Source of the DNA: Roseateles sp.
GTDB taxonomy: Bacteria; Pseudomonadota; Gammaproteobacteria; Burkholderiales; Burkholderiaceae_C
DNA length: 64,000 nt
Reading direction: 5' to 3'
NCBI GenBank assembly: GCA_015657635.1
Contig: JACDQM010000180.1
Coordinates: 1 to 64,000 of the forward strand
The position numbers were made by a program, and so were the translations under genes. Positions 1 to 64,000 of the stretch are shown here, piece by piece (positions within the stretch are counted from its first letter, which is position 1; each line of letters begins with the position of its first letter). The notes beneath the pieces are model-generated. The model saw only the letters and a program-made list of their open reading frames with translations, had not been told where the DNA came from and searched no databases.

Positions 1-371
1 AGCTGCGCAGCTCCTGGCGGGCGATATCGGTGACCACCTCCTCGGAGGTGGGCTGAATGATGAAGTCGCGGTCGTGACGGTCCTTCACGCGCAGCAGCTC
101 GGGGCCCATCTTGTCGAAGCGACCGGTCTCCTGCCACAGCTCGGCGGGCTGGACCACGGGCATCAGCAGCTCCACGGCGCCGGCACGGTTCATCTCCTCG
201 CGGATGATGGTCTCGACCTTGCGGATCACACGCAGGCCCATGGGCATGTAGTTGTAGATGCCGGCGCCCAGGCGCTTGATCATGCCCGCGCGCATCATCA
301 GTTTGTGGCTGACCACTTCGGCGTCGGCGGGGGCTTCCTTGAGCGTGGAAATGAAGAACTGGCTGGCTTTC
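1..371 (-). CDS. proS: Prolyl-tRNA synthetase, N-terminal part (cut by window edge)
   Basis: Charges tRNA-Pro with proline in the cytoplasm. Only the first ~123 codons are present; the gene runs off the left edge. The minus-strand translation from ATG at 371 begins [20 protein letters not shown] and continues through a class II aminoacyl-tRNA synthetase N-terminal region, including [19 protein letters not shown] (motif 1 area) and [18 protein letters not shown]. These are typical of long bacterial ProS (~580 residues). It diverges from rppH with a 137-bp gap, the usual Burkholderiales arrangement. No frame problem is visible in the part seen. Confidence 0.93.
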
Positions 372-508
372 ATGGCGCGGACAAGAGAGGGCGCTCAGCA
401 CTGTGACCCAAGGTCAAGCACAAAGGCGCAATGTGAGGGTTAGCGAGGGGAATGCCCGGGTGTGGCCCCGATGCAATAATCGATCTAACTATAGATTTGG
501 GGTTGATT

Positions 509-1168
509 ATGCTCGACCGTGAAGGCTTCCGGCCCAACGTCGGCATCATCCTGCTCAACCACAGGAACGAGGTCTTCTGGGGCAAACGCATCCGGACCCA
601 TTCCTGGCAGTTCCCGCAAGGGGGCATCAAGCATGGCGAAACGCCTGAGCAGGCGATGTTTCGTGAGCTTCACGAAGAAGTGGGGCTGCACGCGGATCAG
701 GTGCGCATCATTGCGCGCACGCGGGACTGGTTGCGCTACGAGGTGCCCGAGCACTTCATACGCCGCGATGCCCGTGGTCACTACAAGGGCCAGAAGCAGA
801 TCTGGTTTCTCTTGCAGCTGACCGCGCGCGACTGCGATATGAACCTGCGCGCCACCGACCACCCGGAGTTCGACGCCTGGCGCTGGAACGAGTACTGGGT
901 GCCGCTGGAGGCCGTGATCGAATTCAAGCGCGGCGTCTACCAGATGGCACTGACCGAACTGGCCCGCTTTCTGCCGCGCATCAATCACCACAACCGCTAC
1001 CTGCGGGGCGGCATGCGGCCTCAGCATCGGGAGCCGCGCGCGCCGCAGGGTGGCGCTGAATGCGCCGAGGCACCGGCAGGGGGGCGGGGCCGGAGGCGGG
1101 TGAGCACAAGCCGGGGTGAAGGGCCCGCCTGGCGCCGCCGCGATTGTGGCTTCGGCTCACATCGCTGA
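509..1168 (+). CDS. rppH: RNA pyrophosphohydrolase (Nudix)
   Basis: Removes pyrophosphate from 5'-triphosphorylated mRNA and so starts decay; cytoplasmic. The translation from ATG 509 ([20 protein letters not shown]) is typical of RppH. A full Nudix box lies at residues 38-60, with the GGIKHGE, REL and EEVGL parts in the expected spacing. The upstream in-frame extension to 452 was rejected because family homology starts at MLDREGF and a G-rich stretch (GGGGTTG) sits just upstream as a ribosome-binding site. Length is 219 residues. The last ~50 residues are Arg/Gly-rich and low complexity, an extended tail seen in betaproteobacterial members. It lies between divergent proS and convergent proB. 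Confidence 0.95.
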
Positions 1169-1202
1169 CGCGATATGAGCCTGCGCCGCAACTTGGTGCT
1201 CG

Positions 1203-3598
<2,396 letters not shown>

Positions 3599-3646
3599 TC
3601 AGCTGGCGGGCGGCTGCTGCTGAACCGCCAGCGATTTCACGGTCGA

Positions 3647-3906
3647 TCAGACCGGGGTAACAACAACCGTCGAGCGGTTCAGTTCACCCTTGGTGGTGAA
3701 GGACACGGTGCCGTCCACCAGCGCGAACAGGGTGTGGTCCTTGCCCAGCCGACATTGGTGCCACGCATGGAACTTGGTGGCCGCGCTGACGCACGATCGA
3801 TGGAACCAGCCGAAATGGCCTGACCACCAAACACCTTCACGCCCAGCATCTTGGGCTTCGAGTCGCGGCCGTTCCGTGTGGAACCGCCGCCCTTTTTCTG
3901 TGCCAT
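3647..3906 (-). pseudogene. rpmA: 50S ribosomal protein L27, frame broken by four indels
   Basis: The ATG at 3906 gives [20 protein letters not shown] and then [14 protein letters not shown], a clear L27 N-terminus near the peptidyl-transferase centre. After that the frame fails. Compared with the family, there is an extra G after GGTTCCATC (about 3803), an extra C in GGCCACC (about 3781), an extra G in ATGCGTGGC (about 3768) and a missing base in GTCGGCTGGGC (about 3753). Correcting them restores a normal 85-residue L27 ending VVVTPV at 3647. Read literally, the frame ends at 3679 after 75 residues. Since L27 is nearly indispensable, sequence error is the likeliest cause. It lies 34 nt after rplU, the standard order. 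Confidence 0.85.
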
Positions 3907-3940
3907 GGATTAACTCCTTGAACTGTTGGCGAAAGCCGGA

Positions 3941-4252
3941 TTAGCCGTTGACCGCGCTGATTTCCAGCTCGGTGTAGATCTGGCGATGGCCTTGGCTCTT
4001 CTTGTAGTGCTTGCGACGACGCAGCTTGAAGATGCGCACCTTGTCGTGCTTGCCATGAGCCACAACCGTGGCCTTAACGCTTGCGCCAGCAACCAAGGGA
4101 GTGCCAACCTTCAGCTCAGCGCCGTTACCCACGGCGAGAACTTGGTCGATCACGATCTCTTGGCCAACATCCGCAGCAATCTGTTCTACCTTGATCTTTT
4201 CGCCAGCAGCAACTTTGTATTGCTTGCCGCCGGTTTTTATGACCGCGTACAT
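3941..4252 (-). CDS. rplU: 50S ribosomal protein L21
   Basis: Structural protein of the large ribosomal subunit. The translation from ATG 4252 starts [20 protein letters not shown] and contains the L21 signature region [20 protein letters not shown] near the C-terminus. At 103 residues it is the family length. An open-frame extension to 4333 has no homology and was dropped. It is the first gene of the rplU-rpmA-obgE-proB block and is divergent from ispB, as in many proteobacteria. It is intact, unlike its neighbour rpmA. Confidence 0.97.
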
Positions 4253-4353
4253 ATCAGCCCTTTCAAAAAAACGACCCTTGAGTCGCGCAATGGGCCAAAG
4301 CCAATCGCAGCACTCAAGGCACTCGCTCCGCACACAAATGCGCAGAGCCCGAG

Positions 4354-4362
4354 ACTATAGCA
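4354..4362 (-). promoter_or_regulatory. Extended -10 promoter for rplU
   Basis: On the minus strand the sequence reads TGC-TATAGT, an extended -10 element (TGn plus hexamer), about 100 nt upstream of the rplU ATG. No good -35 is visible, which fits extended -10 promoters. Assigned by motif and position only. Confidence 0.5.
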
Positions 4363-4447
4363 CAGCCCCGCCGCTGAGGCCACCCACACCGCCCGCCCAG
4401 ATCCGCAAGCCTCTTGGACTGCGGCGTTGCGTGCGTGGAACCGCGAA

Positions 4448-4478
4448 CTGTCACCGCCTCAAGCGGTCTTCCTATAAT
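4448..4478 (+). promoter_or_regulatory. Probable sigma-70 promoter for ispB
   Basis: A perfect TATAAT lies at 4473-4478, about 28 nt before the proposed GTG start of ispB. A weak -35-like CTGTCA is at 4448-4453, with a long 19-nt spacer. The -10 is convincing, the -35 is not. Confidence 0.55.
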
Positions 4479-4506
4479 TGCCACTTCGCCATCATGTGAG
4501 CTGAGT

Positions 4507-5502
4507 GTGCACGCTGCTTCTGCCTCGTCCCCCGCCCCAGTTGCCGAGGTCCTCGCAAGACTCTCAGAAGAAATGCGCGAGGTTGATGCCGTCATCGCCA
4601 AACGCCTCAGCTCCGACGTCGCCCTGATCAACCAGATCGCCGGCTACATCGTCCATGCCGGCGGCAAGCGGATGCGACCCAAGCTGGTCCTCCTGTTCGC
4701 CAACGCGCTCCAGCACACCAGTCCGGATCGCTTCGAGCTGGCTGCAGTGGTGGAGTTCATTCACACCGCCACACTACTGCACGACGACGTCGTTGATGAG
4801 TCCTCGATGCGGCGCGGCAAGAAGACCGCCAACGCGCTATTCGGAAACGCGGCCAGCGTGCTTGTCGGCGACTTCCTCTATTCCCGAGCGTTCCAGATGA
4901 TGGTCTCGGTGAATCAGATGCGCGTCCTTGAGGTGCTTGCCGACGCGACCAATGTCATCGCCGAGGGCGAGGTTCTGCAGTTGATGAACATGCATGACCC
5001 GGACATCTCGGTGGAGAGTTATCTGCGCGTCATCCGCTTCAAGACGGCCAAACTGTTTGAAGCGAGCGCCCGCTTGGGTGCCGTCCTGGCCGAGAGCAAC
5101 GCGGCCATCGAAGAAGCATGCGCCGCTTACGGCCGCGCTCTTGGCACTGCCTTCCAACTGATCGACGATGTACTCGACTACGAGGGCGATCCCGCCGCAC
5201 TTGGCAAGAACGTCGGAGACGACCTGAGGGAAGGCAAGCCAACGCTGCCGCTGCTGATCGCCATGGAGCGCAGCTCCAGCAATGAACGGGACTTGATCCG
5301 CCACGCCATTGAGCACGGCGAAGTTGAGCGCTTGAACGAGATCGTGCAAATCGTGCGCAAAACCGGCGCGCTGGACGCCACGCGCGAAGCAGCCCGCGCT
5401 GAAGCCACCCACGCCCGCGACGCACTAAATTTGCTGCCGCCTTCAATTTGGCGCGAAGCTCTGCTAGAATTTTGTGCTCAGTCGGTTGAGCGCTCTTTCT
5501 GA
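4507..5502 (+). CDS. ispB: Polyprenyl (octaprenyl) diphosphate synthase
   Basis: Trans-prenyltransferase that builds the ubiquinone side chain. Both Asp-rich motifs are present: LLHDDVVDE (Asp 93, 94, 97) and QLIDDVLDYEGD (Asp 220, 221, 224), with GGKRMRPKL (52-60) for IPP binding. I chose GTG 4507 (331 residues) because it is just downstream of a perfect -10 box and gives the usual length; ATG 4573 is an alternative. An open-frame start at 4414 lies before the promoter. The product chain length (C40) is inferred from family. It diverges from rplU and is followed by tRNA-Pro. coq7, another ubiquinone gene, is at 62.6 kb. Confidence 0.93.
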   Translation: MHAASASSPAPVAEVLARLSEEMREVDAVIAKRLSSDVALINQIAGYIVHAGGKRMRPKLVLLFANALQHTSPDRFELAAVVEFIHTATLLHDDVVDESSMRRGKKTANALFGNAASVLVGDFLYSRAFQMMVSVNQMRVLEVLADATNVIAEGEVLQLMNMHDPDISVESYLRVIRFKTAKLFEASARLGAVLAESNAAIEEACAAYGRALGTAFQLIDDVLDYEGDPAALGKNVGDDLREGKPTLPLLIAMERSSSNERDLIRHAIEHGEVERLNEIVQIVRKTGALDATREAARAEATHARDALNLLPPSIWREALLEFCAQSVERSF

Positions 5503-5562
5503 GCACTTAATAACCGACTCAAGACTGCGACGGTTTGACCGCGTCAAATCACAGCTCGCAAT

Positions 5563-5639
5563 CGGGGTGTAGCTTAGCCTGGTAGAGCGCTACGTTCGGG
5601 ACGTAGAGGCCGGAGGTTCGAATCCTCTCACCCCGACCA
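5563..5639 (+). tRNA. tRNA-Pro (anticodon CGG)
   Basis: Complete cloverleaf: acceptor arms CGGGGTG and CACCCCG (5629-5635), D-loop AGCCTGGTAGAGC, anticodon stem CTACG/CGTAG around the loop TTCGGGA (anticodon CGG at 5597-5599), TTCGAAT T-loop, discriminator A, and CCA encoded at 5637-5639. It decodes CCG. A possible promoter (TTCAAT 5442-5447, 17-nt spacer, TAGAAT 5465-5470) lies inside the end of ispB. Confidence 0.97.
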
Positions 5640-5663
5640 ATTTGCCCAGCATGAGCCTGGGTG

Positions 5664-5694
5664 ACAAAGCTCCGATCTTTCGGGGCTTTGTCGT
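5664..5694 (+). terminator. Terminator after tRNA-Pro
   Basis: Arms ACAAAGCTCCGA (5664-5675) and TCGGGGCTTTGT (5680-5691) form a 12-bp stem with one G-U pair and a TCTT loop, followed by CGTTT. It lies 24 nt after the tRNA. Confidence 0.75.
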
Positions 5695-6028
5695 TTCTGG
5701 GTCACGGCTGCTGCGCCAGCCGCATCGAGCATCCAGAGACTCCGCACTTCAATTCACGCATCACGGCTCCAGACTCGGGGTCGAAGCGTTGCGCCGGGAA
5801 TCATCACGGCTATGCGACGCAGCCCACAGTCCCTGTGCAAAGCTTCATGTCAGACCACGCTGGCCAAATGACGCGAGGACGCAACCAACGCGCTACTGGT
5901 TTGCCCCGAAGAGCCGCCGCTGCGTAAAGCTTCTCAGCAGGAACAGGGCTAAAGTCGAAAGCGCAAGGAAAGATGTCGACGAGCACGAGATCGCCTCGGC
6001 ATCAAGCCATTCAACGAACGGAGACACC
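5695..6028. other. Intergenic region with no recognisable gene
   Basis: 334 bp between the tRNA terminator and the cytochrome gene. A plus-strand frame is open through it, but its translation has no recognisable family, low-complexity Ser/Arg-rich content and no ribosome-binding site before its upstream starts. I checked for integrase or attachment-site remnants next to the tRNA and saw none. The promoter for the sulfide dehydrogenase pair should lie here. Confidence 0.5.
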
Positions 6029-6337
6029 ATGACCAAACTGCAACTGCTCATCCCCTTGGGACTCGCCCTGGCCACTTCATGGAGTCAAGCTCAAGATGTG
6101 CATCTGGCCCGCAACTTGGCCGCGACTTGCGCCAACTGTCATGGCACGAACGGCGTGGCTGTTGGCGAGATGAAGACCTTGGCCGGCCGCCCCGCGGCAG
6201 AGTTGATTCAGATGGTCAAGGAATACAAGGCCGGCACGCGCCCCGCAACGATCATGCATCAGATTGCCAAAGGCTACACCGACGAGCAGATCCGCTTGGT
6301 CGCTGAATTCTTCGCGGCCCAACCCACCAAGAAGTAA
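6029..6337 (+). CDS. fccA: Monoheme cytochrome c, sulfide dehydrogenase cytochrome subunit
   Basis: Periplasmic class I cytochrome of 102 residues with signal peptide MTKLQLLIPLGLALATSWSQ (cleavage near AQA/AQ-D) and one heme site, CANCH at 34-38. GGAGACACC just before ATG 6029 supports the start; the open frame reaching back to 5642 is non-coding. It ends 14 nt before the flavoprotein gene, so the two form a flavocytochrome c pair. It would accept electrons from FAD during sulfide oxidation and pass them to the respiratory chain. Monoheme partners are known in some FCSDs; Allochromatium has a diheme one. The gene symbol is by context. Confidence 0.85.
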   Translation: MTKLQLLIPLGLALATSWSQAQDVHLARNLAATCANCHGTNGVAVGEMKTLAGRPAAELIQMVKEYKAGTRPATIMHQIAKGYTDEQIRLVAEFFAAQPTKK

Positions 6338-6351
6338 TCCAGGAGACCTCA

Positions 6352-7635
6352 ATGACTCAAGAACACGGACTGAATCGTCGTCGCCTGCTTGCTGCCGGTG
6401 CCCTGCTTGCCACGGCCGGACTGAGCGGCTGCGCCAGCACAGCGAGCGGCCCCTCCATCGGGCGCGTCGTCGTCATCGGCGGCGGCTTTGGCGGCGCTAC
6501 GGCCGCGCGCTACCTGAAGCTGTGGGGCGGCAATGTCGACGTGACCCTGGTGGAGCGCAATCCGAACTTCATCTCCTGCCCCATCTCCAATCTGGTGCTC
6601 GGTGGGCACAAGCAGATGGGCGATATCACGCGCGGCTACGAAGGCTTGAAGGCGCTCGGCATCAAGGTTGTGCAAGGCGAGGTCCGAGCGATTGACGCCG
6701 CCGGCAAGAAGGTTCGCTTGGCAGACGGCAGCGACTTGCCCTTCGACCGCGTAATTGTTTCGCCGGGCATCGACTTCATGGTCGAGCAGGTGGGCGGCTT
6801 GCAGGCAGCGCTGGCTGCTGGCCAGGTTCAGCACAGCTGGAAGGCGGGGCCGCAGACCGTGGCGCTGCGCCGACAACTCGAGGCGATGCCGGATGGCGGC
6901 GTCTTTGCGATGAGCATTCCCAAGGTGCCTTATCGCTGCCCGCCTGGACCCTACGAGCGCGCCTGCATGGTCGCCAGCTACCTGAAACAGCACAAGCCCA
7001 AGTCCAAAGTGCTGGTGCTGGACGCGAATGCCGAGATCCAGTCGAAGAAGGCCCTGTTCGAACGCGCCTTCAAGCAACACTACGACGGCCTGCTGGAATA
7101 CCGCCCCAATGCAGAAATCAAGGAAGTCGCCAATGGCGGGCGCCTTGCCAAGCTCGAGTTCGAAGACATCAAGGCGGACGTGTTGAACGTGATCCCGCCG
7201 CAACGGGCTGCAGACCTGGCCGTCTCGGCAGGCTTGGTGAACATCAACAACCGCTGGGCCGGCGTGAACTGGCTGACGATGGAGTCGACCGCTGTCCCTG
7301 GCGTTCATGTGCTGGGGGACGCCACCTTCCCGGCGCCGGCCATGCCCAAGTCCGGCCATATGGCCAACCAGCATGCGAAAGTGGCTGCAGCCGCGATCAT
7401 CCAGTTGCTGAAGGGCGAAGCGGTGAGCGCCACACCCGTCGTGATGAACACCTGCTACAGCTTCGTCACGGCCCGTGATGTGGTCCACGTTGCATCCGTG
7501 CACCAGTACGACGCGACCGACAAGACCTTCAAAGCCGTGCCGGGCTCCGGGGGCGTTTCAGCGGGCGCCAATCAACTGGAAGGCGGCTATGCCCTGTCCT
7601 GGGCGCAGAACATCTGGTCGGACATGCTGGGTTAA
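6352..7635 (+). CDS. fccB: Sulfide dehydrogenase (flavocytochrome c) flavoprotein subunit
   Basis: Oxidises sulfide to sulfur/polysulfide in the periplasm. The 427-residue protein starts with a twin-arginine signal (NRRRLLAAGALL at 8-19) and also a lipobox-like LSGC ending at Cys27. The FAD-binding VVIGGGFGGATAARYL is at 40-55. Cys76 in FISCPISN matches the cysteine that covalently holds FAD in this family. Cys196 (VPYRCPPGPYERAC) and Cys368 (MNTCYSF) match the redox-active disulfide. The GVHVLGDA motif (near 317) is the second FAD contact. The C-terminal FCSD domain is complete. It is coupled to fccA upstream. Sulfide:quinone reductase is less likely because of the cytochrome partner. Confidence 0.92.
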   Translation: MTQEHGLNRRRLLAAGALLATAGLSGCASTASGPSIGRVVVIGGGFGGATAARYLKLWGGNVDVTLVERNPNFISCPISNLVLGGHKQMGDITRGYEGLKALGIKVVQGEVRAIDAAGKKVRLADGSDLPFDRVIVSPGIDFMVEQVGGLQAALAAGQVQHSWKAGPQTVALRRQLEAMPDGGVFAMSIPKVPYRCPPGPYERACMVASYLKQHKPKSKVLVLDANAEIQSKKALFERAFKQHYDGLLEYRPNAEIKEVANGGRLAKLEFEDIKADVLNVIPPQRAADLAVSAGLVNINNRWAGVNWLTMESTAVPGVHVLGDATFPAPAMPKSGHMANQHAKVAAAAIIQLLKGEAVSATPVVMNTCYSFVTARDVVHVASVHQYDATDKTFKAVPGSGGVSAGANQLEGGYALSWAQNIWSDMLG

Positions 7636-7715
7636 GTGCGCGCCGCCGCCTAACAGCGCGTGGCGACCCGACATTCGGGCCGCCGTCTCGCTGGATGGTG
7701 TGCCGAAGCCTGGCC

Positions 7716-7743
7716 AGGGCGGTGCGCGAGCACCGCCCTTTTC
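7716..7743 (+). terminator. Terminator after the fccAB pair
   Basis: A 10-bp stem AGGGCGGTGC/GCACCGCCCT with GCGA loop, followed by a short T-run. It overlaps the stop codon of the convergent cytochrome gene and ends the fccAB transcript. Confidence 0.7.
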
Positions 7744-8362
7744 AATTCAGGCCGCTGATGTAGGCCGATACCGCCTTGAGTTCCAGTTCACTGAGCTTGC
7801 TGGCGACACTGTGCATCACCGCGTTGTCGTTGTTGCGCTCGCGTTTGTTGAACTGGCGCAGCTGTGCCTCCGTGTACTGGGCATGCTGGCCGGCCAATCG
7901 TGGCAGTTGTTCATTGCCATAGCCTTTGCTGCCATGGCAGCTGGCGCAAGCGGCCACACCGGTGAATGGATTGCCGCGCACGAAGACGAAGCGACCCACC
8001 TGGGCCAGCTCGGCATCCTCGACGGAATGGGGCTGCGCCTGACGTGACGCAAAGTACTTACCCAGCACCGTGAAGTCGCTGGCGCTCAGGCCTTCGACCA
8101 TCGGCTGCATCGTGCTGCTCTTGCGCTTGCCGGTCTGGTAGTCACTGAGTTGACGCGCAAGATAGGCTGCATGCTGGCCGGCCAGGCGCGGGAAAACCGG
8201 ACTCGAGCTCTCGCCATCGGCGCCATGGCAAAGAAAGCACTTGCCCTGCACGATTTCCTCGGCACGCGCCAGCTCGGCACCCGCCAAGCTTTCGGCCCAT
8301 GCCATCGCTGAGAGCCCGAGCAACGCCGCCATCGTCACAAATCGCTTCATCTTCACCCCCAT
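7742..8362 (-). CDS. Diheme cytochrome c4-type protein
   Basis: Periplasmic electron carrier with two heme sites, CFLCH (42-46) and CASCH (139-143), in two similar cytochrome domains that each contain a PRLAGQHA block, the hallmark of cytochrome c4. Signal peptide MKRFVTMAALLGLSAMAWA. The start is ATG 8362 (AGAGG upstream); ATG 8350 four codons later is also possible. It is 206 residues long. It converges on fccAB, so it may receive electrons from sulfide dehydrogenase and deliver them to a terminal oxidase. That link is inference from proximity. Confidence 0.9.
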   Translation of the reverse strand: MGVKMKRFVTMAALLGLSAMAWAESLAGAELARAEEIVQGKCFLCHGADGESSSPVFPRLAGQHAAYLARQLSDYQTGKRKSSTMQPMVEGLSASDFTVLGKYFASRQAQPHSVEDAELAQVGRFVFVRGNPFTGVAACASCHGSKGYGNEQLPRLAGQHAQYTEAQLRQFNKRERNNDNAVMHSVASKLSELELKAVSAYISGLN

Positions 8363-8424
8363 CTCCGCCTCTTGTCCGGTGCAAGCTGCACCGAAAATAA
8401 TCAATGCCGGAGATATTAGCCGAA

Positions 8425-8436
8425 TCGAATATTCGA
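8425..8436. promoter_or_regulatory. 12-bp palindrome TCGAATATTCGA upstream of the c4 cytochrome
   Basis: Perfect palindrome about 65 nt upstream of the cytochrome start, in the 285-bp divergent gap (8363-8647) with pilB. It could be an operator for a dimeric regulator. The regulator is unknown. No other feature is recognised in this gap. Confidence 0.3.
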
Positions 8437-8647
8437 GGCGGCCAAATCCCGGCACGGTGGCCGCAGCGTTTGGGAAGTGATGCGCGCGCACATCATTCGC
8501 CCGGCAGTAAGTCTCAATGCGGCGCGAGAGGTTCGCGTGCGCACGCTATCGGGTAGCGCTCGGTTTACAGTGTGAAAACCCCGGGTCATCATGCCCCGCC
8601 AACGCGGTTGGCCCTGAGCGCTATGCTCCAGCCGCAACGTCAACCTT

Positions 8648-10374
8648 ATGCCTGTGGACAACTCACTGAGCGAGCCAGCGCACTCCACCCTTTCGGGCGT
8701 GGCTCGCGTCCTCGTCAACGCCGGAAAGCTTCAATCCCGGGCCGCCGAGGATCTGGTTCGGCAGGCACGCGAGAAGAAGCTCAACTTCGCCAGCGCCGTC
8801 GTCGCCGCGGGTGCCGTCTCGCCGGTTGATCTGGCCCACACACTGTCCACGGCCCTGGCGCTGCCGCTGCTGGACTTGAATGCGGTCGACCGCAGCGCCT
8901 GCCCCACAACATCATCGATGCCAAGCTGGCCCACCAGTACCAGGTGGTGGTGCTCGGCCGGCGTGGCAACCGACTGTTCATCGGCGGAGCCGACCCCACG
9001 GACCAGGAGGTCGTCGAGCGCATCAAGTTCGCCACGCAGCTGCAACCCGAGTGGGTGATCGTCGAGCACGACAAGCTGAACAAGCTGTTGGCGGGCAGCG
9101 GTGCCAGTGCCAGTGAAGCGCTGGAGGCCATCGCGGGCGGTGATTTCGATTTCGACATCGCCGAAGAAGATGCCTCCCCGAAGGAAGAAGCTGCCGATAT
9201 GACCGATGTGGAGGACGCACCTGTGGTGCGTTTTCTGCAGAAGATGTTGATCGACGCGATCAATATGCGGGCCTCGGACCTCCACTTCGAGCCCTATGAG
9301 TACCACTACCGGGTGCGCTTCCGGGTCGACGGCGAGCTGCGCGAGATTACCCAGCCGCCGATCGCGATCAAGGACAAACTGGCCTCGCGCATCAAGGTGA
9401 TTTCGCGCATGGACATCGCCGAGAAACGCGTGCCGCAGGACGGGCGCATGAAGCTCAAGTTCGGCGCCAAGGCGATCGACTTCCGGGTCAGCACCCTGCC
9501 CACCTTGTTCGGCGAAAAGATCGTGATCCGTATCCTGGATCCGTCCTCGGCCAAGTTGGGCATCGAAGCCCTGGGTTACGAGAAGATCGAGAAAGAGCGC
9601 CTGCTGGCGTGCATCCAGCGGCCCTACGGCATGATCCTGGTGACCGGCCCGACCGGCTCGGGCAAGACCGTCTCGCTCTACACCTGCCTGAACATCCTGA
9701 ACCAGCCGGGCGTCAACATCTCCACGGTCGAGGACCCGGCTGAAATCAACCTGCCGGGCATCAACCAGGTCAATGTCAACGACAAGGCCGGGCTGACTTT
9801 CTCTGCGGCGCTGAAGTCTTTTCTGCGCCAGGATCCTGACGTGATCATGGTCGGCGAAATCCGCGACCTTGAGACCGCCGACATCGCCATCAAGGCCGCG
9901 CAGACCGGCCACATGGTGATGAGCACCTTGCACACCAACGATGCACCGACCACGTTGACACGCCTGCTGAACATGGGCGTAGCACCGTTCAACATCGCAT
10001 CCAGCGTGCTGCTCATCACGGCCCAGCGGCTGGCCCGCCGGCTGTGCGAGAACTGCAAGGCGCCTGCCGAATACCCGCGCGACGCACTGCTGCGCGCCGG
10101 CTTTGCCGAGGTGGAGCTGGACGGCAGCTGGAAGCCCTACCGCGCCGTCGGCTGCTCCAGTTGCAACAACGGGTATCGCGGCCGCGTCGGCCTTTACCAA
10201 GTGATGCCGATCAGCGAGGCCATCCAACGCATCATCCTGTCCGAAGGCACAGCGATGGACATCGCGGCCCAGGCTCGCGCCGAAGGCGTGCGAGATCTGC
10301 GCCAATCCGGCCTGGTCAAGGTCAAGGCAGGCGTGACGACACTGGAAGAAGTGCTTGCGGCCACCAATGAATAA
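8648..10374 (+). pseudogene. pilB: Type IV pilus assembly ATPase, one-base deletion near 8890
   Basis: Hexameric ATPase that drives pilus extension. The N-terminal domain (MPVDNSLSEPAHSTLSGVAR, LLDLNAV) is in one frame to about 8889. From there the homologous frame shifts to the one beginning QVVVLGRRGNRLFIGGADP. Adding one C at GACCGCAGCGC (about 8889-8890) restores a continuous 575-residue PilB. The ATPase domain has Walker A GPTGSGKTVSLY (about residue 333 after repair), the Asp box, Walker B and the DAPTTLTRLLNMG block, then a zinc-binding four-cysteine region (CENCKAP, GCSSCNNGY). Unrepaired, a start at ATG 8944 gives 476 residues without the N-terminal domain. pilC and pilD follow. Confidence 0.85.
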
Positions 10375-10448
10375 GCATCAGCAGCAGCGCAACAGCAGCG
10401 ACAGCAAGCGGCCGCAAGCGGCCGGTGAACGAATCCCCAGGAGGTGAT

Positions 10449-11671
10449 ATGGCGACAAGCGCAAGCGCCAAGGGCGGCGTGAAAGACTACGTGTTCGAGT
10501 GGGAGGGCAAGGACCGCAACGGCAAGATCGTCCGTGGCGAGATCCGCGCCGGCGGCGAAGCGATGGTCAGCGCCACCCTGCGCCGCCAGGGCATCCTGGT
10601 CAGCAAGGTCAAGAAGCGCCGTGTGAGCGGTGGCAAGTCCATCAAGCAGAAGGACATCGCGGTCTTCACGCGCCAGCTCGCCACCATGATGCGCGCCGGC
10701 GTGCCGCTGCTGCAGGCCTTCGACATCGTCGGCCGCGGCAGCACCAACCCCCGCCTGACCCGTTTGCTCAACGAAATCCGCCAGGATGTCGAGACCGGCA
10801 CCAGCCTGTCGTCGTCCTTCCGCAAGCACCCGATGTACTTCGACGCGCTGTATTGCAATCTGGTCGAGGCTGGCGAATCGGGCGGTATCCTGGAAGCCCT
10901 GCTGGACCGCCTGGCGATCTATCAGGAAAAGACTGTCGCCCTCAAGAACAAGATCAAGTCGGCCCTGACCTACCCGATCGCGGTGATGATCGTTGCCATC
11001 GTGGTGCTGGCCGTCATCATGATCTTCGTGGTTCCTTCCTTCAAGGATGTGTTCACCTCCTTCGGCGCGACCTTCCTGCGCCTACGCTGATGGTGATCGC
11101 CATGTCAGAGTTCTTTGTCGCCTATTGGTGGGCCTTGTTCGGCGGCCTGGGCGGCGGCCTTTACTTCTTCTTCCAGTCCTGGAAACGCTCCGAGAAGATG
11201 CAAAAGGCGATGGACCGTCTGCTGCTGAAGATCCCTGTCTTTGGCGACCTGCTCTACAAGTCGGCCATCGCGCGTTGGACGCGTACGCTCTCCACCATGT
11301 TTGCCGCCGGCGTGCCACTGGTCGAAGCACTGGACTCGGTGGGCGGGGCTTCAGGCAATGCGGTGTTTGCCGAGGCCACCGAGAAGATCCAGCGCGATGT
11401 GTCCACCGGCGCCTCGCTAACCACATCGATGCAGAGCACCGGCGTCTTCCCGACCATGGTGATCCAGATGGCCTCGATCGGCGAAGAGTCCGGCTCGCTG
11501 GACCACATGCTGTCCAAGGCCGCCGAGTTCTATGAGGACGAGGTGGACGAGGCCGTCAAGGCACTGTCCAGCCTGATGGAGCCCTTCATCATCGTGATCC
11601 TGGGCACGCTTATCGGCGGCATCGTGGTGGCCATGTACCTGCCCATCTTCAAGCTCGGCCAGGTGGTCTGA
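10449..11671 (+). pseudogene. pilC: Type IV pilus inner-membrane platform protein, one-base deletion near 11071
   Basis: GspF-family platform protein that works with PilB. ATG 10449 follows AGGAGGTGAT, a strong ribosome-binding site. The first GspF repeat (DIAVFTRQLATMMRAGVPLL) runs in frame to TSFGA. The homologous continuation (LPAPTLMVIAMSEFFVAYWW and a second repeat KSAIARWTRTLSTMFAAGVPL) is in another frame to 11671. Adding one G at GGCGCGACC (about 11071) joins them into 407 residues, the family length, with GAD-LPAPT restored. Unrepaired, it stops at 11090, losing half the protein and two membrane segments. The neighbouring pilB has a similar lesion, so an error is likely. Confidence 0.87.
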
Positions 11672-11680
11672 AGCAACGCT

Positions 11681-12613
11681 ATGACTCTCTACTTCGATTG
11701 GCTGCTCACGCCCTGGGGGCTGGGCCTGCTGGGCCTGTGCATCGGCAGCTTCCTGAATGTGGTGATTCACCGCCTGCCGCTGATGATGGAGCGCCAGTGG
11801 CTGGCCGACGCCGCGGCCCAACTGGCGGACGTCAACGGCCTGTTGCGGGCCGGCGGCCTGAACAAGCCGCTGGCTGACAAGCTGTCGATCGCCGCGGGCG
11901 ATGCGGCACAGCAATTCGATAAGCTGGCACCGCTGGGCATCGCCAAGCCGCGTTCGCGCTGCCCGCAATGCGGCCACCAACTGGCCTGGCACGAGAATCT
12001 GCCGCTGTTCGGCTGGCTGCGCCTGGGTGGCCGCTGCTCGTCCTGCAAGACCCGCATCTCGGCCCGCTATCCGCTGATCGAGGTGCTGACCGGGCTCGCC
12101 TTTGCCGCCATCGGCTGGCGTTTCGGTGCCCAGCCGGCCAGCCTGCTGTGGTGCGGCTTCGTCGCTGCGCTGATCGCACTGGCAGCGATCGACTGGGACA
12201 CCACCTTGCTGCCCGACTCCATCAACCAGCCCCTGCTCTGGGCCGGCCTTGCCGCAGCCTTGATGGGTTGGACCGGCGTGTCGCTGACGGCGTCGCTGAG
12301 CGGTGCTCTGCTCGGCTACCTGTCGCTGTGGTCGGTCTACTGGCTCTTTAAGCTGACCACCGGCAAGGAAGGCATGGGCTACGGCGACTTCAAACTGCTG
12401 GCAGCCCTGGGCGCCTGGCTGGGCTGGCAGATGGTGCTGCCCATCGTGCTGGGCGCCTCGGTGATCGGCGCGCTGGTCGGCATCGGCATGAAGCTCTCCA
12501 GCAGCCTGCGCGAAGGTCGCTACGTGCCTTTCGGCCCCTTTCTGGCGGGTGGCGGCCTGGTGGTGCTGTTCGCCGGCTCGGAGCGCGTGCTGGGCTGGAT
12601 GGGCTGGGCCTGA
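11681..12613 (+). CDS. pilD: Prepilin peptidase / N-methyltransferase
   Basis: Inner-membrane aspartic protease that cleaves prepilins after Gly and methylates the new N-terminal Phe. At 310 residues it has a cytoplasmic zinc-type four-cysteine site (Cys 94, 97, 119, 122), then membrane helices with the two catalytic motifs: IDWDTTLLPD (170-179) and GMGYGDFKLL (231-240). The N-terminal GLCIGSFLNVVIHRLP is also typical. It starts 9 nt after pilC. Its substrates would include the FTLIEL/FTLVEL prepilins encoded at 31-33 kb. The frame is intact. Confidence 0.96.
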   Translation: MTLYFDWLLTPWGLGLLGLCIGSFLNVVIHRLPLMMERQWLADAAAQLADVNGLLRAGGLNKPLADKLSIAAGDAAQQFDKLAPLGIAKPRSRCPQCGHQLAWHENLPLFGWLRLGGRCSSCKTRISARYPLIEVLTGLAFAAIGWRFGAQPASLLWCGFVAALIALAAIDWDTTLLPDSINQPLLWAGLAAALMGWTGVSLTASLSGALLGYLSLWSVYWLFKLTTGKEGMGYGDFKLLAALGAWLGWQMVLPIVLGASVIGALVGIGMKLSSSLREGRYVPFGPFLAGGGLVVLFAGSERVLGWMGWA

Positions 12614-12649
12614 GGCCGTCCGCTGGGCTTCAAGCTTGAACCAACGCCT

Positions 12650-13249
12650 ATGCGCATCGGCCTGACCGGCGGGATCGGCAGCGGCAAAAGCACCGTCTCG
12701 GCCTTTCTGATGGAGGGCGGTGCGGCTGTCATCGACGCCGATGCCATCTCGCGCGAACTGACCGGTCCGGCTGGCGCAGCGATGCCGGCCATCGCGGCCG
12801 CCTTCGGGCCACAGGCGCTGGACAGCCACGGTGCACTCGACCGGGCGCATATGCGCACGTTGGCCTTCAGCGACCCCGACGCACGCCTGCGCCTGGAAGC
12901 CATCCTGCACCCGATGATCGGCCGGGAAACCGAAGCCCGCGCCGCGGCGGCGCAGGCGCCGCTGCTGGTCTTCGACGTGCCCCTGTTGGTTGAGTCCGGG
13001 CGCTGGCGCCAGCGGGTCGATCGCGTGCTGGTGGTGGATTGCGAGGAAGAGACGCAGATTCAGCGCGTCATGCAGCGCTCGGGCTGGACGCGCGAAGGGG
13101 TCGAGGCCGTGCTCAGGCAGCAGGCCAGCCGGGCCCGCCGGCGCGGCGCGGCCGATGCCGTGATCTACAACGAGCGCTGCAGCGTCGCCGAATTGCGCCA
13201 CCAAGTCCTGGCCCTGGCAAAGCGTTGGCAAGGTGCCGGCAAGGCGTGA
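12650..13249 (+). CDS. coaE: Dephospho-CoA kinase
   Basis: Last step of coenzyme A synthesis, phosphorylating the ribose 3'-OH of dephospho-CoA. The P-loop GGIGSGKST is at 7-15. VIDADAISRELT and the LLVFDVPLLVESG and VLVVDCEEETQIQRVMQR regions fit the family; length is 199 residues. It sits between pilD and zapD, a common pilBCD-coaE-zapD-yacG arrangement in beta- and gammaproteobacteria. The pilD gap is 36 nt. Confidence 0.95.
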   Translation: MRIGLTGGIGSGKSTVSAFLMEGGAAVIDADAISRELTGPAGAAMPAIAAAFGPQALDSHGALDRAHMRTLAFSDPDARLRLEAILHPMIGRETEARAAAAQAPLLVFDVPLLVESGRWRQRVDRVLVVDCEEETQIQRVMQRSGWTREGVEAVLRQQASRARRRGAADAVIYNERCSVAELRHQVLALAKRWQGAGKA

Positions 13250-13350
13250 TTCAAGGGCAAAGCCCAGGCCGAGAGCGCGCGCATGTGAAACAATCGGTGC
13301 CGGCGCATTGGGCGCCATCGATCTGTGCTCACCGACAAGGAACGGCCGCC

Positions 13351-14104
13351 TTGGTCCTCTACGAATATCCGTTCAACGAGAGCATCCGCACGATGCTGCG
13401 TCTGGAACATCTGTTCGACCGTCTGGGGGAGCTGATCCCGCGCGACAGCGCGCTGGACCATCACTTCGCCCTGGTGACCATCTTCGAGATCATGGATGTC
13501 GCCTCGCGCGCCGACCTGAAATCCGACCTGCTCAAGGAACTTGAGCGCCACAAGGCCCTGCTCAACAGCTACCGCGGCAATCCGGCCATCTCGGAAAGCG
13601 CGCTCGACGAGTGGTGCAGCGCATCGATCACGCCTTCACCGGCCTCAACCAGCTCAGCGGCAAGGCCGGCCATGCGCTGACCACCAATGACTGGCTGATG
13701 AGCATCCGCAGCCGCATCAGCATTCCGGGCGGCACCTGCGAGTTCGATCTGCCGGCCTACTACACCTGGCAGCAATTCCTGCCGGCGCGCGCCGCAACGA
13801 CCTGATCCAGTGGACGCAATCGCTGATGCCGCTGGCTGAAGCGCTGCGCGTGCTGTTGGGCCTGCTGCGCGATTCCGGTGCACCCCACAAGGTCGCCGCC
13901 CAGAGTGGCCAGTTCCAGCAGAGCCTGCCGGCCGGCCGCACTTACCAGCTGCTGCGCATGCGCATCGATCCCAGCCTGGGCCTGATTCCCGAGATCACCG
14001 GCCACCGGCTGATGGTCTCGATCCGGCTGATGCGCCAGGACGAAGAAGGCCGGCTCAAGCTGGCCGCACAGGACGCCAGCTTCGAGCTGACCTTGTGCTC
14101 ATGA
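13351..14104 (+). pseudogene. zapD: Cell-division protein ZapD, two frame breaks
   Basis: ZapD cross-links FtsZ filaments at the division site. A TTG start at 13351 (AAGGA 10 nt upstream) gives LVLYEYPFNESIRTMLRLEH, a clear match to the family N-terminus MILYEYPFNERIRT. The frame breaks twice. A base is missing near 13612 (GACGAGTGGTGC), after which homology continues as VQRIDHAFTGLNQLSGKAGH. A second break near 13788 (GCGCGCGCCGC) is followed by [19 protein letters not shown]. Adding one base at each gives 251 residues ending FELTLCS, the normal length. The stop overlaps the yacG start (ATGA). Confidence 0.84.
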
Positions 14105-14301
14105 GCACGCCGAACCCGACTCCCGGCGCACGCATCGTGCGCTGCCCCACCTGTGGCGGCGACAGCATCTATGCGCCCAGCAATCTGTGGCGCCCCTTCT
14201 GCAGCGAGCGTTGCAGGCAGATTGATCTGGGCGCCTGGGCAAGTGAGAGCTTCCGCGTCGAAGCGGCGCCGCCCACGGACGACCAGGACTTAGAGCAGTA
14301 A
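14101..14301 (+). CDS. yacG: DNA gyrase inhibitor YacG (zinc-binding)
   Basis: Small zinc protein that binds GyrB and inhibits gyrase. The 66 residues contain the four-cysteine site Cys15, Cys18, Cys34, Cys38 ([22 protein letters not shown]) and an acidic tail. The start ATG 14101 overlaps the zapD stop; a GTG two codons earlier is possible. Its 3' end overlaps the convergent HAD gene by 12 bp. Confidence 0.93.
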
Positions 14302-14903
14302 ACCCTGCTGCTGCAACTCGGCCCGCGCAGCCGCGGCCGTGCTGAAGTGCAGCGCTTGCCAGCCCAGCGCGCGTGCGGCGTCGATATTGACCGGATGGTC
14401 GTCCAGGAAGAGGCAGCTCTCAGGCGCCACGCCAAAGCGCGCGGTCGCCAGCTGGAACACCTCGGCGCGCGGCTTCGACAGCTTGACCCGCCCCGAGAAC
14501 ACCCCAGCCTCGAACCAGTCGGCCAGCGGGTAGCGTTGCTCCAGCCCGTCGGCATAGGGCTCGGGCATGTTCGACAGATAGAACAGGCGGTGGCCCGCCG
14601 CCTTGAGATCGTGGATCAGCGCCACGGTCTCGGGCACCGCCTGCAGCTCATCGGGCACCGCATCCACGACCCGCTGCACCTCCGCGCGCGACCAGCCGGT
14701 GCGCGCGCTGATGCGCGCCACCACCTCGTCCGCACCGATCAGGCCTTGGTCAAAAGCGCCCCAGTCACCGCTGTAGTTCTGAAAGAACTCGGCCGCTGCC
14801 GCGATGCCCTGCTCCAGGCTGCTCACACGCTGCGGCCAGACGCGCGCCAGCAAGCTGGGCGGATGCCAGCGGAACACCACGCCACCGAAGTCGAAGACGA
14901 TGT

Positions 14904-14907
<4 letters not shown>
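14290..14907 (-). CDS. HAD-family hydrolase (phosphatase-like)
   Basis: HAD superfamily protein of 205 residues. Motif I is FDFGGVVF with Asp6 as the likely nucleophile. Motif II is FYLSNMPEP, and motif III/IV is [13 protein letters not shown] followed by [19 protein letters not shown]. The second Asp of the usual DxD is Gly, as in the YihX-type sugar-phosphatase subgroup. The start ATG 14907 overlaps the pgi stop (ATGA), so it is the third gene of tal-pgi-HAD. A role in sugar-phosphate turnover is inferred from context; the substrate is unknown. Confidence 0.88.
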
Positions 14908-16543
<1,636 letters not shown>

Positions 16544-16544
<1 letters not shown>

Positions 16545-17491
16545 CACAACCCCTGGATGATCTGGTCGAGCTTGCCGGCGTCCACCGCGAAGGCGCGGAT
16601 GCCCTCGGCCAGCTTTTCGGTCGCCATCGCGTCCTGGTTCAGCGCGTAGCGGAAGCCCGCCTCGTCGTAGCTGACCGGTGCGATGTCAGCCGCACGCGCA
16701 GCGTCGGCGTCCAGCACGCGCTGCAACGGCGCCTCGCTGCCCTGCAGCTGAGCCAGCAGTTCGGGGCTGATGGTCAGCAGATCGCAGCCAGCCAGCGCCT
16801 GGATCTGCCCGATGTTGCGGAAGCTGGCACCCATCACCTCGGTGGCGATGCCATGCTTCTTGTAGTAGTTGTAGATCTGGGTCACCGATTGGACGCCCGG
16901 GTCGCTAACGCCCGCATTGGCCGCCTCGTCCCAAGTGCTGCCGGCGTTCTTCTTGTACCAATCGTAGATACGCCCGACAAAGGGCGAGATCAGCTGCACA
17001 CCGGCCTCACCGCAGGCCACCGCCTGGCAGAAGGAGAACAGCAGCGTCAGGTTGCAGCGAATGCCTTCGCGCTCCAGCTCGCGCGCCGCCTGGATGCCTT
17101 CCCAGGTCGAGGCCACCTTGATCAGCACGCGCTCACGCGCAATGCCAGCGGCCTCGTACAGGCCAATGATGCGATGGGCGCGCGCGATCGTTGCGGCCTT
17201 GTCGAAGCTCAGCCGGGCATCCACCTCAGTCGACACGCGGCCGGGCACGACCTTCAGGATCTCCAGACCGAAGCGCACCAGCACCTGGTCCACGATCTGG
17301 TCCAGCGGCTGGCCGCGGTGGGCCTGCACCGTGTCCTTTAGCAGCGGTGCATAGTCGCTGGACTGCACCGCCTTGAGGATCAGCGAGGGATTGGTGGTCG
17401 CGTCGCGCGGCGCGAACTGCGCCAGTTGCAGGAAGTTGCCGGTATCGGCAACAACCGTTGTGAAAGCCTTCAGTTGTTCGAGCTGATTCAT
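16544..17491 (-). CDS. tal: Transaldolase
   Basis: Transfers a dihydroxyacetone unit between sugar phosphates in the pentose phosphate pathway. The 315-residue TalB-type protein has the Schiff-base Lys125 in [13 protein letters not shown], the N-terminal [12 protein letters not shown] and [26 protein letters not shown]. First gene of the tal-pgi-HAD unit; 234 bp separate its start from zwf. Confidence 0.97.
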
Positions 17492-17725
17492 CGTGATTCC
17501 AGACAGTGATGCGGCATGCCCCTCGATTAGACCTGGGCGCCGATGATCTCAAGTTACATGCGAAGTCTGCACCGCCTCCGCCCCTGGTGCCTATGGCGCC
17601 AAGCGGCAAAGCCACCAGCAGTTGACCGCGACAAGAAACTTATGCATCATAATTCCAGAAACTTTGTTACATCAAGTACCTGCATGCCTAGCCTGGCGTG
17701 ATCAGGTACGGCACCAAGGCACGGC
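17492..17725. promoter_or_regulatory. Divergent tal/zwf control region
   Basis: This gap must hold the promoters of tal (minus) and zwf (plus). Two copies of GTTACAT occur, at 17553-17559 and 17666-17672. The second is inside TTGTTACATCAA, a partial dyad. HexR (encoded after zwf) commonly controls such genes, so these are candidate sites. No promoter with both good hexamers was found. Confidence 0.4.
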
Positions 17726-19168
17726 ATGTCATTCGATCTCGTCTTCTTCGGCGGCACTGGCGATCTCACCTGGCGCAAGCTGATGCCTGCGCTGTTCCAG
17801 GCCTTCCGGCACGGCAAGCTCCCCGGCGGCGGCCGCATTCTTGCGGTCGCCCGCGACGAGATGAGCGATGAGCGCTACCGCGAGTGGTTGAAGGAGCGCT
17901 TCCGCGAGGTCGAGGGCCCGAAGCGCCCCAGTGACGAAGAGTTCGAACGCTTTGCTGCGCTGGTGCACTACCGGCGCATGGACCTGTCCCAGCCCGAGCA
18001 CTACCAGCGCCTGAAGGAGTGGCTGGCTACAGCGCAGGCCGAAACCGTGGTGCTGTACCTGGCCACCAGCCCGCATCTGTTCACCCAGATCTGCGAGCAG
18101 CTCGGCGCCGCCGGCCTGAACGAGCCGCGCGTGCGCATCGTGCTGGAGAAGCCGCTGGGCCACGACCTGGCCAGCGCGCAGCAGATCAACCGCGTGGTGC
18201 GCTCGGTGTTCAGGGAGGAACAGGCCTTCCGCATCGACCACTATCTGGGCAAGCCCTCGGTGCAGAACCTGATGGCGCTGCGCTTCGGCAATGCGCTGTT
18301 CGAGCCGCTGTGGCGGCGCGAGAGCATCGCCAACATCCAGATCACGCTGGCCGAGTCGCTGGGCGTCGGCACGCGCGGGCCCTTCTACGACGGCACCGGC
18401 GCGCTGCGCGACATGATCCAGAACCATGCGCTGCAGCTCTTGACGATGATCGCGATGGAACCGCCGTCGACCAACGATGCGGACGCCATCCGCGACGAGA
18501 AGCTCAAGGTGCTGCGCTCGCTCAAGCCCTTCAGCGCCGAGAGCGTGGCGCGCGATGTGGTGCGCGGCCAGTACCGCGCCGGCACGGTGGATGGCAAGGC
18601 GGTGGTCTCTTATCTCGACGAAGGCAAGATCCCGGCCGACAGCCAGACCGAGACCTTCGTGGCGCTGCGTACCGAGGTGCAGAACTGGCGTTGGGCCGGC
18701 GTTCCCTTTTACCTGCGCACCGGCAAGCGCCTGGCCGCGCGCGATGCGCAGATCGTCGTCAACTTCCGGCCGTGCCGCACCCGATCTTTCCGGGCACCAG
18801 CCAGGCCAACCGCCTGGTCATCAAGCTGCAGCCCGAGGACGGGCTGGAGCTGCACCTGCTGGCGGCCAAGGGCGGTGCCCATGGTGAGGCGCTGGCGCCG
18901 GTCTCTCTGGACCTGGACTTCGACAAGGCCTTTGCCGCCAACCGGGTGGCGCCTACGAGCGACTGCTGCTGGACGCGATCGCGGCCGCCTGAACCTGTTC
19001 GTGCGCAGTGATGAGCAGGAGCAAGCCTGGCGCTGGGTCGAGCCCATCCTGGACGCCTGGCGCCTGGACAGCGGCGGACCGCGCGCCTACAGCGCCGGCA
19101 GCTGGGGCCCACCGGCAGCCAGCGCGCTGGTGGCCCGCGACGGCTTCGCCTGGGCGGAAGAACATTGA
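17726..19168 (+). CDS. zwf: Glucose-6-phosphate 1-dehydrogenase with an out-of-frame inner segment
   Basis: Oxidises glucose-6-phosphate to 6-phosphogluconolactone with NADP. Residues 1-348 are a good G6PD: N-terminal FFGGTGDLTWRKL, IVLEKPLGHDLAS and the active-site RIDHYLGKPSVQN at 169-181. The open frame continues to a correct C-terminus (RLNLFVRSDEQEQAWRW), so it looks intact at 480 residues. However, residues ~349-419 are in the wrong frame. Homologous sequence (PHPIFPGTSQANRLVIKLQ, AYERLLLDAI) is in the other frames. Adding one base near 18771, 18949 and 18984 restores it (481 residues). Annotation pipelines would miss this. No pgl, edd or eda follows; hexR comes next. Confidence 0.9.
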   Translation: MSFDLVFFGGTGDLTWRKLMPALFQAFRHGKLPGGGRILAVARDEMSDERYREWLKERFREVEGPKRPSDEEFERFAALVHYRRMDLSQPEHYQRLKEWLATAQAETVVLYLATSPHLFTQICEQLGAAGLNEPRVRIVLEKPLGHDLASAQQINRVVRSVFREEQAFRIDHYLGKPSVQNLMALRFGNALFEPLWRRESIANIQITLAESLGVGTRGPFYDGTGALRDMIQNHALQLLTMIAMEPPSTNDADAIRDEKLKVLRSLKPFSAESVARDVVRGQYRAGTVDGKAVVSYLDEGKIPADSQTETFVALRTEVQNWRWAGVPFYLRTGKRLAARDAQIVVNFRPCRTRSFRAPARPTAWSSSCSPRTGWSCTCWRPRAVPMVRRWRRSLWTWTSTRPLPPTGWRLRATAAGRDRGRLNLFVRSDEQEQAWRWVEPILDAWRLDSGGPRAYSAGSWGPPAASALVARDGFAWAEEH

Positions 19169-19186
19169 ATTGAAAGCGACAGCGCC

Positions 19187-20050
19187 ATGACCATTCTCGA
19201 CCGCGTCAAGGCCGCGATCCCCGCCCTGCCCCCGGCTGAGCAGCGCGTGGCCAAGCTGTTGCTGAGCGACGCTCGCGCCTTCGCCACGCTGCCGGTCAGC
19301 GAGCTGGCCGACCGTGCGCATGTTTCCAAGCCCACTGTCGTGCGCTTCTGCCGCAGCGTGGGCTATGACGGCCTGGCGGACTTCAAACTGAAGCTGGCCG
19401 GCAGCGTCAACGAAGGCGTGCCCTTCGTCCACCGTGCGGTCGACGAGGACGAAAAGCCAGGCGACCTGATCGTCAAGGTGATCGATAACGCGGTGGCTGC
19501 GCTGCTGCACTACCGCAACGAGGCAGCCGGGCACGCCTTCGAGCGTGCCATCAAAGTGCTGTCGGAGGCGGGGCGCACGGGCCGGCGCATCGAGTTCTAC
19601 GGCGTCGGCAACTCAGGCATCGTTGCGCAGGACGCGCAGCACAAGTTCTTCCGCCTGGGCATCAACACCGCCGCCTGGAGCGACAACCATGTGCAGCTGA
19701 TGAGCGCCACCATGCTCAACCCTGGCGACTGCGCAGTGCTGATCAGCAATTCAGGCCGCAGCCGCGATCTGATCGAGGTGGTCGAGGTTGCCCGCAAGCG
19801 CGGCGCCACCACCATCGTGATCACGGCCAGTGGCTCGCCGCTGGCCACACTCGGGCAGTTGCCCGGCCAGATCCTGCTGACGGTGGACCATCCGGAAGAT
19901 TTCGAGCGCTACAGCCCGATGGTGTCGCGCCTGCTGCACCTGACCACCATCGACATCCTGACCACCGGCGTGGCTCTGGCCATGGGTCAGGCGCTGCGCC
20001 CGACGCTGCAAGAGATCAAGCGCACGCTGCGCAGCAAGCGCTATGTGTAA
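19187..20050 (+). CDS. hexR: HexR/RpiR-family transcriptional regulator
   Basis: Sugar-phosphate-responsive regulator. The N-terminal RpiR helix-turn-helix domain (about 1-77) contains VSELADRAHVSKPTVVRFCR, and the C-terminal SIS domain (about 125-260) has RRIEFYGVGNSGIVAQD and the ISNSGRSRDLIEVVEVA phosphosugar loop. At 287 residues it matches HexR. It follows zwf by 18 nt, so it likely responds to KDPG or a related intermediate and controls zwf and the divergent tal-pgi unit. That control is inferred from gene order. Confidence 0.9.
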   Translation: MTILDRVKAAIPALPPAEQRVAKLLLSDARAFATLPVSELADRAHVSKPTVVRFCRSVGYDGLADFKLKLAGSVNEGVPFVHRAVDEDEKPGDLIVKVIDNAVAALLHYRNEAAGHAFERAIKVLSEAGRTGRRIEFYGVGNSGIVAQDAQHKFFRLGINTAAWSDNHVQLMSATMLNPGDCAVLISNSGRSRDLIEVVEVARKRGATTIVITASGSPLATLGQLPGQILLTVDHPEDFERYSPMVSRLLHLTTIDILTTGVALAMGQALRPTLQEIKRTLRSKRYV

Positions 20051-20068
20051 GCGCCCTGGCGCTGTCTG

Positions 20069-20389
20069 CTAGGCAGAAGCCTGAGCGTCTGCCGGCCACA
20101 GCAATTCGTCCACGCCATAGACGCGCGCCAGCTCAAGCAACTTGGGCGGTGCATTCTGGATCTGCAGCGTCAGCCCCTGCTGGCTGCACAGGCGTGCCGC
20201 CGCCAGCAGCAGGGTCAGGGCCGCTGAGTCGAAGCTGCGCAAATCACCCGCATTGAGCTGCAGCTGTCGCCCTGCTGCGTTGCCGATCTGCGCTGCCTCG
20301 GCCTGCAAGCTGGCCTGCAGGCCTGCCCACAAAGCTGGCGCATCGGCCAGGCGCACGGCATCAGGCAGCTTCAACATCGCCAAAGGCAT
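20069..20389 (-). CDS. mlaB: MlaB-type STAS-domain protein
   Basis: STAS-domain partner of the MlaFE ABC transporter in the cytoplasm, needed for complex stability in E. coli. The 106-residue protein has the STAS core LNAGDLRSFDSAALTLLLAAAR (the Ser in SFDSA aligns with the conserved STAS serine). It is the last gene of the mla operon, 3 nt after mlaC. Sequence similarity in this family is low; the call rests mainly on fold pattern and position. Confidence 0.87.
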   Translation of the reverse strand: MPLAMLKLPDAVRLADAPALWAGLQASLQAEAAQIGNAAGRQLQLNAGDLRSFDSAALTLLLAAARLCSQQGLTLQIQNAPPKLLELARVYGVDELLWPADAQASA

Positions 20390-20392
20390 GGT

Positions 20393-21043
20393 TCAGGACT
20401 TGCCGCCGGCAGCGCCGGTGGCGGCCTTGGCATTGCGGTCCGCCAGGGCCTGGATCAGGCCGTCGATGCCCTTGGCACCGATTTCCTGCGCAAAGCTGTT
20501 GCGGTATTGATCGGCCAGCCAGATGCCCAGCACATTGACGTCGTAGATCTTCCAGACGGCACCGGACTTCTCAAGCCGGTAGTCCAGCTGGATCGGATCG
20601 CCCTTGCCGCGCACCTCGGTGCGCACCACCACCTCGGTGTCGTCCGCCGAAGCGCGCAGCGGCTTCAGCGCCACGCTCTGGTCGCGCACCTGGGCCAGCG
20701 CACCGGAATAGGTGCGCACCAGCAGGGTCTTGAACTCGGCCTGCAGGCGCTGCTGCTGGTCCGGGCTGGCCTGGCGCCAGAAGCGGCCCACGGCTGACGA
20801 TGTCATGCGCTGGAAATTCACATGCGGCATCACCTTGGTGTCGACCAAGCTGATGATGCGCTGGATATCGCCGGCCTGGATGGCCTTGTCGGACTTGACG
20901 GCCTCGATGGTCTCCAGCGACAGCTGGCGGATCAGCAGATCAGGCGCGCTGGCATCAGCGGCCCGAGCCGACAGATTCAGGCCAGCGGCCAGACCCAGCA
21001 CCAGCAGGCTGCGCAGCAGCGCACGTTTGGAAGCAGCGGACAT
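20393..21043 (-). CDS. mlaC: Periplasmic phospholipid-binding protein MlaC
   Basis: Shuttles phospholipids between outer-membrane MlaA and inner-membrane MlaFEDB. The 216-residue protein has a signal peptide ending near LNLSARA and an MlaC/Ttg2D domain: KVMPHVNFQRMTSSAVGRFWRQA, then LLVRTYSGALAQVRDQSV and VWKIYDVNVLGIWLADQYRN. ATG 21043 has AAAGGA upstream; a longer frame to 21193 lacks signal-peptide sense. Located between mlaA and mlaB. Confidence 0.93.
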   Translation of the reverse strand: MSAASKRALLRSLLVLGLAAGLNLSARAADASAPDLLIRQLSLETIEAVKSDKAIQAGDIQRIISLVDTKVMPHVNFQRMTSSAVGRFWRQASPDQQQRLQAEFKTLLVRTYSGALAQVRDQSVALKPLRASADDTEVVVRTEVRGKGDPIQLDYRLEKSGAVWKIYDVNVLGIWLADQYRNSFAQEIGAKGIDGLIQALADRNAKAATGAAGGKS

Positions 21044-21122
21044 CTCGATAAATCCTTTCAAGTTCAGCCAAGCGTTTGCACCCTGGCCATCGTCAATACA
21101 ACGCAGCAGCAGCCGTTTGGTT

Positions 21123-21902
21123 TCAAGGCCCGGCTTGCGGATCGGTCTTGGGAGGCGTGATGACCTCGTACTCGTCCCCCGAATCGTCAGCAAAGCTGCC
21201 GCGACGCGTCAGATAGGCATCGCGGATGAAGGTGTACTTGTCCAGCGCGATACCGTCCAGCATCTCGCCAGCGCGCAGAAAGTTTGCACGCGTGTTGATG
21301 GTGCGCAGCGCGAAGATGCCAAACTGCACCTCACCCGCCTCGAAAACCTGGGACGGGCTGGCGTTCCAATCAAACGGCATGGCCAGCGTATCGCGCACCG
21401 ATGATGGGCCGAACAAGGGCCACACGATATAGGCCCCTGTGCCGGCTCCCCAGCGGCCGAAGGTCTTGCCCATGTCTTCGGTATTGCGCTCCAGCCCAAC
21501 CTCGCTGCCGATATCCAGCACGCCGGCAAAACCCAGGGTCGAATTGACCGCAAAACGCATGGTCTGTTGGACGCCCGTCTTGAAGCGTCCCTGAAGGAAC
21601 AGGTTCACCGCCGACCAGCCATCGCCGACATTGCCGAAGAAGTTGTCGATGCCCAGGCGCACCGGCCGCGGCACCATCTCGCTGTAGGCGGTGGCAACAG
21701 GCTTGAGCACGGCCTCGTCTACGCGTTCGTTGAAGGCAAACACCTTGCGGTTCCAGGACTCCCAGGGGTCCAGCTTCTGCCCTTGCGAAAAGCCGGCACG
21801 CAGGGTGCTGCAGCCACTCAGCGTCAGCAGCGCTGCCAGCGCCAGCAGCATCGCCAAGCCTCGCCATCGGGACGCATTTTCAGCCGGGTACTGCGCTTGC
21901 AT
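21123..21902 (-). CDS. mlaA: Outer-membrane lipoprotein MlaA (VacJ)
   Basis: Removes mislocalised phospholipids from the outer leaflet of the outer membrane and passes them to MlaC. The lipobox is LTLSGC near residue 30. The VacJ domain follows with DPWESWNRKVFAFNERVDEA, RLGIDNFFGNVGDGWSAVN, DIGSEVGLERNTEDMGKTFG and YIVWPLFGPSSVRDT. Length is 259 residues, with ATG 21902 overlapping the mlaD stop (TGATG). E. coli keeps mlaA elsewhere; here it is inside the operon between mlaD and mlaC. Confidence 0.95.
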   Translation of the reverse strand: MQAQYPAENASRWRGLAMLLALAALLTLSGCSTLRAGFSQGQKLDPWESWNRKVFAFNERVDEAVLKPVATAYSEMVPRPVRLGIDNFFGNVGDGWSAVNLFLQGRFKTGVQQTMRFAVNSTLGFAGVLDIGSEVGLERNTEDMGKTFGRWGAGTGAYIVWPLFGPSSVRDTLAMPFDWNASPSQVFEAGEVQFGIFALRTINTRANFLRAGEMLDGIALDKYTFIRDAYLTRRGSFADDSGDEYEVITPPKTDPQAGP

Positions 21903-22381
21903 CACTTCGCTCCAGAAGCCGTGCCGGAATCTGCGGCCTTGTTGTAGAGGAACTGTCCGATCAGGTTCTCCAGCACGACGGCAGACTGGGTCTGCTTGAT
22001 GATGTCGCCAGCCGCGAGATTCTTCTCTTCGGCACCCGGCTCCAGCCCGATGTACTGCTCGCCCAGCAAGCCTGCCGTCAGAATCTTGGCCGAGCTGTCT
22101 TTCGGGAACGCGACGCCCTTGTAAAGATTGATGACGACGCGTGCCTGAAAGCTCTTGTCGTCAAAGCTGATCGACTCCACCCGCCCCACCACCACGCCGG
22201 CGCTCTTGACGGCCGCGTGCGCCTTCAGGCCCCCGATATTGTCGAACTTGGCCGTCAGCTGATAGGTCTCATCGAAGTTGAGGCTCAGCAGATTGCCGGC
22301 CTTCATGGCCAGGAACAGCAGCGCCGCGCCGCCCAGCAGCACGAAGAAACCCACCAATGCGTCATGACGAGATGCTTGCAT
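21902..22381 (-). CDS. mlaD: Mla substrate-binding protein MlaD (MCE domain)
   Basis: Forms the periplasmic hexameric ring of the Mla ABC transporter. One N-terminal membrane anchor (VGFFVLLGGAALLFLAMKAG) is followed by a single MCE domain (TYQLTAKFDNIGGLKAHAAV, AKILTAGLLGEQYIGLEPGA). ATG 22381 with AGGGGG at good spacing was chosen over an upstream TTG at 22399 that overlaps the mlaE stop. Length is 159 residues. Confidence 0.94.
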   Translation of the reverse strand: MQASRHDALVGFFVLLGGAALLFLAMKAGNLLSLNFDETYQLTAKFDNIGGLKAHAAVKSAGVVVGRVESISFDDKSFQARVVINLYKGVAFPKDSSAKILTAGLLGEQYIGLEPGAEEKNLAAGDIIKQTQSAVVLENLIGQFLYNKAADSGTASGAK

Positions 22382-22395
22382 GCTCGTACCCCCTG

Positions 22396-23175
22396 TCAAA
22401 TCGAAAACATCATCGCGGTCAGCAAGAAGTCCAGCGCCAGCACTGCCAGCGAGGCCACCACCACCGTCCGCGTCGTCGCCTGCGCCACGCCCTCAGGCGT
22501 GGGCTTGCAGGCATAGCCCTGCAGCAGGGCCACGAAGGTGACCGTCACGCCGAAGACGACGCTCTTGATCACGCCATTGCCCACGTCGGCGAACACTTCT
22601 ACCCCACCTTGCATCTGCGACCAAAAGGCACCCTCATCGATGCCGATCAGCTGCACAGCCACCAGCCAGCCGCCAATGATGCCCACCGCCGAAAACACAG
22701 CAGCGAGCAGCGGCATCGCGATCACGCCGCCCCAGAAACGTGGTGCCAGTACCCGCGTCACCGGGTCGACCGCCATCATCTCCATGGCAGTCAACTGCTC
22801 GCCAGCCTTCATCAGACCGATCTCGGCCGTCAGCGAAGTGCCCGCCCGCCCGGCAAACAAGAGCGCGGCAACCACCGGCCCCAGCTCCCGCACCAGGCTC
22901 AAGGCCACCAACAAGCCCACGGCCTCCGACGAGCCATAGCGTTGCAGCGTGTAATAGCCCTGCAGCGCCAGCACAAAGCCGACGAACAAGCCCGACACGC
23001 CGATGATGGACAACGAATGGTTGCCCAGAAAATAGATCTGCTCACGCACCAGCCCGAAACGCATCAGCGCCTGCGGGCTGCGCTTCAGCAATTGCAGGAA
23101 CAAGCGTGCCGCCCAGCCAATGTCGGCCAGACGCAGGCGCAGACCACGCCCGATGCGTGCCGGAATCAGTTTCAT
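22396..23175 (-). CDS. mlaE: Mla ABC transporter permease MlaE
   Basis: Inner-membrane permease of the Mla phospholipid transporter. The 259-residue protein has the MlaE-family core: LGNHSLSIIGVSGLFVGFVLALQGYYTL, ALSLVRELGPVVAALLFAGRAGTSLTAEIGLM and EQLTAMEMMAVDPVTRVLAPR, plus five or so hydrophobic segments. It overlaps mlaF (stop 23172) by 4 nt and is followed by mlaD. Confidence 0.96.
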   Translation of the reverse strand: MKLIPARIGRGLRLRLADIGWAARLFLQLLKRSPQALMRFGLVREQIYFLGNHSLSIIGVSGLFVGFVLALQGYYTLQRYGSSEAVGLLVALSLVRELGPVVAALLFAGRAGTSLTAEIGLMKAGEQLTAMEMMAVDPVTRVLAPRFWGGVIAMPLLAAVFSAVGIIGGWLVAVQLIGIDEGAFWSQMQGGVEVFADVGNGVIKSVVFGVTVTFVALLQGYACKPTPEGVAQATTRTVVVASLAVLALDFLLTAMMFSI

Positions 23176-24008
23176 GCGCCCTGCTCCATGCCGAAGTCAC
23201 GCCCGACCGGGAGCGCCGGCTGGTGGAAGTGCACCGGGCCGTCGGCCTGCGCGCCGACAAACTGCCGCACCAGCGGATCGTCGCTGTGCCGCAGCTCCTC
23301 GGGCGTGCCTTGCGCCACCACCCGGCCATTGGCGATCATCGCCACCTGGTCGGCGATCGCGAAAGTCTCGTGCAGATCATGGGACACGATGATGCTGGTC
23401 AGGCCGAGTGCATCGTTAAGGTCGCGGATCAGCCGCGCCGCGACACCCAGAGAGATCGGATCCAGGCCCGCGAAGGGCTCGTCGTAGAGCACCAGATCAG
23501 GATCGAGCGCAATCGCACGGGCCAGGGCCACACGCCGCGCCATGCCGCCAGAAATCTCTGAAGGCATCAGATCGCGCACGCCGCGCAGCCCCACGGCATT
23601 GAGCTTCATCAGCACCAGATCACGGATCATGACCTCGGGCAACTTGGTGTGCTCACGCAAGGGGAAGGCCACGTTCTCGAACACCGACAGGTCGGTGAAC
23701 AAGGCGCCGAACTGGAACAGCATGCCCATGCGACGCCGCACGGCATACAGCTGATCACTCTTGAGCGTGCCCAGATCCTGGCCGTCGAACAGCACCTGGC
23801 CGGCAATCGGCCGGATCTGACGCCCCAGCAAGCGCAACACCGTGGTCTTGCCGCCGCCGGAGGTGCCGATCAGCGCCAGCACCTTGCCGCGCGGCACCTG
23901 CAGATTCACATGCTCAAGGATGACGCGATCGCCGTAGCCGCAGCTGACGTCGCGCAACTCGATCAGGGGGCTGTCCGTTGAAGATGACTGGGGCGAATAG
24001 GGGGCCAT
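23172..24008 (-). CDS. mlaF: Mla ABC transporter ATP-binding protein MlaF
   Basis: ATPase that powers phospholipid transport across the inner membrane. Walker A GTSGGGKTT is at 48-56, the Q-loop at MGMLFQFGALF, signature EISGGMARRVALARA, Walker B PDLVLYDEPFAGLDP and switch His in IIVSHDLHET. Length is 278 residues, with a short N-terminal extension compared with E. coli. It heads the operon mlaF-E-D-A-C-B. The promoter should lie in 24009-24092, but I could not identify it. Confidence 0.95.
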   Translation of the reverse strand: MAPYSPQSSSTDSPLIELRDVSCGYGDRVILEHVNLQVPRGKVLALIGTSGGGKTTVLRLLGRQIRPIAGQVLFDGQDLGTLKSDQLYAVRRRMGMLFQFGALFTDLSVFENVAFPLREHTKLPEVMIRDLVLMKLNAVGLRGVRDLMPSEISGGMARRVALARAIALDPDLVLYDEPFAGLDPISLGVAARLIRDLNDALGLTSIIVSHDLHETFAIADQVAMIANGRVVAQGTPEELRHSDDPLVRQFVGAQADGPVHFHQPALPVGRDFGMEQGA

Positions 24009-24092
24009 GAGCCTTGATGCGCAGGGCGTGGCGCCCGAGATCGGAAAGGCAACATCATAGGGGAAACACCAAGAAACGGCAGGAGGCCCATT

Positions 24093-24782
24093 TCAAGGCC
24101 CGACGCCCTTGCGCTGCACACGCGGATCAGCCTCGAAACTGACCTCGACGCGGATGCGCGACTTCACCACCTGCCCCTGCAATTGCCCAGGTGAGAACTG
24201 AGCCCCGAGAAAGACGGCTCGCGCCTGCTCCTGCAGGGAGGCTGGCAGTTCGCCGTCTTCCACCCGGACGCGCTGCACCACGCCAAATTCATCGATGAAG
24301 AGGCTCAGTACCCCCGCATAGCGGCCGGCTGGCGGGGCATCGTGCGGCGGCCAACTCAACAACACCGAGCCTTGCAAAGCAGGTGGCACGGTCAGCCGCG
24401 GCCGCGGCAAATAGCTCTGCTCATCAAATCCTGCATCCACGTTCAGCGCTGGTGCCGATGAGGCAAGCGGCTCCAGCGCCGGCCGCGCCAGAGGCTCCAC
24501 AGCGTCAGGCATTGCTTCGACCTCATTGGAGATGGCCGATGCGAACAGCCTTGCGGACACCGCCGGTGCAGAAGCCGCAACCGCAGCCGCCGGCTCGCGG
24601 CCTGCTGGCGCCGACTCCACTGATGCAACACGCAACTCGATCACCGAAGCCGCTGGCGCCGGCCGATGCGCCGCAGGCCCCGAACCTGCCCCAGGCTGAG
24701 CCCACCACGCCGCCAGCGCGCCGTGCATGAGCACCGACGCCCCAATGCAGGCCTGCAGGCCGCGCCGCAAGACTCTCGCCAC
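24093..24782 (-). CDS. TonB C-terminal-like protein downstream of pilY1
   Basis: A 229-residue protein with an Arg-rich start and one membrane segment (CIGASVLMHGALAAWWA), then a long Pro/Ala/Ser-rich region (about 30-130). A C-terminal domain of TonB/TolA energy-transducer type follows: LSLFIDEFGVVQRVRVEDGELP and AVFLGAQFSPGQLQGQVVKSRIRVEVSFEA. The GTG start is 4 nt after the pilY1 stop, so it is probably co-translated with the minor-pilin operon. No exbB, exbD or TonB-dependent receptor is nearby. A link to pilus assembly is inference; a stand-alone TonB paralogue is the alternative. Confidence 0.75.
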   Translation of the reverse strand: MARVLRRGLQACIGASVLMHGALAAWWAQPGAGSGPAAHRPAPAASVIELRVASVESAPAGREPAAAVAASAPAVSARLFASAISNEVEAMPDAVEPLARPALEPLASSAPALNVDAGFDEQSYLPRPRLTVPPALQGSVLLSWPPHDAPPAGRYAGVLSLFIDEFGVVQRVRVEDGELPASLQEQARAVFLGAQFSPGQLQGQVVKSRIRVEVSFEADPRVQRKGVGP

Positions 24783-24786
24783 TCCG

Positions 24787-27700
24787 TCAGTCGATCAGCT
24801 CGCGCCACGAACTGCGGCGCGCTGTACCAGGCTGAGCCAATGCAGCACTCTGCGGCACTGTCTCATTGCCAGCGTCAACCTTCGTCACGATGGTCACCGG
24901 CCCCTTGCCCAGCTGAACGGTACTCAAACCGGCCACCATCGAGTCGAGGGACTTGGACGCGGCCTTGCCGGTCACGATGTCCAGCTGGTAGAGCCACGCC
25001 GTCCCACTGCTGCCCGCCTCGCAATCCGTTGCAGAGTTGCCCGGCACGTTGCCTGCAGCCGTCAGCGTATTGAAGGAGATCTGCATGTCCACGTTGATGC
25101 GCTCACGCTCCGAGAGGAGGTCGACGTACCAGCCATTGTTGACCGACCAGTCCACTGGCGCAGGCGGATCGATCTTGCGGACACCACCCACCGTTGCCAA
25201 GGTCTGCTTCACCAGCGTGCCGCCGGCCCGAACATCGCCCAGCCCAGTCGAGCTCAGCGAATCCTTGATGGCATAGATGCTCTGCACCGCCGTACTGGTC
25301 ACGTCGCTGGTGCCCAGATATCGCCCAGTGCCAGCGTAGACGACCGCATGGCGGCTTCCGTTGGCCTCGATTTCAGCCAGTTGCAGCTGAGTCGTGATCG
25401 GCTGAGGCACACCCGCCACCAGCAGCTGCGCCAGCTTGAAGGCCTGCTCCTTGGGCTCCAGATTGCCGTCGATATCGAAACGCCAGATATTGCCTTGCAG
25501 ATCGCCAGCGTAGAAGCGCGTCGCCAGGTTGTCCGCATCGGAATCGACCCAGGCATTGAGTTTGGTCAAACCACTGGGACTGCCCGCAGAGCCCACGCCC
25601 GTGCTGATGTCCTTCAGCAATGCACCGGTCAACGCATCGACGACGAACAGGTGGCCTTGCCCATCAGCGTTGTTGTGCCCCGAGCTGAAGACAACGACCC
25701 AGGTGCCGTCCTTGCGCTTCGTGATGATCGGATTGCCATAGCTCAGCCCAAGGTTGGCGTTCGAGAACTCCCACAAGGCTTGCGGGTTGTTGGGGTCCGT
25801 GATGTCGAGCGCGAAATAGGCGTTGCCACCGGCATTCAGCCCGCCGACCAGAATGGTGCGCCAACTGCCACCCATGAAGACGTCGCCCACTACAGGCGTG
25901 GCGTCCACCGTGTAGAAGTGCTTGGATTCGTAGAAACTGTCGGCCAGGCGATAGAGCTTGCCCATCACGGCACGGGGTACGTAAGCCCAGCGCTCGGTGC
26001 CATCGACCGCATTGAACGCATGCAGCATGCCGTCGTTGGCACCTACATACAAGGTCGGAGCTCGGCTTGCGCGTGCCGCCTTGAAACTGGCGTAGCCGTT
26101 CTCCACATATTGAAAGCTCGGCTTGCCGACATAGACCGGCGACGAGTTCACGATGTCACCGAGCACTCGAGCGCGCGTCCGGTACTGCGGCTGGGGCTGG
26201 CCGCGCAGGAAGCTCACCATATTGGCGCCGGAGTTGACATCCGCGAGTGCGCTGCCTGTCAACCCAGCGCATTGGGTGAGCGTCGGAGACTTCGAGCAGG
26301 CATTGTCGAACATGGCCTTTTCGGTCGCGTTCATCGTGGCATAGACAAAGGGCTCGAGGCTCCCGCCATTGCCACCACCGGCCGGACGGAAGTGGTAGAT
26401 CGTGCGGACCGTCGATGCCGTCAGCTTCTCCCCTGCCGACCAATCCGCCAGGTCAACCGGGTTGCCGGTGCTGTCGAGCTTGGATGTTGCCACCTCGCCC
26501 GTCGTGGTGTTGATCTTGTAGGACTTCAGGTCGCCGGTCCATTCGGCCGACTTGAACTGGGCGATGTAGACGCCGTTATCGCCCTCCACCGGCTGCAGCG
26601 TGCTGGTCGCGGCAGCCGATGAGGTGCCGACGACCGCCTTGATGGAGTTCAGCGCCGCAGCCAAGCTGGCGGCCAAGGTGGTCGGGTCACTGGCACTGAA
26701 ATAGCGCCCACGCCCGTTCACAGCCGCATGCCAAAGGTCGTCGATGTTCACCGCGCCGCCATCGCTGCTCGGAACCGGCCAATTCTTGTTGCCATTGACC
26801 AGGTCCGCAAAATCACCCGTCGTCTGCGTCTCATACGCCGGGTCGTATTTGAACGTTCCGTTCACGCCCAGGCTGAGCGTGAAGGTGGTCATGTGCTGCC
26901 AGTTGGCCGTGTCTTTGCCGAGCGCCTTGACATCGTTCTCGCACACCGACTTGCCCAGGGCGCCGGTGCAGTTGCTGAGGGAGCTGTCGCGCAAGTCTGT
27001 CTTGTAGTAGTACATCGCCACGTCAGACAGGCTGTCGAGCGAGCCGCCCACCGTGGTGGTGGTGGTGACAGTCTTGGTGCCCACAGTTTCGGTCGGCGTG
27101 CTGTTCGTGACGGTCGCCGTGCCAGCGTTATTGGTGCCTGAAGCGGAGGTTGGGCCAACGCTGACGGTCGAGGTGCTCACCGCCGCGCTGACGATAGCTG
27201 TGTTGGACGGCGCGCTTGCTGCACAGCCTTGCACCACAGGCGCGCCGGAGGCCACCCACGGCGTGAAGTCGGTTCCCGCAGAAGTGTTGAAAGGCGTGGC
27301 CGTGCTCGTGGTTGCGCTGGTGGTGGTGGTGCCGGCCGAGGTGGTCACATTGGGCGTTCCGGTGCCTGTCACGTCAGAGCTCAGAACGCCGTCCACGTAG
27401 GTGATGGTGCGGGTGTAAGGGGTGACGGTGGTGACGTTTTGCACCAGGGTCGTCGACCAGGTGTTGAGCGTGCTGGTGCCACTGCTGTTGATGCTGCGCT
27501 GATCGCGCCTCATCTGCTGCGCTGATACCCGTCCCTGCCCAGCCGGGCAGCCGCTCGGCGCGAACAGCGTGGTCCCGCGATTGGAATTGGTAGGATTGGA
27601 CGGGATGGGCGTCAGGCCACTCAGCACATAGTAGTAATCATTGCTATCGACAAGCGTGATCGTGTACGAGCCGTTGAACACTGACGGGGTGACTCCGGAG

Positions 27701-29259
27701 ATCGTCACCACCTCGCCGCCCGAGAATCCATGGTTGGACGATGTCCTCACATTCACGCGACAGGTGTAACTGCCCCCGCTCGTCGAACAGTTCGAGGTAC
27801 CGAAGCTTGAGTTGCTGTAGGACCGGCTGAGCGTTCCAAGCGAGTACGTGTTGTACGACTGCCCGGCCGTCGGCGTGTAAGTCGTGGTCGTGACCGTGTC
27901 AGTGCGTGTGAACGGCGTGACCGTGGTCTTGGTCGACGTGCCCGTCACGTTCCAGGTCTCAATCGTCTTGGTGACCTCGTTGCCACCGTCATACATCGGC
28001 CGCGCCGTGCCGCCGCCGTCCTGCTGGCCAACCGCGGTGCCGTCCAGTTTGTAGCCTGCATCGCCGTTCCAGTAGCCGTCCGTCGACAGAATGGTGAAGT
28101 TCTTCTGGCAGGAGTACTGCACCGGGTCATAAGTCTGACCGGACACCTTCTTCGCGTAGTAGCGGCCCGCCTTGGACAGGGCCGCGCGCAGCGGCGTGCT
28201 GTTGTTCGGATCGGCACCGCCAAAGCGCGAATAGAAGCTCGACTTCTGAGAGGCGTTGAAGTCAGCCACGTTCAGAATGCCGCCGGTGTTCTCGTTGATG
28301 GTGTTGAAACCGATACGGAACTTGTCGTCCATGTCCTTGAAGGCATGGCTCATGCTCGTCTTCATCATCGCCATGCGGGTGCTGTAGTAGCGATACCAAT
28401 TGGCGTAGCGCTGGGCCATCGGCGATCCGGGCGTCACGATGTTGGCCGTGAAGACAGACCTGCCAGGGTCAGAAGTGATGGAGCTGTTGCACTCCTTGAA
28501 GAAGGTCGAATTGGTATCCAGGCTGTTGTTCGGGAACTGGAAATCCAGGGGCTTCTGCGTGCCGCTGTAGGTGTAGTAGACGTTGTCGATCGCCGATCCA
28601 TCACCGATTCGGACCGTCGAGAAACTGCCACTGCCCACTCCCATGGCGACGTCGACCGTCATGGCGGCCGTGGCCGAATTCCAGCTGGCCACCTTGCCGA
28701 TCATGTAGCGGCCTGCCGTGTCGCCGAACACGGTCACCACCATACCTACGAAATAGGATGAGGATGTTGCACCGCTCACTGTCAGCGTCAGCGTTCCGCC
28801 ATTGGCCACTGTCAAGGAAGCTGGCGCGGTGACGGTGCGCTGATTGCGGGTCAGCACCGGGTCGCCGCTCTCAAGATAGACGTCGGTTGTGTAAGTCCCG
28901 TTCAAGAAGTCGGTGCTCGCAGCGGGAAGGTTGGCCCCTGTCGCATCGACCGGCAGCTTGTAGGGGGCTTTTGACTCGTCTGGATTGAAGCCCAAACCAT
29001 TGCACTGCGCCGCACGCCGGCCGTACTTGTGGTTGAAGCCACTGGCGCTGAACCGGGCCTGATCCGGCATGTAGTCCCAGGCCATACTGCCCGAGTCGTC
29101 CAGGATGAACAGCACATTGGGCTTGACGTTGGTGGTCGACGTCGTGAACAGCGGCGCTGTGGCGATGTCGGTCTGCGCTGTCAGGCTCATTGATGCCAGG
29201 GCCAACGAAGACAAACCGGCAAGGCGGGCGAAATTTCGGAAGAACATGGAACCGTTCAT
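24787..29259 (-). CDS. pilY1: PilY1-type pilus tip adhesin
   Basis: Large secreted or outer-membrane-associated protein that caps type IV pili and modulates retraction. At 1490 residues it has a signal peptide, then a von Willebrand A-like start with MIDAS motif NVLFILDDSGSMAW (DDSGSM at 54-59). A Thr/Ser-rich middle includes a small module with HGFSGGEVVTISGVTPSVF. The conserved C-terminal PilY1 beta-propeller follows (LYVGANDGMLHAFNAVDGTE, VVGDVFMGGSWRTILVGGL), with a calcium-loop-like DSDADNLATRFYAGD. ATG 29259 has TGAGG upstream; a GTG at 29271 is alternative. It follows pilX by 37 nt. Confidence 0.93.
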   Translation of the reverse strand: MNGSMFFRNFARLAGLSSLALASMSLTAQTDIATAPLFTTSTTNVKPNVLFILDDSGSMAWDYMPDQARFSASGFNHKYGRRAAQCNGLGFNPDESKAPYKLPVDATGANLPAASTDFLNGTYTTDVYLESGDPVLTRNQRTVTAPASLTVANGGTLTLTVSGATSSSYFVGMVVTVFGDTAGRYMIGKVASWNSATAAMTVDVAMGVGSGSFSTVRIGDGSAIDNVYYTYSGTQKPLDFQFPNNSLDTNSTFFKECNSSITSDPGRSVFTANIVTPGSPMAQRYANWYRYYSTRMAMMKTSMSHAFKDMDDKFRIGFNTINENTGGILNVADFNASQKSSFYSRFGGADPNNSTPLRAALSKAGRYYAKKVSGQTYDPVQYSCQKNFTILSTDGYWNGDAGYKLDGTAVGQQDGGGTARPMYDGGNEVTKTIETWNVTGTSTKTTVTPFTRTDTVTTTTYTPTAGQSYNTYSLGTLSRSYSNSSFGTSNCSTSGGSYTCRVNVRTSSNHGFSGGEVVTISGVTPSVFNGSYTITLVDSNDYYYVLSGLTPIPSNPTNSNRGTTLFAPSGCPAGQGRVSAQQMRRDQRSINSSGTSTLNTWSTTLVQNVTTVTPYTRTITYVDGVLSSDVTGTGTPNVTTSAGTTTTSATTSTATPFNTSAGTDFTPWVASGAPVVQGCAASAPSNTAIVSAAVSTSTVSVGPTSASGTNNAGTATVTNSTPTETVGTKTVTTTTTVGGSLDSLSDVAMYYYKTDLRDSSLSNCTGALGKSVCENDVKALGKDTANWQHMTTFTLSLGVNGTFKYDPAYETQTTGDFADLVNGNKNWPVPSSDGGAVNIDDLWHAAVNGRGRYFSASDPTTLAASLAAALNSIKAVVGTSSAAATSTLQPVEGDNGVYIAQFKSAEWTGDLKSYKINTTTGEVATSKLDSTGNPVDLADWSAGEKLTASTVRTIYHFRPAGGGNGGSLEPFVYATMNATEKAMFDNACSKSPTLTQCAGLTGSALADVNSGANMVSFLRGQPQPQYRTRARVLGDIVNSSPVYVGKPSFQYVENGYASFKAARASRAPTLYVGANDGMLHAFNAVDGTERWAYVPRAVMGKLYRLADSFYESKHFYTVDATPVVGDVFMGGSWRTILVGGLNAGGNAYFALDITDPNNPQALWEFSNANLGLSYGNPIITKRKDGTWVVVFSSGHNNADGQGHLFVVDALTGALLKDISTGVGSAGSPSGLTKLNAWVDSDADNLATRFYAGDLQGNIWRFDIDGNLEPKEQAFKLAQLLVAGVPQPITTQLQLAEIEANGSRHAVVYAGTGRYLGTSDVTSTAVQSIYAIKDSLSSTGLGDVRAGGTLVKQTLATVGGVRKIDPPAPVDWSVNNGWYVDLLSERERINVDMQISFNTLTAAGNVPGNSATDCEAGSSGTAWLYQLDIVTGKAASKSLDSMVAGLSTVQLGKGPVTIVTKVDAGNETVPQSAALAQPGTARRSSWRELID

Positions 29260-29296
29260 GAGTAGCCTCACTGCGCTTGCATGGATGGCAGACGCA

Positions 29297-29998
29297 TCAG
29301 AAGTGGACCAAGGTCTCGGTGAAACTCACCGTGCCCCTCGCCCCTTCTGTGCGTGTGATGATGCGGTAATAGGTGCCTGCAGCGATGGCCGTTGGGCGCA
29401 CGTGCTGGCCCTGCTTGACTTCGCCCCGCTGCGTGGAGGTGCCAGTTGATGAGCCGACCACCGGCACGATGCAGTTGTTGCCGGCAGCGTTGGCCGGGCC
29501 TGTGGCTGAGCACAAGCGCGTGATGAAGTACTTGACGCGATTGCCTGTCCCCACCTGCAGCTCAACCGGCGCCAGCAGGCAGTTCGCGATAGCGCGGCCA
29601 TTGAGCCCGGGCACATTGCAGCCGTTGCCAGCCCAGTCGATCAGAACGGCCGGCGTGGCAGGCAAGGCATCAGCCCGCGGCCCGGCCGCCTCCAGCGCAG
29701 GAATCGCCACGGAGGAATAGGACCGGGCCTGCTGGTCCATCTCCAGCGTGGTCACCGGTGTGGCTGCCAACCAGGCAATGGCCGCCTCGGTGCCGGCCGA
29801 ACTGGCGGCCAAGGCATCCTGCTTGAAGCCAAGATTGCCCAGCACCAGCAGGCTGCTGTCGACCGAACGCAGCAGGGCCACGGCGCCGAGAGTGAGCACC
29901 ACCAGGCCCATCAGCGAGAACAGCAAGGAGACACCGCGCTGCACTCGCCTGACGATGTGCCGGCCACGCCTGAGGAGTGAGAGATTCTTCTTCATCAT
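29297..29998 (-). CDS. pilX: Minor pilin assembly protein PilX
   Basis: Minor pilin-like component of the tip complex. The 233-residue protein starts MMKKNLSLLRRGRHIVRRV, then the hydrophobic helix GVSLLFSLMGLVVLTLGAVAL with RGVSL as the probable cleavage site, as in PilX N-terminal domains. The rest is a Cys-containing globular region. ATG 29998 (GAGAAG upstream) was chosen; ATG 29995 is equivalent. The longer frame to 30157 overlaps pilW and was dropped. Located between pilW and pilY1. Confidence 0.88.
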   Translation of the reverse strand: MMKKNLSLLRRGRHIVRRVQRGVSLLFSLMGLVVLTLGAVALLRSVDSSLLVLGNLGFKQDALAASSAGTEAAIAWLAATPVTTLEMDQQARSYSSVAIPALEAAGPRADALPATPAVLIDWAGNGCNVPGLNGRAIANCLLAPVELQVGTGNRVKYFITRLCSATGPANAAGNNCIVPVVGSSTGTSTQRGEVKQGQHVRPTAIAAGTYYRIITRTEGARGTVSFTETLVHF

Positions 29999-30009
29999 GG
30001 CTTCTCGCT

Positions 30010-31233
30010 CTAGGGCTGGGACGCCGGTGCAGCGCGGAAGTCGCTCTGCCACACCTGATTGCGCAGAGGTACCAGGGTCTCGAACACTTTGTAGCGATAG
30101 TGCTTCCAGTCGCTGCTGACATCGGCCTTGAGCTCGACACACTTGCTGCTGCCGCAACTCACGCTGCCGGCCACCGGTGCGAAGGTGCCCACATCCCAGC
30201 TTGGCATCGTGGTGGTCACTTCGTCCTTCTCGAACTGGCCGCTTCTGGCGAGCACGGCAATACGCACCGCGCGGACCTGTCCCCAGCCCGCATTGCTTGC
30301 CGGCGTGACGGCGTCAAAGCTGTCGACCACGTCATCGCCGTTGGTGTCCTTGCCGTAGAAAGCACGCATCGCAACGATGTTGGGCTGCAGATCGCGCGTG
30401 GTGGCGTTCTGGTCCCGGATGTTGCGCTGCACCTGGCGCAGCTTGAAGTCGGCCGTCAGCGAGAACGTGATGTCGGTGAACGCGCCAAGATTCACCAGGA
30501 AGGGCGGCGCGGCCTGCCGGATCGCAGCAGTCGTTGCAGCGTTACCCTGCGGAAGATTCCAGGCCGAAGCCGCTGCCGGCTGGTTGGGGAAGCCCGCAGC
30601 GTTCCAGGAGCCCGCGTCAAGGCGGCTGATGATGTTGCCGGCTGGCGCCGCAGAGACCTGGAACAGCTGACACGGCCGCTCACCTGGACCAGGAAATGGT
30701 GCCGGGTAGACCATGGCCACCAGATCTCCTTGATCAAAGCCCTGGGTGGACACCACGACGACGTCATTGCGCTTGCTGTCGAGCGCAGCCGGGTCGTAGT
30801 AGGGGGGATCCACCCGAGTCGGCAGCGAGAAGCTGGCCTTCGAGCTGGAGAGGATGCGCACCGTGTCAGGCGCACCGCCTGCGCCTGCCGTGATGATGAC
30901 TGGCGCGAGCGTCGGCGGCAGGTTAGGAGGAGCCGCACCGTTGAACAGACCCGTCAGCACGCAACCCAGGGCAGAGCCCTCAGTCGATAGCCCATAGCCC
31001 GCCATCTTCAGCTGACGCTGCAAGGCATAGATGGCCAGCCCGCCGTTGACCTGAGCGTCAGAGCCCGAGGTGGTGCTGCGACGCTGGCCCTCAGAAAAGG
31101 ACAGCACGTTGCTGATCACCAGAGTCGCGAGCAAGCCCACGACCACACCGACCATCAGCTCGATCAGCGTGAAGCCCGCTTGGCGGCGAGTCGGCTGTGC
31201 AATGTTCGCATGCATTTGCGGCCTCATCCTCAT
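30010..31233 (-). CDS. pilW: Minor pilin PilW
   Basis: Type IV minor prepilin of 407 residues. The prepilin signal RRQAGFTLIELMVGVVVGLL gives cleavage after Gly and an N-methylated Phe, with Glu5 present. A PilW C-terminal domain follows. ATG 31233 overlaps the pilV stop (ATGA), which decides the start over an in-frame GTG at 31242. Operon order is pilE-fimT-pilV-pilW-pilX-pilY1. Confidence 0.92.
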   Translation of the reverse strand: MRMRPQMHANIAQPTRRQAGFTLIELMVGVVVGLLATLVISNVLSFSEGQRRSTTSGSDAQVNGGLAIYALQRQLKMAGYGLSTEGSALGCVLTGLFNGAAPPNLPPTLAPVIITAGAGGAPDTVRILSSSKASFSLPTRVDPPYYDPAALDSKRNDVVVVSTQGFDQGDLVAMVYPAPFPGPGERPCQLFQVSAAPAGNIISRLDAGSWNAAGFPNQPAAASAWNLPQGNAATTAAIRQAAPPFLVNLGAFTDITFSLTADFKLRQVQRNIRDQNATTRDLQPNIVAMRAFYGKDTNGDDVVDSFDAVTPASNAGWGQVRAVRIAVLARSGQFEKDEVTTTMPSWDVGTFAPVAGSVSCGSSKCVELKADVSSDWKHYRYKVFETLVPLRNQVWQSDFRAAPASQP

Positions 31234-31670
31234 TGCTGCCACGTCATCGACGACGAGTAGTTGTTGCGGCTCTCCTGCCCTTGCTTCCAGCTCACGGTGA
31301 TCTGCACCGTTCCAGCACCGGCATTGGTGGTCAGCGTCACTTCGGCTGCTGGCAGCGTGGCCTCAACCTTGGTCTTCCAGTCCGCGCAACGGTTGTAGGA
31401 CGCGCAGCTGGCGTCGCTGTACTGCGAGAGATTGCTCAGGTGATCTGTCTGGATCAGAGCGAACAGTTCCGATGCCAGATTGGAAGCATCGGCCCGGATC
31501 TTGCCGGAGGTCTGCGCCTGGGTCATCGTGGCCTGCAGGCCGACCAGCCCAAGAACGCCGAAGGCAAAGATCAGCATCGCGATGAGAACCTCGATCAGCG
31601 CAACGCCGTTCTGCCGGCGCCGCAGCAGTGGCACAGGGCGAGGCTCATGTCGGAGAAGACTGCTGTTCAT
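31230..31670 (-). CDS. pilV: Minor pilin PilV
   Basis: Type IV minor prepilin of 146 residues. After a short basic leader, RRRQNGVALIEVLIAMLIFAF is a prepilin cleavage site and N-terminal helix, with Val at +1 in place of Phe and Glu5 conserved. VLGLVGLQATMTQAQTSGK and paired cysteines (CASYNRC) fit PilV. AGGGGAATCGA upstream of ATG 31670 is a good ribosome-binding site; a long upstream frame was dropped. Confidence 0.91.
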   Translation of the reverse strand: MNSSLLRHEPRPVPLLRRRQNGVALIEVLIAMLIFAFGVLGLVGLQATMTQAQTSGKIRADASNLASELFALIQTDHLSNLSQYSDASCASYNRCADWKTKVEATLPAAEVTLTTNAGAGTVQITVSWKQGQESRNNYSSSMTWQQ

Positions 31671-31680
31671 TCGATTCCCC

Positions 31681-32295
31681 TCAGAGCACCGGGCAGACGC
31701 GAGGATCGCCGGCGGCCACGTCGCGGTCGCACATGCGAATCGCGCCACCGGGCTCCACCACCACGCGCAGCCGGCGCGTGTTGCCGCTGCTGGCCTGCAC
31801 ATCGATGAACTGGATGCTCGCGACGCCCGCTTGTGCGAGAACCTGGCCCAGCCCGTTGAACATCACGCGGTTGGCTGCGCCACCTGCACTGTCGGTGGCA
31901 CTGACGGACAGGCCTGCCGCGTTCTCCAGCGCCGTGGATCGTTGCACCAGTTGCGGCGCGGTTGTCAGCGATGCGGCCGCGCCGCATTCACCGCCGGGAT
32001 TGGAGACGCTGACCACCCAGGCGGGTGAATCCGAGGCCAGCGCGCAGGTGTTGCCTGGCACTTTTGAACCAGAGTCGGCCACCAGCCAGAAGCCCACCGA
32101 AGCGTTGCGCTTGAGCGCTTCCATGCGCGCCACATCTAGCCCGTTCTTGATCGATTCAGCGGCGTTGCGCACCTTCAGACTCTGCATCCAGTCGCGGATC
32201 TCAGGCATCACCGTGCCCAGCAAGCCAGAGAAGATCACGAGGACAACGATGACCTCGATCAGACTGACGCCGCGCTGGAAGGCCGACTTCAGCAT
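31681..32295 (-). CDS. fimT: FimT/GspH-family pseudopilin
   Basis: Minor pilin of the GspH/FimT family, 204 residues. The prepilin site is very N-terminal: [21 protein letters not shown], with Val at +1 and Glu5 present. The [19 protein letters not shown] stretch is the usual GspH/FimT region after the helix. It may assist DNA uptake, since FimT binds DNA in some naturally competent species; that is not shown here. Its start overlaps the end of pilE by 7 nt. Confidence 0.87.
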
Positions 32296-32753
32296 TCGTC
32301 ACCCTTCATCAGCCAGCAGGCCTTGGTGACTGCACTGCCCTTGAAGGCCGTTGTGCCTTGGGCGTTGCTCTGGTCCAGCGTGAAGGTGTGGCCTGCCGCC
32401 ACGGTGCCGGTATTCCCAGTCGCCGTGACCGTATAGCCCTGCCCGCCGTTGCTGAGTGCGCAGCTGGTGGTGAACTTGCCCGCAGTGCCGAAGGTGACGG
32501 TGCCGTTGCCGCAACTGGCGGCGCCGTAGCTGCGGTTGTCCTGGTAGAACTGCTCCAGCTTGATGCGCGCGCTGGCCAGCGCCGAGGTGCCCTCGGGCAG
32601 CGCACTGCGTCGCACATAGTCCTGATAGGAAGGAAGGGCGACAGCAGCCAGGATGCCGATGATCGCGACAACGATCATCAACTCGACCAGCGTGAAGCCG
32701 CGCGAGCTGCTGGCAGGTCGACGCAAGGAAGCAAAGATGGACGAAACGCGCAT
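32289..32753 (-). CDS. pilE: Type IV pilin PilE (minor pilin)
   Basis: Prepilin of 154 residues. [21 protein letters not shown] is a canonical cleavage site with Phe+1 and Glu5. The C-terminal half has [19 protein letters not shown] and ends CWLMKGDEC, giving a Cys pair for the D-region disulfide. This is the PilE-type minor pilin of the pilVWXY1E cluster rather than the major pilin, judged by position. ATG 32753 was chosen over an upstream frame at 32837 because the basic leader before GFTL has the usual length. The GC-rich leader (32770-32810) can fold into a CCCCTGG/CCAGGGG stem. Confidence 0.9.
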
Positions 32754-32965
32754 GGTGAGCTCTCGGTAGTCCGGCCCGGCGCCCCTGGGGGCCCCCGGAA
32801 CCAGGGGGATTGACGGCATTTTCGGCAGCCCCGCCACTTCATGATGTGCGAAATTGCACGATCCGGCGGCGCTGCGAGATGGGCGGAGCCGAAGTCGCGA
32901 CGAGTGGCTGCCGGGGGTAACGAACTGCTACCGGCATGCTGCCCCAAGGTGCTCATGCGTGAAGG

Positions 32966-32993
32966 CAAAAAGAAAGCCGCCCGAGGGCGGCTT
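32966..32993 (-). terminator. Terminator after gltBD
   Basis: Arms AAGCCGCC (32974-32981) and GGCGGCTT (32986-32993) with a CGAG loop, followed on the minus strand by TCTTTTTGCC. It lies 24 nt past the gltD stop and separates gltBD from the pilin operon. Confidence 0.87.
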
Positions 32994-33016
32994 CTTTGCG
33001 CAGAGGCGGGGGGCTG

Positions 33017-34483
<1,467 letters not shown>

Positions 34484-34506
34484 TTTTTCGACTCCTACTC
34501 TTTCTC

Positions 34507-39285
<4,779 letters not shown>

Positions 39286-39317
39286 TGCTATCTCCGCATC
39301 AAACATCAATGGGAGCG

Positions 39318-39346
39318 AATTTACTGCGGCGCAGCAAATCGAACAA
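39318..39346 (-). promoter_or_regulatory. Sigma-70 promoter for gltBD
   Basis: On the minus strand TTGTTC (39346-39341) and TAAATT (39323-39318) are separated by exactly 17 nt, and the -10 is 33 nt before the gltB ATG. Both hexamers and the spacing are good. Confidence 0.6.
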
Positions 39347-39402
39347 GTTGGATTAAATGGGGTCAGACACCTTGATGTGAAAAGCCAGCAAATTGGTCAG
39401 CC

Positions 39403-40122
39403 TTAATTGGGGACAGAGTCGGCGCTGTTTGGCCTTGTGACGCCTGGCGGCCGTCCGCGCGGACGCGGGCTCACGGGGCGCAGCGCCGTCTTTGCCAGCT
39501 CGGCCAGGAATTTCGGCGAGCCCAGCGGCCAACCTTTCAGCGCCGAGTCGATCAGCGCCTGCTGCTCAGCCTCGCTGCTGCCTTCGTCCAGCCAGCGGCG
39601 GTAGTGCATTTCGCGATCGAAAGGCGTGTTGCCCAAGGCCCAATAGGCGGCCGGGTCGCTCACCAGCGGATCGCGCCGCTGGCCCACATGGTGCTGGCAG
39701 CTGGACCAGGGATAGTCCGCCGGCCCCAGCACCAGACCAGCGCGCACCGGGTTGAGCTCGATGCAGCGCATGGCGGGCAGCAGATGGACCGAGGGCTCCA
39801 GCGGCGCCGCGCGGTAGCGCCCTTCCCACAAGGTGCCACTGCGGCCGTGGCGCCGGTTGAAGGCAGCCACATAGCGGCGGCCCAGCGACTGCATCATGCG
39901 GCCCAGGCCCGCGTCGGTGCTGGGCGTCAGCAGCAGATGCAGGTGGTTGTCCATCAGCACATAGGCATGGATCGCCACCTTGTGCGTGGCGGCGCATTCC
40001 TGCAGCGCAGCCAGCAAGGTGCGGCGATCCTCGTCGTCCAGCACGATGGGCTGGCGGTTGTTGCCGCGGTGGATCAGGTGCTGGGTCAGCCCGGCCTGGG
40101 CCAGGCGGGGAAGTCTTGCCAT
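39403..40122 (-). CDS. REP-associated tyrosine transposase (RAYT, Y1_Tnp family)
   Basis: Single-strand DNA transposase-like protein of 239 residues. The HUH motif is HLH (His60, His62 in LMDNHLHLLLTPS), the likely catalytic Tyr84 is in LGRRYVAAFNRRHGRSGTLWEGRYRA, and PAMRCIELNPVRAGLV is a family landmark. The last codons (SADSVPN) lie inside the left inverted end of the element, a common feature of these loci. It interrupts the usual dgt-gltBD order. The frame is intact, so it may be active or domesticated. It has no accessory genes. Confidence 0.9.
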   Translation of the reverse strand: MARLPRLAQAGLTQHLIHRGNNRQPIVLDDEDRRTLLAALQECAATHKVAIHAYVLMDNHLHLLLTPSTDAGLGRMMQSLGRRYVAAFNRRHGRSGTLWEGRYRAAPLEPSVHLLPAMRCIELNPVRAGLVLGPADYPWSSCQHHVGQRRDPLVSDPAAYWALGNTPFDREMHYRRWLDEGSSEAEQQALIDSALKGWPLGSPKFLAELAKTALRPVSPRPRGRPPGVTRPNSADSVPN

Positions 40123-40156
40123 GGGGTACAGCCTTCAGCGAGTCTGTCCCCATTAT
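39403..40156. mobile_element. RAYT element with inverted ends
   Basis: The transposase gene is bounded by AATTGGGGACAGAGTC (39405-39420) and the inverse AGTCTGTCCCCATTAT (40141-40156). They share the exact 9-mer GGGGACAGA (39409-39417) and its complement (40143-40151), with further matching flanks. Just outside the left end is a related GGGGTCAGACA (39359-39369). These fit the REP-like ends recognised by RAYT proteins. No target-site duplication was identified. Confidence 0.65.
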
Positions 40157-40169
40157 CTGCTGGGCGCGC

Positions 40170-41300
40170 TCAGCCCAGCAGCCGCTGCCCTGTCAGCCGC
40201 TCATGCTCGCGCATCGCGAAGCGATCGGTCATGCCGGCGATGTAGTCGGCGCAGGCCCGCGCATGGCTGGCGCTGTCAGCAAAATCCGGCGGCAGGCGCT
40301 GCGGGTCATTCATATAAATCTCGAACAACTCGCGCAGGATCTGCTCGGCGCTGGCGCGCTTGCCCTGCACCTGCGGATGGCGGTAGAGGCTGGCGAACAG
40401 GAAGCGCTTGAGCTCGCTGCTCTGGGCGCGCATCGGCGCACTGAAGCGCAGCAGCGGCGGTGCGCGCCGCACCGCATCGATATCGGGCGGCTGCAGCTCG
40501 TTCAAGGCGGCGCGGGTGGTGTCGATGATGTCGTAGACCTGGTCGGACAACATGCGGCGAATCGTCTCGAACAGCAGACGCTTGCCCGTGAGCTGCGGGT
40601 GGTCGGCCAGCGTGCTGCGCAGGTAGCGCTGCACCAGCGGCACGGCCTCCAGCTGTTCCAGCGTCAGCAGGCCGGAGCGCACGCCATCGTCGATGTCATG
40701 GGCGTTGTAGGCCACCTCGTCGGCCAGATTGCAGAGTTGCGCCTCCAGGCTGGGCTGCTGGCCGTTGAGAAAACGCCAGGCCACGCCAGCAGGTTCCTGC
40801 GCCTCCAGCAACTCGGCATTGCGGCGGCTGCAGTGCTTGAGGATGCCCTCGCGGCTCTCGAAGGTCAGGTTGAGTCCATCGAAATCCGGGTAGCGCAACT
40901 CCAGCCGGTCGACCACACGCAGCGACTGCAGGTTGTGCTCGAAGCCGCCATGGGCCTTCATGCATTCGTCCAGCACGTCCTGCCCGGCATGGCCGAAAGG
41001 CGTGTGGCCCAGGTCATGCGCCAGCGCGATGGTCTCGATCAAGTCCTCGTCCAGGCCCAGGCTGCGGCCGATCGAGCGGCCCAGCTGAGCCACCTCCAGC
41101 GAATGCGTCAGACGCGTGCGGAACAGATCGCCTTCGTGATTCAGAAACACCTGTGTCTTGTAGACCAGGCGCCGGAAGGCGCTGCTGTGCACGATGCGGT
41201 CTCGGTCGCGCTGGTACTCGCTGCGCGTTGGCGCGGCCGGCTCAGGATGGCGGCGGCCGCGGCTCTGGGCGGGATCGGCAGCGCAGGCGGCCCGGGTCAT
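40170..41300 (-). CDS. dgt: Deoxyguanosinetriphosphate triphosphohydrolase-like protein
   Basis: HD-domain dNTP triphosphohydrolase, converting dGTP (or other dNTPs) to nucleoside and triphosphate. The 376-residue protein has metal ligands in RTRLTHSLEV (His66), IALAHDLGHTPFGHAG (His95, Asp96) and LADEVAYNAHDIDDG. It belongs to the shorter dgt-like subgroup, whose substrate may be relaxed. The ATG at 41300 is 7 nt after the aroB stop, so it is in the aroK-aroB-dgt unit. The start was moved from 41348 because that extension overlaps aroB. Confidence 0.92.
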   Translation of the reverse strand: MTRAACAADPAQSRGRRHPEPAAPTRSEYQRDRDRIVHSSAFRRLVYKTQVFLNHEGDLFRTRLTHSLEVAQLGRSIGRSLGLDEDLIETIALAHDLGHTPFGHAGQDVLDECMKAHGGFEHNLQSLRVVDRLELRYPDFDGLNLTFESREGILKHCSRRNAELLEAQEPAGVAWRFLNGQQPSLEAQLCNLADEVAYNAHDIDDGVRSGLLTLEQLEAVPLVQRYLRSTLADHPQLTGKRLLFETIRRMLSDQVYDIIDTTRAALNELQPPDIDAVRRAPPLLRFSAPMRAQSSELKRFLFASLYRHPQVQGKRASAEQILRELFEIYMNDPQRLPPDFADSASHARACADYIAGMTDRFAMREHERLTGQRLLG

Positions 41301-41307
41301 GTCGCGC

Positions 41308-42393
41308 TCAGCCGCAGTGCGCTTCAAGCACCTGGGCCACCAGCGCATCGTCCACGCTGTGCATGCCGGCGCGGCCGAGGGCCTCGATCAGAACGAAGCG
41401 TATCGCCCCGCCCTCAGACTTCTTGTCCACGCGCATCAGCTGGAGATAGCGCTCCAGCCCCAGCTTCGGTGCGACGGTCGGCAACCCGGCGCGCTCAACG
41501 ATGCGCTGCATGCGCTCAACAAAATCTGCCGGCATCAGCCCGGCTCGCGCCGACAGATCGGCGGCCAGCACCATGCCGCAGCCTACCGCTTCGCCATGCA
41601 GCCACTCGCCGTAACCCAGGCCGGTCTCGATCGCATGGCCGAAGGTGTGGCCGAAGTTAAGGATGGCGCGCAAGCCCTGCTCTCGTTCGTCCTGCCCCAC
41701 CACCCAGGCCTTGATCTCGCAGCTGCGTTTCACGGCGTGGGCCAGTGCTGACTTGTCGCGTGCCATCAGCGCGTCGATATTGAGCTCGATCCAGGTCAGG
41801 AACTCGGCATCGGCGATGGGCCCGTACTTGATGACCTCGGCCAGGCCGGCTGACAGCTCGCGCTGCGGCAGCGTGTCCAGCGTGTCGAGATCGGCAATCA
41901 CACGCACCGGCTGGTAAAAGGCGCCGATCATGTTCTTGCCCAGCGGATGGTTGATGGCGGTCTTGCCGCCCACCGAGGAATCCACCTGCGACAAGAGCGT
42001 GGTTGGCACCTGCACGAAGGGCACGCCACGCATATAGATCGCAGCGGCAAAGCCGGTCATATCGCCAATCACGCCGCCACCGAGCGCAAACAACACGGTC
42101 TTGCGGTCGCAGGCCTGGGCCAACAGGTGGTCGCAGATCTGGTTCAGCGAGGCCCAGCCCTTGTGCTGCTCGCCGTCCTTCAGGACCACGGCATCGACGC
42201 GACCATAGTGTGCTTGCAGCTGGCTGCGCAAGGCTTCCAGATAGAGCGGCGCCACAGCGTCGTTGGTGACGATCACGGCCGCTGCGGCGCGCGGCAGGCC
42301 TTGCCAGCTGTTAGGGTCGGCCAGCAGACCGGAACCGATATGGATGTCGTAGCTGCGCTCATCCAGCGCAATGGGGACCGTGATGCGATTCAT
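41308..42393 (-). CDS. aroB: 3-dehydroquinate synthase
   Basis: Second step of the shikimate pathway; NAD- and metal-dependent. The 361-residue protein has [20 protein letters not shown], the glycine-rich [43 protein letters not shown], and metal ligands around [22 protein letters not shown] and [14 protein letters not shown] 42393 ([20 protein letters not shown]) is the family start. It follows aroK with a 43-nt gap. Confidence 0.97.
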
Positions 42394-42436
42394 GCGCCAA
42401 GTGTACGGGCGCACCGGATGCACACTCGGGGCGCGT

Positions 42437-43000
42437 TCAGCCCTTCTTCTCGGCGCCAACCGTCGCGGCCACGCGCTCCGGGCTGACCAAGCCAGCCAGC
42501 TCCAGCTGCATCAACACCATATTGACCAAGGCATGGACCGAGGGGCGCCCGGTCTCCATCACGTAATGCGCGGTCTGGCGGTACAGCGGGTCACGCTGGG
42601 CATACAGCTCGCGCAGCTTCTTCTGCGGATCACGCACCTGCAACAAGGGGCGCTTGGTGTCGTAGCGCAGACGACGAAACAGCTCATCGGGCGATGAGCG
42701 CAGATAGACCACCGTGGCGCCGTCATGCAGGGCACGTCGATTCTCCTCACGAAGAACCGCACCACCACCGGTGGCCAGCACGATTTCATCGTCCCCGCTG
42801 ACGAGGCCCCGGATGACCGAAGCCTCGACGGCTCGGAACGCCGCTTCGCCTTCACGATCAAAGAAGCTGCGGATGCTCTCGCCCAGCTGCTTCTCTATCT
42901 CGGCGTCGGAGTCCAGGCAAGGGACTCCAAGCTGGCGCGCCAGTTGCGCGCCTACGGTTGACTTGCCACTGCCGGGCATGCCGACAAGGGCAATCTTCAT
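42437..43000 (-). CDS. aroK: Shikimate kinase
   Basis: Phosphorylates shikimate at the 3-OH. The 187-residue protein has P-loop GMPGSGKST (7-15), [12 protein letters not shown] (substrate Asp), [27 protein letters not shown] and RPLLQ. Its ATG overlaps the stop of the upstream Ig-like lipoprotein gene (43000-43002), so it is translationally coupled to that gene and lies in the pilMNOPQ transcription direction. aroB follows. Confidence 0.96.
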
Positions 43001-45158
43001 CAGTTGCTGCAGGCTGAATAGCCGGCCGGAGCGGCATTGCGGCTCAGGAACTGCGAATAGGTCGACACCAGCCCGCTGGGCGACTTGAAGCTGATCGAGA
43101 TGGTGCCCGAGCTGGTCACGTCATCGAACTTGTAGCTCACTGCCGCGCCGGTCGGCGTCGAAGTACTCGGCACAGGTGTTCCACCCAGCACGGTCACCGA
43201 TAGGCCGGAAGTAGCGGCTGCGGTGATCACAGTGCCTGCGGCGACCGGGTTATAGGCGACCGGGTTCGCGTCAGCCACCGTAAAGGTCAGCACGTCAGCC
43301 GCGCCGACACCGTACAAACCAGCCACGCCAAAGAGGCGGTAATCCGTCTTTTGCGCGACGTCGTCGACGTAGTGCGTCGTCAGACTCAGTGCGGCCGTAC
43401 AGCTGCCACCTGTGCCTTGGGCATTGGGGTGCCATGCCGTGCCCCACAGCGGACGCGCCGATGAGGTGGAGAAGATGGTCTGCACCGCACGACGCACGTA
43501 GATCGGCTTTGCACTGCGCGCCCAGGTCTGGCTGCAGGTGCCGGGACGCGAGGGAATGCTGACGCCGGTCGCCAGCAAGGCCGACGGCGAAGCCAAGCAT
43601 TCTTTGGTGCCATCCCCCGTGGTGCCCGAGATGAACTGATCTTCGGCACTGAAGTAGAAGTTGTCGAACTTGCGGTCCAGGAAGATGTCACCCAGGTCCT
43701 GGAACAGCTCGCCATCGTCATAGGTGTTGTTGCCATTGAGGTCGAGGAAGGACTTCTCGCCCAAGGCATAGGCCACCACCGTCACACGGCCATCGGTCGG
43801 CACCGGATCTGCGGTCACGAAGTTGGCCGTGGTCGAAGCGATGCCCTTGTCAGAGGTGGCTGTCTGCTTGATGGCCTGGATCTGGCCGCCTTCGGTGACG
43901 AAGTTGATGGCCGTACCATCCGGCACCGGGTTGCCCAGGCGATCCGACGCGATCACCGTGTAGGTGTTCGGAGTGCCCTGGAGGTTGTAGCCCTCGATAT
44001 TGATCGTGCCCTGTGCCATCGAGAAATTCAGCTGCGAAGGCAGGCCGACTGCCACGGCCAGCACGCTGGAGACCGTGGAGATGCTGCTGCCCTGCAGCGT
44101 TGCCTTGATGCGCACAGGCGTCGGCACCGTGCCCGAGTTGACGCGGACGATGACCTTGCCCTCGCTATCGGTGCTCTTGCTCACCGAAGTGCTGCCGCCA
44201 TCCAGCGTCAGACCACCGACCAGGACGGTCGGCTCCAGCACCACAGTCTGGCCCGGCAGACCATTGTTGTTGGCGTCCTTGACCTGGAAGATGACGTTGG
44301 AGTTCTCGACCAGGCCGGAGCCACGCAGGTAGATGTTCGACGGGCTGGCCGACACGAAGCCGATGCTCGAGGCCAGCGGGGAGCTGACCGGCAGCGTCAG
44401 CGACTGCGTCAAGGTCGTCCCGGCCACCGAGATCTGCAGGTTCTCAGAACTCGCCACCGCTCCACAGCCGCCATCGCGGAAGGTGAAGGTAGCGCGCCCC
44501 GTCGTGGTGGTTTGGCTGGCCGGCGTGATCGTGCCCTTGCCAGCGGTCGTGCATGAAGACGTGATGGCGATGCTCACCGCGCTGTTCGCGCTGGTGCCAG
44601 CCAAAGCCACCGTCAGATTGGCCTGGCCATAGGCCGACAGGTTCGCAACATCCGAGGTGAAGGACGAAATCGTCACGTTCGTTGCTGTCAGCTGGAAGCC
44701 GGTCTTGGCCGAGTATTCCTTCTCCAGATAGCTGATAGTCGCCTTGACCGAGTCCGCACCGGCCGTCGTCGACTGCGCAGGAGACAGCACGACCGAAGCC
44801 ACGCCGTTTGCATCAGTCAATGCAGAGGGAGCGCTGAAGGCACCCAGGCCAGCATCCGTCGTGAACTTCACGACCAGGCCGGGAATGGCCGAACCGGCCT
44901 TGTTCTTGACGGTTGCTGTGACGGTTGCCGGCGCGCCGGCTGTCACGGTGGTTGAACTGAGGGCCAGGCTCACAGTGGCCGCATCCGTTACGGTCGATCC
45001 CCCCCCCGTGCCACCACCGCTCGAGCCACCGCCGCCGCCACCGACCAGCGGTCACCCGCAGAGCCACCACCGCCGCCGCAGGCGCTCAACAGCGCTACCA
45101 GGACGAATCCCGCCACAGCGCGCAGCGAAGCGGACTTCATCGCATACATCTTGTTCAT
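43000..45158 (-). pseudogene. Ig-like (Big_1-type) surface lipoprotein, frame broken after the lipobox
   Basis: ATG 45158 (AGGAG upstream) encodes a lipoprotein signal ending LVALLSACGGGGG. The mature frame, from about 45055 on, has a Gly/Ser linker, then a Big_1-type domain (VSLALSSTTVTAGAPATVTA, LTDANGVASVVLSPAQST), further Ig-like repeats (QVKDANNNGLPGQTVVLEP, IASDRLGNPVPDGTAINFV) and a calcium-loop-like DLNGNNTYDDGE, to a 657-residue open frame ending at 43000. Signal and mature parts are in different frames. Both flanking linkers are Gly-rich in their own frames, so the shift lies between about 45040 and 45058, just before a C9 run at 44999-45007. It sits between pilQ (55 bp) and aroK (overlap). 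Function unknown; adhesin or pilus-linked surface protein is possible. Confidence 0.78.
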
Positions 45159-45213
45159 TTCATCTGACTCCTGCTTTGCACACCCGGTATTCCGGTGCGT
45201 GCACCTCCCTTGA

Positions 45214-47394
45214 TCAGCGGACCGTCACGCGATCACTGACCACCTTGGGGGTAAGAAAAATCAACAGTTCGGTCTTGGTCGAGATCCGCGCCTTGTTCTT
45301 GAAGAGATTGCCCATGATGGGCACATCACCCAGCAAGGGCACCTTGGAGATGTCTTCGCGCTCGTCCTGCGTATAGATGCCACCGATCACGACGGTGCCG
45401 CCGTTCTCGACCAGCACCTGCGTCTTGACATGCTTGTTGTTGATCGCATAGCCCTGAGGCGTGAGCGTGCCGCGGCTGTCCTTGTTGACGTCCACGTCCA
45501 GAATCACATTGCCCTCCGGCGTGATCTGCGGCGTGACTTCAAGCTTCAGCACCGCCTTCTTGAACTGAATCGAGGTCGCGCCGCTAGAGGTGGCGACCTG
45601 GTAAGGCAGTTCCTCACCCTGCTCGATCAAGGCCTTGACCTGATCGGCTGTGATCACGCGCGGGCTGGACACGATCTTGCCCTTGCCATCGGCCTCCAGT
45701 GCGGACAGTTCCAGGTTCAGGAAGCGGTTGGCACCGGCGCTGAATAGCGACAGTGCGAACGAGGCCGCATTGGCGCCACCAAAGCTGTCCGACGACACAT
45801 TGGCCGGCAGGTTGACGAAGTTGCTGTTGGAGAAGCTCTGCGCCGGGCCTTGATTGGTCTGAGCACCGACCGCCGTCTGGTTGCCGCCAATCGTCACATA
45901 GCTGTTGCCGCCAACGTTGTAGCCCGGGATGCCGCCTTGCAGACCACGCAGGTCCTGCGAGCCCAGCTTGACACCCAGTGCGCGACCGAACTTGTCATCG
46001 GCCTCGACGATGCGGGCCTCGATCAGCACCTGGCGAACCGGGATGTCGATCTTGGCGATCATGGCCTGGATCTCTTCGAGCTTGGACGGAATGTCGGTGA
46101 CGAAGAGCTGGTTGGTCCGAGTCTCGAAGATGACGCTGCCACGGGTCGACAGGATGCGGGCACTGCCCTGCCCTGCGCCACCGCCGCTCTGGCCACTGGA
46201 TTGCCCTGTCAGCCCCTTGGCCACTTCCTCGGCCTTGGTGTAGTTCAGCTGGAAGGACTGGGTGCGCACCGGCTCAAGCTGGGCAATCTGGGCCTTGGCC
46301 TCCAGATCCATCTTCTCCTTGGCAGCCAATTCGTCCTTGGGCGCAATCCACAGCACATTGCCGTTCTTGCGCAGGCCCAGACCCTTGGCTTGCATGATGA
46401 TGTCAAGGGCCTGATCCCAGGGCACATCCTTCAAGCGCAGCGTGACACTGCCGGTGACCGTGTCACTGGTGACGACGTTGAAGTTGGTGAAGTCGGCGAT
46501 GACCTGCAGCAGGGCACGCACTTCGATGTTCTGGAAGTTCAGCGACAGCTTGTCGCCGGCAAAGCCCGGGCCTTGCGTCAGCTTATTCGGATCGACCTTC
46601 TGCGGGCGCACCTCCAGCACGAACTGGTTGTCGCTCTGGTAGGCGCTGTGCTCCCAGGCGCCCTTGGGCTCAACGACCATGCGCACGCGGTCGCCATTCT
46701 GCGAGGTAGAGATGGTCTGCACCGGGGTGCCGAAGTCCGTCACGTCCAGGCGGCGGCGCAGTTGCTCCGGCACGCTGGAGCGCAGGAACTCGACCACCAG
46801 GGCCTGGCCCTGCTGCTGGATGTCCACGCCGACCTGATTGCTGGGCAGATTGACGATCACCCGACCCGTGCCATCCTGGCCGCGACGGAAGTCAATGTCT
46901 TGCAACGCTTGCGGCGTGCGGTTCAGGCTCTGTGCAAAGTGCAGTGGCTCGCTGGCCGCCGCTGCTGCCGCCGCGGGCGCCGGTGCAGACTCCAGCACCA
47001 AGACCAGCGCCTTGTCCTGCAACTCGGCCCGGTAGCCCGACGCTGCGCGAAGGTTCAGCACGAGGCGAGTGCGCTCACCCGCCTGCGCAACATTGGCCGA
47101 GCGCAGATTGCCCTGGTTGATCTCGACCACGCTGCGCCCCATGGCATTGCTGACACCGGGCAGGTCGATCGCGATGCGCGGCGGTGTTTGCACCGTGAAG
47201 CCGCGCGGCAATTCGCTCAGCGATTCGCTGAGCTCGATGCGTACGACTTCTGCGCCCGCCTGCTGGACGCTGCTGATGGAGCGAATGCTGTTGTTCTGCG
47301 CCAGCGCGGAGGCGGAGCAAACAATCCCGAGGCCAAAGGCCCATGCCAAGGCGCGCCAGTGGCTCATCCGCGAAATCTCCTGGGTATGTTTCAT
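45214..47394 (-). CDS. pilQ: Type IV pilus secretin
   Basis: Outer-membrane pore for the pilus. The 726-residue protein has a signal peptide ending SASALAQ, two AMIN-type peptidoglycan-binding domains (about 30-270), an STN/N0 domain (KLSLNFQNIEVRALLQVIADFTNFNVV), an N1 domain (NQLFVTDIPSKLEEIQAMIAKIDIPVRQVLIEARIVE) and the secretin domain ending TKTELLIFLTPKVV. A Gly/Gln-rich insert (GQSSGQSGGGAGQGS) precedes N1. ATG 47394 overlaps the pilP stop (ATGA). Last of pilMNOPQ. Confidence 0.96.
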   Translation of the reverse strand: MKHTQEISRMSHWRALAWAFGLGIVCSASALAQNNSIRSISSVQQAGAEVVRIELSESLSELPRGFTVQTPPRIAIDLPGVSNAMGRSVVEINQGNLRSANVAQAGERTRLVLNLRAASGYRAELQDKALVLVLESAPAPAAAAAAASEPLHFAQSLNRTPQALQDIDFRRGQDGTGRVIVNLPSNQVGVDIQQQGQALVVEFLRSSVPEQLRRRLDVTDFGTPVQTISTSQNGDRVRMVVEPKGAWEHSAYQSDNQFVLEVRPQKVDPNKLTQGPGFAGDKLSLNFQNIEVRALLQVIADFTNFNVVTSDTVTGSVTLRLKDVPWDQALDIIMQAKGLGLRKNGNVLWIAPKDELAAKEKMDLEAKAQIAQLEPVRTQSFQLNYTKAEEVAKGLTGQSSGQSGGGAGQGSARILSTRGSVIFETRTNQLFVTDIPSKLEEIQAMIAKIDIPVRQVLIEARIVEADDKFGRALGVKLGSQDLRGLQGGIPGYNVGGNSYVTIGGNQTAVGAQTNQGPAQSFSNSNFVNLPANVSSDSFGGANAASFALSLFSAGANRFLNLELSALEADGKGKIVSSPRVITADQVKALIEQGEELPYQVATSSGATSIQFKKAVLKLEVTPQITPEGNVILDVDVNKDSRGTLTPQGYAINNKHVKTQVLVENGGTVVIGGIYTQDEREDISKVPLLGDVPIMGNLFKNKARISTKTELLIFLTPKVVSDRVTVR

Positions 47395-47942
47395 CGTCCC
47401 TTCTCCTGCAGCTGGAGGGTACTGGTGCGTTCTATCCATTCGCCCGCAGCGTCCTGGACGACTTCTCGCAAATTGATCTCGGTCTCGCTGATCTGGGTCA
47501 CCCGGCCGAAGTTCTGTCCGAGGTAGTCACCCGCCTTCACTTGATGCAGCAGGTTGTCCACTTTCAGCAGCGCAAAGCGCTTGCCTTGCCGGGTCAGGCT
47601 TCCGACCATCGACATGCTGTCCAGCGGGAAGGCTTCCAGAGGCTCGCGCCGCCGGCTCATCTCAGCGGTGAGCAGGGAGTTGGGCTGGGTGGCCTCCTGC
47701 TTGATCGCGACGCTCAACTTCTGGGCGCTAAAGGGATCAACGCCCGTGCCCGCTTCGTAGGCCTGCGGAAGAAACTTCTTGGGCGGTACCAGCGGCTGGG
47801 CTGTTGGGCGGGCCTGCTTGCGCTCCTGCTCCATCCATTGCTGGAGCTCGTCAAGATCGGCAGCGCAGCCGCTCAAACCGAGCGTCAGCACCACGAGCAG
47901 CAAGGGCGAAGCCCCGCGTTTGAGCAACATCGGCGCGCGCAT
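47391..47942 (-). CDS. pilP: Pilus assembly lipoprotein PilP
   Basis: Periplasmic lipoprotein linking the PilMNO inner-membrane complex to PilQ. The 183-residue protein has lipobox LGLSGC, a linker, and a C-terminal HR-like domain (SMVGSLTRQGKRFALLKVDN, VKAGDYLGQNFGRVTQISET) with REVVQDAAGEWIERTSTLQL at the end. ATG 47942 overlaps the pilO stop (TGATG). Confidence 0.94.
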   Translation of the reverse strand: MRAPMLLKRGASPLLLVVLTLGLSGCAADLDELQQWMEQERKQARPTAQPLVPPKKFLPQAYEAGTGVDPFSAQKLSVAIKQEATQPNSLLTAEMSRRREPLEAFPLDSMSMVGSLTRQGKRFALLKVDNLLHQVKAGDYLGQNFGRVTQISETEINLREVVQDAAGEWIERTSTLQLQEKGR

Positions 47943-48646
47943 CACTTCTTCGCTCCGGTCTTGTTGGCGGCCTTGGCTGCGGCCGCCTTCTGCTCAGCGA
48001 CTTCGTTGGCGTCCAGATAGCGGTAGGTCCTTGCGGTGGCTTCCATACTCAGTGCACCGGTGGCGGCATCCTTGCCCGTGGGGGCAACCACAACGATGTT
48101 GTGCAAGGTCACGATACGCGACAGGTTTGACACGTCTGCGGCAAAGGAGCCGACGTCGTGGTACCGGCCCGACACGCGCAGCGCGATCGGCAGCTCGGCG
48201 TAGAAGTCCTTCACCACCACCTGACCCGGCCGGAACAGCTCGAACTGAAGTCCTCGGCCCAGGCCGGCCTGGTTGATATCGGACAGCAAGGCGTCCATCT
48301 CAGCCTTGCCAGGCAACTGCTTCTCAAGCTGGGTGACGTATTCCTCGACCTGGCTCTTTTGCTTGCGCAACTCAGGCAGGTTGACGGCCTGCGCCAGCTT
48401 CAGTCGGTAGTCTTCCTTGAGCCTCGGCTCTTTCTCGCGCTCAGCATCCAACCCGCTTTGCACATCAGAAAGCAGCCCCAGCCAGCCCAGCACCAGCACC
48501 AGCAACGCGACTGCGGTGAAGGCGGCCAGCTTGGGCAGCAAAGGCCATTGGCCCGGCTCGTTCGGGTTCAGTCCACGGAACTGATCGGCAACGCCCTCAA
48601 ACCAGGCATTCAGATCGAACTTGATCGATAGTGACTTGCTAGCCAT
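47942..48646 (-). CDS. pilO: Pilus alignment protein PilO
   Basis: Inner-membrane protein that dimerises with PilN. The 234-residue protein has one membrane helix (LAAFTAVALLVLVLGWLGLL), a coiled-coil (KLAQAVNLPELRKQKSQVEEYVTQLEKQLP) and a ferredoxin-like domain (QAGLGRGLQFELFRPGQ, LPIALRVSGRYHDVGSFAADVS). The C-terminal tail is Ala/Lys-rich. ATG 48646 begins MASKSLSIKFDLNAW. It starts 7 nt after pilN. Confidence 0.95.
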   Translation of the reverse strand: MASKSLSIKFDLNAWFEGVADQFRGLNPNEPGQWPLLPKLAAFTAVALLVLVLGWLGLLSDVQSGLDAEREKEPRLKEDYRLKLAQAVNLPELRKQKSQVEEYVTQLEKQLPGKAEMDALLSDINQAGLGRGLQFELFRPGQVVVKDFYAELPIALRVSGRYHDVGSFAADVSNLSRIVTLHNIVVVAPTGKDAATGALSMEATARTYRYLDANEVAEQKAAAAKAANKTGAKK

Positions 48647-48653
48647 GGTTGCT

Positions 48654-49256
48654 TCAGACCTTTCTGCCGGCCGGCGCACTGGCTGGCGCTTCGCGCTGCG
48701 GTGTCTTGATCGACACCTTGGCCGAAAACTCGAACAGCCGCTTCTGGTCGCGGCCGCTGGTCGTCAGGTTGGCAAGCTTGATTTCGACCAGATCGGGACG
48801 ATCCAGCCATTCAGAGTTGCGCGAGGCGTTGCGCAGGAACTCGGAGACGCGCTCTTGCGTCTGCGCGATGCCGGTCACGGTCACCACCTTGTCGGCTTGC
48901 CGGATGCTGGTCAGGTAAACGCCTTCGGGCGTGTGGCGCGCCAGTTCGTTCAGCAGTTGGACCGGCGTGTTGCGATCGGTCTGCAGATCCTCGACAGCAC
49001 GCTGCCGTGACTTCAGGGCCTCGATCTCGGCACGCAGGTTGGCGATGTCCTTGATCTGCGCCTCCAGGCGACCGATCTCGATGCCGAGGTAGTCATTGCG
49101 CGAGCGCTGCTCGGTGGTGAGGTGGCCCAAGGTCATGTACGCCGCACCCACCAAGCCGGCACCGACCAGCGCCGAAAACGCGACGCCAACGAAGAAGGCC
49201 TGCTTGCGACGCTTACGCTTCTCTTCGCGGTGGGGCAGAAGGTTGATCAGAATCAC
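48654..49256 (-). CDS. pilN: Pilus alignment protein PilN
   Basis: Inner-membrane partner of PilM and PilO. The N-terminal INLLPHREEKRKRRK is the cytoplasmic segment that docks on PilM. A membrane helix, a coiled-coil (RLEAQIKDIANLRAEIEALKS) and a periplasmic domain follow. The start is a GTG at 49256 overlapping the pilM stop (GTGA), giving MILINLLP. Length is 200 residues. Confidence 0.95.
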   Translation of the reverse strand: MILINLLPHREEKRKRRKQAFFVGVAFSALVGAGLVGAAYMTLGHLTTEQRSRNDYLGIEIGRLEAQIKDIANLRAEIEALKSRQRAVEDLQTDRNTPVQLLNELARHTPEGVYLTSIRQADKVVTVTGIAQTQERVSEFLRNASRNSEWLDRPDLVEIKLANLTTSGRDQKRLFEFSAKVSIKTPQREAPASAPAGRKV

Positions 49257-50332
49257 TGGAAGAACCTCCGCATGGCCAGACCGCAGGCGGTCAGATAGGC
49301 CGGAGCCTCACGCCTGAGCTTGGGTTCTCGAACTGCGGAGCCCAGCGTCATGTTCTCGAAGGGGTTCACGACCATGCAGGCAAAACCCGTGAGTTCAGTG
49401 ACCCGCTCCTTGAGCCCCGGCAGGGTTGCCGTGCCGCCAGCCAGCATCACGTAATGCACCTTGTGGTGCGGCGTGCTGGTGAAGAAATACTGCAGCGCGC
49501 GGCCGATCTCCTGTGACAGGCTGTCGACGAAGGGGTTCAGCACCGCCGTCTCGTAGTCCTCAGGCAGGTCGTTGGCCAGCTTCTTCTGCTCGGCTTCTTC
49601 GAAGCTGAAGCCGTACTGCCGCGAAATCAGCTGGGTCAGCTGCGAGCCGCCGAACGCCTGGTCGCGGTCATAGAGCATCTCGTCGTCACGCAGCACCTTC
49701 AGGCTGGTCGTGTCGGCGCCGATCTCAAACAAGGCCACCAGCGCATCCTTGCCCTCGTTGGGCAGGTTGCCAATCAGACGCCCCATCGCCAGGCGTGAGG
49801 CGTGCGACTCGATGTCCAGCACCACGGGGTGCAGGCCGGCCGCTTCAGCCAGGCCCTGGCGGTCCTGCACACGATCTTTGCGGGACGCGGCGATCAAGAC
49901 TTCGACATCGCCCACCGAGGTCGGGCTGGGCCCGATCACGCAGAAGTCCAGGCTCACCTCGTCGAGCGAGAAGGGGATGTATTGATTGGCCTCGGCTTCA
50001 ACCTGGATCTCAAGCTCTTCGTCGCGCAGCCCCGCGGGCAGCATGATGCGCTTGGTGATCACGGCGGACTGCGGCATCGCCAGCACCGCATCGCGGGTGC
50101 GAGCGCCGCTTCGGGCCACACAACGCCGCACAGCGTCGGCGACCTCGTCGAACTTCTCGATCTGCCCGTCAGTAATCCAGCCCTTCTCGAACGACTCCAT
50201 CGCGAAGCGCTCGAGCACCATCTCGCCATTCTTGGATTGACTCAGCTCCACCAGCTTGACACTGGATGAACTGATATCCAGGCCAATCATGGGCGGATGC
50301 TTGCGACCCAGCAGTACGTCAAGTATTCCCAT
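49253..50332 (-). CDS. pilM: Actin-like pilus assembly protein PilM
   Basis: Cytoplasmic actin-fold protein that binds the PilN tail and ATP. The 359-residue protein has the phosphate-1 motif MIGLDISSSSVKLVELS, SLDFCVIGP, the phosphate-2 region LFEIGADTTSLKVL and the adenosine motif VMLAGGTATLPGLKERV. First gene of pilMNOPQ, divergent from mrcA as usual in this group. Confidence 0.96.
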   Translation of the reverse strand: MGILDVLLGRKHPPMIGLDISSSSVKLVELSQSKNGEMVLERFAMESFEKGWITDGQIEKFDEVADAVRRCVARSGARTRDAVLAMPQSAVITKRIMLPAGLRDEELEIQVEAEANQYIPFSLDEVSLDFCVIGPSPTSVGDVEVLIAASRKDRVQDRQGLAEAAGLHPVVLDIESHASRLAMGRLIGNLPNEGKDALVALFEIGADTTSLKVLRDDEMLYDRDQAFGGSQLTQLISRQYGFSFEEAEQKKLANDLPEDYETAVLNPFVDSLSQEIGRALQYFFTSTPHHKVHYVMLAGGTATLPGLKERVTELTGFACMVVNPFENMTLGSAVREPKLRREAPAYLTACGLAMRRFFQ

Positions 50333-50372
50333 GACGCGAATCCCCCAACGCGCGTTTCAAGGCGCCGGACTA

Positions 50373-50401
50373 TTAATAAGTTACTTGAATGCTAGCAGCA
50401 A
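50373..50401 (-). promoter_or_regulatory. Sigma-70-like promoter for pilMNOPQ
   Basis: On the minus strand TTGCTG (50401-50396) and TATTAA (50378-50373) have a 17-nt spacer; the -10 is 41 nt before the pilM ATG. Confidence 0.5.
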
Positions 50402-50543
50402 AGCCTTTGACAGCCAAAGGAAAACCGGTCACAGCAGGTAACACCACGTTGCGAAACATACACGCAAGCTGACACGCCAAAGGGCGGAAAAACAGGGCCA
50501 TTCCAGACTTGAGCCCAACTCAGGTGACAGCGCGGCAGCTTCC

Positions 50544-50549
50544 TATAAT
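50544..50549 (+). promoter_or_regulatory. -10 box TATAAT for mrcA
   Basis: A perfect TATAAT lies 23 nt upstream of the mrcA ATG, in the divergent gap. The only -35-like match, GTGACA (50524-50529), is too close (14 nt), so the promoter is only half-supported. Confidence 0.4.
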
Positions 50550-50572
50550 CCGCCCACCCCAATCGGAGGCCC

Positions 50573-52984
50573 ATGAGCGACGCCAAGAAGAAGTCCCCGC
50601 AGGGATCTGAACGACCCGACGCCAAGCCCGCAACCGGACGATCCATCGCCAGCCATCTTCAGCGCGTGCTGGCCTGGCTGCTGGGCCTGTGTGCGGCCGC
50701 CGTACTGAGCGTGGCGCTGCTGCTCGGGCTGGCGCTGGCCATGGCCTACCCGAATCTGCCGGACATCAGCGGGCTCACCGACTACCGGCCCAAGCTGCCG
50801 ATGCGCATCCTCTCCAGCGAGGGTGTGCTGCTGGGCGAGTTTGGCGAGGAGCGCCGCAACTACCTGACCATCGGGCAGATCCCGCAGGTCATGCAGGATG
50901 CGGTGCTCGCCATCGAAGACTCCCGTTTCTATCAGCACGGCGGCGTTGACTACCTCGGGGTGATCCGGGCTGGCCTGGCCAATGTGGCGGAGTCGCGCAG
51001 CCAGGGCGCATCGACCATCACCATGCAGGTGGCGCGCAACTTCTATCTCTCCACCGAGAAGACGCTGACGCGCAAGATCTACGAGATCCTGCTGGCCCTG
51101 AAGATCGAGAACGCGCTGTCCAAGCGCAAGATTCTCGAGATCTACATGAACCAGATCTTCCTGGGTCACCGCGCCTATGGCTTCGCCGCGGCCAGCGAAA
51201 TCTATTTCGGCAAGCCGCTCAAGGACATCTCCATCGCTGAGGCGGCCATGCTGGCCGGCCTGCCCAAGGCACCTTCGGCCTACAACCCGATCAACAACCC
51301 GCGCCGGGCCAATCTGCGCCAGCAGTACATCATCGACCGCATGCTGGACAACGGCTACATCACCGAAGAGCAGCACGAGGCGGCCAAGGCTGAAGTACTG
51401 CGCTACCGGCGCGTCAATGAAAACTCGGCGCATGCCGAGTTCCTGGCCGAAGCGGCGCGGCAGCTGATCTTCACGCAGTACGGCGACGAGGCCTATACGC
51501 GCGGCCTGAACGTCTACCTGACCGTGCATGCAGACGAACAGAACGTGGCCTACCGCGCGCTACGCCGCGGCCTGCTCGACTACGAGCAGCGCCAGTTCTA
51601 CCGCGGCCCGGAAGCCTATGTCGACCTGCCCAAGGATCCCAAGGCCCTGGATGCGCGCATCGCCGAAGCCCTGGCCGACCACCCGGCCAACGACGAGTTG
51701 CTGGCGGCCGTGGTGCTGGAAGCCGATGCCAAGAAAGTGGTGGTCGCCCTGCAGAGCGGCGAGACAGCGACCGTCGTTGGCGAAGGCCTGAAGCCGGTCG
51801 CCTCAGGCCTGGCCGAGCGTGGCAATCCCAAGATCCAGATCCGCCGCGGTGCGGTCGTGCGCGTGCTCAAGACCACACGCACCGTGCGCGAAGGCGGCAA
51901 GGACATCAGCAAGGAGGTCTGGACCCTGACCCAGCTGCCCGAGGTCGAAGGCGCCTTCGTCGCGATCGACCCCCGCAACGGAGACTTGCGTGCCATGGTC
52001 GGCGGTTTCGACTTCGCGAAGAACAAGTTCAACCACGTCACCCAGGCCTGGCGCCAGCCGGGCTCCAGCTTCAAGCCCTTCATCTACTCGGCCGCGCTGG
52101 AGCGCGGCTTCACGCCGACGACCGTGGTCAACGATGCGCCGCTGTTCTTCAGCGCCGCGACCACCGGCAGCCAGCCCTGGGAGCCCAAGAACTACGACGG
52201 CACCTTCGAAGGCGCGATGCCGCTGCGCACCGCCCTGGCCAAGTCGAAGAACATGGTCTCGATCCGGGTGCTGCAGTCGGTCGGCACCGACTTCGCGCAG
52301 GAGTGGATCTCGCGTTTCGGCTTCGAGGCGGAGAAGCACCCGCCCTACCTGACGATGGCGCTGGGTGCCGGTTCGGTGACGCCGATGCAGATGGCACAGG
52401 CCTACTCGGTATTTGCCAACGGCGGCTATCAGATCGCGCCGCGCCTGATCTCGCGCGTGACCGACAACCAGGGACGCCTGCTCTACCAGGCTGCGCCTGT
52501 ACAGATCGACGAGAGCCAGCGCGTCATCGAGGCGCGCAACGCCTTCCTGATGAACAGCCTGCTGCAGGAAGTGACACGCAGCGGCACCGCTGCCAAGGCT
52601 CAAGGTCAGCTCAAGCGCCCTGACCTCTATGGCAAGACCGGCACCACCAATGACTCGATGGACGCCTGGTTCGCCGGCTATCAGCGCGAGATGGTGGCGG
52701 TGGTCTGGATTGGCTACGACCAGCCGCGCAAGCTGGGCAGTCGCGAAACCGGTGGAGGCCTGTCCCTGCCGGTGTGGATCGAGTTCATGCGCCACGCGCT
52801 GCGCGATGTCGCAGTCAGCGAGTATGAGCCGCCCGAAGGGATCGTGCGCCGAGGCAACGACTGGTACTACGACGAGTACTCGGGCAATGAAGGCGTGCGC
52901 AAGCTGAACGACGATGCCGCACAAGTGCCGCAGAACGCCAGCGAGGACGAGAAGAAGAGCATCCTCGACCTATTCAAGCGCTGA
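50573..52984 (+). CDS. mrcA: Penicillin-binding protein 1A (bifunctional)
   Basis: Polymerises and cross-links peptidoglycan. The 803-residue protein has a cytoplasmic tail and one membrane anchor (about 32-58). The glycosyltransferase domain has catalytic Glu115 in AIEDSRFYQHGGVD, GASTITMQVARNFYLS and RKILEIYMNQIFLGHRAYG. An OB-like insert follows, then the transpeptidase domain with SxxK in QPGSSFKPFIYSAAL (near residue 498), SKN in LAKSKNMVSIRVL, and KTGTTNDSMDAWFAGY (near 688). Divergent from pilMNOPQ. The C-terminal tail is acidic then Lys-rich. Confidence 0.97.
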   Translation: MSDAKKKSPQGSERPDAKPATGRSIASHLQRVLAWLLGLCAAAVLSVALLLGLALAMAYPNLPDISGLTDYRPKLPMRILSSEGVLLGEFGEERRNYLTIGQIPQVMQDAVLAIEDSRFYQHGGVDYLGVIRAGLANVAESRSQGASTITMQVARNFYLSTEKTLTRKIYEILLALKIENALSKRKILEIYMNQIFLGHRAYGFAAASEIYFGKPLKDISIAEAAMLAGLPKAPSAYNPINNPRRANLRQQYIIDRMLDNGYITEEQHEAAKAEVLRYRRVNENSAHAEFLAEAARQLIFTQYGDEAYTRGLNVYLTVHADEQNVAYRALRRGLLDYEQRQFYRGPEAYVDLPKDPKALDARIAEALADHPANDELLAAVVLEADAKKVVVALQSGETATVVGEGLKPVASGLAERGNPKIQIRRGAVVRVLKTTRTVREGGKDISKEVWTLTQLPEVEGAFVAIDPRNGDLRAMVGGFDFAKNKFNHVTQAWRQPGSSFKPFIYSAALERGFTPTTVVNDAPLFFSAATTGSQPWEPKNYDGTFEGAMPLRTALAKSKNMVSIRVLQSVGTDFAQEWISRFGFEAEKHPPYLTMALGAGSVTPMQMAQAYSVFANGGYQIAPRLISRVTDNQGRLLYQAAPVQIDESQRVIEARNAFLMNSLLQEVTRSGTAAKAQGQLKRPDLYGKTGTTNDSMDAWFAGYQREMVAVVWIGYDQPRKLGSRETGGGLSLPVWIEFMRHALRDVAVSEYEPPEGIVRRGNDWYYDEYSGNEGVRKLNDDAAQVPQNASEDEKKSILDLFKR

Positions 52985-52987
52985 GCG

Positions 52988-53011
52988 CGAACGGCGCCCG
53001 GGCGCCGTTCG
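52988..53011. terminator. Palindromic hairpin between mrcA and cyaY
   Basis: A fully palindromic 24-nt sequence (arms CGAACGGCGCC and GGCGCCGTTCG) lies 3 nt after the mrcA stop and 22 nt past the end of convergent cyaY. It is very stable and symmetric but has no T-run. Bidirectional termination is plausible. Confidence 0.5.
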
Positions 53012-53033
53012 TCTGCAACTGCTATCCAGCCGA

Positions 53034-53387
53034 TCAGGCGGCGGAGAAGGCCAAGGGCTTGCCGGCCTGCTCGCTGGCCAGCTTGGACAACAGGGCGAAG
53101 AACTCGCGCCCTTCCCGCTCCAGCCAGAGACCGTCGACAAAGCGGAAATGGAAGCCACCCGCGCGGGCGGCCATCCAGAGCTCCTGCAGAGGCGGCTGCG
53201 CGTTGAGCACGATCTTGCTGCCGTTCGGCAACGCCAGCTCCAGCAGGCCGCCGGTTCGGTGCGTGTCGATGTCGATCACATCCGTATCCAGCCAGGCATC
53301 GACCTGTGCCTCAACTCGAGCCAGCGTCGCGTGGACCCGTGCCAGATAGTCGGCATCACTGAGTGGCGTTGCGGCAGGAGCGGTCAT
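53034..53387 (-). CDS. cyaY: Iron donor protein CyaY (frataxin)
   Basis: Frataxin homologue that modulates iron-sulfur cluster assembly. The 117-residue protein has an acidic first helix (LSDADYLARVHATLARVEAQVDAW), VIDIDTHRTGGLLELALPNGSKIVLNAQPPLQELWMA and GGFHFRFVDGLWLE, the frataxin beta-sheet. Start ATG 53387 shares its bases with the divergent lptM start. An upstream 59-codon extension runs through lptM antisense and was rejected. Confidence 0.94.
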   Translation of the reverse strand: MTAPAATPLSDADYLARVHATLARVEAQVDAWLDTDVIDIDTHRTGGLLELALPNGSKIVLNAQPPLQELWMAARAGGFHFRFVDGLWLEREGREFFALLSKLASEQAGKPLAFSAA

Positions 53388-53607
53388 GGCCGATAAACTT
53401 CCGGAGATGGAAAACACACAAGCCCGAAGTGTATGCGGCCCCACCAAGGCCGCCCTGCGAACAAGGACAAGCCGCAGCATCGCCCTGGCGCTGATGCTGA
53501 CGGCAATGCTGAGCGGCTGCGGCCAGAAAGGCCCTCTGACACTGCCCAAGGACGCTGCCGCCAAGCCAGCGGGCAGCGCCAGCAGCCCGGCAACTCAGCG
53601 ACCCTGA
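53386..53607 (+). CDS. lptM: Small lipoprotein LptM (YifL-like)
   Basis: Small lipoprotein that assists LptD maturation in E. coli. The core LALMLTAMLSGCGQKGPLTLPK is diagnostic: lipobox SGC followed by GQKGPL. The tail is Ala/Ser/Pro-rich. ATG 53386 has AGGAG upstream (73 residues); ATG 53407 is possible and gives a more usual leader. In many proteobacteria lysA follows lptM; here the convergent peptide-transporter operon follows. Confidence 0.82.
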   Translation: MADKLPEMENTQARSVCGPTKAALRTRTSRSIALALMLTAMLSGCGQKGPLTLPKDAAAKPAGSASSPATQRP

Positions 53608-53632
53608 CTGGACGCTCGCGGACAGGGGCCCT

Positions 53633-54628
53633 TTAGAGGCGACCCTCTGCCACTGCGTGGCAGGCCACCTGGATGCCCTGGAACTGCTGCAGCGGCGGCC
53701 GCTCCGACTTGCAACGGTCGTTGGCATGCGGGCAGCGCGGGTGAAAGCTGCAGCCGCTGGGCGGGTTGAGCGGATTGGGCACCTCGCCCTGCACCGGCGT
53801 GCGTGCGCGCCCCGTCATGTGGATGTCGGGAATCGCATCCAGCAGCATGCGCGTGTAGGGGTGGCGCGGGTTGTTGAAGAGTTCGGCCTTGTCGGCCAAC
53901 TCGACCAGGCGCCCCAGATACATCACACCGACCTGGTCAGCCACATGCCGCACCACGGCGAGGTTGTGCGAGATGAACAGATAGGTCAGGCCCTGCTTGC
54001 GCTGCAGGTCCTTCATGATGTTCAAGACCTGGGCCTGCACCGAAACGTCCAGTGCCGAGGTGGGCTCGTCGCAGACCAGGAACTCGGGCTCGGTCGCCAG
54101 GGCGCGTGCAATCGAGATGCGCTGGCGCTGGCCGCCTGAGAACTGGTGCGGGAACTTCTCGCGGTCCGCGGGCGACAGGCCCACCGACTGCAGCAATTCG
54201 CCGACACGCGTCTTCAACTCCTCGTCATCTTTGATCAAGCCGTGCTCGCGCAGCGGCTCGCCGATGATGTCCTGCACCTTCCAGCGCGGATTCAGCGAGG
54301 CATAGGGATCCTGGAAGATCATCTGCATGCGCCGGCGCAAGGCCTTGGCACCTGCTCCGGCCAGGGTGGTCGCGGTATCCACGCCATCAACGCTGACGTT
54401 GCCACGCGTCGGCTTGTACAGCCCCACCAGCAAGCGCGCCACGGTGCTCTTGCCGCAGCCGGATTCGCCCACCAAGGCCAGCGTCTTGCCTTTCTCGATG
54501 CCGAAGCTGACGCCATCGACGGCGTGCACATACATCTTGCCCTTGCGCTCCACCACGCGGTTCAACCAGGGCGGCGAGACATCGAAGACCTTCGCGAGGT
54601 CCTTGACTTCAACCAGGGGGCGGCTCAT
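53633..54628 (-). CDS. dppF: Oligo/dipeptide ABC transporter ATP-binding protein (DppF type)
   Basis: One of two ATPases of a peptide importer. The 331-residue protein has Walker A LVGESGCGKSTVARLL, Q-loop MIFQDPYASLNPR, signature QFSGGQRQRISIARA, Walker B EFLVCDEPTSALDVS, and the C-terminal oligopeptide/dipeptide extension with a Cys set (GCSFHPRCPHANDRCKSERP) that can bind an iron-sulfur cluster. It overlaps dppD by 4 nt (ATGA). Last gene of the operon. Confidence 0.93.
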   Translation of the reverse strand: MSRPLVEVKDLAKVFDVSPPWLNRVVERKGKMYVHAVDGVSFGIEKGKTLALVGESGCGKSTVARLLVGLYKPTRGNVSVDGVDTATTLAGAGAKALRRRMQMIFQDPYASLNPRWKVQDIIGEPLREHGLIKDDEELKTRVGELLQSVGLSPADREKFPHQFSGGQRQRISIARALATEPEFLVCDEPTSALDVSVQAQVLNIMKDLQRKQGLTYLFISHNLAVVRHVADQVGVMYLGRLVELADKAELFNNPRHPYTRMLLDAIPDIHMTGRARTPVQGEVPNPLNPPSGCSFHPRCPHANDRCKSERPPLQQFQGIQVACHAVAEGRL

Positions 54629-55620
54629 AGCGCTTGTTCCTTCTGGGCTTGCGCCTGGCCGGCCAGCAGCCAGCAAGCGGCGCGGGTCGAGCCCGCTTCG
54701 ATCAATTCAGGGCGCTCCTGGCGGCAGCGCTCGTACACCTTGGGGCAGCGCGGATTGAAGGCGCAGCCTTGCGGAATGGCGTTCAGACGCGGCATGGAGC
54801 CGTCGATCTGCAGCAGGCGTTCGCGGTCCTCGTCCATGGCTGGGATCGATCCCATCAGACCCGCGGTGTACGGGTGGCTGGGCTTGTGGATCACGTCATG
54901 CACCGGGCCGATCTCGGCCACGCGGCCGGCATACATCACCGCCACGCGGTCGCAGGTCTCGGCGATCACGCCCATATCGTGCGTCACCAGCATGACGGCT
55001 GCGCCCTGCTCCTTGCAGATCTTCTTCAGCAAGGAAATGATCTGCGCCTGGATCGACACATCCAGCGCCGTCGTCGGCTCGTCCGCCACGATCAGCTTGG
55101 GACTGGCCGCCAAGGCCAGGGCGATCACCACGCGCTGGCGCATGCCGCCGGAGAACTGGTGCGGATACTGGTCGATGCGTTGCTCGGCCGCCGGAATGCC
55201 GGTCTGCTCCAGCAGCTCGATCGCGCGCTTGCGGGCCTGGCTTTCGCTCAGATCCAGGTGGGTGGTGATGGTCTCGGTCAGCTGCCGCCCGATGGTGTAC
55301 AGCGGGTTGAGCGAGGTCAGCGGATCCTGGAAGATCGCGCCGATCTTGCGGCCGCGGATCTTGCGCATCTCGTCGTAAGGCAGGTTGTCGATGCGCCGGC
55401 CCTCCAGCAGGATCTCGCCGCTGGCGATGCGTCCCGGCGGGTCGAGCAGGCCGATGATGGATGCGCCAGTGAGGGACTTGCCAGCACCGGATTCGCCCAC
55501 CACGCCGAGGATCTCGCCAGGCGCGATCTCGAAGTTGATGTCATCCAGGGCCAGCAGCGTGCCTTGGCGGGTCGGAAATTCGACGCGCAGGTGGCGGACT
55601 TCAAGCAGGGGTGAGGTCAT
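54625..55620 (-). CDS. dppD: Oligo/dipeptide ABC transporter ATP-binding protein (DppD type)
   Basis: Second ATPase. The 331-residue protein has Walker A VVGESGAGKSLTGASI, QDPLTSLNPLYTIGRQL, signature QFSGGMRQRVVIALA, Walker B KLIVADEPTTALDVS and the C-terminal Cys-containing GCAFNPRCPKVYERCRQERP. ATG 55620 was chosen over TTG 55629. The gap from dppC is 30 nt. Confidence 0.93.
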   Translation of the reverse strand: MTSPLLEVRHLRVEFPTRQGTLLALDDINFEIAPGEILGVVGESGAGKSLTGASIIGLLDPPGRIASGEILLEGRRIDNLPYDEMRKIRGRKIGAIFQDPLTSLNPLYTIGRQLTETITTHLDLSESQARKRAIELLEQTGIPAAEQRIDQYPHQFSGGMRQRVVIALALAASPKLIVADEPTTALDVSIQAQIISLLKKICKEQGAAVMLVTHDMGVIAETCDRVAVMYAGRVAEIGPVHDVIHKPSHPYTAGLMGSIPAMDEDRERLLQIDGSMPRLNAIPQGCAFNPRCPKVYERCRQERPELIEAGSTRAACWLLAGQAQAQKEQAL

Positions 55621-55650
55621 GAGGCTCAATCTCGATCTTCAGCAGCCGCC

Positions 55651-56616
55651 TCAGCGCAGCCGCGGGTTCAGGGCATCGCGCAGCCAGTCGCCGAGCAGGT
55701 TCACGGACAGCGCAATCAGCACCAGCATCACGCCGGGCCACAGCGTGATCCACCATTCGCCAGAGAACAGGAAGTCGTTTCCGACACGGATCAGCGTGCC
55801 CAGCGACGGGCTGGTGGGCGGCACACCGACGCCCAGGAAAGACAGGGTGGCTTCAGTGATGATGGCTGCCGCCACTTGGATGGTGGCCAGCACCAGCACC
55901 GGTCCCAGCACATTGGGCAACACATGCTTGCGCATGATGCGGAAGGAGCTGACGCCGATCACCCGCGCCGCCTGCACATACTCTTTATTGCGCTCCACCA
56001 TGGTCGAGCCGCGCACCGTGCGGGCGTACTGCACCCAGCCCGACATCGCAATGGCCAAAATCAGCACCATGAAGGCCAGCGAGTCGTGCGCGTTGGGAAA
56101 CATCGCGCGCCCCACGCCATCGATCAGCAAGGCGATCAGGATGGACGGGAAGGACAGCATCACATCGCACACGCGCATGATGAAGGCATCCACCTTGCCG
56201 CCGACGAAGCCGGCCAGCAGGCCCAGGCCGACGCCGATCAGCATCGACAGCATCACCGAGGCAAGGCCAACGAACAGCGAAATGCGCGCGCCGTACATCA
56301 GGGCCGAGAGAATGTCCCGCCCCTGGTCGTCGGTACCCAGCAGGAACTTGGTCGAGCCGCCCTCCAGCCAGGCTGGCGGAAGGCGCGAATCCATCAATTC
56401 CAGCGATGCCAGATCGAAGGGGTTGTGCGGCGCCACCACGTCGGCGAACAGTGCGCAGAATATGCAGATGAAAGCGATCACGGCGGCCACGATGGCCGTG
56501 GGCGAGCGCTTGAACGAGTGCCAGACGTCGCCGGCAAAGAAGCGCTTGAAGGCGCCCGGCGCAGGGGCCGGTGCCATGCCCGTCGGGGCTTGGGGTACAG
56601 GATTGGGGGAACTCAT
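55651..56616 (-). CDS. dppC: Oligo/dipeptide ABC transporter permease (DppC type)
   Basis: Inner-membrane permease, 321 residues. The N-terminus is Pro/Ala-rich, then FKRFFAGDVWHSFKRSPTAI (OppC N-terminal region), about six membrane segments, and the permease EAA loop around EYVQAARVIGVSSFRIMRKH. FLLGTDDQGRDILSALMYGAR is characteristic of DppC/OppC. Located between the M20 hydrolase gene and dppD. Confidence 0.92.
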   Translation of the reverse strand: MSSPNPVPQAPTGMAPAPAPGAFKRFFAGDVWHSFKRSPTAIVAAVIAFICIFCALFADVVAPHNPFDLASLELMDSRLPPAWLEGGSTKFLLGTDDQGRDILSALMYGARISLFVGLASVMLSMLIGVGLGLLAGFVGGKVDAFIMRVCDVMLSFPSILIALLIDGVGRAMFPNAHDSLAFMVLILAIAMSGWVQYARTVRGSTMVERNKEYVQAARVIGVSSFRIMRKHVLPNVLGPVLVLATIQVAAAIITEATLSFLGVGVPPTSPSLGTLIRVGNDFLFSGEWWITLWPGVMLVLIALSVNLLGDWLRDALNPRLR

Positions 56617-56646
56617 CGGTGCTCCGGGAAAAACTCTGGATGGGGC

Positions 56647-57876
56647 TCAGGCGCCTGGCGCCATGGGCAGGCCATGCTCGATCAGCGAGGCAAACAGGGC
56701 CGCGCCGAGTGGCAGGATCTCGTCGTTGAAGTCATAGCGCGGGTTGTGCAGTCCGCAGCCGTAGCCCGCGTCGCTGGCCTGGCCGATGCGCAGGTAGGCG
56801 CCGGGCTTGGCCTGCAGCATGAAGGAGAAATCTTCGGAACCCATGCTGGGCGGCAGTTCGCTGTCCACATGCTCAGCCCCGACCAAGTCGCGCGCCACCA
56901 TGGCCGCGAATTCAGCCTCGCGCGGCGTGTTGATGGTGGCCGGGTAGCTGCGGGTGTACTGCACCGTGGCGCTGCCACCCAAGCCCAGGGCAATGGACTC
57001 CACCAGCGCGGTCAGCCGCTCCTCGATGAGTTGCTGCACAGCGGGCTTGAAGCTGCGCACCGTGCCGACCAGCTTGGCCGTGCTCGGGATCACGCTGAAG
57101 GCGCCGAGTTCGCCGGCACGCAGCGCGCACAGGCTGACCACCGCCTGGTCCAGTGGCGCCACATTGCGCGCCACCAGGCTCTGAACCGCTGTGATCACAT
57201 GCCCGGCCATCAACACCGGATCCACCGACAGATGGGGATGCGCACCATGACCACCGCGGCCGTGCAAAGTGATCTCGACCTTGTCCGAGGCGGCCATCAT
57301 CGCGCCCGAGTTCAGGCCGATTCGCCCGGCCGGCAGCTGCGGCCAGTTGTGCATGGCATAGACCGATTCCACCGGGAAGCGCTCGAACAGCCCGTCCTGC
57401 ATCATCGCTCGGGCACCGGCATAGCCCTCTTCGCCAGGCTGGAAGATCAACACGGCCGTGCCATCGAACTGGCGCGTCTGCGCCAGATAGCGCGCCGCGC
57501 CGATCAGCATGGTGGTGTGGCCATCGTGCCCGCAGGCGTGCATCAAGCCCGGGCTGGCCGAACGCCAAGGCATGTCGCTCTCTTCCTGTAGCGGCAAGGC
57601 GTCCATGTCGGCGCGCAAGCCGATCTGCCGGCCCGGGCCCTTGCGGCCATGGATCAGCGCGACGATGCCAGTCTGCGCAATGCCGGTGTGGATGGCATCG
57701 ACACCGCAGAGCTTGAGCGCCTCGCACACCCGCGCCGAGGTGCGCCGCTCCTCGAAGCCCAGCTCCGGCATCGTGTGGAGCTCGCGTCGCAGGGCCTGGA
57801 GCTCACCTTGCACCGACCCCAGTCGCTGGTAGGCGCCGAACGCACGCGACGACGGCGCGATCACGGGCGCACCCAT
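56647..57876 (-). CDS. M20-family amidohydrolase (hippurate hydrolase/aminoacylase type)
   Basis: Zinc peptidase-like hydrolase of 409 residues, M20D subfamily. Metal-binding motifs: HACGHDGHTTMLIGAA, QPGEEGYAGARAM, HNWPQLPAGRIG and PSMGSEDFSFML. The dimerisation domain includes HGRGGHGAHPHLSVDP. Such enzymes cleave N-acyl or N-aromatic amino acids or peptide amides. Its ATG overlaps the dppB stop (TGATG), so it is embedded in the transporter operon and probably processes the imported substrate. The specific substrate is unknown. Confidence 0.9.
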   Translation of the reverse strand: MGAPVIAPSSRAFGAYQRLGSVQGELQALRRELHTMPELGFEERRTSARVCEALKLCGVDAIHTGIAQTGIVALIHGRKGPGRQIGLRADMDALPLQEESDMPWRSASPGLMHACGHDGHTTMLIGAARYLAQTRQFDGTAVLIFQPGEEGYAGARAMMQDGLFERFPVESVYAMHNWPQLPAGRIGLNSGAMMAASDKVEITLHGRGGHGAHPHLSVDPVLMAGHVITAVQSLVARNVAPLDQAVVSLCALRAGELGAFSVIPSTAKLVGTVRSFKPAVQQLIEERLTALVESIALGLGGSATVQYTRSYPATINTPREAEFAAMVARDLVGAEHVDSELPPSMGSEDFSFMLQAKPGAYLRIGQASDAGYGCGLHNPRYDFNDEILPLGAALFASLIEHGLPMAPGA

Positions 57877-58859
57877 CAGTGGCCCCCGACCTTGCCTTCG
57901 ATACGCAAGCGCGGGTCGACCGCGAAGTAAAGCATGTCGACCAGCAGATTGATGGTCACGAAGATGAAGGAGATCAGGCAGAGATAGGCCGCCATCACCG
58001 GAATGTCAGCAAACTGCACCGCCTGAATGAACAGCAGGCCCATGCCCGGCCACTGGAACACGGTCTCAGTAATGATGGCGAACGCAATCAGCGAGCCGAG
58101 TTGCAGGCCGGTGATGGTGATCACCGGCACCAGGGTGTTTTTCAGCGCATGGCCAAAATAGACCGCGCGATTCGAGAGCCCGCGGGCACGGGCGAACTTG
58201 ATGTAGTCGGTGCGCAGCACCTCCAGCATCTCGGCACGTACCAGGCGCATGATCAAGGTCAGCTGGAACACCGACAAGGTGATGGCTGGCAGCAGCAGGT
58301 GCTTCAAGCCATCGGCCGTCAGTAGGCCGGTGGTCCACGTCCCTATTGCGATCACGTCGCCACGGCCGAAGCTAGGCAGCCACTTCAGCATCACCGCAAA
58401 CACCAGGATCAGCAGGATGCCGATCAGGAAGGTGGGCAGCGACACGCCCAGCAGTGACAAGGTCATCAGCAGCTGCGACGAGAACTTGCCGCGCCGCAGC
58501 GCTGCGTAAACGCCCAGCGGGATGCCCACGAACAAGGCAATCAGGCCTGCAACCAGGGCCAGTTCCAGCGTGGCGGGAAAGCGTTCGATGATCAGCGTCG
58601 AGACCTTGCGGCCCTGCCGCAGGCTCAAGCCGAACTCGCCCTGAACCGCGTTGCCCACAAAGGTGGCGAACTGCACCGGGAAGGGATCATCCAGCCCCAG
58701 ATCGTGTCGCAATTGCTCACGCTGTTCAGGCGTTGCATCCTGGCCAAGAAGATTGGTGACGGGGTCGCCGACATACTGGAACAGCATGAACGCGATAAAG
58801 GCCACCGTCAGCATCACGATGATGGCCTGGGCCAGACGTCTGAGAATGAAAACTAGCAT
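57876..58859 (-). CDS. dppB: Oligo/dipeptide ABC transporter permease (DppB type)
   Basis: Inner-membrane permease, 327 residues. MLVFILRRLAQAIIVMLTVA is the first membrane segment, with the DppB region FMLFQYVGDPVTNLLGQDAT and LRHDLGLDDPFPVQF. The EAA loop is around DYIKFARARGLSNRAVYFGH. First gene of the operon. ATG 58859 was chosen; a longer frame begins at 58928. No periplasmic binding protein is encoded with it in this window. Confidence 0.92.
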   Translation of the reverse strand: MLVFILRRLAQAIIVMLTVAFIAFMLFQYVGDPVTNLLGQDATPEQREQLRHDLGLDDPFPVQFATFVGNAVQGEFGLSLRQGRKVSTLIIERFPATLELALVAGLIALFVGIPLGVYAALRRGKFSSQLLMTLSLLGVSLPTFLIGILLILVFAVMLKWLPSFGRGDVIAIGTWTTGLLTADGLKHLLLPAITLSVFQLTLIMRLVRAEMLEVLRTDYIKFARARGLSNRAVYFGHALKNTLVPVITITGLQLGSLIAFAIITETVFQWPGMGLLFIQAVQFADIPVMAAYLCLISFIFVTINLLVDMLYFAVDPRLRIEGKVGGH

Positions 58860-59137
58860 GTCCTGAGGGAGCTTGGGGGTGCCATTCCTGTCTGACCCCG
58901 AAAGGGCCAGGTCGGTCGCCATGCCCATCGCATGCAGGATTCAGGCCACGCACCCTTCCAAATCTCTGGAGCGCAGCACTGGAATACCCAGACTGCAAGG
59001 GGGGCGGAGCTTCACCGCGCATCTGACGGGTGGCGTTCACCCTTTTGGGGCAATCGTCACGAGCGCGTGATCATGGCGAACTCTGCAGCCCGGGGCAAAC
59101 GGGAAAGCACCTAGGGGGAGCGCCTCGACGAGGGCTC
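58860..59137. other. Intergenic region upstream of dppB
   Basis: 278 bp between the dppB start and the end of the DUF3047 gene. It should hold the dppB promoter, not identified. It contains TGTCTGACCCC (58889-58899), the exact complement of the 11-mer next to the RAYT element at 39359-39369. No gene is recognised. Confidence 0.4.
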
Positions 59138-59899
59138 TCAGAAATCCAGGCTTCCAGGCAAACGGCGTTGCTGCACGTCGAAGAACACCAGCCTGCCGTA
59201 GCAGGCCTGATTCTTTCCGCGCGTATTGTCGGCATCTGTCATGAACGCGGCGCCAACCAACTCGCCAGGCATCTCATCGAAGGCACGCCTGAAGTCGGCC
59301 TGAACATCGCGCTGAAAGCGTTGCCAGCGCCTGGCGCCTGCCGCGCCAGAGCCGACCACGATCTTGCGAACGCGGTCGCTATGCGCACTGACGACGACCG
59401 TTTCCGGCGCTGCCTGCGCGTCCCACACATACATCAGCGTGGCATAAGGCGGCGCTTCGCCCGTCAAGGTCTGCACCAACTCGGACTTCATGCGCTCGCG
59501 CATCGACAGCCGCTGAGGATCGCCATCGAAAGCGAGCACGAGGCGCGCCGGCGCGTCATCAGTCTCTGGTGCCGTCACCGTTCCAAGCGGCTCTGGCGCC
59601 GCCACCCACCAGTCGAACTCAACCCGTCCCAGGGACTCCGACGGCAGCTGCAGGCGCCGCCGCAAGAGACTGACCGAACGATCAGCCTGCGCCAACAGAC
59701 AAGGCTGACCATCCTGTTTGGCGAAGCTGTAGCGCGTGGCGCGCTTGCCAGGCAACTCGCGCGCCGACCACTCCGGCAACTGCTCGGCAGTGGGCGTCAA
59801 GGGCGTCGCCTGATGAGCGCAACCAGCCAGCCACGCAAGCATGGCAAGCAGCGAGGAAGCGCTGATCAGCTTGAGTCGGGGAAGGCGGTCAAGATGCAT
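59138..59899 (-). CDS. DUF3047-domain lipoprotein, unknown function
   Basis: A 253-residue exported protein with lipobox MLAWLAGC at about residue 26. The body fits DUF3047: GRVEFDWWVAA, ARLVLAFDGDPQRLSMRERM, PYATLMYVWDAQA, SDRVRKIVVGSG, RWQRFQRDVQADFRRAFDEMPGELVGAAFMTDADNT and YGRLVFFD. The family has no established role; a jelly-roll-like sugar or ligand-binding fold is possible. Single gene between the dpp operon and the porins, same strand. Confidence 0.8.
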   Translation of the reverse strand: MHLDRLPRLKLISASSLLAMLAWLAGCAHQATPLTPTAEQLPEWSARELPGKRATRYSFAKQDGQPCLLAQADRSVSLLRRRLQLPSESLGRVEFDWWVAAPEPLGTVTAPETDDAPARLVLAFDGDPQRLSMRERMKSELVQTLTGEAPPYATLMYVWDAQAAPETVVVSAHSDRVRKIVVGSGAAGARRWQRFQRDVQADFRRAFDEMPGELVGAAFMTDADNTRGKNQACYGRLVFFDVQQRRLPGSLDF

Positions 59900-59965
59900 G
59901 GCAACAGGCTAGGCAAGAGGATCGGGGCCTGTGCGGTAACTCTTCACGCAAGCGCAGCCACGAAT

Positions 59966-59992
59966 TGAAAAGGGGTCGCAGCGCGACCCCTT
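59966..59992 (-). terminator. Terminator of the downstream porin gene
   Basis: Arms AAGGGGTCGC (59970-59979) and GCGACCCCTT (59983-59992), 3-nt loop, followed on the minus strand by TTCAATTCG. It lies 51 nt after the porin stop. Confidence 0.85.
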
Positions 59993-60043
59993 GGCGTGCG
60001 GAACTGCGCAGCATGCGCAGCCCGCCTCAACTGATCGGTTCGA

Positions 60044-61144
60044 TCAGAAGCGGTGACGCAGGCCCACCATCGTGCCATTGCGCTTCTTAGCACCGTTGGC
60101 CGCGCCATTGGCACCATTCAGGCTCACGTTACCCGACAGGCTGGTGTTGTCCAGACCGACATAGGCATCGGTGCGCTTCGAGAAGGCATAGTCAGCCATC
60201 ACCGACAGGAACTTGGCATCAGCCTTGGCGCCGGCGGTCACGCCAGTCTGCTCGGCCTTCCAGTAATGCGCGCCCAGGTTCAGCTGAGGCGTCAGCTGGT
60301 AGCCCGCACCAACAGTCCACATCGTGCGCTTGTTGGCCGCCAGGAAGGCTGCTCCACCGAAGCCACCATTGGAGCTGCCCGTCCACATACTGCCCAGCAC
60401 GGCCATATCCGTCGCGCTCAGACCGTTGTCGGCCTTGTTCACTGCGTAGCCGGCGTTCATGTACCAAGGACCGGTGCGGTAGGAACCGCCGAAGGTCGTT
60501 GCCTTGACCTTTTTGCCCGAGCCGAACTCGTAGTTCTGCATACCACCGGCGATGGTCAGGCCGCTTGCTGAGTAGCGCAGATAGCCACCCATGGTCTTGC
60601 CACCAGTCGCGCTGCCCTCGCCGGCAGAGACTTGCACGGCGCCACGGATCGGGCCCACCTCGGCCAGGTACTTGACCATATTGCTGGCGCGAGCGCCCAG
60701 CGCGAAGCCGATTTCCGGCTTGTACTCTTCAGCGTAAGGCGAATAAGGGAACGAAGCGTAGGAGCTGGTCACCACATCGAACAAGACGTTGTACTGGCGG
60801 CCAACCGTCACGCGACCGAAGCCGCCTTCCAGAGCGACCCAGGACTGGCGCCAGAAATCACCCGCAGCCACTGTGCCGTTGTCCGAGGTCAGGCGGTGCT
60901 CCATATTGGCCATCGCCTTCAGGCCACCACCCATGTCTTCGGTGATATTGACACCCAGACGGCTCTGCGACATGCCACCACCGACCACACGGACGATGGA
61001 ATCGCTCGGAGCCCCGGCGGAGTGCTCATTGGTCGTGCGGCGCACGCCCACATCCACGATGCCATACAGGCTGACGCTGGACTGTGCCCATGCGGCCGTC
61101 GTGCTTGCCGCCAGTACGCTCAAAACCAGAACTGCTTTTTTCAT
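60044..61144 (-). CDS. Gram-negative trimeric porin (366 aa)
   Basis: Outer-membrane diffusion channel. Signal peptide MKKAVLVLSVLAASTTAAWA, then QSSVSLYGIVDVGVRRTTNE, SRLGVNITEDMGGGLKAMANMEHRL and WVALEGGFGRVTVGRQYN, all typical of Burkholderiales porins. It ends in GLRHRF with the C-terminal Phe needed for BAM recognition. Length is 366 residues. A long leader separates it from the neighbouring porin, which has its own terminators, so the two are separate transcripts. Confidence 0.93.
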   Translation of the reverse strand: MKKAVLVLSVLAASTTAAWAQSSVSLYGIVDVGVRRTTNEHSAGAPSDSIVRVVGGGMSQSRLGVNITEDMGGGLKAMANMEHRLTSDNGTVAAGDFWRQSWVALEGGFGRVTVGRQYNVLFDVVTSSYASFPYSPYAEEYKPEIGFALGARASNMVKYLAEVGPIRGAVQVSAGEGSATGGKTMGGYLRYSASGLTIAGGMQNYEFGSGKKVKATTFGGSYRTGPWYMNAGYAVNKADNGLSATDMAVLGSMWTGSSNGGFGGAAFLAANKRTMWTVGAGYQLTPQLNLGAHYWKAEQTGVTAGAKADAKFLSVMADYAFSKRTDAYVGLDNTSLSGNVSLNGANGAANGAKKRNGTMVGLRHRF

Positions 61145-61285
61145 CGATGTCTCCTACTTGTTGGTTGGTAGCTGTGACTATTCTCCATCCCAAGCAGCCG
61201 CAGGCCGCAGACTTGTTGCTCATGCCCAACAAGCGCTAACCCTGTCACCGCCGGGACAATGCCCGCCCAACAAGGCCTCCAGAAA

Positions 61286-61310
61286 GCAAAAAGCCGCCCG
61301 AAGGCGGCTT
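61286..61310 (-). terminator. Terminator of the upstream porin gene
   Basis: Arms AAGCCGCC (61291-61298) and GGCGGCTT (61303-61310) with CGAA loop, followed on the minus strand by TTTTTGCTTTC. It is the second of two hairpins after the 327-residue porin. Confidence 0.87.
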
Positions 61311-61323
61311 GTCTCTGCGCGCC

Positions 61324-61347
61324 AAGACTCGGCGCAAGCCGAGTCTT
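61324..61347 (-). terminator. First hairpin after the upstream porin gene
   Basis: A 10-bp stem AAGACTCGGC/GCCGAGTCTT with GCAA tetraloop (GNRA), 9 nt after the stop. There is no T-run, so it more likely protects the mRNA 3' end or adds to the terminator 14 nt further on. Confidence 0.6.
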
Positions 61348-61355
61348 GAGAGTCA

Positions 61356-62339
61356 TCAGAAGCTGTGGCGAACGCCGACTTCGAAGCCGGAGCTGTCCTT
61401 GCCAGCGGCAACAGCGGGGCTGCCAGCAACAGCGAAGCGAGCTGCGCCGTCGTTGGACACGCGCGAGTAGGTGCCGTACAGGGCCGTACGCTTGGACAGG
61501 TCGTGCACATAGCCAACAGCGAACTGGTTGGCGTCGGCACCGGTCTGGTCAACGCTGGTGTACGAAGCGCGCAGCGAACCCGAGCCCATGGGCATCGAGG
61601 CACCGACGTTCAACACGGTCTGCTTCAGAGCGCGGTACTTGTTCTGGGTGTAGGCGCCGGACAGCTTGACCACGCCCAGGTCGTACGAAGCGCCCAGGGT
61701 GTTGCGCTTGAAGTTCGACACCGCAGCCTTGGTAGAGGCAACAGCACCCGACACGTTCAGCGGGCCAGCAGCGTAGCCCAGGCGAACGCCGGTGGACTTG
61801 TTGCCGTCATTGCCTTCGCCGGCCGACATTTCGACCGAGCCATACAGACCGCCCATGGCCGGCAGGAAGTAGCCAACCATATTGTCAGCGCGCACGTTGG
61901 TGGAAGCGCCGCTACCCAGCACGCTGTGCAGCTTGTTCACATCGCCCTTGCCGTTCGTGCCGAACACGTCGAAATCGCCGTAGGCCGTGAAGTTGTTGGT
62001 CAGGAAGCGACCCAGACGCACTTCACCGAAGGAGCCCATCAGGCTCAGCGACGAACGACGGTGCCAGAAACGGCTGGCGTTGCTGGTGCCGCTGTCCGGG
62101 TTCACGGCCGACTCCAGCCAGAAACCAGCCTTCAGGCCACCACCCAGATCTTCCGTACCGCGGAAGCCCAGACGGCTGCTGGCGATACCGTCGGTGCCCA
62201 TGCTCTTCAGAGTCTGGCTGCCGCTCTTGCCGTAGCTCAGGTTGGCATCAAGGATACCGAACAGGGTCACGGAGGACTGGGCCGAAGCGGCACCCACCAT
62301 GGAACCGAGCACAGCCAGGGCAATCAGGGATTTCTTCAT
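61356..62339 (-). CDS. Gram-negative trimeric porin (327 aa)
   Basis: Outer-membrane porin with signal peptide MKKSLIALAVLGSMVGAASA, then QSSVTLFGILDANLSYGKSG, SRLGFRGTEDLGGGLKAGFWLES and RRSSLSLMGSFGEVRLGRF. It ends in GVRHSF. It is shorter than the neighbouring porin and only moderately similar to it, so the pair is not a recent duplication. AGGAG precedes ATG 62339. Its 5' leader may fold (see the inverted repeat at 62364-62405). Confidence 0.93.
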   Translation of the reverse strand: MKKSLIALAVLGSMVGAASAQSSVTLFGILDANLSYGKSGSQTLKSMGTDGIASSRLGFRGTEDLGGGLKAGFWLESAVNPDSGTSNASRFWHRRSSLSLMGSFGEVRLGRFLTNNFTAYGDFDVFGTNGKGDVNKLHSVLGSGASTNVRADNMVGYFLPAMGGLYGSVEMSAGEGNDGNKSTGVRLGYAAGPLNVSGAVASTKAAVSNFKRNTLGASYDLGVVKLSGAYTQNKYRALKQTVLNVGASMPMGSGSLRASYTSVDQTGADANQFAVGYVHDLSKRTALYGTYSRVSNDGAARFAVAGSPAVAAGKDSSGFEVGVRHSF

Positions 62340-62363
62340 TGGATTCTCCTAAGTTGATCAAGA

Positions 62364-62405
62364 GGCCCTGATCCTTGAAGCCCTGTTGCCAGAGCCGATC
62401 AGGCC
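62364..62405 (-). promoter_or_regulatory. Inverted repeat in the porin leader
   Basis: GGCCCTGATC (62364-62373) and GATCAGGCC (62397-62405) are complementary except for one bulged C, 25-66 nt upstream of the porin start. In the mRNA it could form a leader hairpin. The rest of the 288-bp gap to coq7 (62340-62627) holds no recognised gene. Confidence 0.35.
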
Positions 62406-62627
62406 AACCTCCGCAGCGGAAGTTGCCGTATTGCACCAGAGCAAAGTCGGGCTGACCAGAAGCCTGGTCAGAAATGCCCAAGCTTCGTTGCCCCAGCACA
62501 ACGCGCGGCTTGAATCAAAAAACAGTCACAAAAATCAGCGCACGCCAAACAAGCCCCCGCTCGCTCAACAGCCTAGCGAAAGCTACCTAAAATCCACTTA
62601 AATTCGTGATCTGTTTACATTCTGCGC

Positions 62628-63284
62628 ATGAACCCCTCGAGCAAGCTCCGCCGCATCTCCAGCACTGACCGCTTGCTATCCAGCTTAGATCACGCCTTGC
62701 GCACCTTGTCGGGCAGCCACAGCGCCGGTCGGACCAACCCGGCAAGCTTGGCCGCACAGACCCAATCGCTCTCGGAACAGGACCGTCAGCTTTCAGGCGC
62801 GCTGATGCGCGTCAACCATGTCGGCGAGGTCTGCGCCCAAGCGCTGTACCAGAGTCAGGCTCTGGTCTGCAGCGATGAAGGCCTGCGCGCGCACTTCGAG
62901 CATGCCGCGCAGGAAGAGGCCGATCACCTGGCCTGGACCCAGCAGCGGCTTGAACAACTCAACACGCACGCCAGCTGGCTGAATCCGGTCTGGTACGGCG
63001 GCGCTTTCGCCATCGGTGCGCTGGCCGGCCTGGCCGGCAACCGATTCAGTCTGGGTTTTGTCGTGGAAACCGAAACCCAGGTCGAGCAGCATCTGGCCAG
63101 TCACCTGGAACGTCTGCCTGAGGCAGACCTGGCCTCGAGGGCCATCGTCGACCAGATGAAGCTGGATGAGCAACGCCATGCTGAGGAAGCCCAGGCGGCG
63201 GGCGCGGCGGATCTACCCGCACCGATCAAGTCACTGATGAGGGTGGCCGCAGCTGTGATGACGCGCACCGCCCACCATATCTGA
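62628..63284 (+). CDS. coq7: Demethoxyubiquinone hydroxylase Coq7
   Basis: Di-iron hydroxylase that adds the C6 hydroxyl in ubiquinone synthesis. The 218-residue protein has carboxylate-bridged ligands in two EXXH-type blocks: [18 protein letters not shown] with [13 protein letters not shown], and [15 protein letters not shown] with [15 protein letters not shown] Leu-rich membrane-binding face ([16 protein letters not shown]) is present. It converges with the OsmC gene, 4 nt apart. Together with ispB it covers part of ubiquinone synthesis in this window. Confidence 0.96.
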
Positions 63285-63288
63285 GGGT

Positions 63289-63711
63289 TCACACCTCGAC
63301 CAACTCGACCGAAGTCGTGATCTCGGCGGTTTTGGCCAGCATGATGCTGGCCGAGCAGTACTTTTCATGCGACAGCGCCACCGCGCGCTCAACCGCAGCA
63401 AGGCTCAACCCCTTGCCGCTGACGACAAAGTGCATGTGGATCTTGGTGAACACTTTGGGATCGGCATCCGCCCGCTCGGCGCTCAGCTTCAGCTGGCAGC
63501 CGCGCACATCGTGACGGCCACGCTTCAGGATCAGCACCACATCGTAGGCGGTGCATCCGCCCGTTCCGGCCAGCACCGTCTCCATCGGGCGCGGCGCCAG
63601 GTTGTGGCCGCCTCCTTCGGGCGCGCCGTCCATGGCCAGCATGTGCCCGCTGCCGGTCTGGGCCACGAACGACATGCCCTGAGTGCCCATCCAATCAACC
63701 GTGCATTCCAT
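63289..63711 (-). CDS. OsmC-family protein (YhfA-like)
   Basis: OsmC/Ohr-fold protein of 140 residues. It has PMETVLAGTGGCTAYDVVLI and LSHEKYCSASIML, giving the two cysteines of the family, and aligns with E. coli YhfA by pattern. OsmC proteins reduce organic hydroperoxides, but the YhfA branch has no proven substrate. ATG 63711 (MECTVDWMG) was chosen to match the family start; ATG 63723 is possible. Confidence 0.88.
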   Translation of the reverse strand: MECTVDWMGTQGMSFVAQTGSGHMLAMDGAPEGGGHNLAPRPMETVLAGTGGCTAYDVVLILKRGRHDVRGCQLKLSAERADADPKVFTKIHMHFVVSGKGLSLAAVERAVALSHEKYCSASIMLAKTAEITTSVELVEV

Positions 63712-63836
63712 AGCTTCTTTCATCTGCAGGCACTCGCCCGCGCCAATTCGCGAATATGAAGAATCGATGACATTCACAGGCATGCATCGCGAATTCGAGG
63801 CAGTTACCTATTTATGCCAATTTGCCAGCAAAAATA

Positions 63837-63866
63837 TTGCAGCGCAGCATTTGCAGGCGATAGAAT
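63837..63866 (+). promoter_or_regulatory. Sigma-70 promoter for a small RNA candidate
   Basis: TTGCAG (63837-63842), 18-nt spacer, TAGAAT (63861-63866). The predicted start is near 63873, directly in front of the structured segment described next. Confidence 0.55.
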
Positions 63867-63872
63867 TCTAGT

Positions 63873-64000
63873 CAGGCTGTTGAAGGCCTTCGGCGAGTTG
63901 GTCTTTCGAGTCCGCCAGCTGGTCTTCAACGCACCGTTTGTCTCCTCCACCGCCTCCATGGTGGATTAAGCCCGAGCCCGCAAGGTCTCGGGCTCTTTTT
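63873..64000 (+). ncRNA. Candidate small RNA with CCUCC loop and intrinsic terminator
   Basis: About 128 nt from a predicted promoter to a terminator. Three stems can be drawn: TTGAAGGCC (63880-63888) with GGTCTTCAA (63921-63929), one G-U pair; TCCACC (63946-63951) with GGTGGA (63960-63965) around the loop GCCTCCAT; and terminator AGCCCGAG (63969-63976) with CTCGGGCT (63987-63994), then CTTTTT at the window edge. TCTCCTCC in the linker and CCTCC in the loop are anti-Shine-Dalgarno-like. No reading frame with a ribosome-binding site is present. It could instead be the leader of a gene just outside the window. Confidence 0.55.

Follow-up and report, generated by a model that had tools for sequence, protein, structure and literature searches.

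A Betaproteobacteria toxic sRNA gene in Roseateles sp. with a putative PhaR operator at its promoter

The 64,000-nucleotide stretch of Roseateles sp. DNA analyzed here, which we call the window, ends in a small RNA (sRNA) gene of three hairpins that stands alone at approximately 63874-64001 and contains two anti-Shine-Dalgarno (anti-SD) stretches. The RNA is an ordinary member of a known sRNA family, Betaproteobacteria toxic sRNA (RF02278). The new part is a testable control circuit for this family, which is supported by genome comparison and begins with a PhaR-like operator palindrome containing the -35 element. PhaR is a repressor that senses granules of the stored bioplastic PHB. We consider it probable that this coq7-osmC-ilvA-linked RF02278 sRNA is repressed by PhaR, derepressed by PHB and blocks Shine-Dalgarno (SD) sites. 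The initial annotation had proposed a structured, free-standing sRNA with anti-SD stretches, which is borne out by the fold and the RF02278 match, and the promoter, two stem-loops and terminator that it placed within about 128 nt are all present in sequence and fold. The linker that it reported, UCUCCUCC, is present but is not all linker, as the foot of SL2 takes up its last three bases. The PhaR-like operator is a feature additional to that annotation.

Table 1. Features of the sRNA locus and its neighbours (window positions)
Feature	Position	Strand	Basis
coq7; landmark common with Bordetella S17	62628..63284	+	PF03232, 143.8 bits
osmC-like gene, divergent neighbour	63289..63783	-	PF02566, 60.2 bits
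Putative promoter: -35 TTGCAG (63837-63842), 18-nt spacer, -10 TAGAAT (63861-63866)	63837..63866	+	by eye; start predicted near A63874, by analogy with S17
PhaR-like operator TTGCAGCGCAGCA over -35; core TGCAGCGCA at 63838-63846	63837..63849	.	published motifs, conservation
Primary sRNA transcript, ~128 nt	63874..64000	+	fold, T run; 3' end 64001, just outside the window; 5' end predicted
SL1 (5' hairpin; outside the Rfam model)	63878..63931	+	fold; hairpin in same-family leaders
Anti-SD stretch 1, UGUCUCCU; linker, largely unpaired	63939..63946	+	sequence, fold
SL2; loop CCUCCA is anti-SD stretch 2 (63953-63958)	63946..63965	+	fold, pair exchanges in relatives
Intrinsic terminator	63969..64000	+	stem 63969-63994, T run to 64001
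RF02278 match, spanning linker, SL2 and terminator; probably the short form after processing	63939..64000	+	54.6 bits; processing by analogy with S17S

Family membership and known relatives

Positions 63939-64000 score 54.6 bits against RF02278, for which the gathering threshold is 50, and 60 bits when the base beyond the window is added. The family's order of parts, a UC-rich linker followed by a hairpin and a terminator, is present in the fold and the alignment, and the identity of the window sRNA as an RF02278 member is settled. Since the match exceeds the curated threshold and members of the family have already been studied, the initial description of an undescribed regulator was wrong. 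NmsRb (RF02877; 25.8 bits, gathering 52) and SorY (RF02651; 16.4 bits, gathering 111) were rejected as below threshold. Three RF02278 matches were found in the window's genome: the window copy, one on contig C188 (53.3 bits) and one on contig C177 (40.8 bits, below threshold). Counting this genome, matches occur in 45 of 60 genomes (above threshold in 32) and in 244 of 399 genomes of the order (above threshold in 144).

As described (PMC11722255), S17 of Bordetella pertussis resembles the window sRNA: it is a promoter-terminator unit beside coq7, ends in a terminator and has two single-stranded anti-SD sites. Its long form with a leader and its short form from the UC-rich linker can be likened to those proposed for the window. 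S17 differs in its longer leader (190-nt long form), in its glycosyltransferase neighbour in place of ilvA and in being Bvg-regulated. The same description places the S17 5' end 7 bp past its -10, with mapped hexamers TTGCAT-17-TACTAT, and reports that cleavage of S17L by RNase E yields S17S, an RNA acting together with Hfq. In the S17 deletion strain 70 of 91 up genes match the single-stranded sites of S17, and S17S was not clearly toxic. S17 adjoins coq7, and position and sequence together make it the probable orthologue of the window copy.

Other relatives have been described in Burkholderia cenocepacia and Neisseria. According to published reports (PMC5688073, PMC4603805), the RF02278 members ncS03, ncS05, ncS27 and ncS62 of B. 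cenocepacia share with the window sRNA the two-hairpin core and the CU-rich linker and loop; ncS27 is processed too, and there are several copies per genome. Unlike the window RNA, three of these four have hardly anything beyond the two-hairpin core. For three copies a "common upstream motif" is mentioned, and toxicity in E. coli upon cloning is reported for Burkholderia members. One of these papers (PMC5688073) describes higher levels of members in biofilm, under starvation and in glucose medium (glucose above starvation per the authors) and slower growth upon ncS27 overexpression, while calling the control of these anti-SD sRNAs unknown. Neisseria NmsRA and NmsRB (RF02877) likewise form three hairpins and have anti-SD sequences in both linker and loop, and repression of mRNAs at the SD has been shown for them (PMC5362039); unlike the window gene they lie in tandem, and the window's score for their model is below gathering, as given above.

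Promoter and PhaR-like operator

The putative window promoter is weak by consensus, since a consensus promoter scan of the sequence did not return the TTGCAG/TAGAAT pair among its matches. By hand count, positions 63834-63850 have three mismatches to the 17-base PhaR motif of Ralstonia eutropha, YTKNTGCRNYGCANMAR, all of them outside the core, and thus lie within the limit of up to three mismatches that the authors of this motif accept (PMC12849132). A related motif, TG[N]TGC[N]3GCAA, was footprinted for PhbF at phbF in H. seropedicae (PMC3206438). The window's genome has a phaR gene (PF07879, 106.5 bits; TIGR01848, 163.8 bits) and 23 strict operator-like sites vs 2 in the control, many of the 23 falling inside predicted frames. 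Neighbours of the strict sites are annotated in part, several of these without a family, and no strict site was found in the phaR locus (L060). From motif and conservation we infer that PhaR would bind the window promoter and act there as a repressor.

One strict PhaR-like site is located just 5' of an sdhC-like gene (PF01127; contig C93, 7448-7460; near 1501 in L047). In the window's genome, PhaR may target the TCA cycle through this gene.

Across the order, the core TGCRNYGCA was found within 170 nt 5' of the sRNA at 91 of 126 loci from genomes with phaR vs 2 of 35 from genomes without it (dinucleotide shuffles, 3.2%), a comparison that treats species as if they were independent, which they are not. 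Within 300 nt the counts are 94/126 and 3/35 (shuffles 5.3%), and for TGCNNNGCA within 170 nt they are 96/126 and 5/35 (shuffles 9.6%). The core was present in the stretch farther 5' at 4 of 159 loci and in the stretch 3' of the sRNA at 12 of 160, two loci being counted at earlier anchors in both cases. phaR itself was found in 53 of the 60 genomes and in 266 of the 399 genomes of the order. We called a genome phaR-negative when it was absent from the list of phaR matches. The 162 sRNA loci comprise 35 phaR-negative ones among the matches listed and 127 phaR-positive ones, which are the best of the same lists plus the genome's own copies, with weaker matches left out; exclusion of L016, whose upstream stretch is short, gives 126. 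In three relatives (L023, L026, L033) a PhaR-like core lies directly before the ilvA start.

The two phaR-negative exceptions come from genomes which are 85% (G158) and 64% (G427) complete, and phaR occurs in other genomes of their genera. Among phaR-positive loci the core was found in most families, with 30/33 in f1, 10/10 in f4, 16/16 in f21, 4/4 in f3, 4/4 in f18, 4/5 in f11, 2/2 in f33, 1/1 in f31, 1/1 in f40, 7/12 in f10 and 7/13 in f32. It is scarce despite phaR in f8 (4/20), f44 (1/3) and f49 (0/2); many genomes of f8 and f32 have several sRNA copies. The phaR-negative loci belong mostly to f50, f44 and f15, and the lineages are therefore not independent. Within genus g142, phaR and the core are both present in G210 and both absent from G330. 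A different near-palindrome, of the kind TATTAGATAATTCTAATA, is located at the -10 of many sRNA promoters in phaR-less f15, f44 and f50 (L093, L097, L105, L111 and others), which suggests that another regulator replaces PhaR in these families.

Searching for a single exact 31-mer from the sRNA family gave at least 120 stretches, and the 80 listed ones were used. These contain 81 sites, four of which have too little upstream DNA; among these listed matches, 65 of 77 sites have the core within 200 nt 5'. Core-bearing genomes among the matches listed include Bordetella genomosp. 2 and 12, Achromobacter, Pandoraea and Cupriavidus gilardii, and six of the seven Cupriavidus loci listed are without a core within 200 nt of the exact-match copy. 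In Achromobacter sp. Root83 (L250) the core lies on the -35 of a promoter TTGCAT-17 nt-TACTAT, with hexamers and spacing equal to those given for S17 (PMC11722255).

The same core is found at phasin genes. At least one core lies within 250 nt 5' of phaP at 49 of 51 loci, many of which have two cores 56-60 nt apart; the 51 are the genome's own locus and those of relatives, a 52nd (L386) having given no phaP in the alignment. Of the two cores at the own phaP promoter, one precedes a TTGCAA and the other is close to the expected start, an arrangement also reported for R. eutropha phaP1 (PMC12849132). Some phasin mRNAs would also carry the sRNA itself: GTCTCCTC occurs within 110 nt past the phaP stop at 21 of the 51 loci vs 0.3% of 20,000 random 110-nt stretches. 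These 3'UTR elements were found in f1 and in one genome each of f4, f21 and f23. In the window's genome, the third RF02278 match begins 17 nt past the phaP stop (Phasin_2, 100.1 bits), the C188 copy has neither its own core nor a phaP 3'UTR position, and the window copy is the only one of the three with its own core. With these two layouts, one a gene under PhaR gating and the other a 3' tail of the mRNA of a main PhaR target, the sRNA would be made once PhaR dissociates from the DNA. A GGGTTTTCCCT-like or AGGGAAAACCCT-like motif was observed near sRNA elements after phaP in L356, L361 and L366, and upstream in L061 and L162.

The near absence of the core at sRNA loci of phaR-less genomes, its presence at nearly all loci of phaP, the classic PhaR target, and its position over the -35, which fits a repressor, speak against the palindrome of this RF02278 sRNA serving another regulator instead, or PhaR activating there. 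We regard this alternative as unlikely, although the operator assignment rests on a motif match, PhaR can activate, as at R. eutropha phaP3 (PMC12849132), and the different palindrome of phaR-less families indicates that the input can change. In B. pertussis, BvgAS raises the S17 level, and PhaR would therefore not be the sole input there; the authors of the S17 study postulate an unidentified repressor of the S17 promoter (PMC11722255). The text of that paper makes no mention of PhaR, PHB or phasin. Repression by PhaR is the reading that we follow below.

Neighbourhood, fold and coding potential

The gene after the sRNA on the same strand is ilvA (PF00291, PF00585), which starts at contig position 64084. 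At 24 loci of the same family, osmC lies 5' on the opposite strand in 22, coq7 lies 5' in 19 and ilvA lies 3' on the same strand in 23; since the stretches around these loci are short, not all of the misses are real losses. The terminator ends up about 80 nt before the ilvA start, and the sRNA could be read as a transcription attenuator in the ilvA leader, which the initial annotation had named as one observation that would count against its proposal. This is very improbable and was rejected, since ilvA is reversed in L029. In addition, other copies of the sRNA do not adjoin ilvA, some of them lying in phaP 3'UTRs, and S17, itself produced as a stable RNA, has a glycosyltransferase gene on one side and coq7 on the other (PMC11722255).

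Positions 63872-64000 fold at -56.3 kcal/mol vs a shuffle mean of -40.35 (sd 3.48), a z of -4.58, and none of 200 shuffles was equally stable. The RF02278 Rfam model begins at the linker, and SL1 was examined in leaders from the window's own family, where the best fold has a hairpin in 28 of 28 despite differing sequences (mean z -2.41; below -1 in 25 and below -2 in 20). The 28 leaders are the 30 core-bearing same-family loci minus two in which the nearest core is too near the sRNA, and the leader starts, placed from the operator position, are predicted ones. SL2 is supported by pair exchange: anchoring succeeded for 146 of 160 sequences, and among these the fifth pair is CG in 80, UA in 23, AU in 11 and UG in 32. 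The outer four pairs are wholly or mainly fixed by the anchoring pattern and carry little information, and the sixth pair is non-standard in 23 of the 146.

A small protein gene is the least plausible reading and was rejected: a 51-aa frame at 63814-63969 overlaps the sRNA and a 32-aa frame was predicted in S17L (PMC11722255), but the ATG at 63814 sits 5' of the promoter, relatives differ in frame and length and share a leader peptide only where the conserved RNA itself spells it, and the leader sequence is not conserved whereas a hairpin is. The absence of a good coding frame noted initially therefore holds.

Proposed circuit and its significance

When PHB is not stored, PhaR would occupy the operator over the -35 and keep the sRNA off. 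Under carbon surplus PHB granules would form and PhaR would be titrated onto them, as described for phaP in R. eutropha, allowing synthesis of the ~128-nt three-hairpin transcript from its own promoter. By analogy with relatives, this transcript would be cleaved by RNase E, probably near UGUCUCC, and the stable 3' product would act together with Hfq. Its two CU-rich stretches would keep ribosomes off catabolic and transport mRNAs by pairing with their SD sites. From the phaP mRNA 3'UTR, a second copy of the sRNA would be released in response to this PhaR signal. A switch that is gated by PHB and lowers catabolism would agree with the reports on S17 and the B. cenocepacia members given above.

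We scanned for targets as GGAGGAGAC followed by ATG within 2-10 nt and obtained nine sites in the window's genome vs one for the reversed pattern, which are too few to prove a target set. Four of the sites precede long frames, which encode a MeaB/B12-binding protein, an FMO-like monooxygenase, an AMP-binding enzyme and a universal stress protein. The MeaB/B12-binding protein gene, with GGAGGAGAC before its ATG, also has a PhaR-like site about 190 nt 5', inside a predicted frame (contig C27, about 26007-26219; L039, L312).

A precedent for the circuit is MmgR of Sinorhizobium meliloti, an sRNA under repression by PhaR (AniA), which binds a similar site in gel shifts (PMC12542648, PMC8401924). 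Binding of PhaR to the mmgR promoter (PMC12542648) means that PhaR is able to govern an sRNA. Unlike the window sRNA, MmgR is alphaproteobacterial and lowers phasin expression. We found no report of a link between RF02278 and PhaR or of a phaP 3'UTR sRNA in the open-licence PMC literature, nor a PhaR or PHB link in three of the four papers naming RF02278.

With somewhat less confidence than for the circuit at the window itself, we favour a broader view in which Betaproteobacteria read their PHB store via PhaR into a riboregulon, where anti-SD sRNAs from PhaR-gated genes and from the phasin mRNA 3'UTR jointly lower uptake and catabolism during storage. PhaR would then be the repressor of S17-type promoters, and PHB status would feed into the "toxic sRNA" family in general. 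The PhaR-like operator and the phasin 3'UTR copies offer one testable answer to how these sRNAs are controlled, namely by PHB granules. If true, this would parallel MmgR of S. meliloti and would link post-transcriptional control of metabolism across a bacterial order with carbon storage, a process relevant to bioplastic production.
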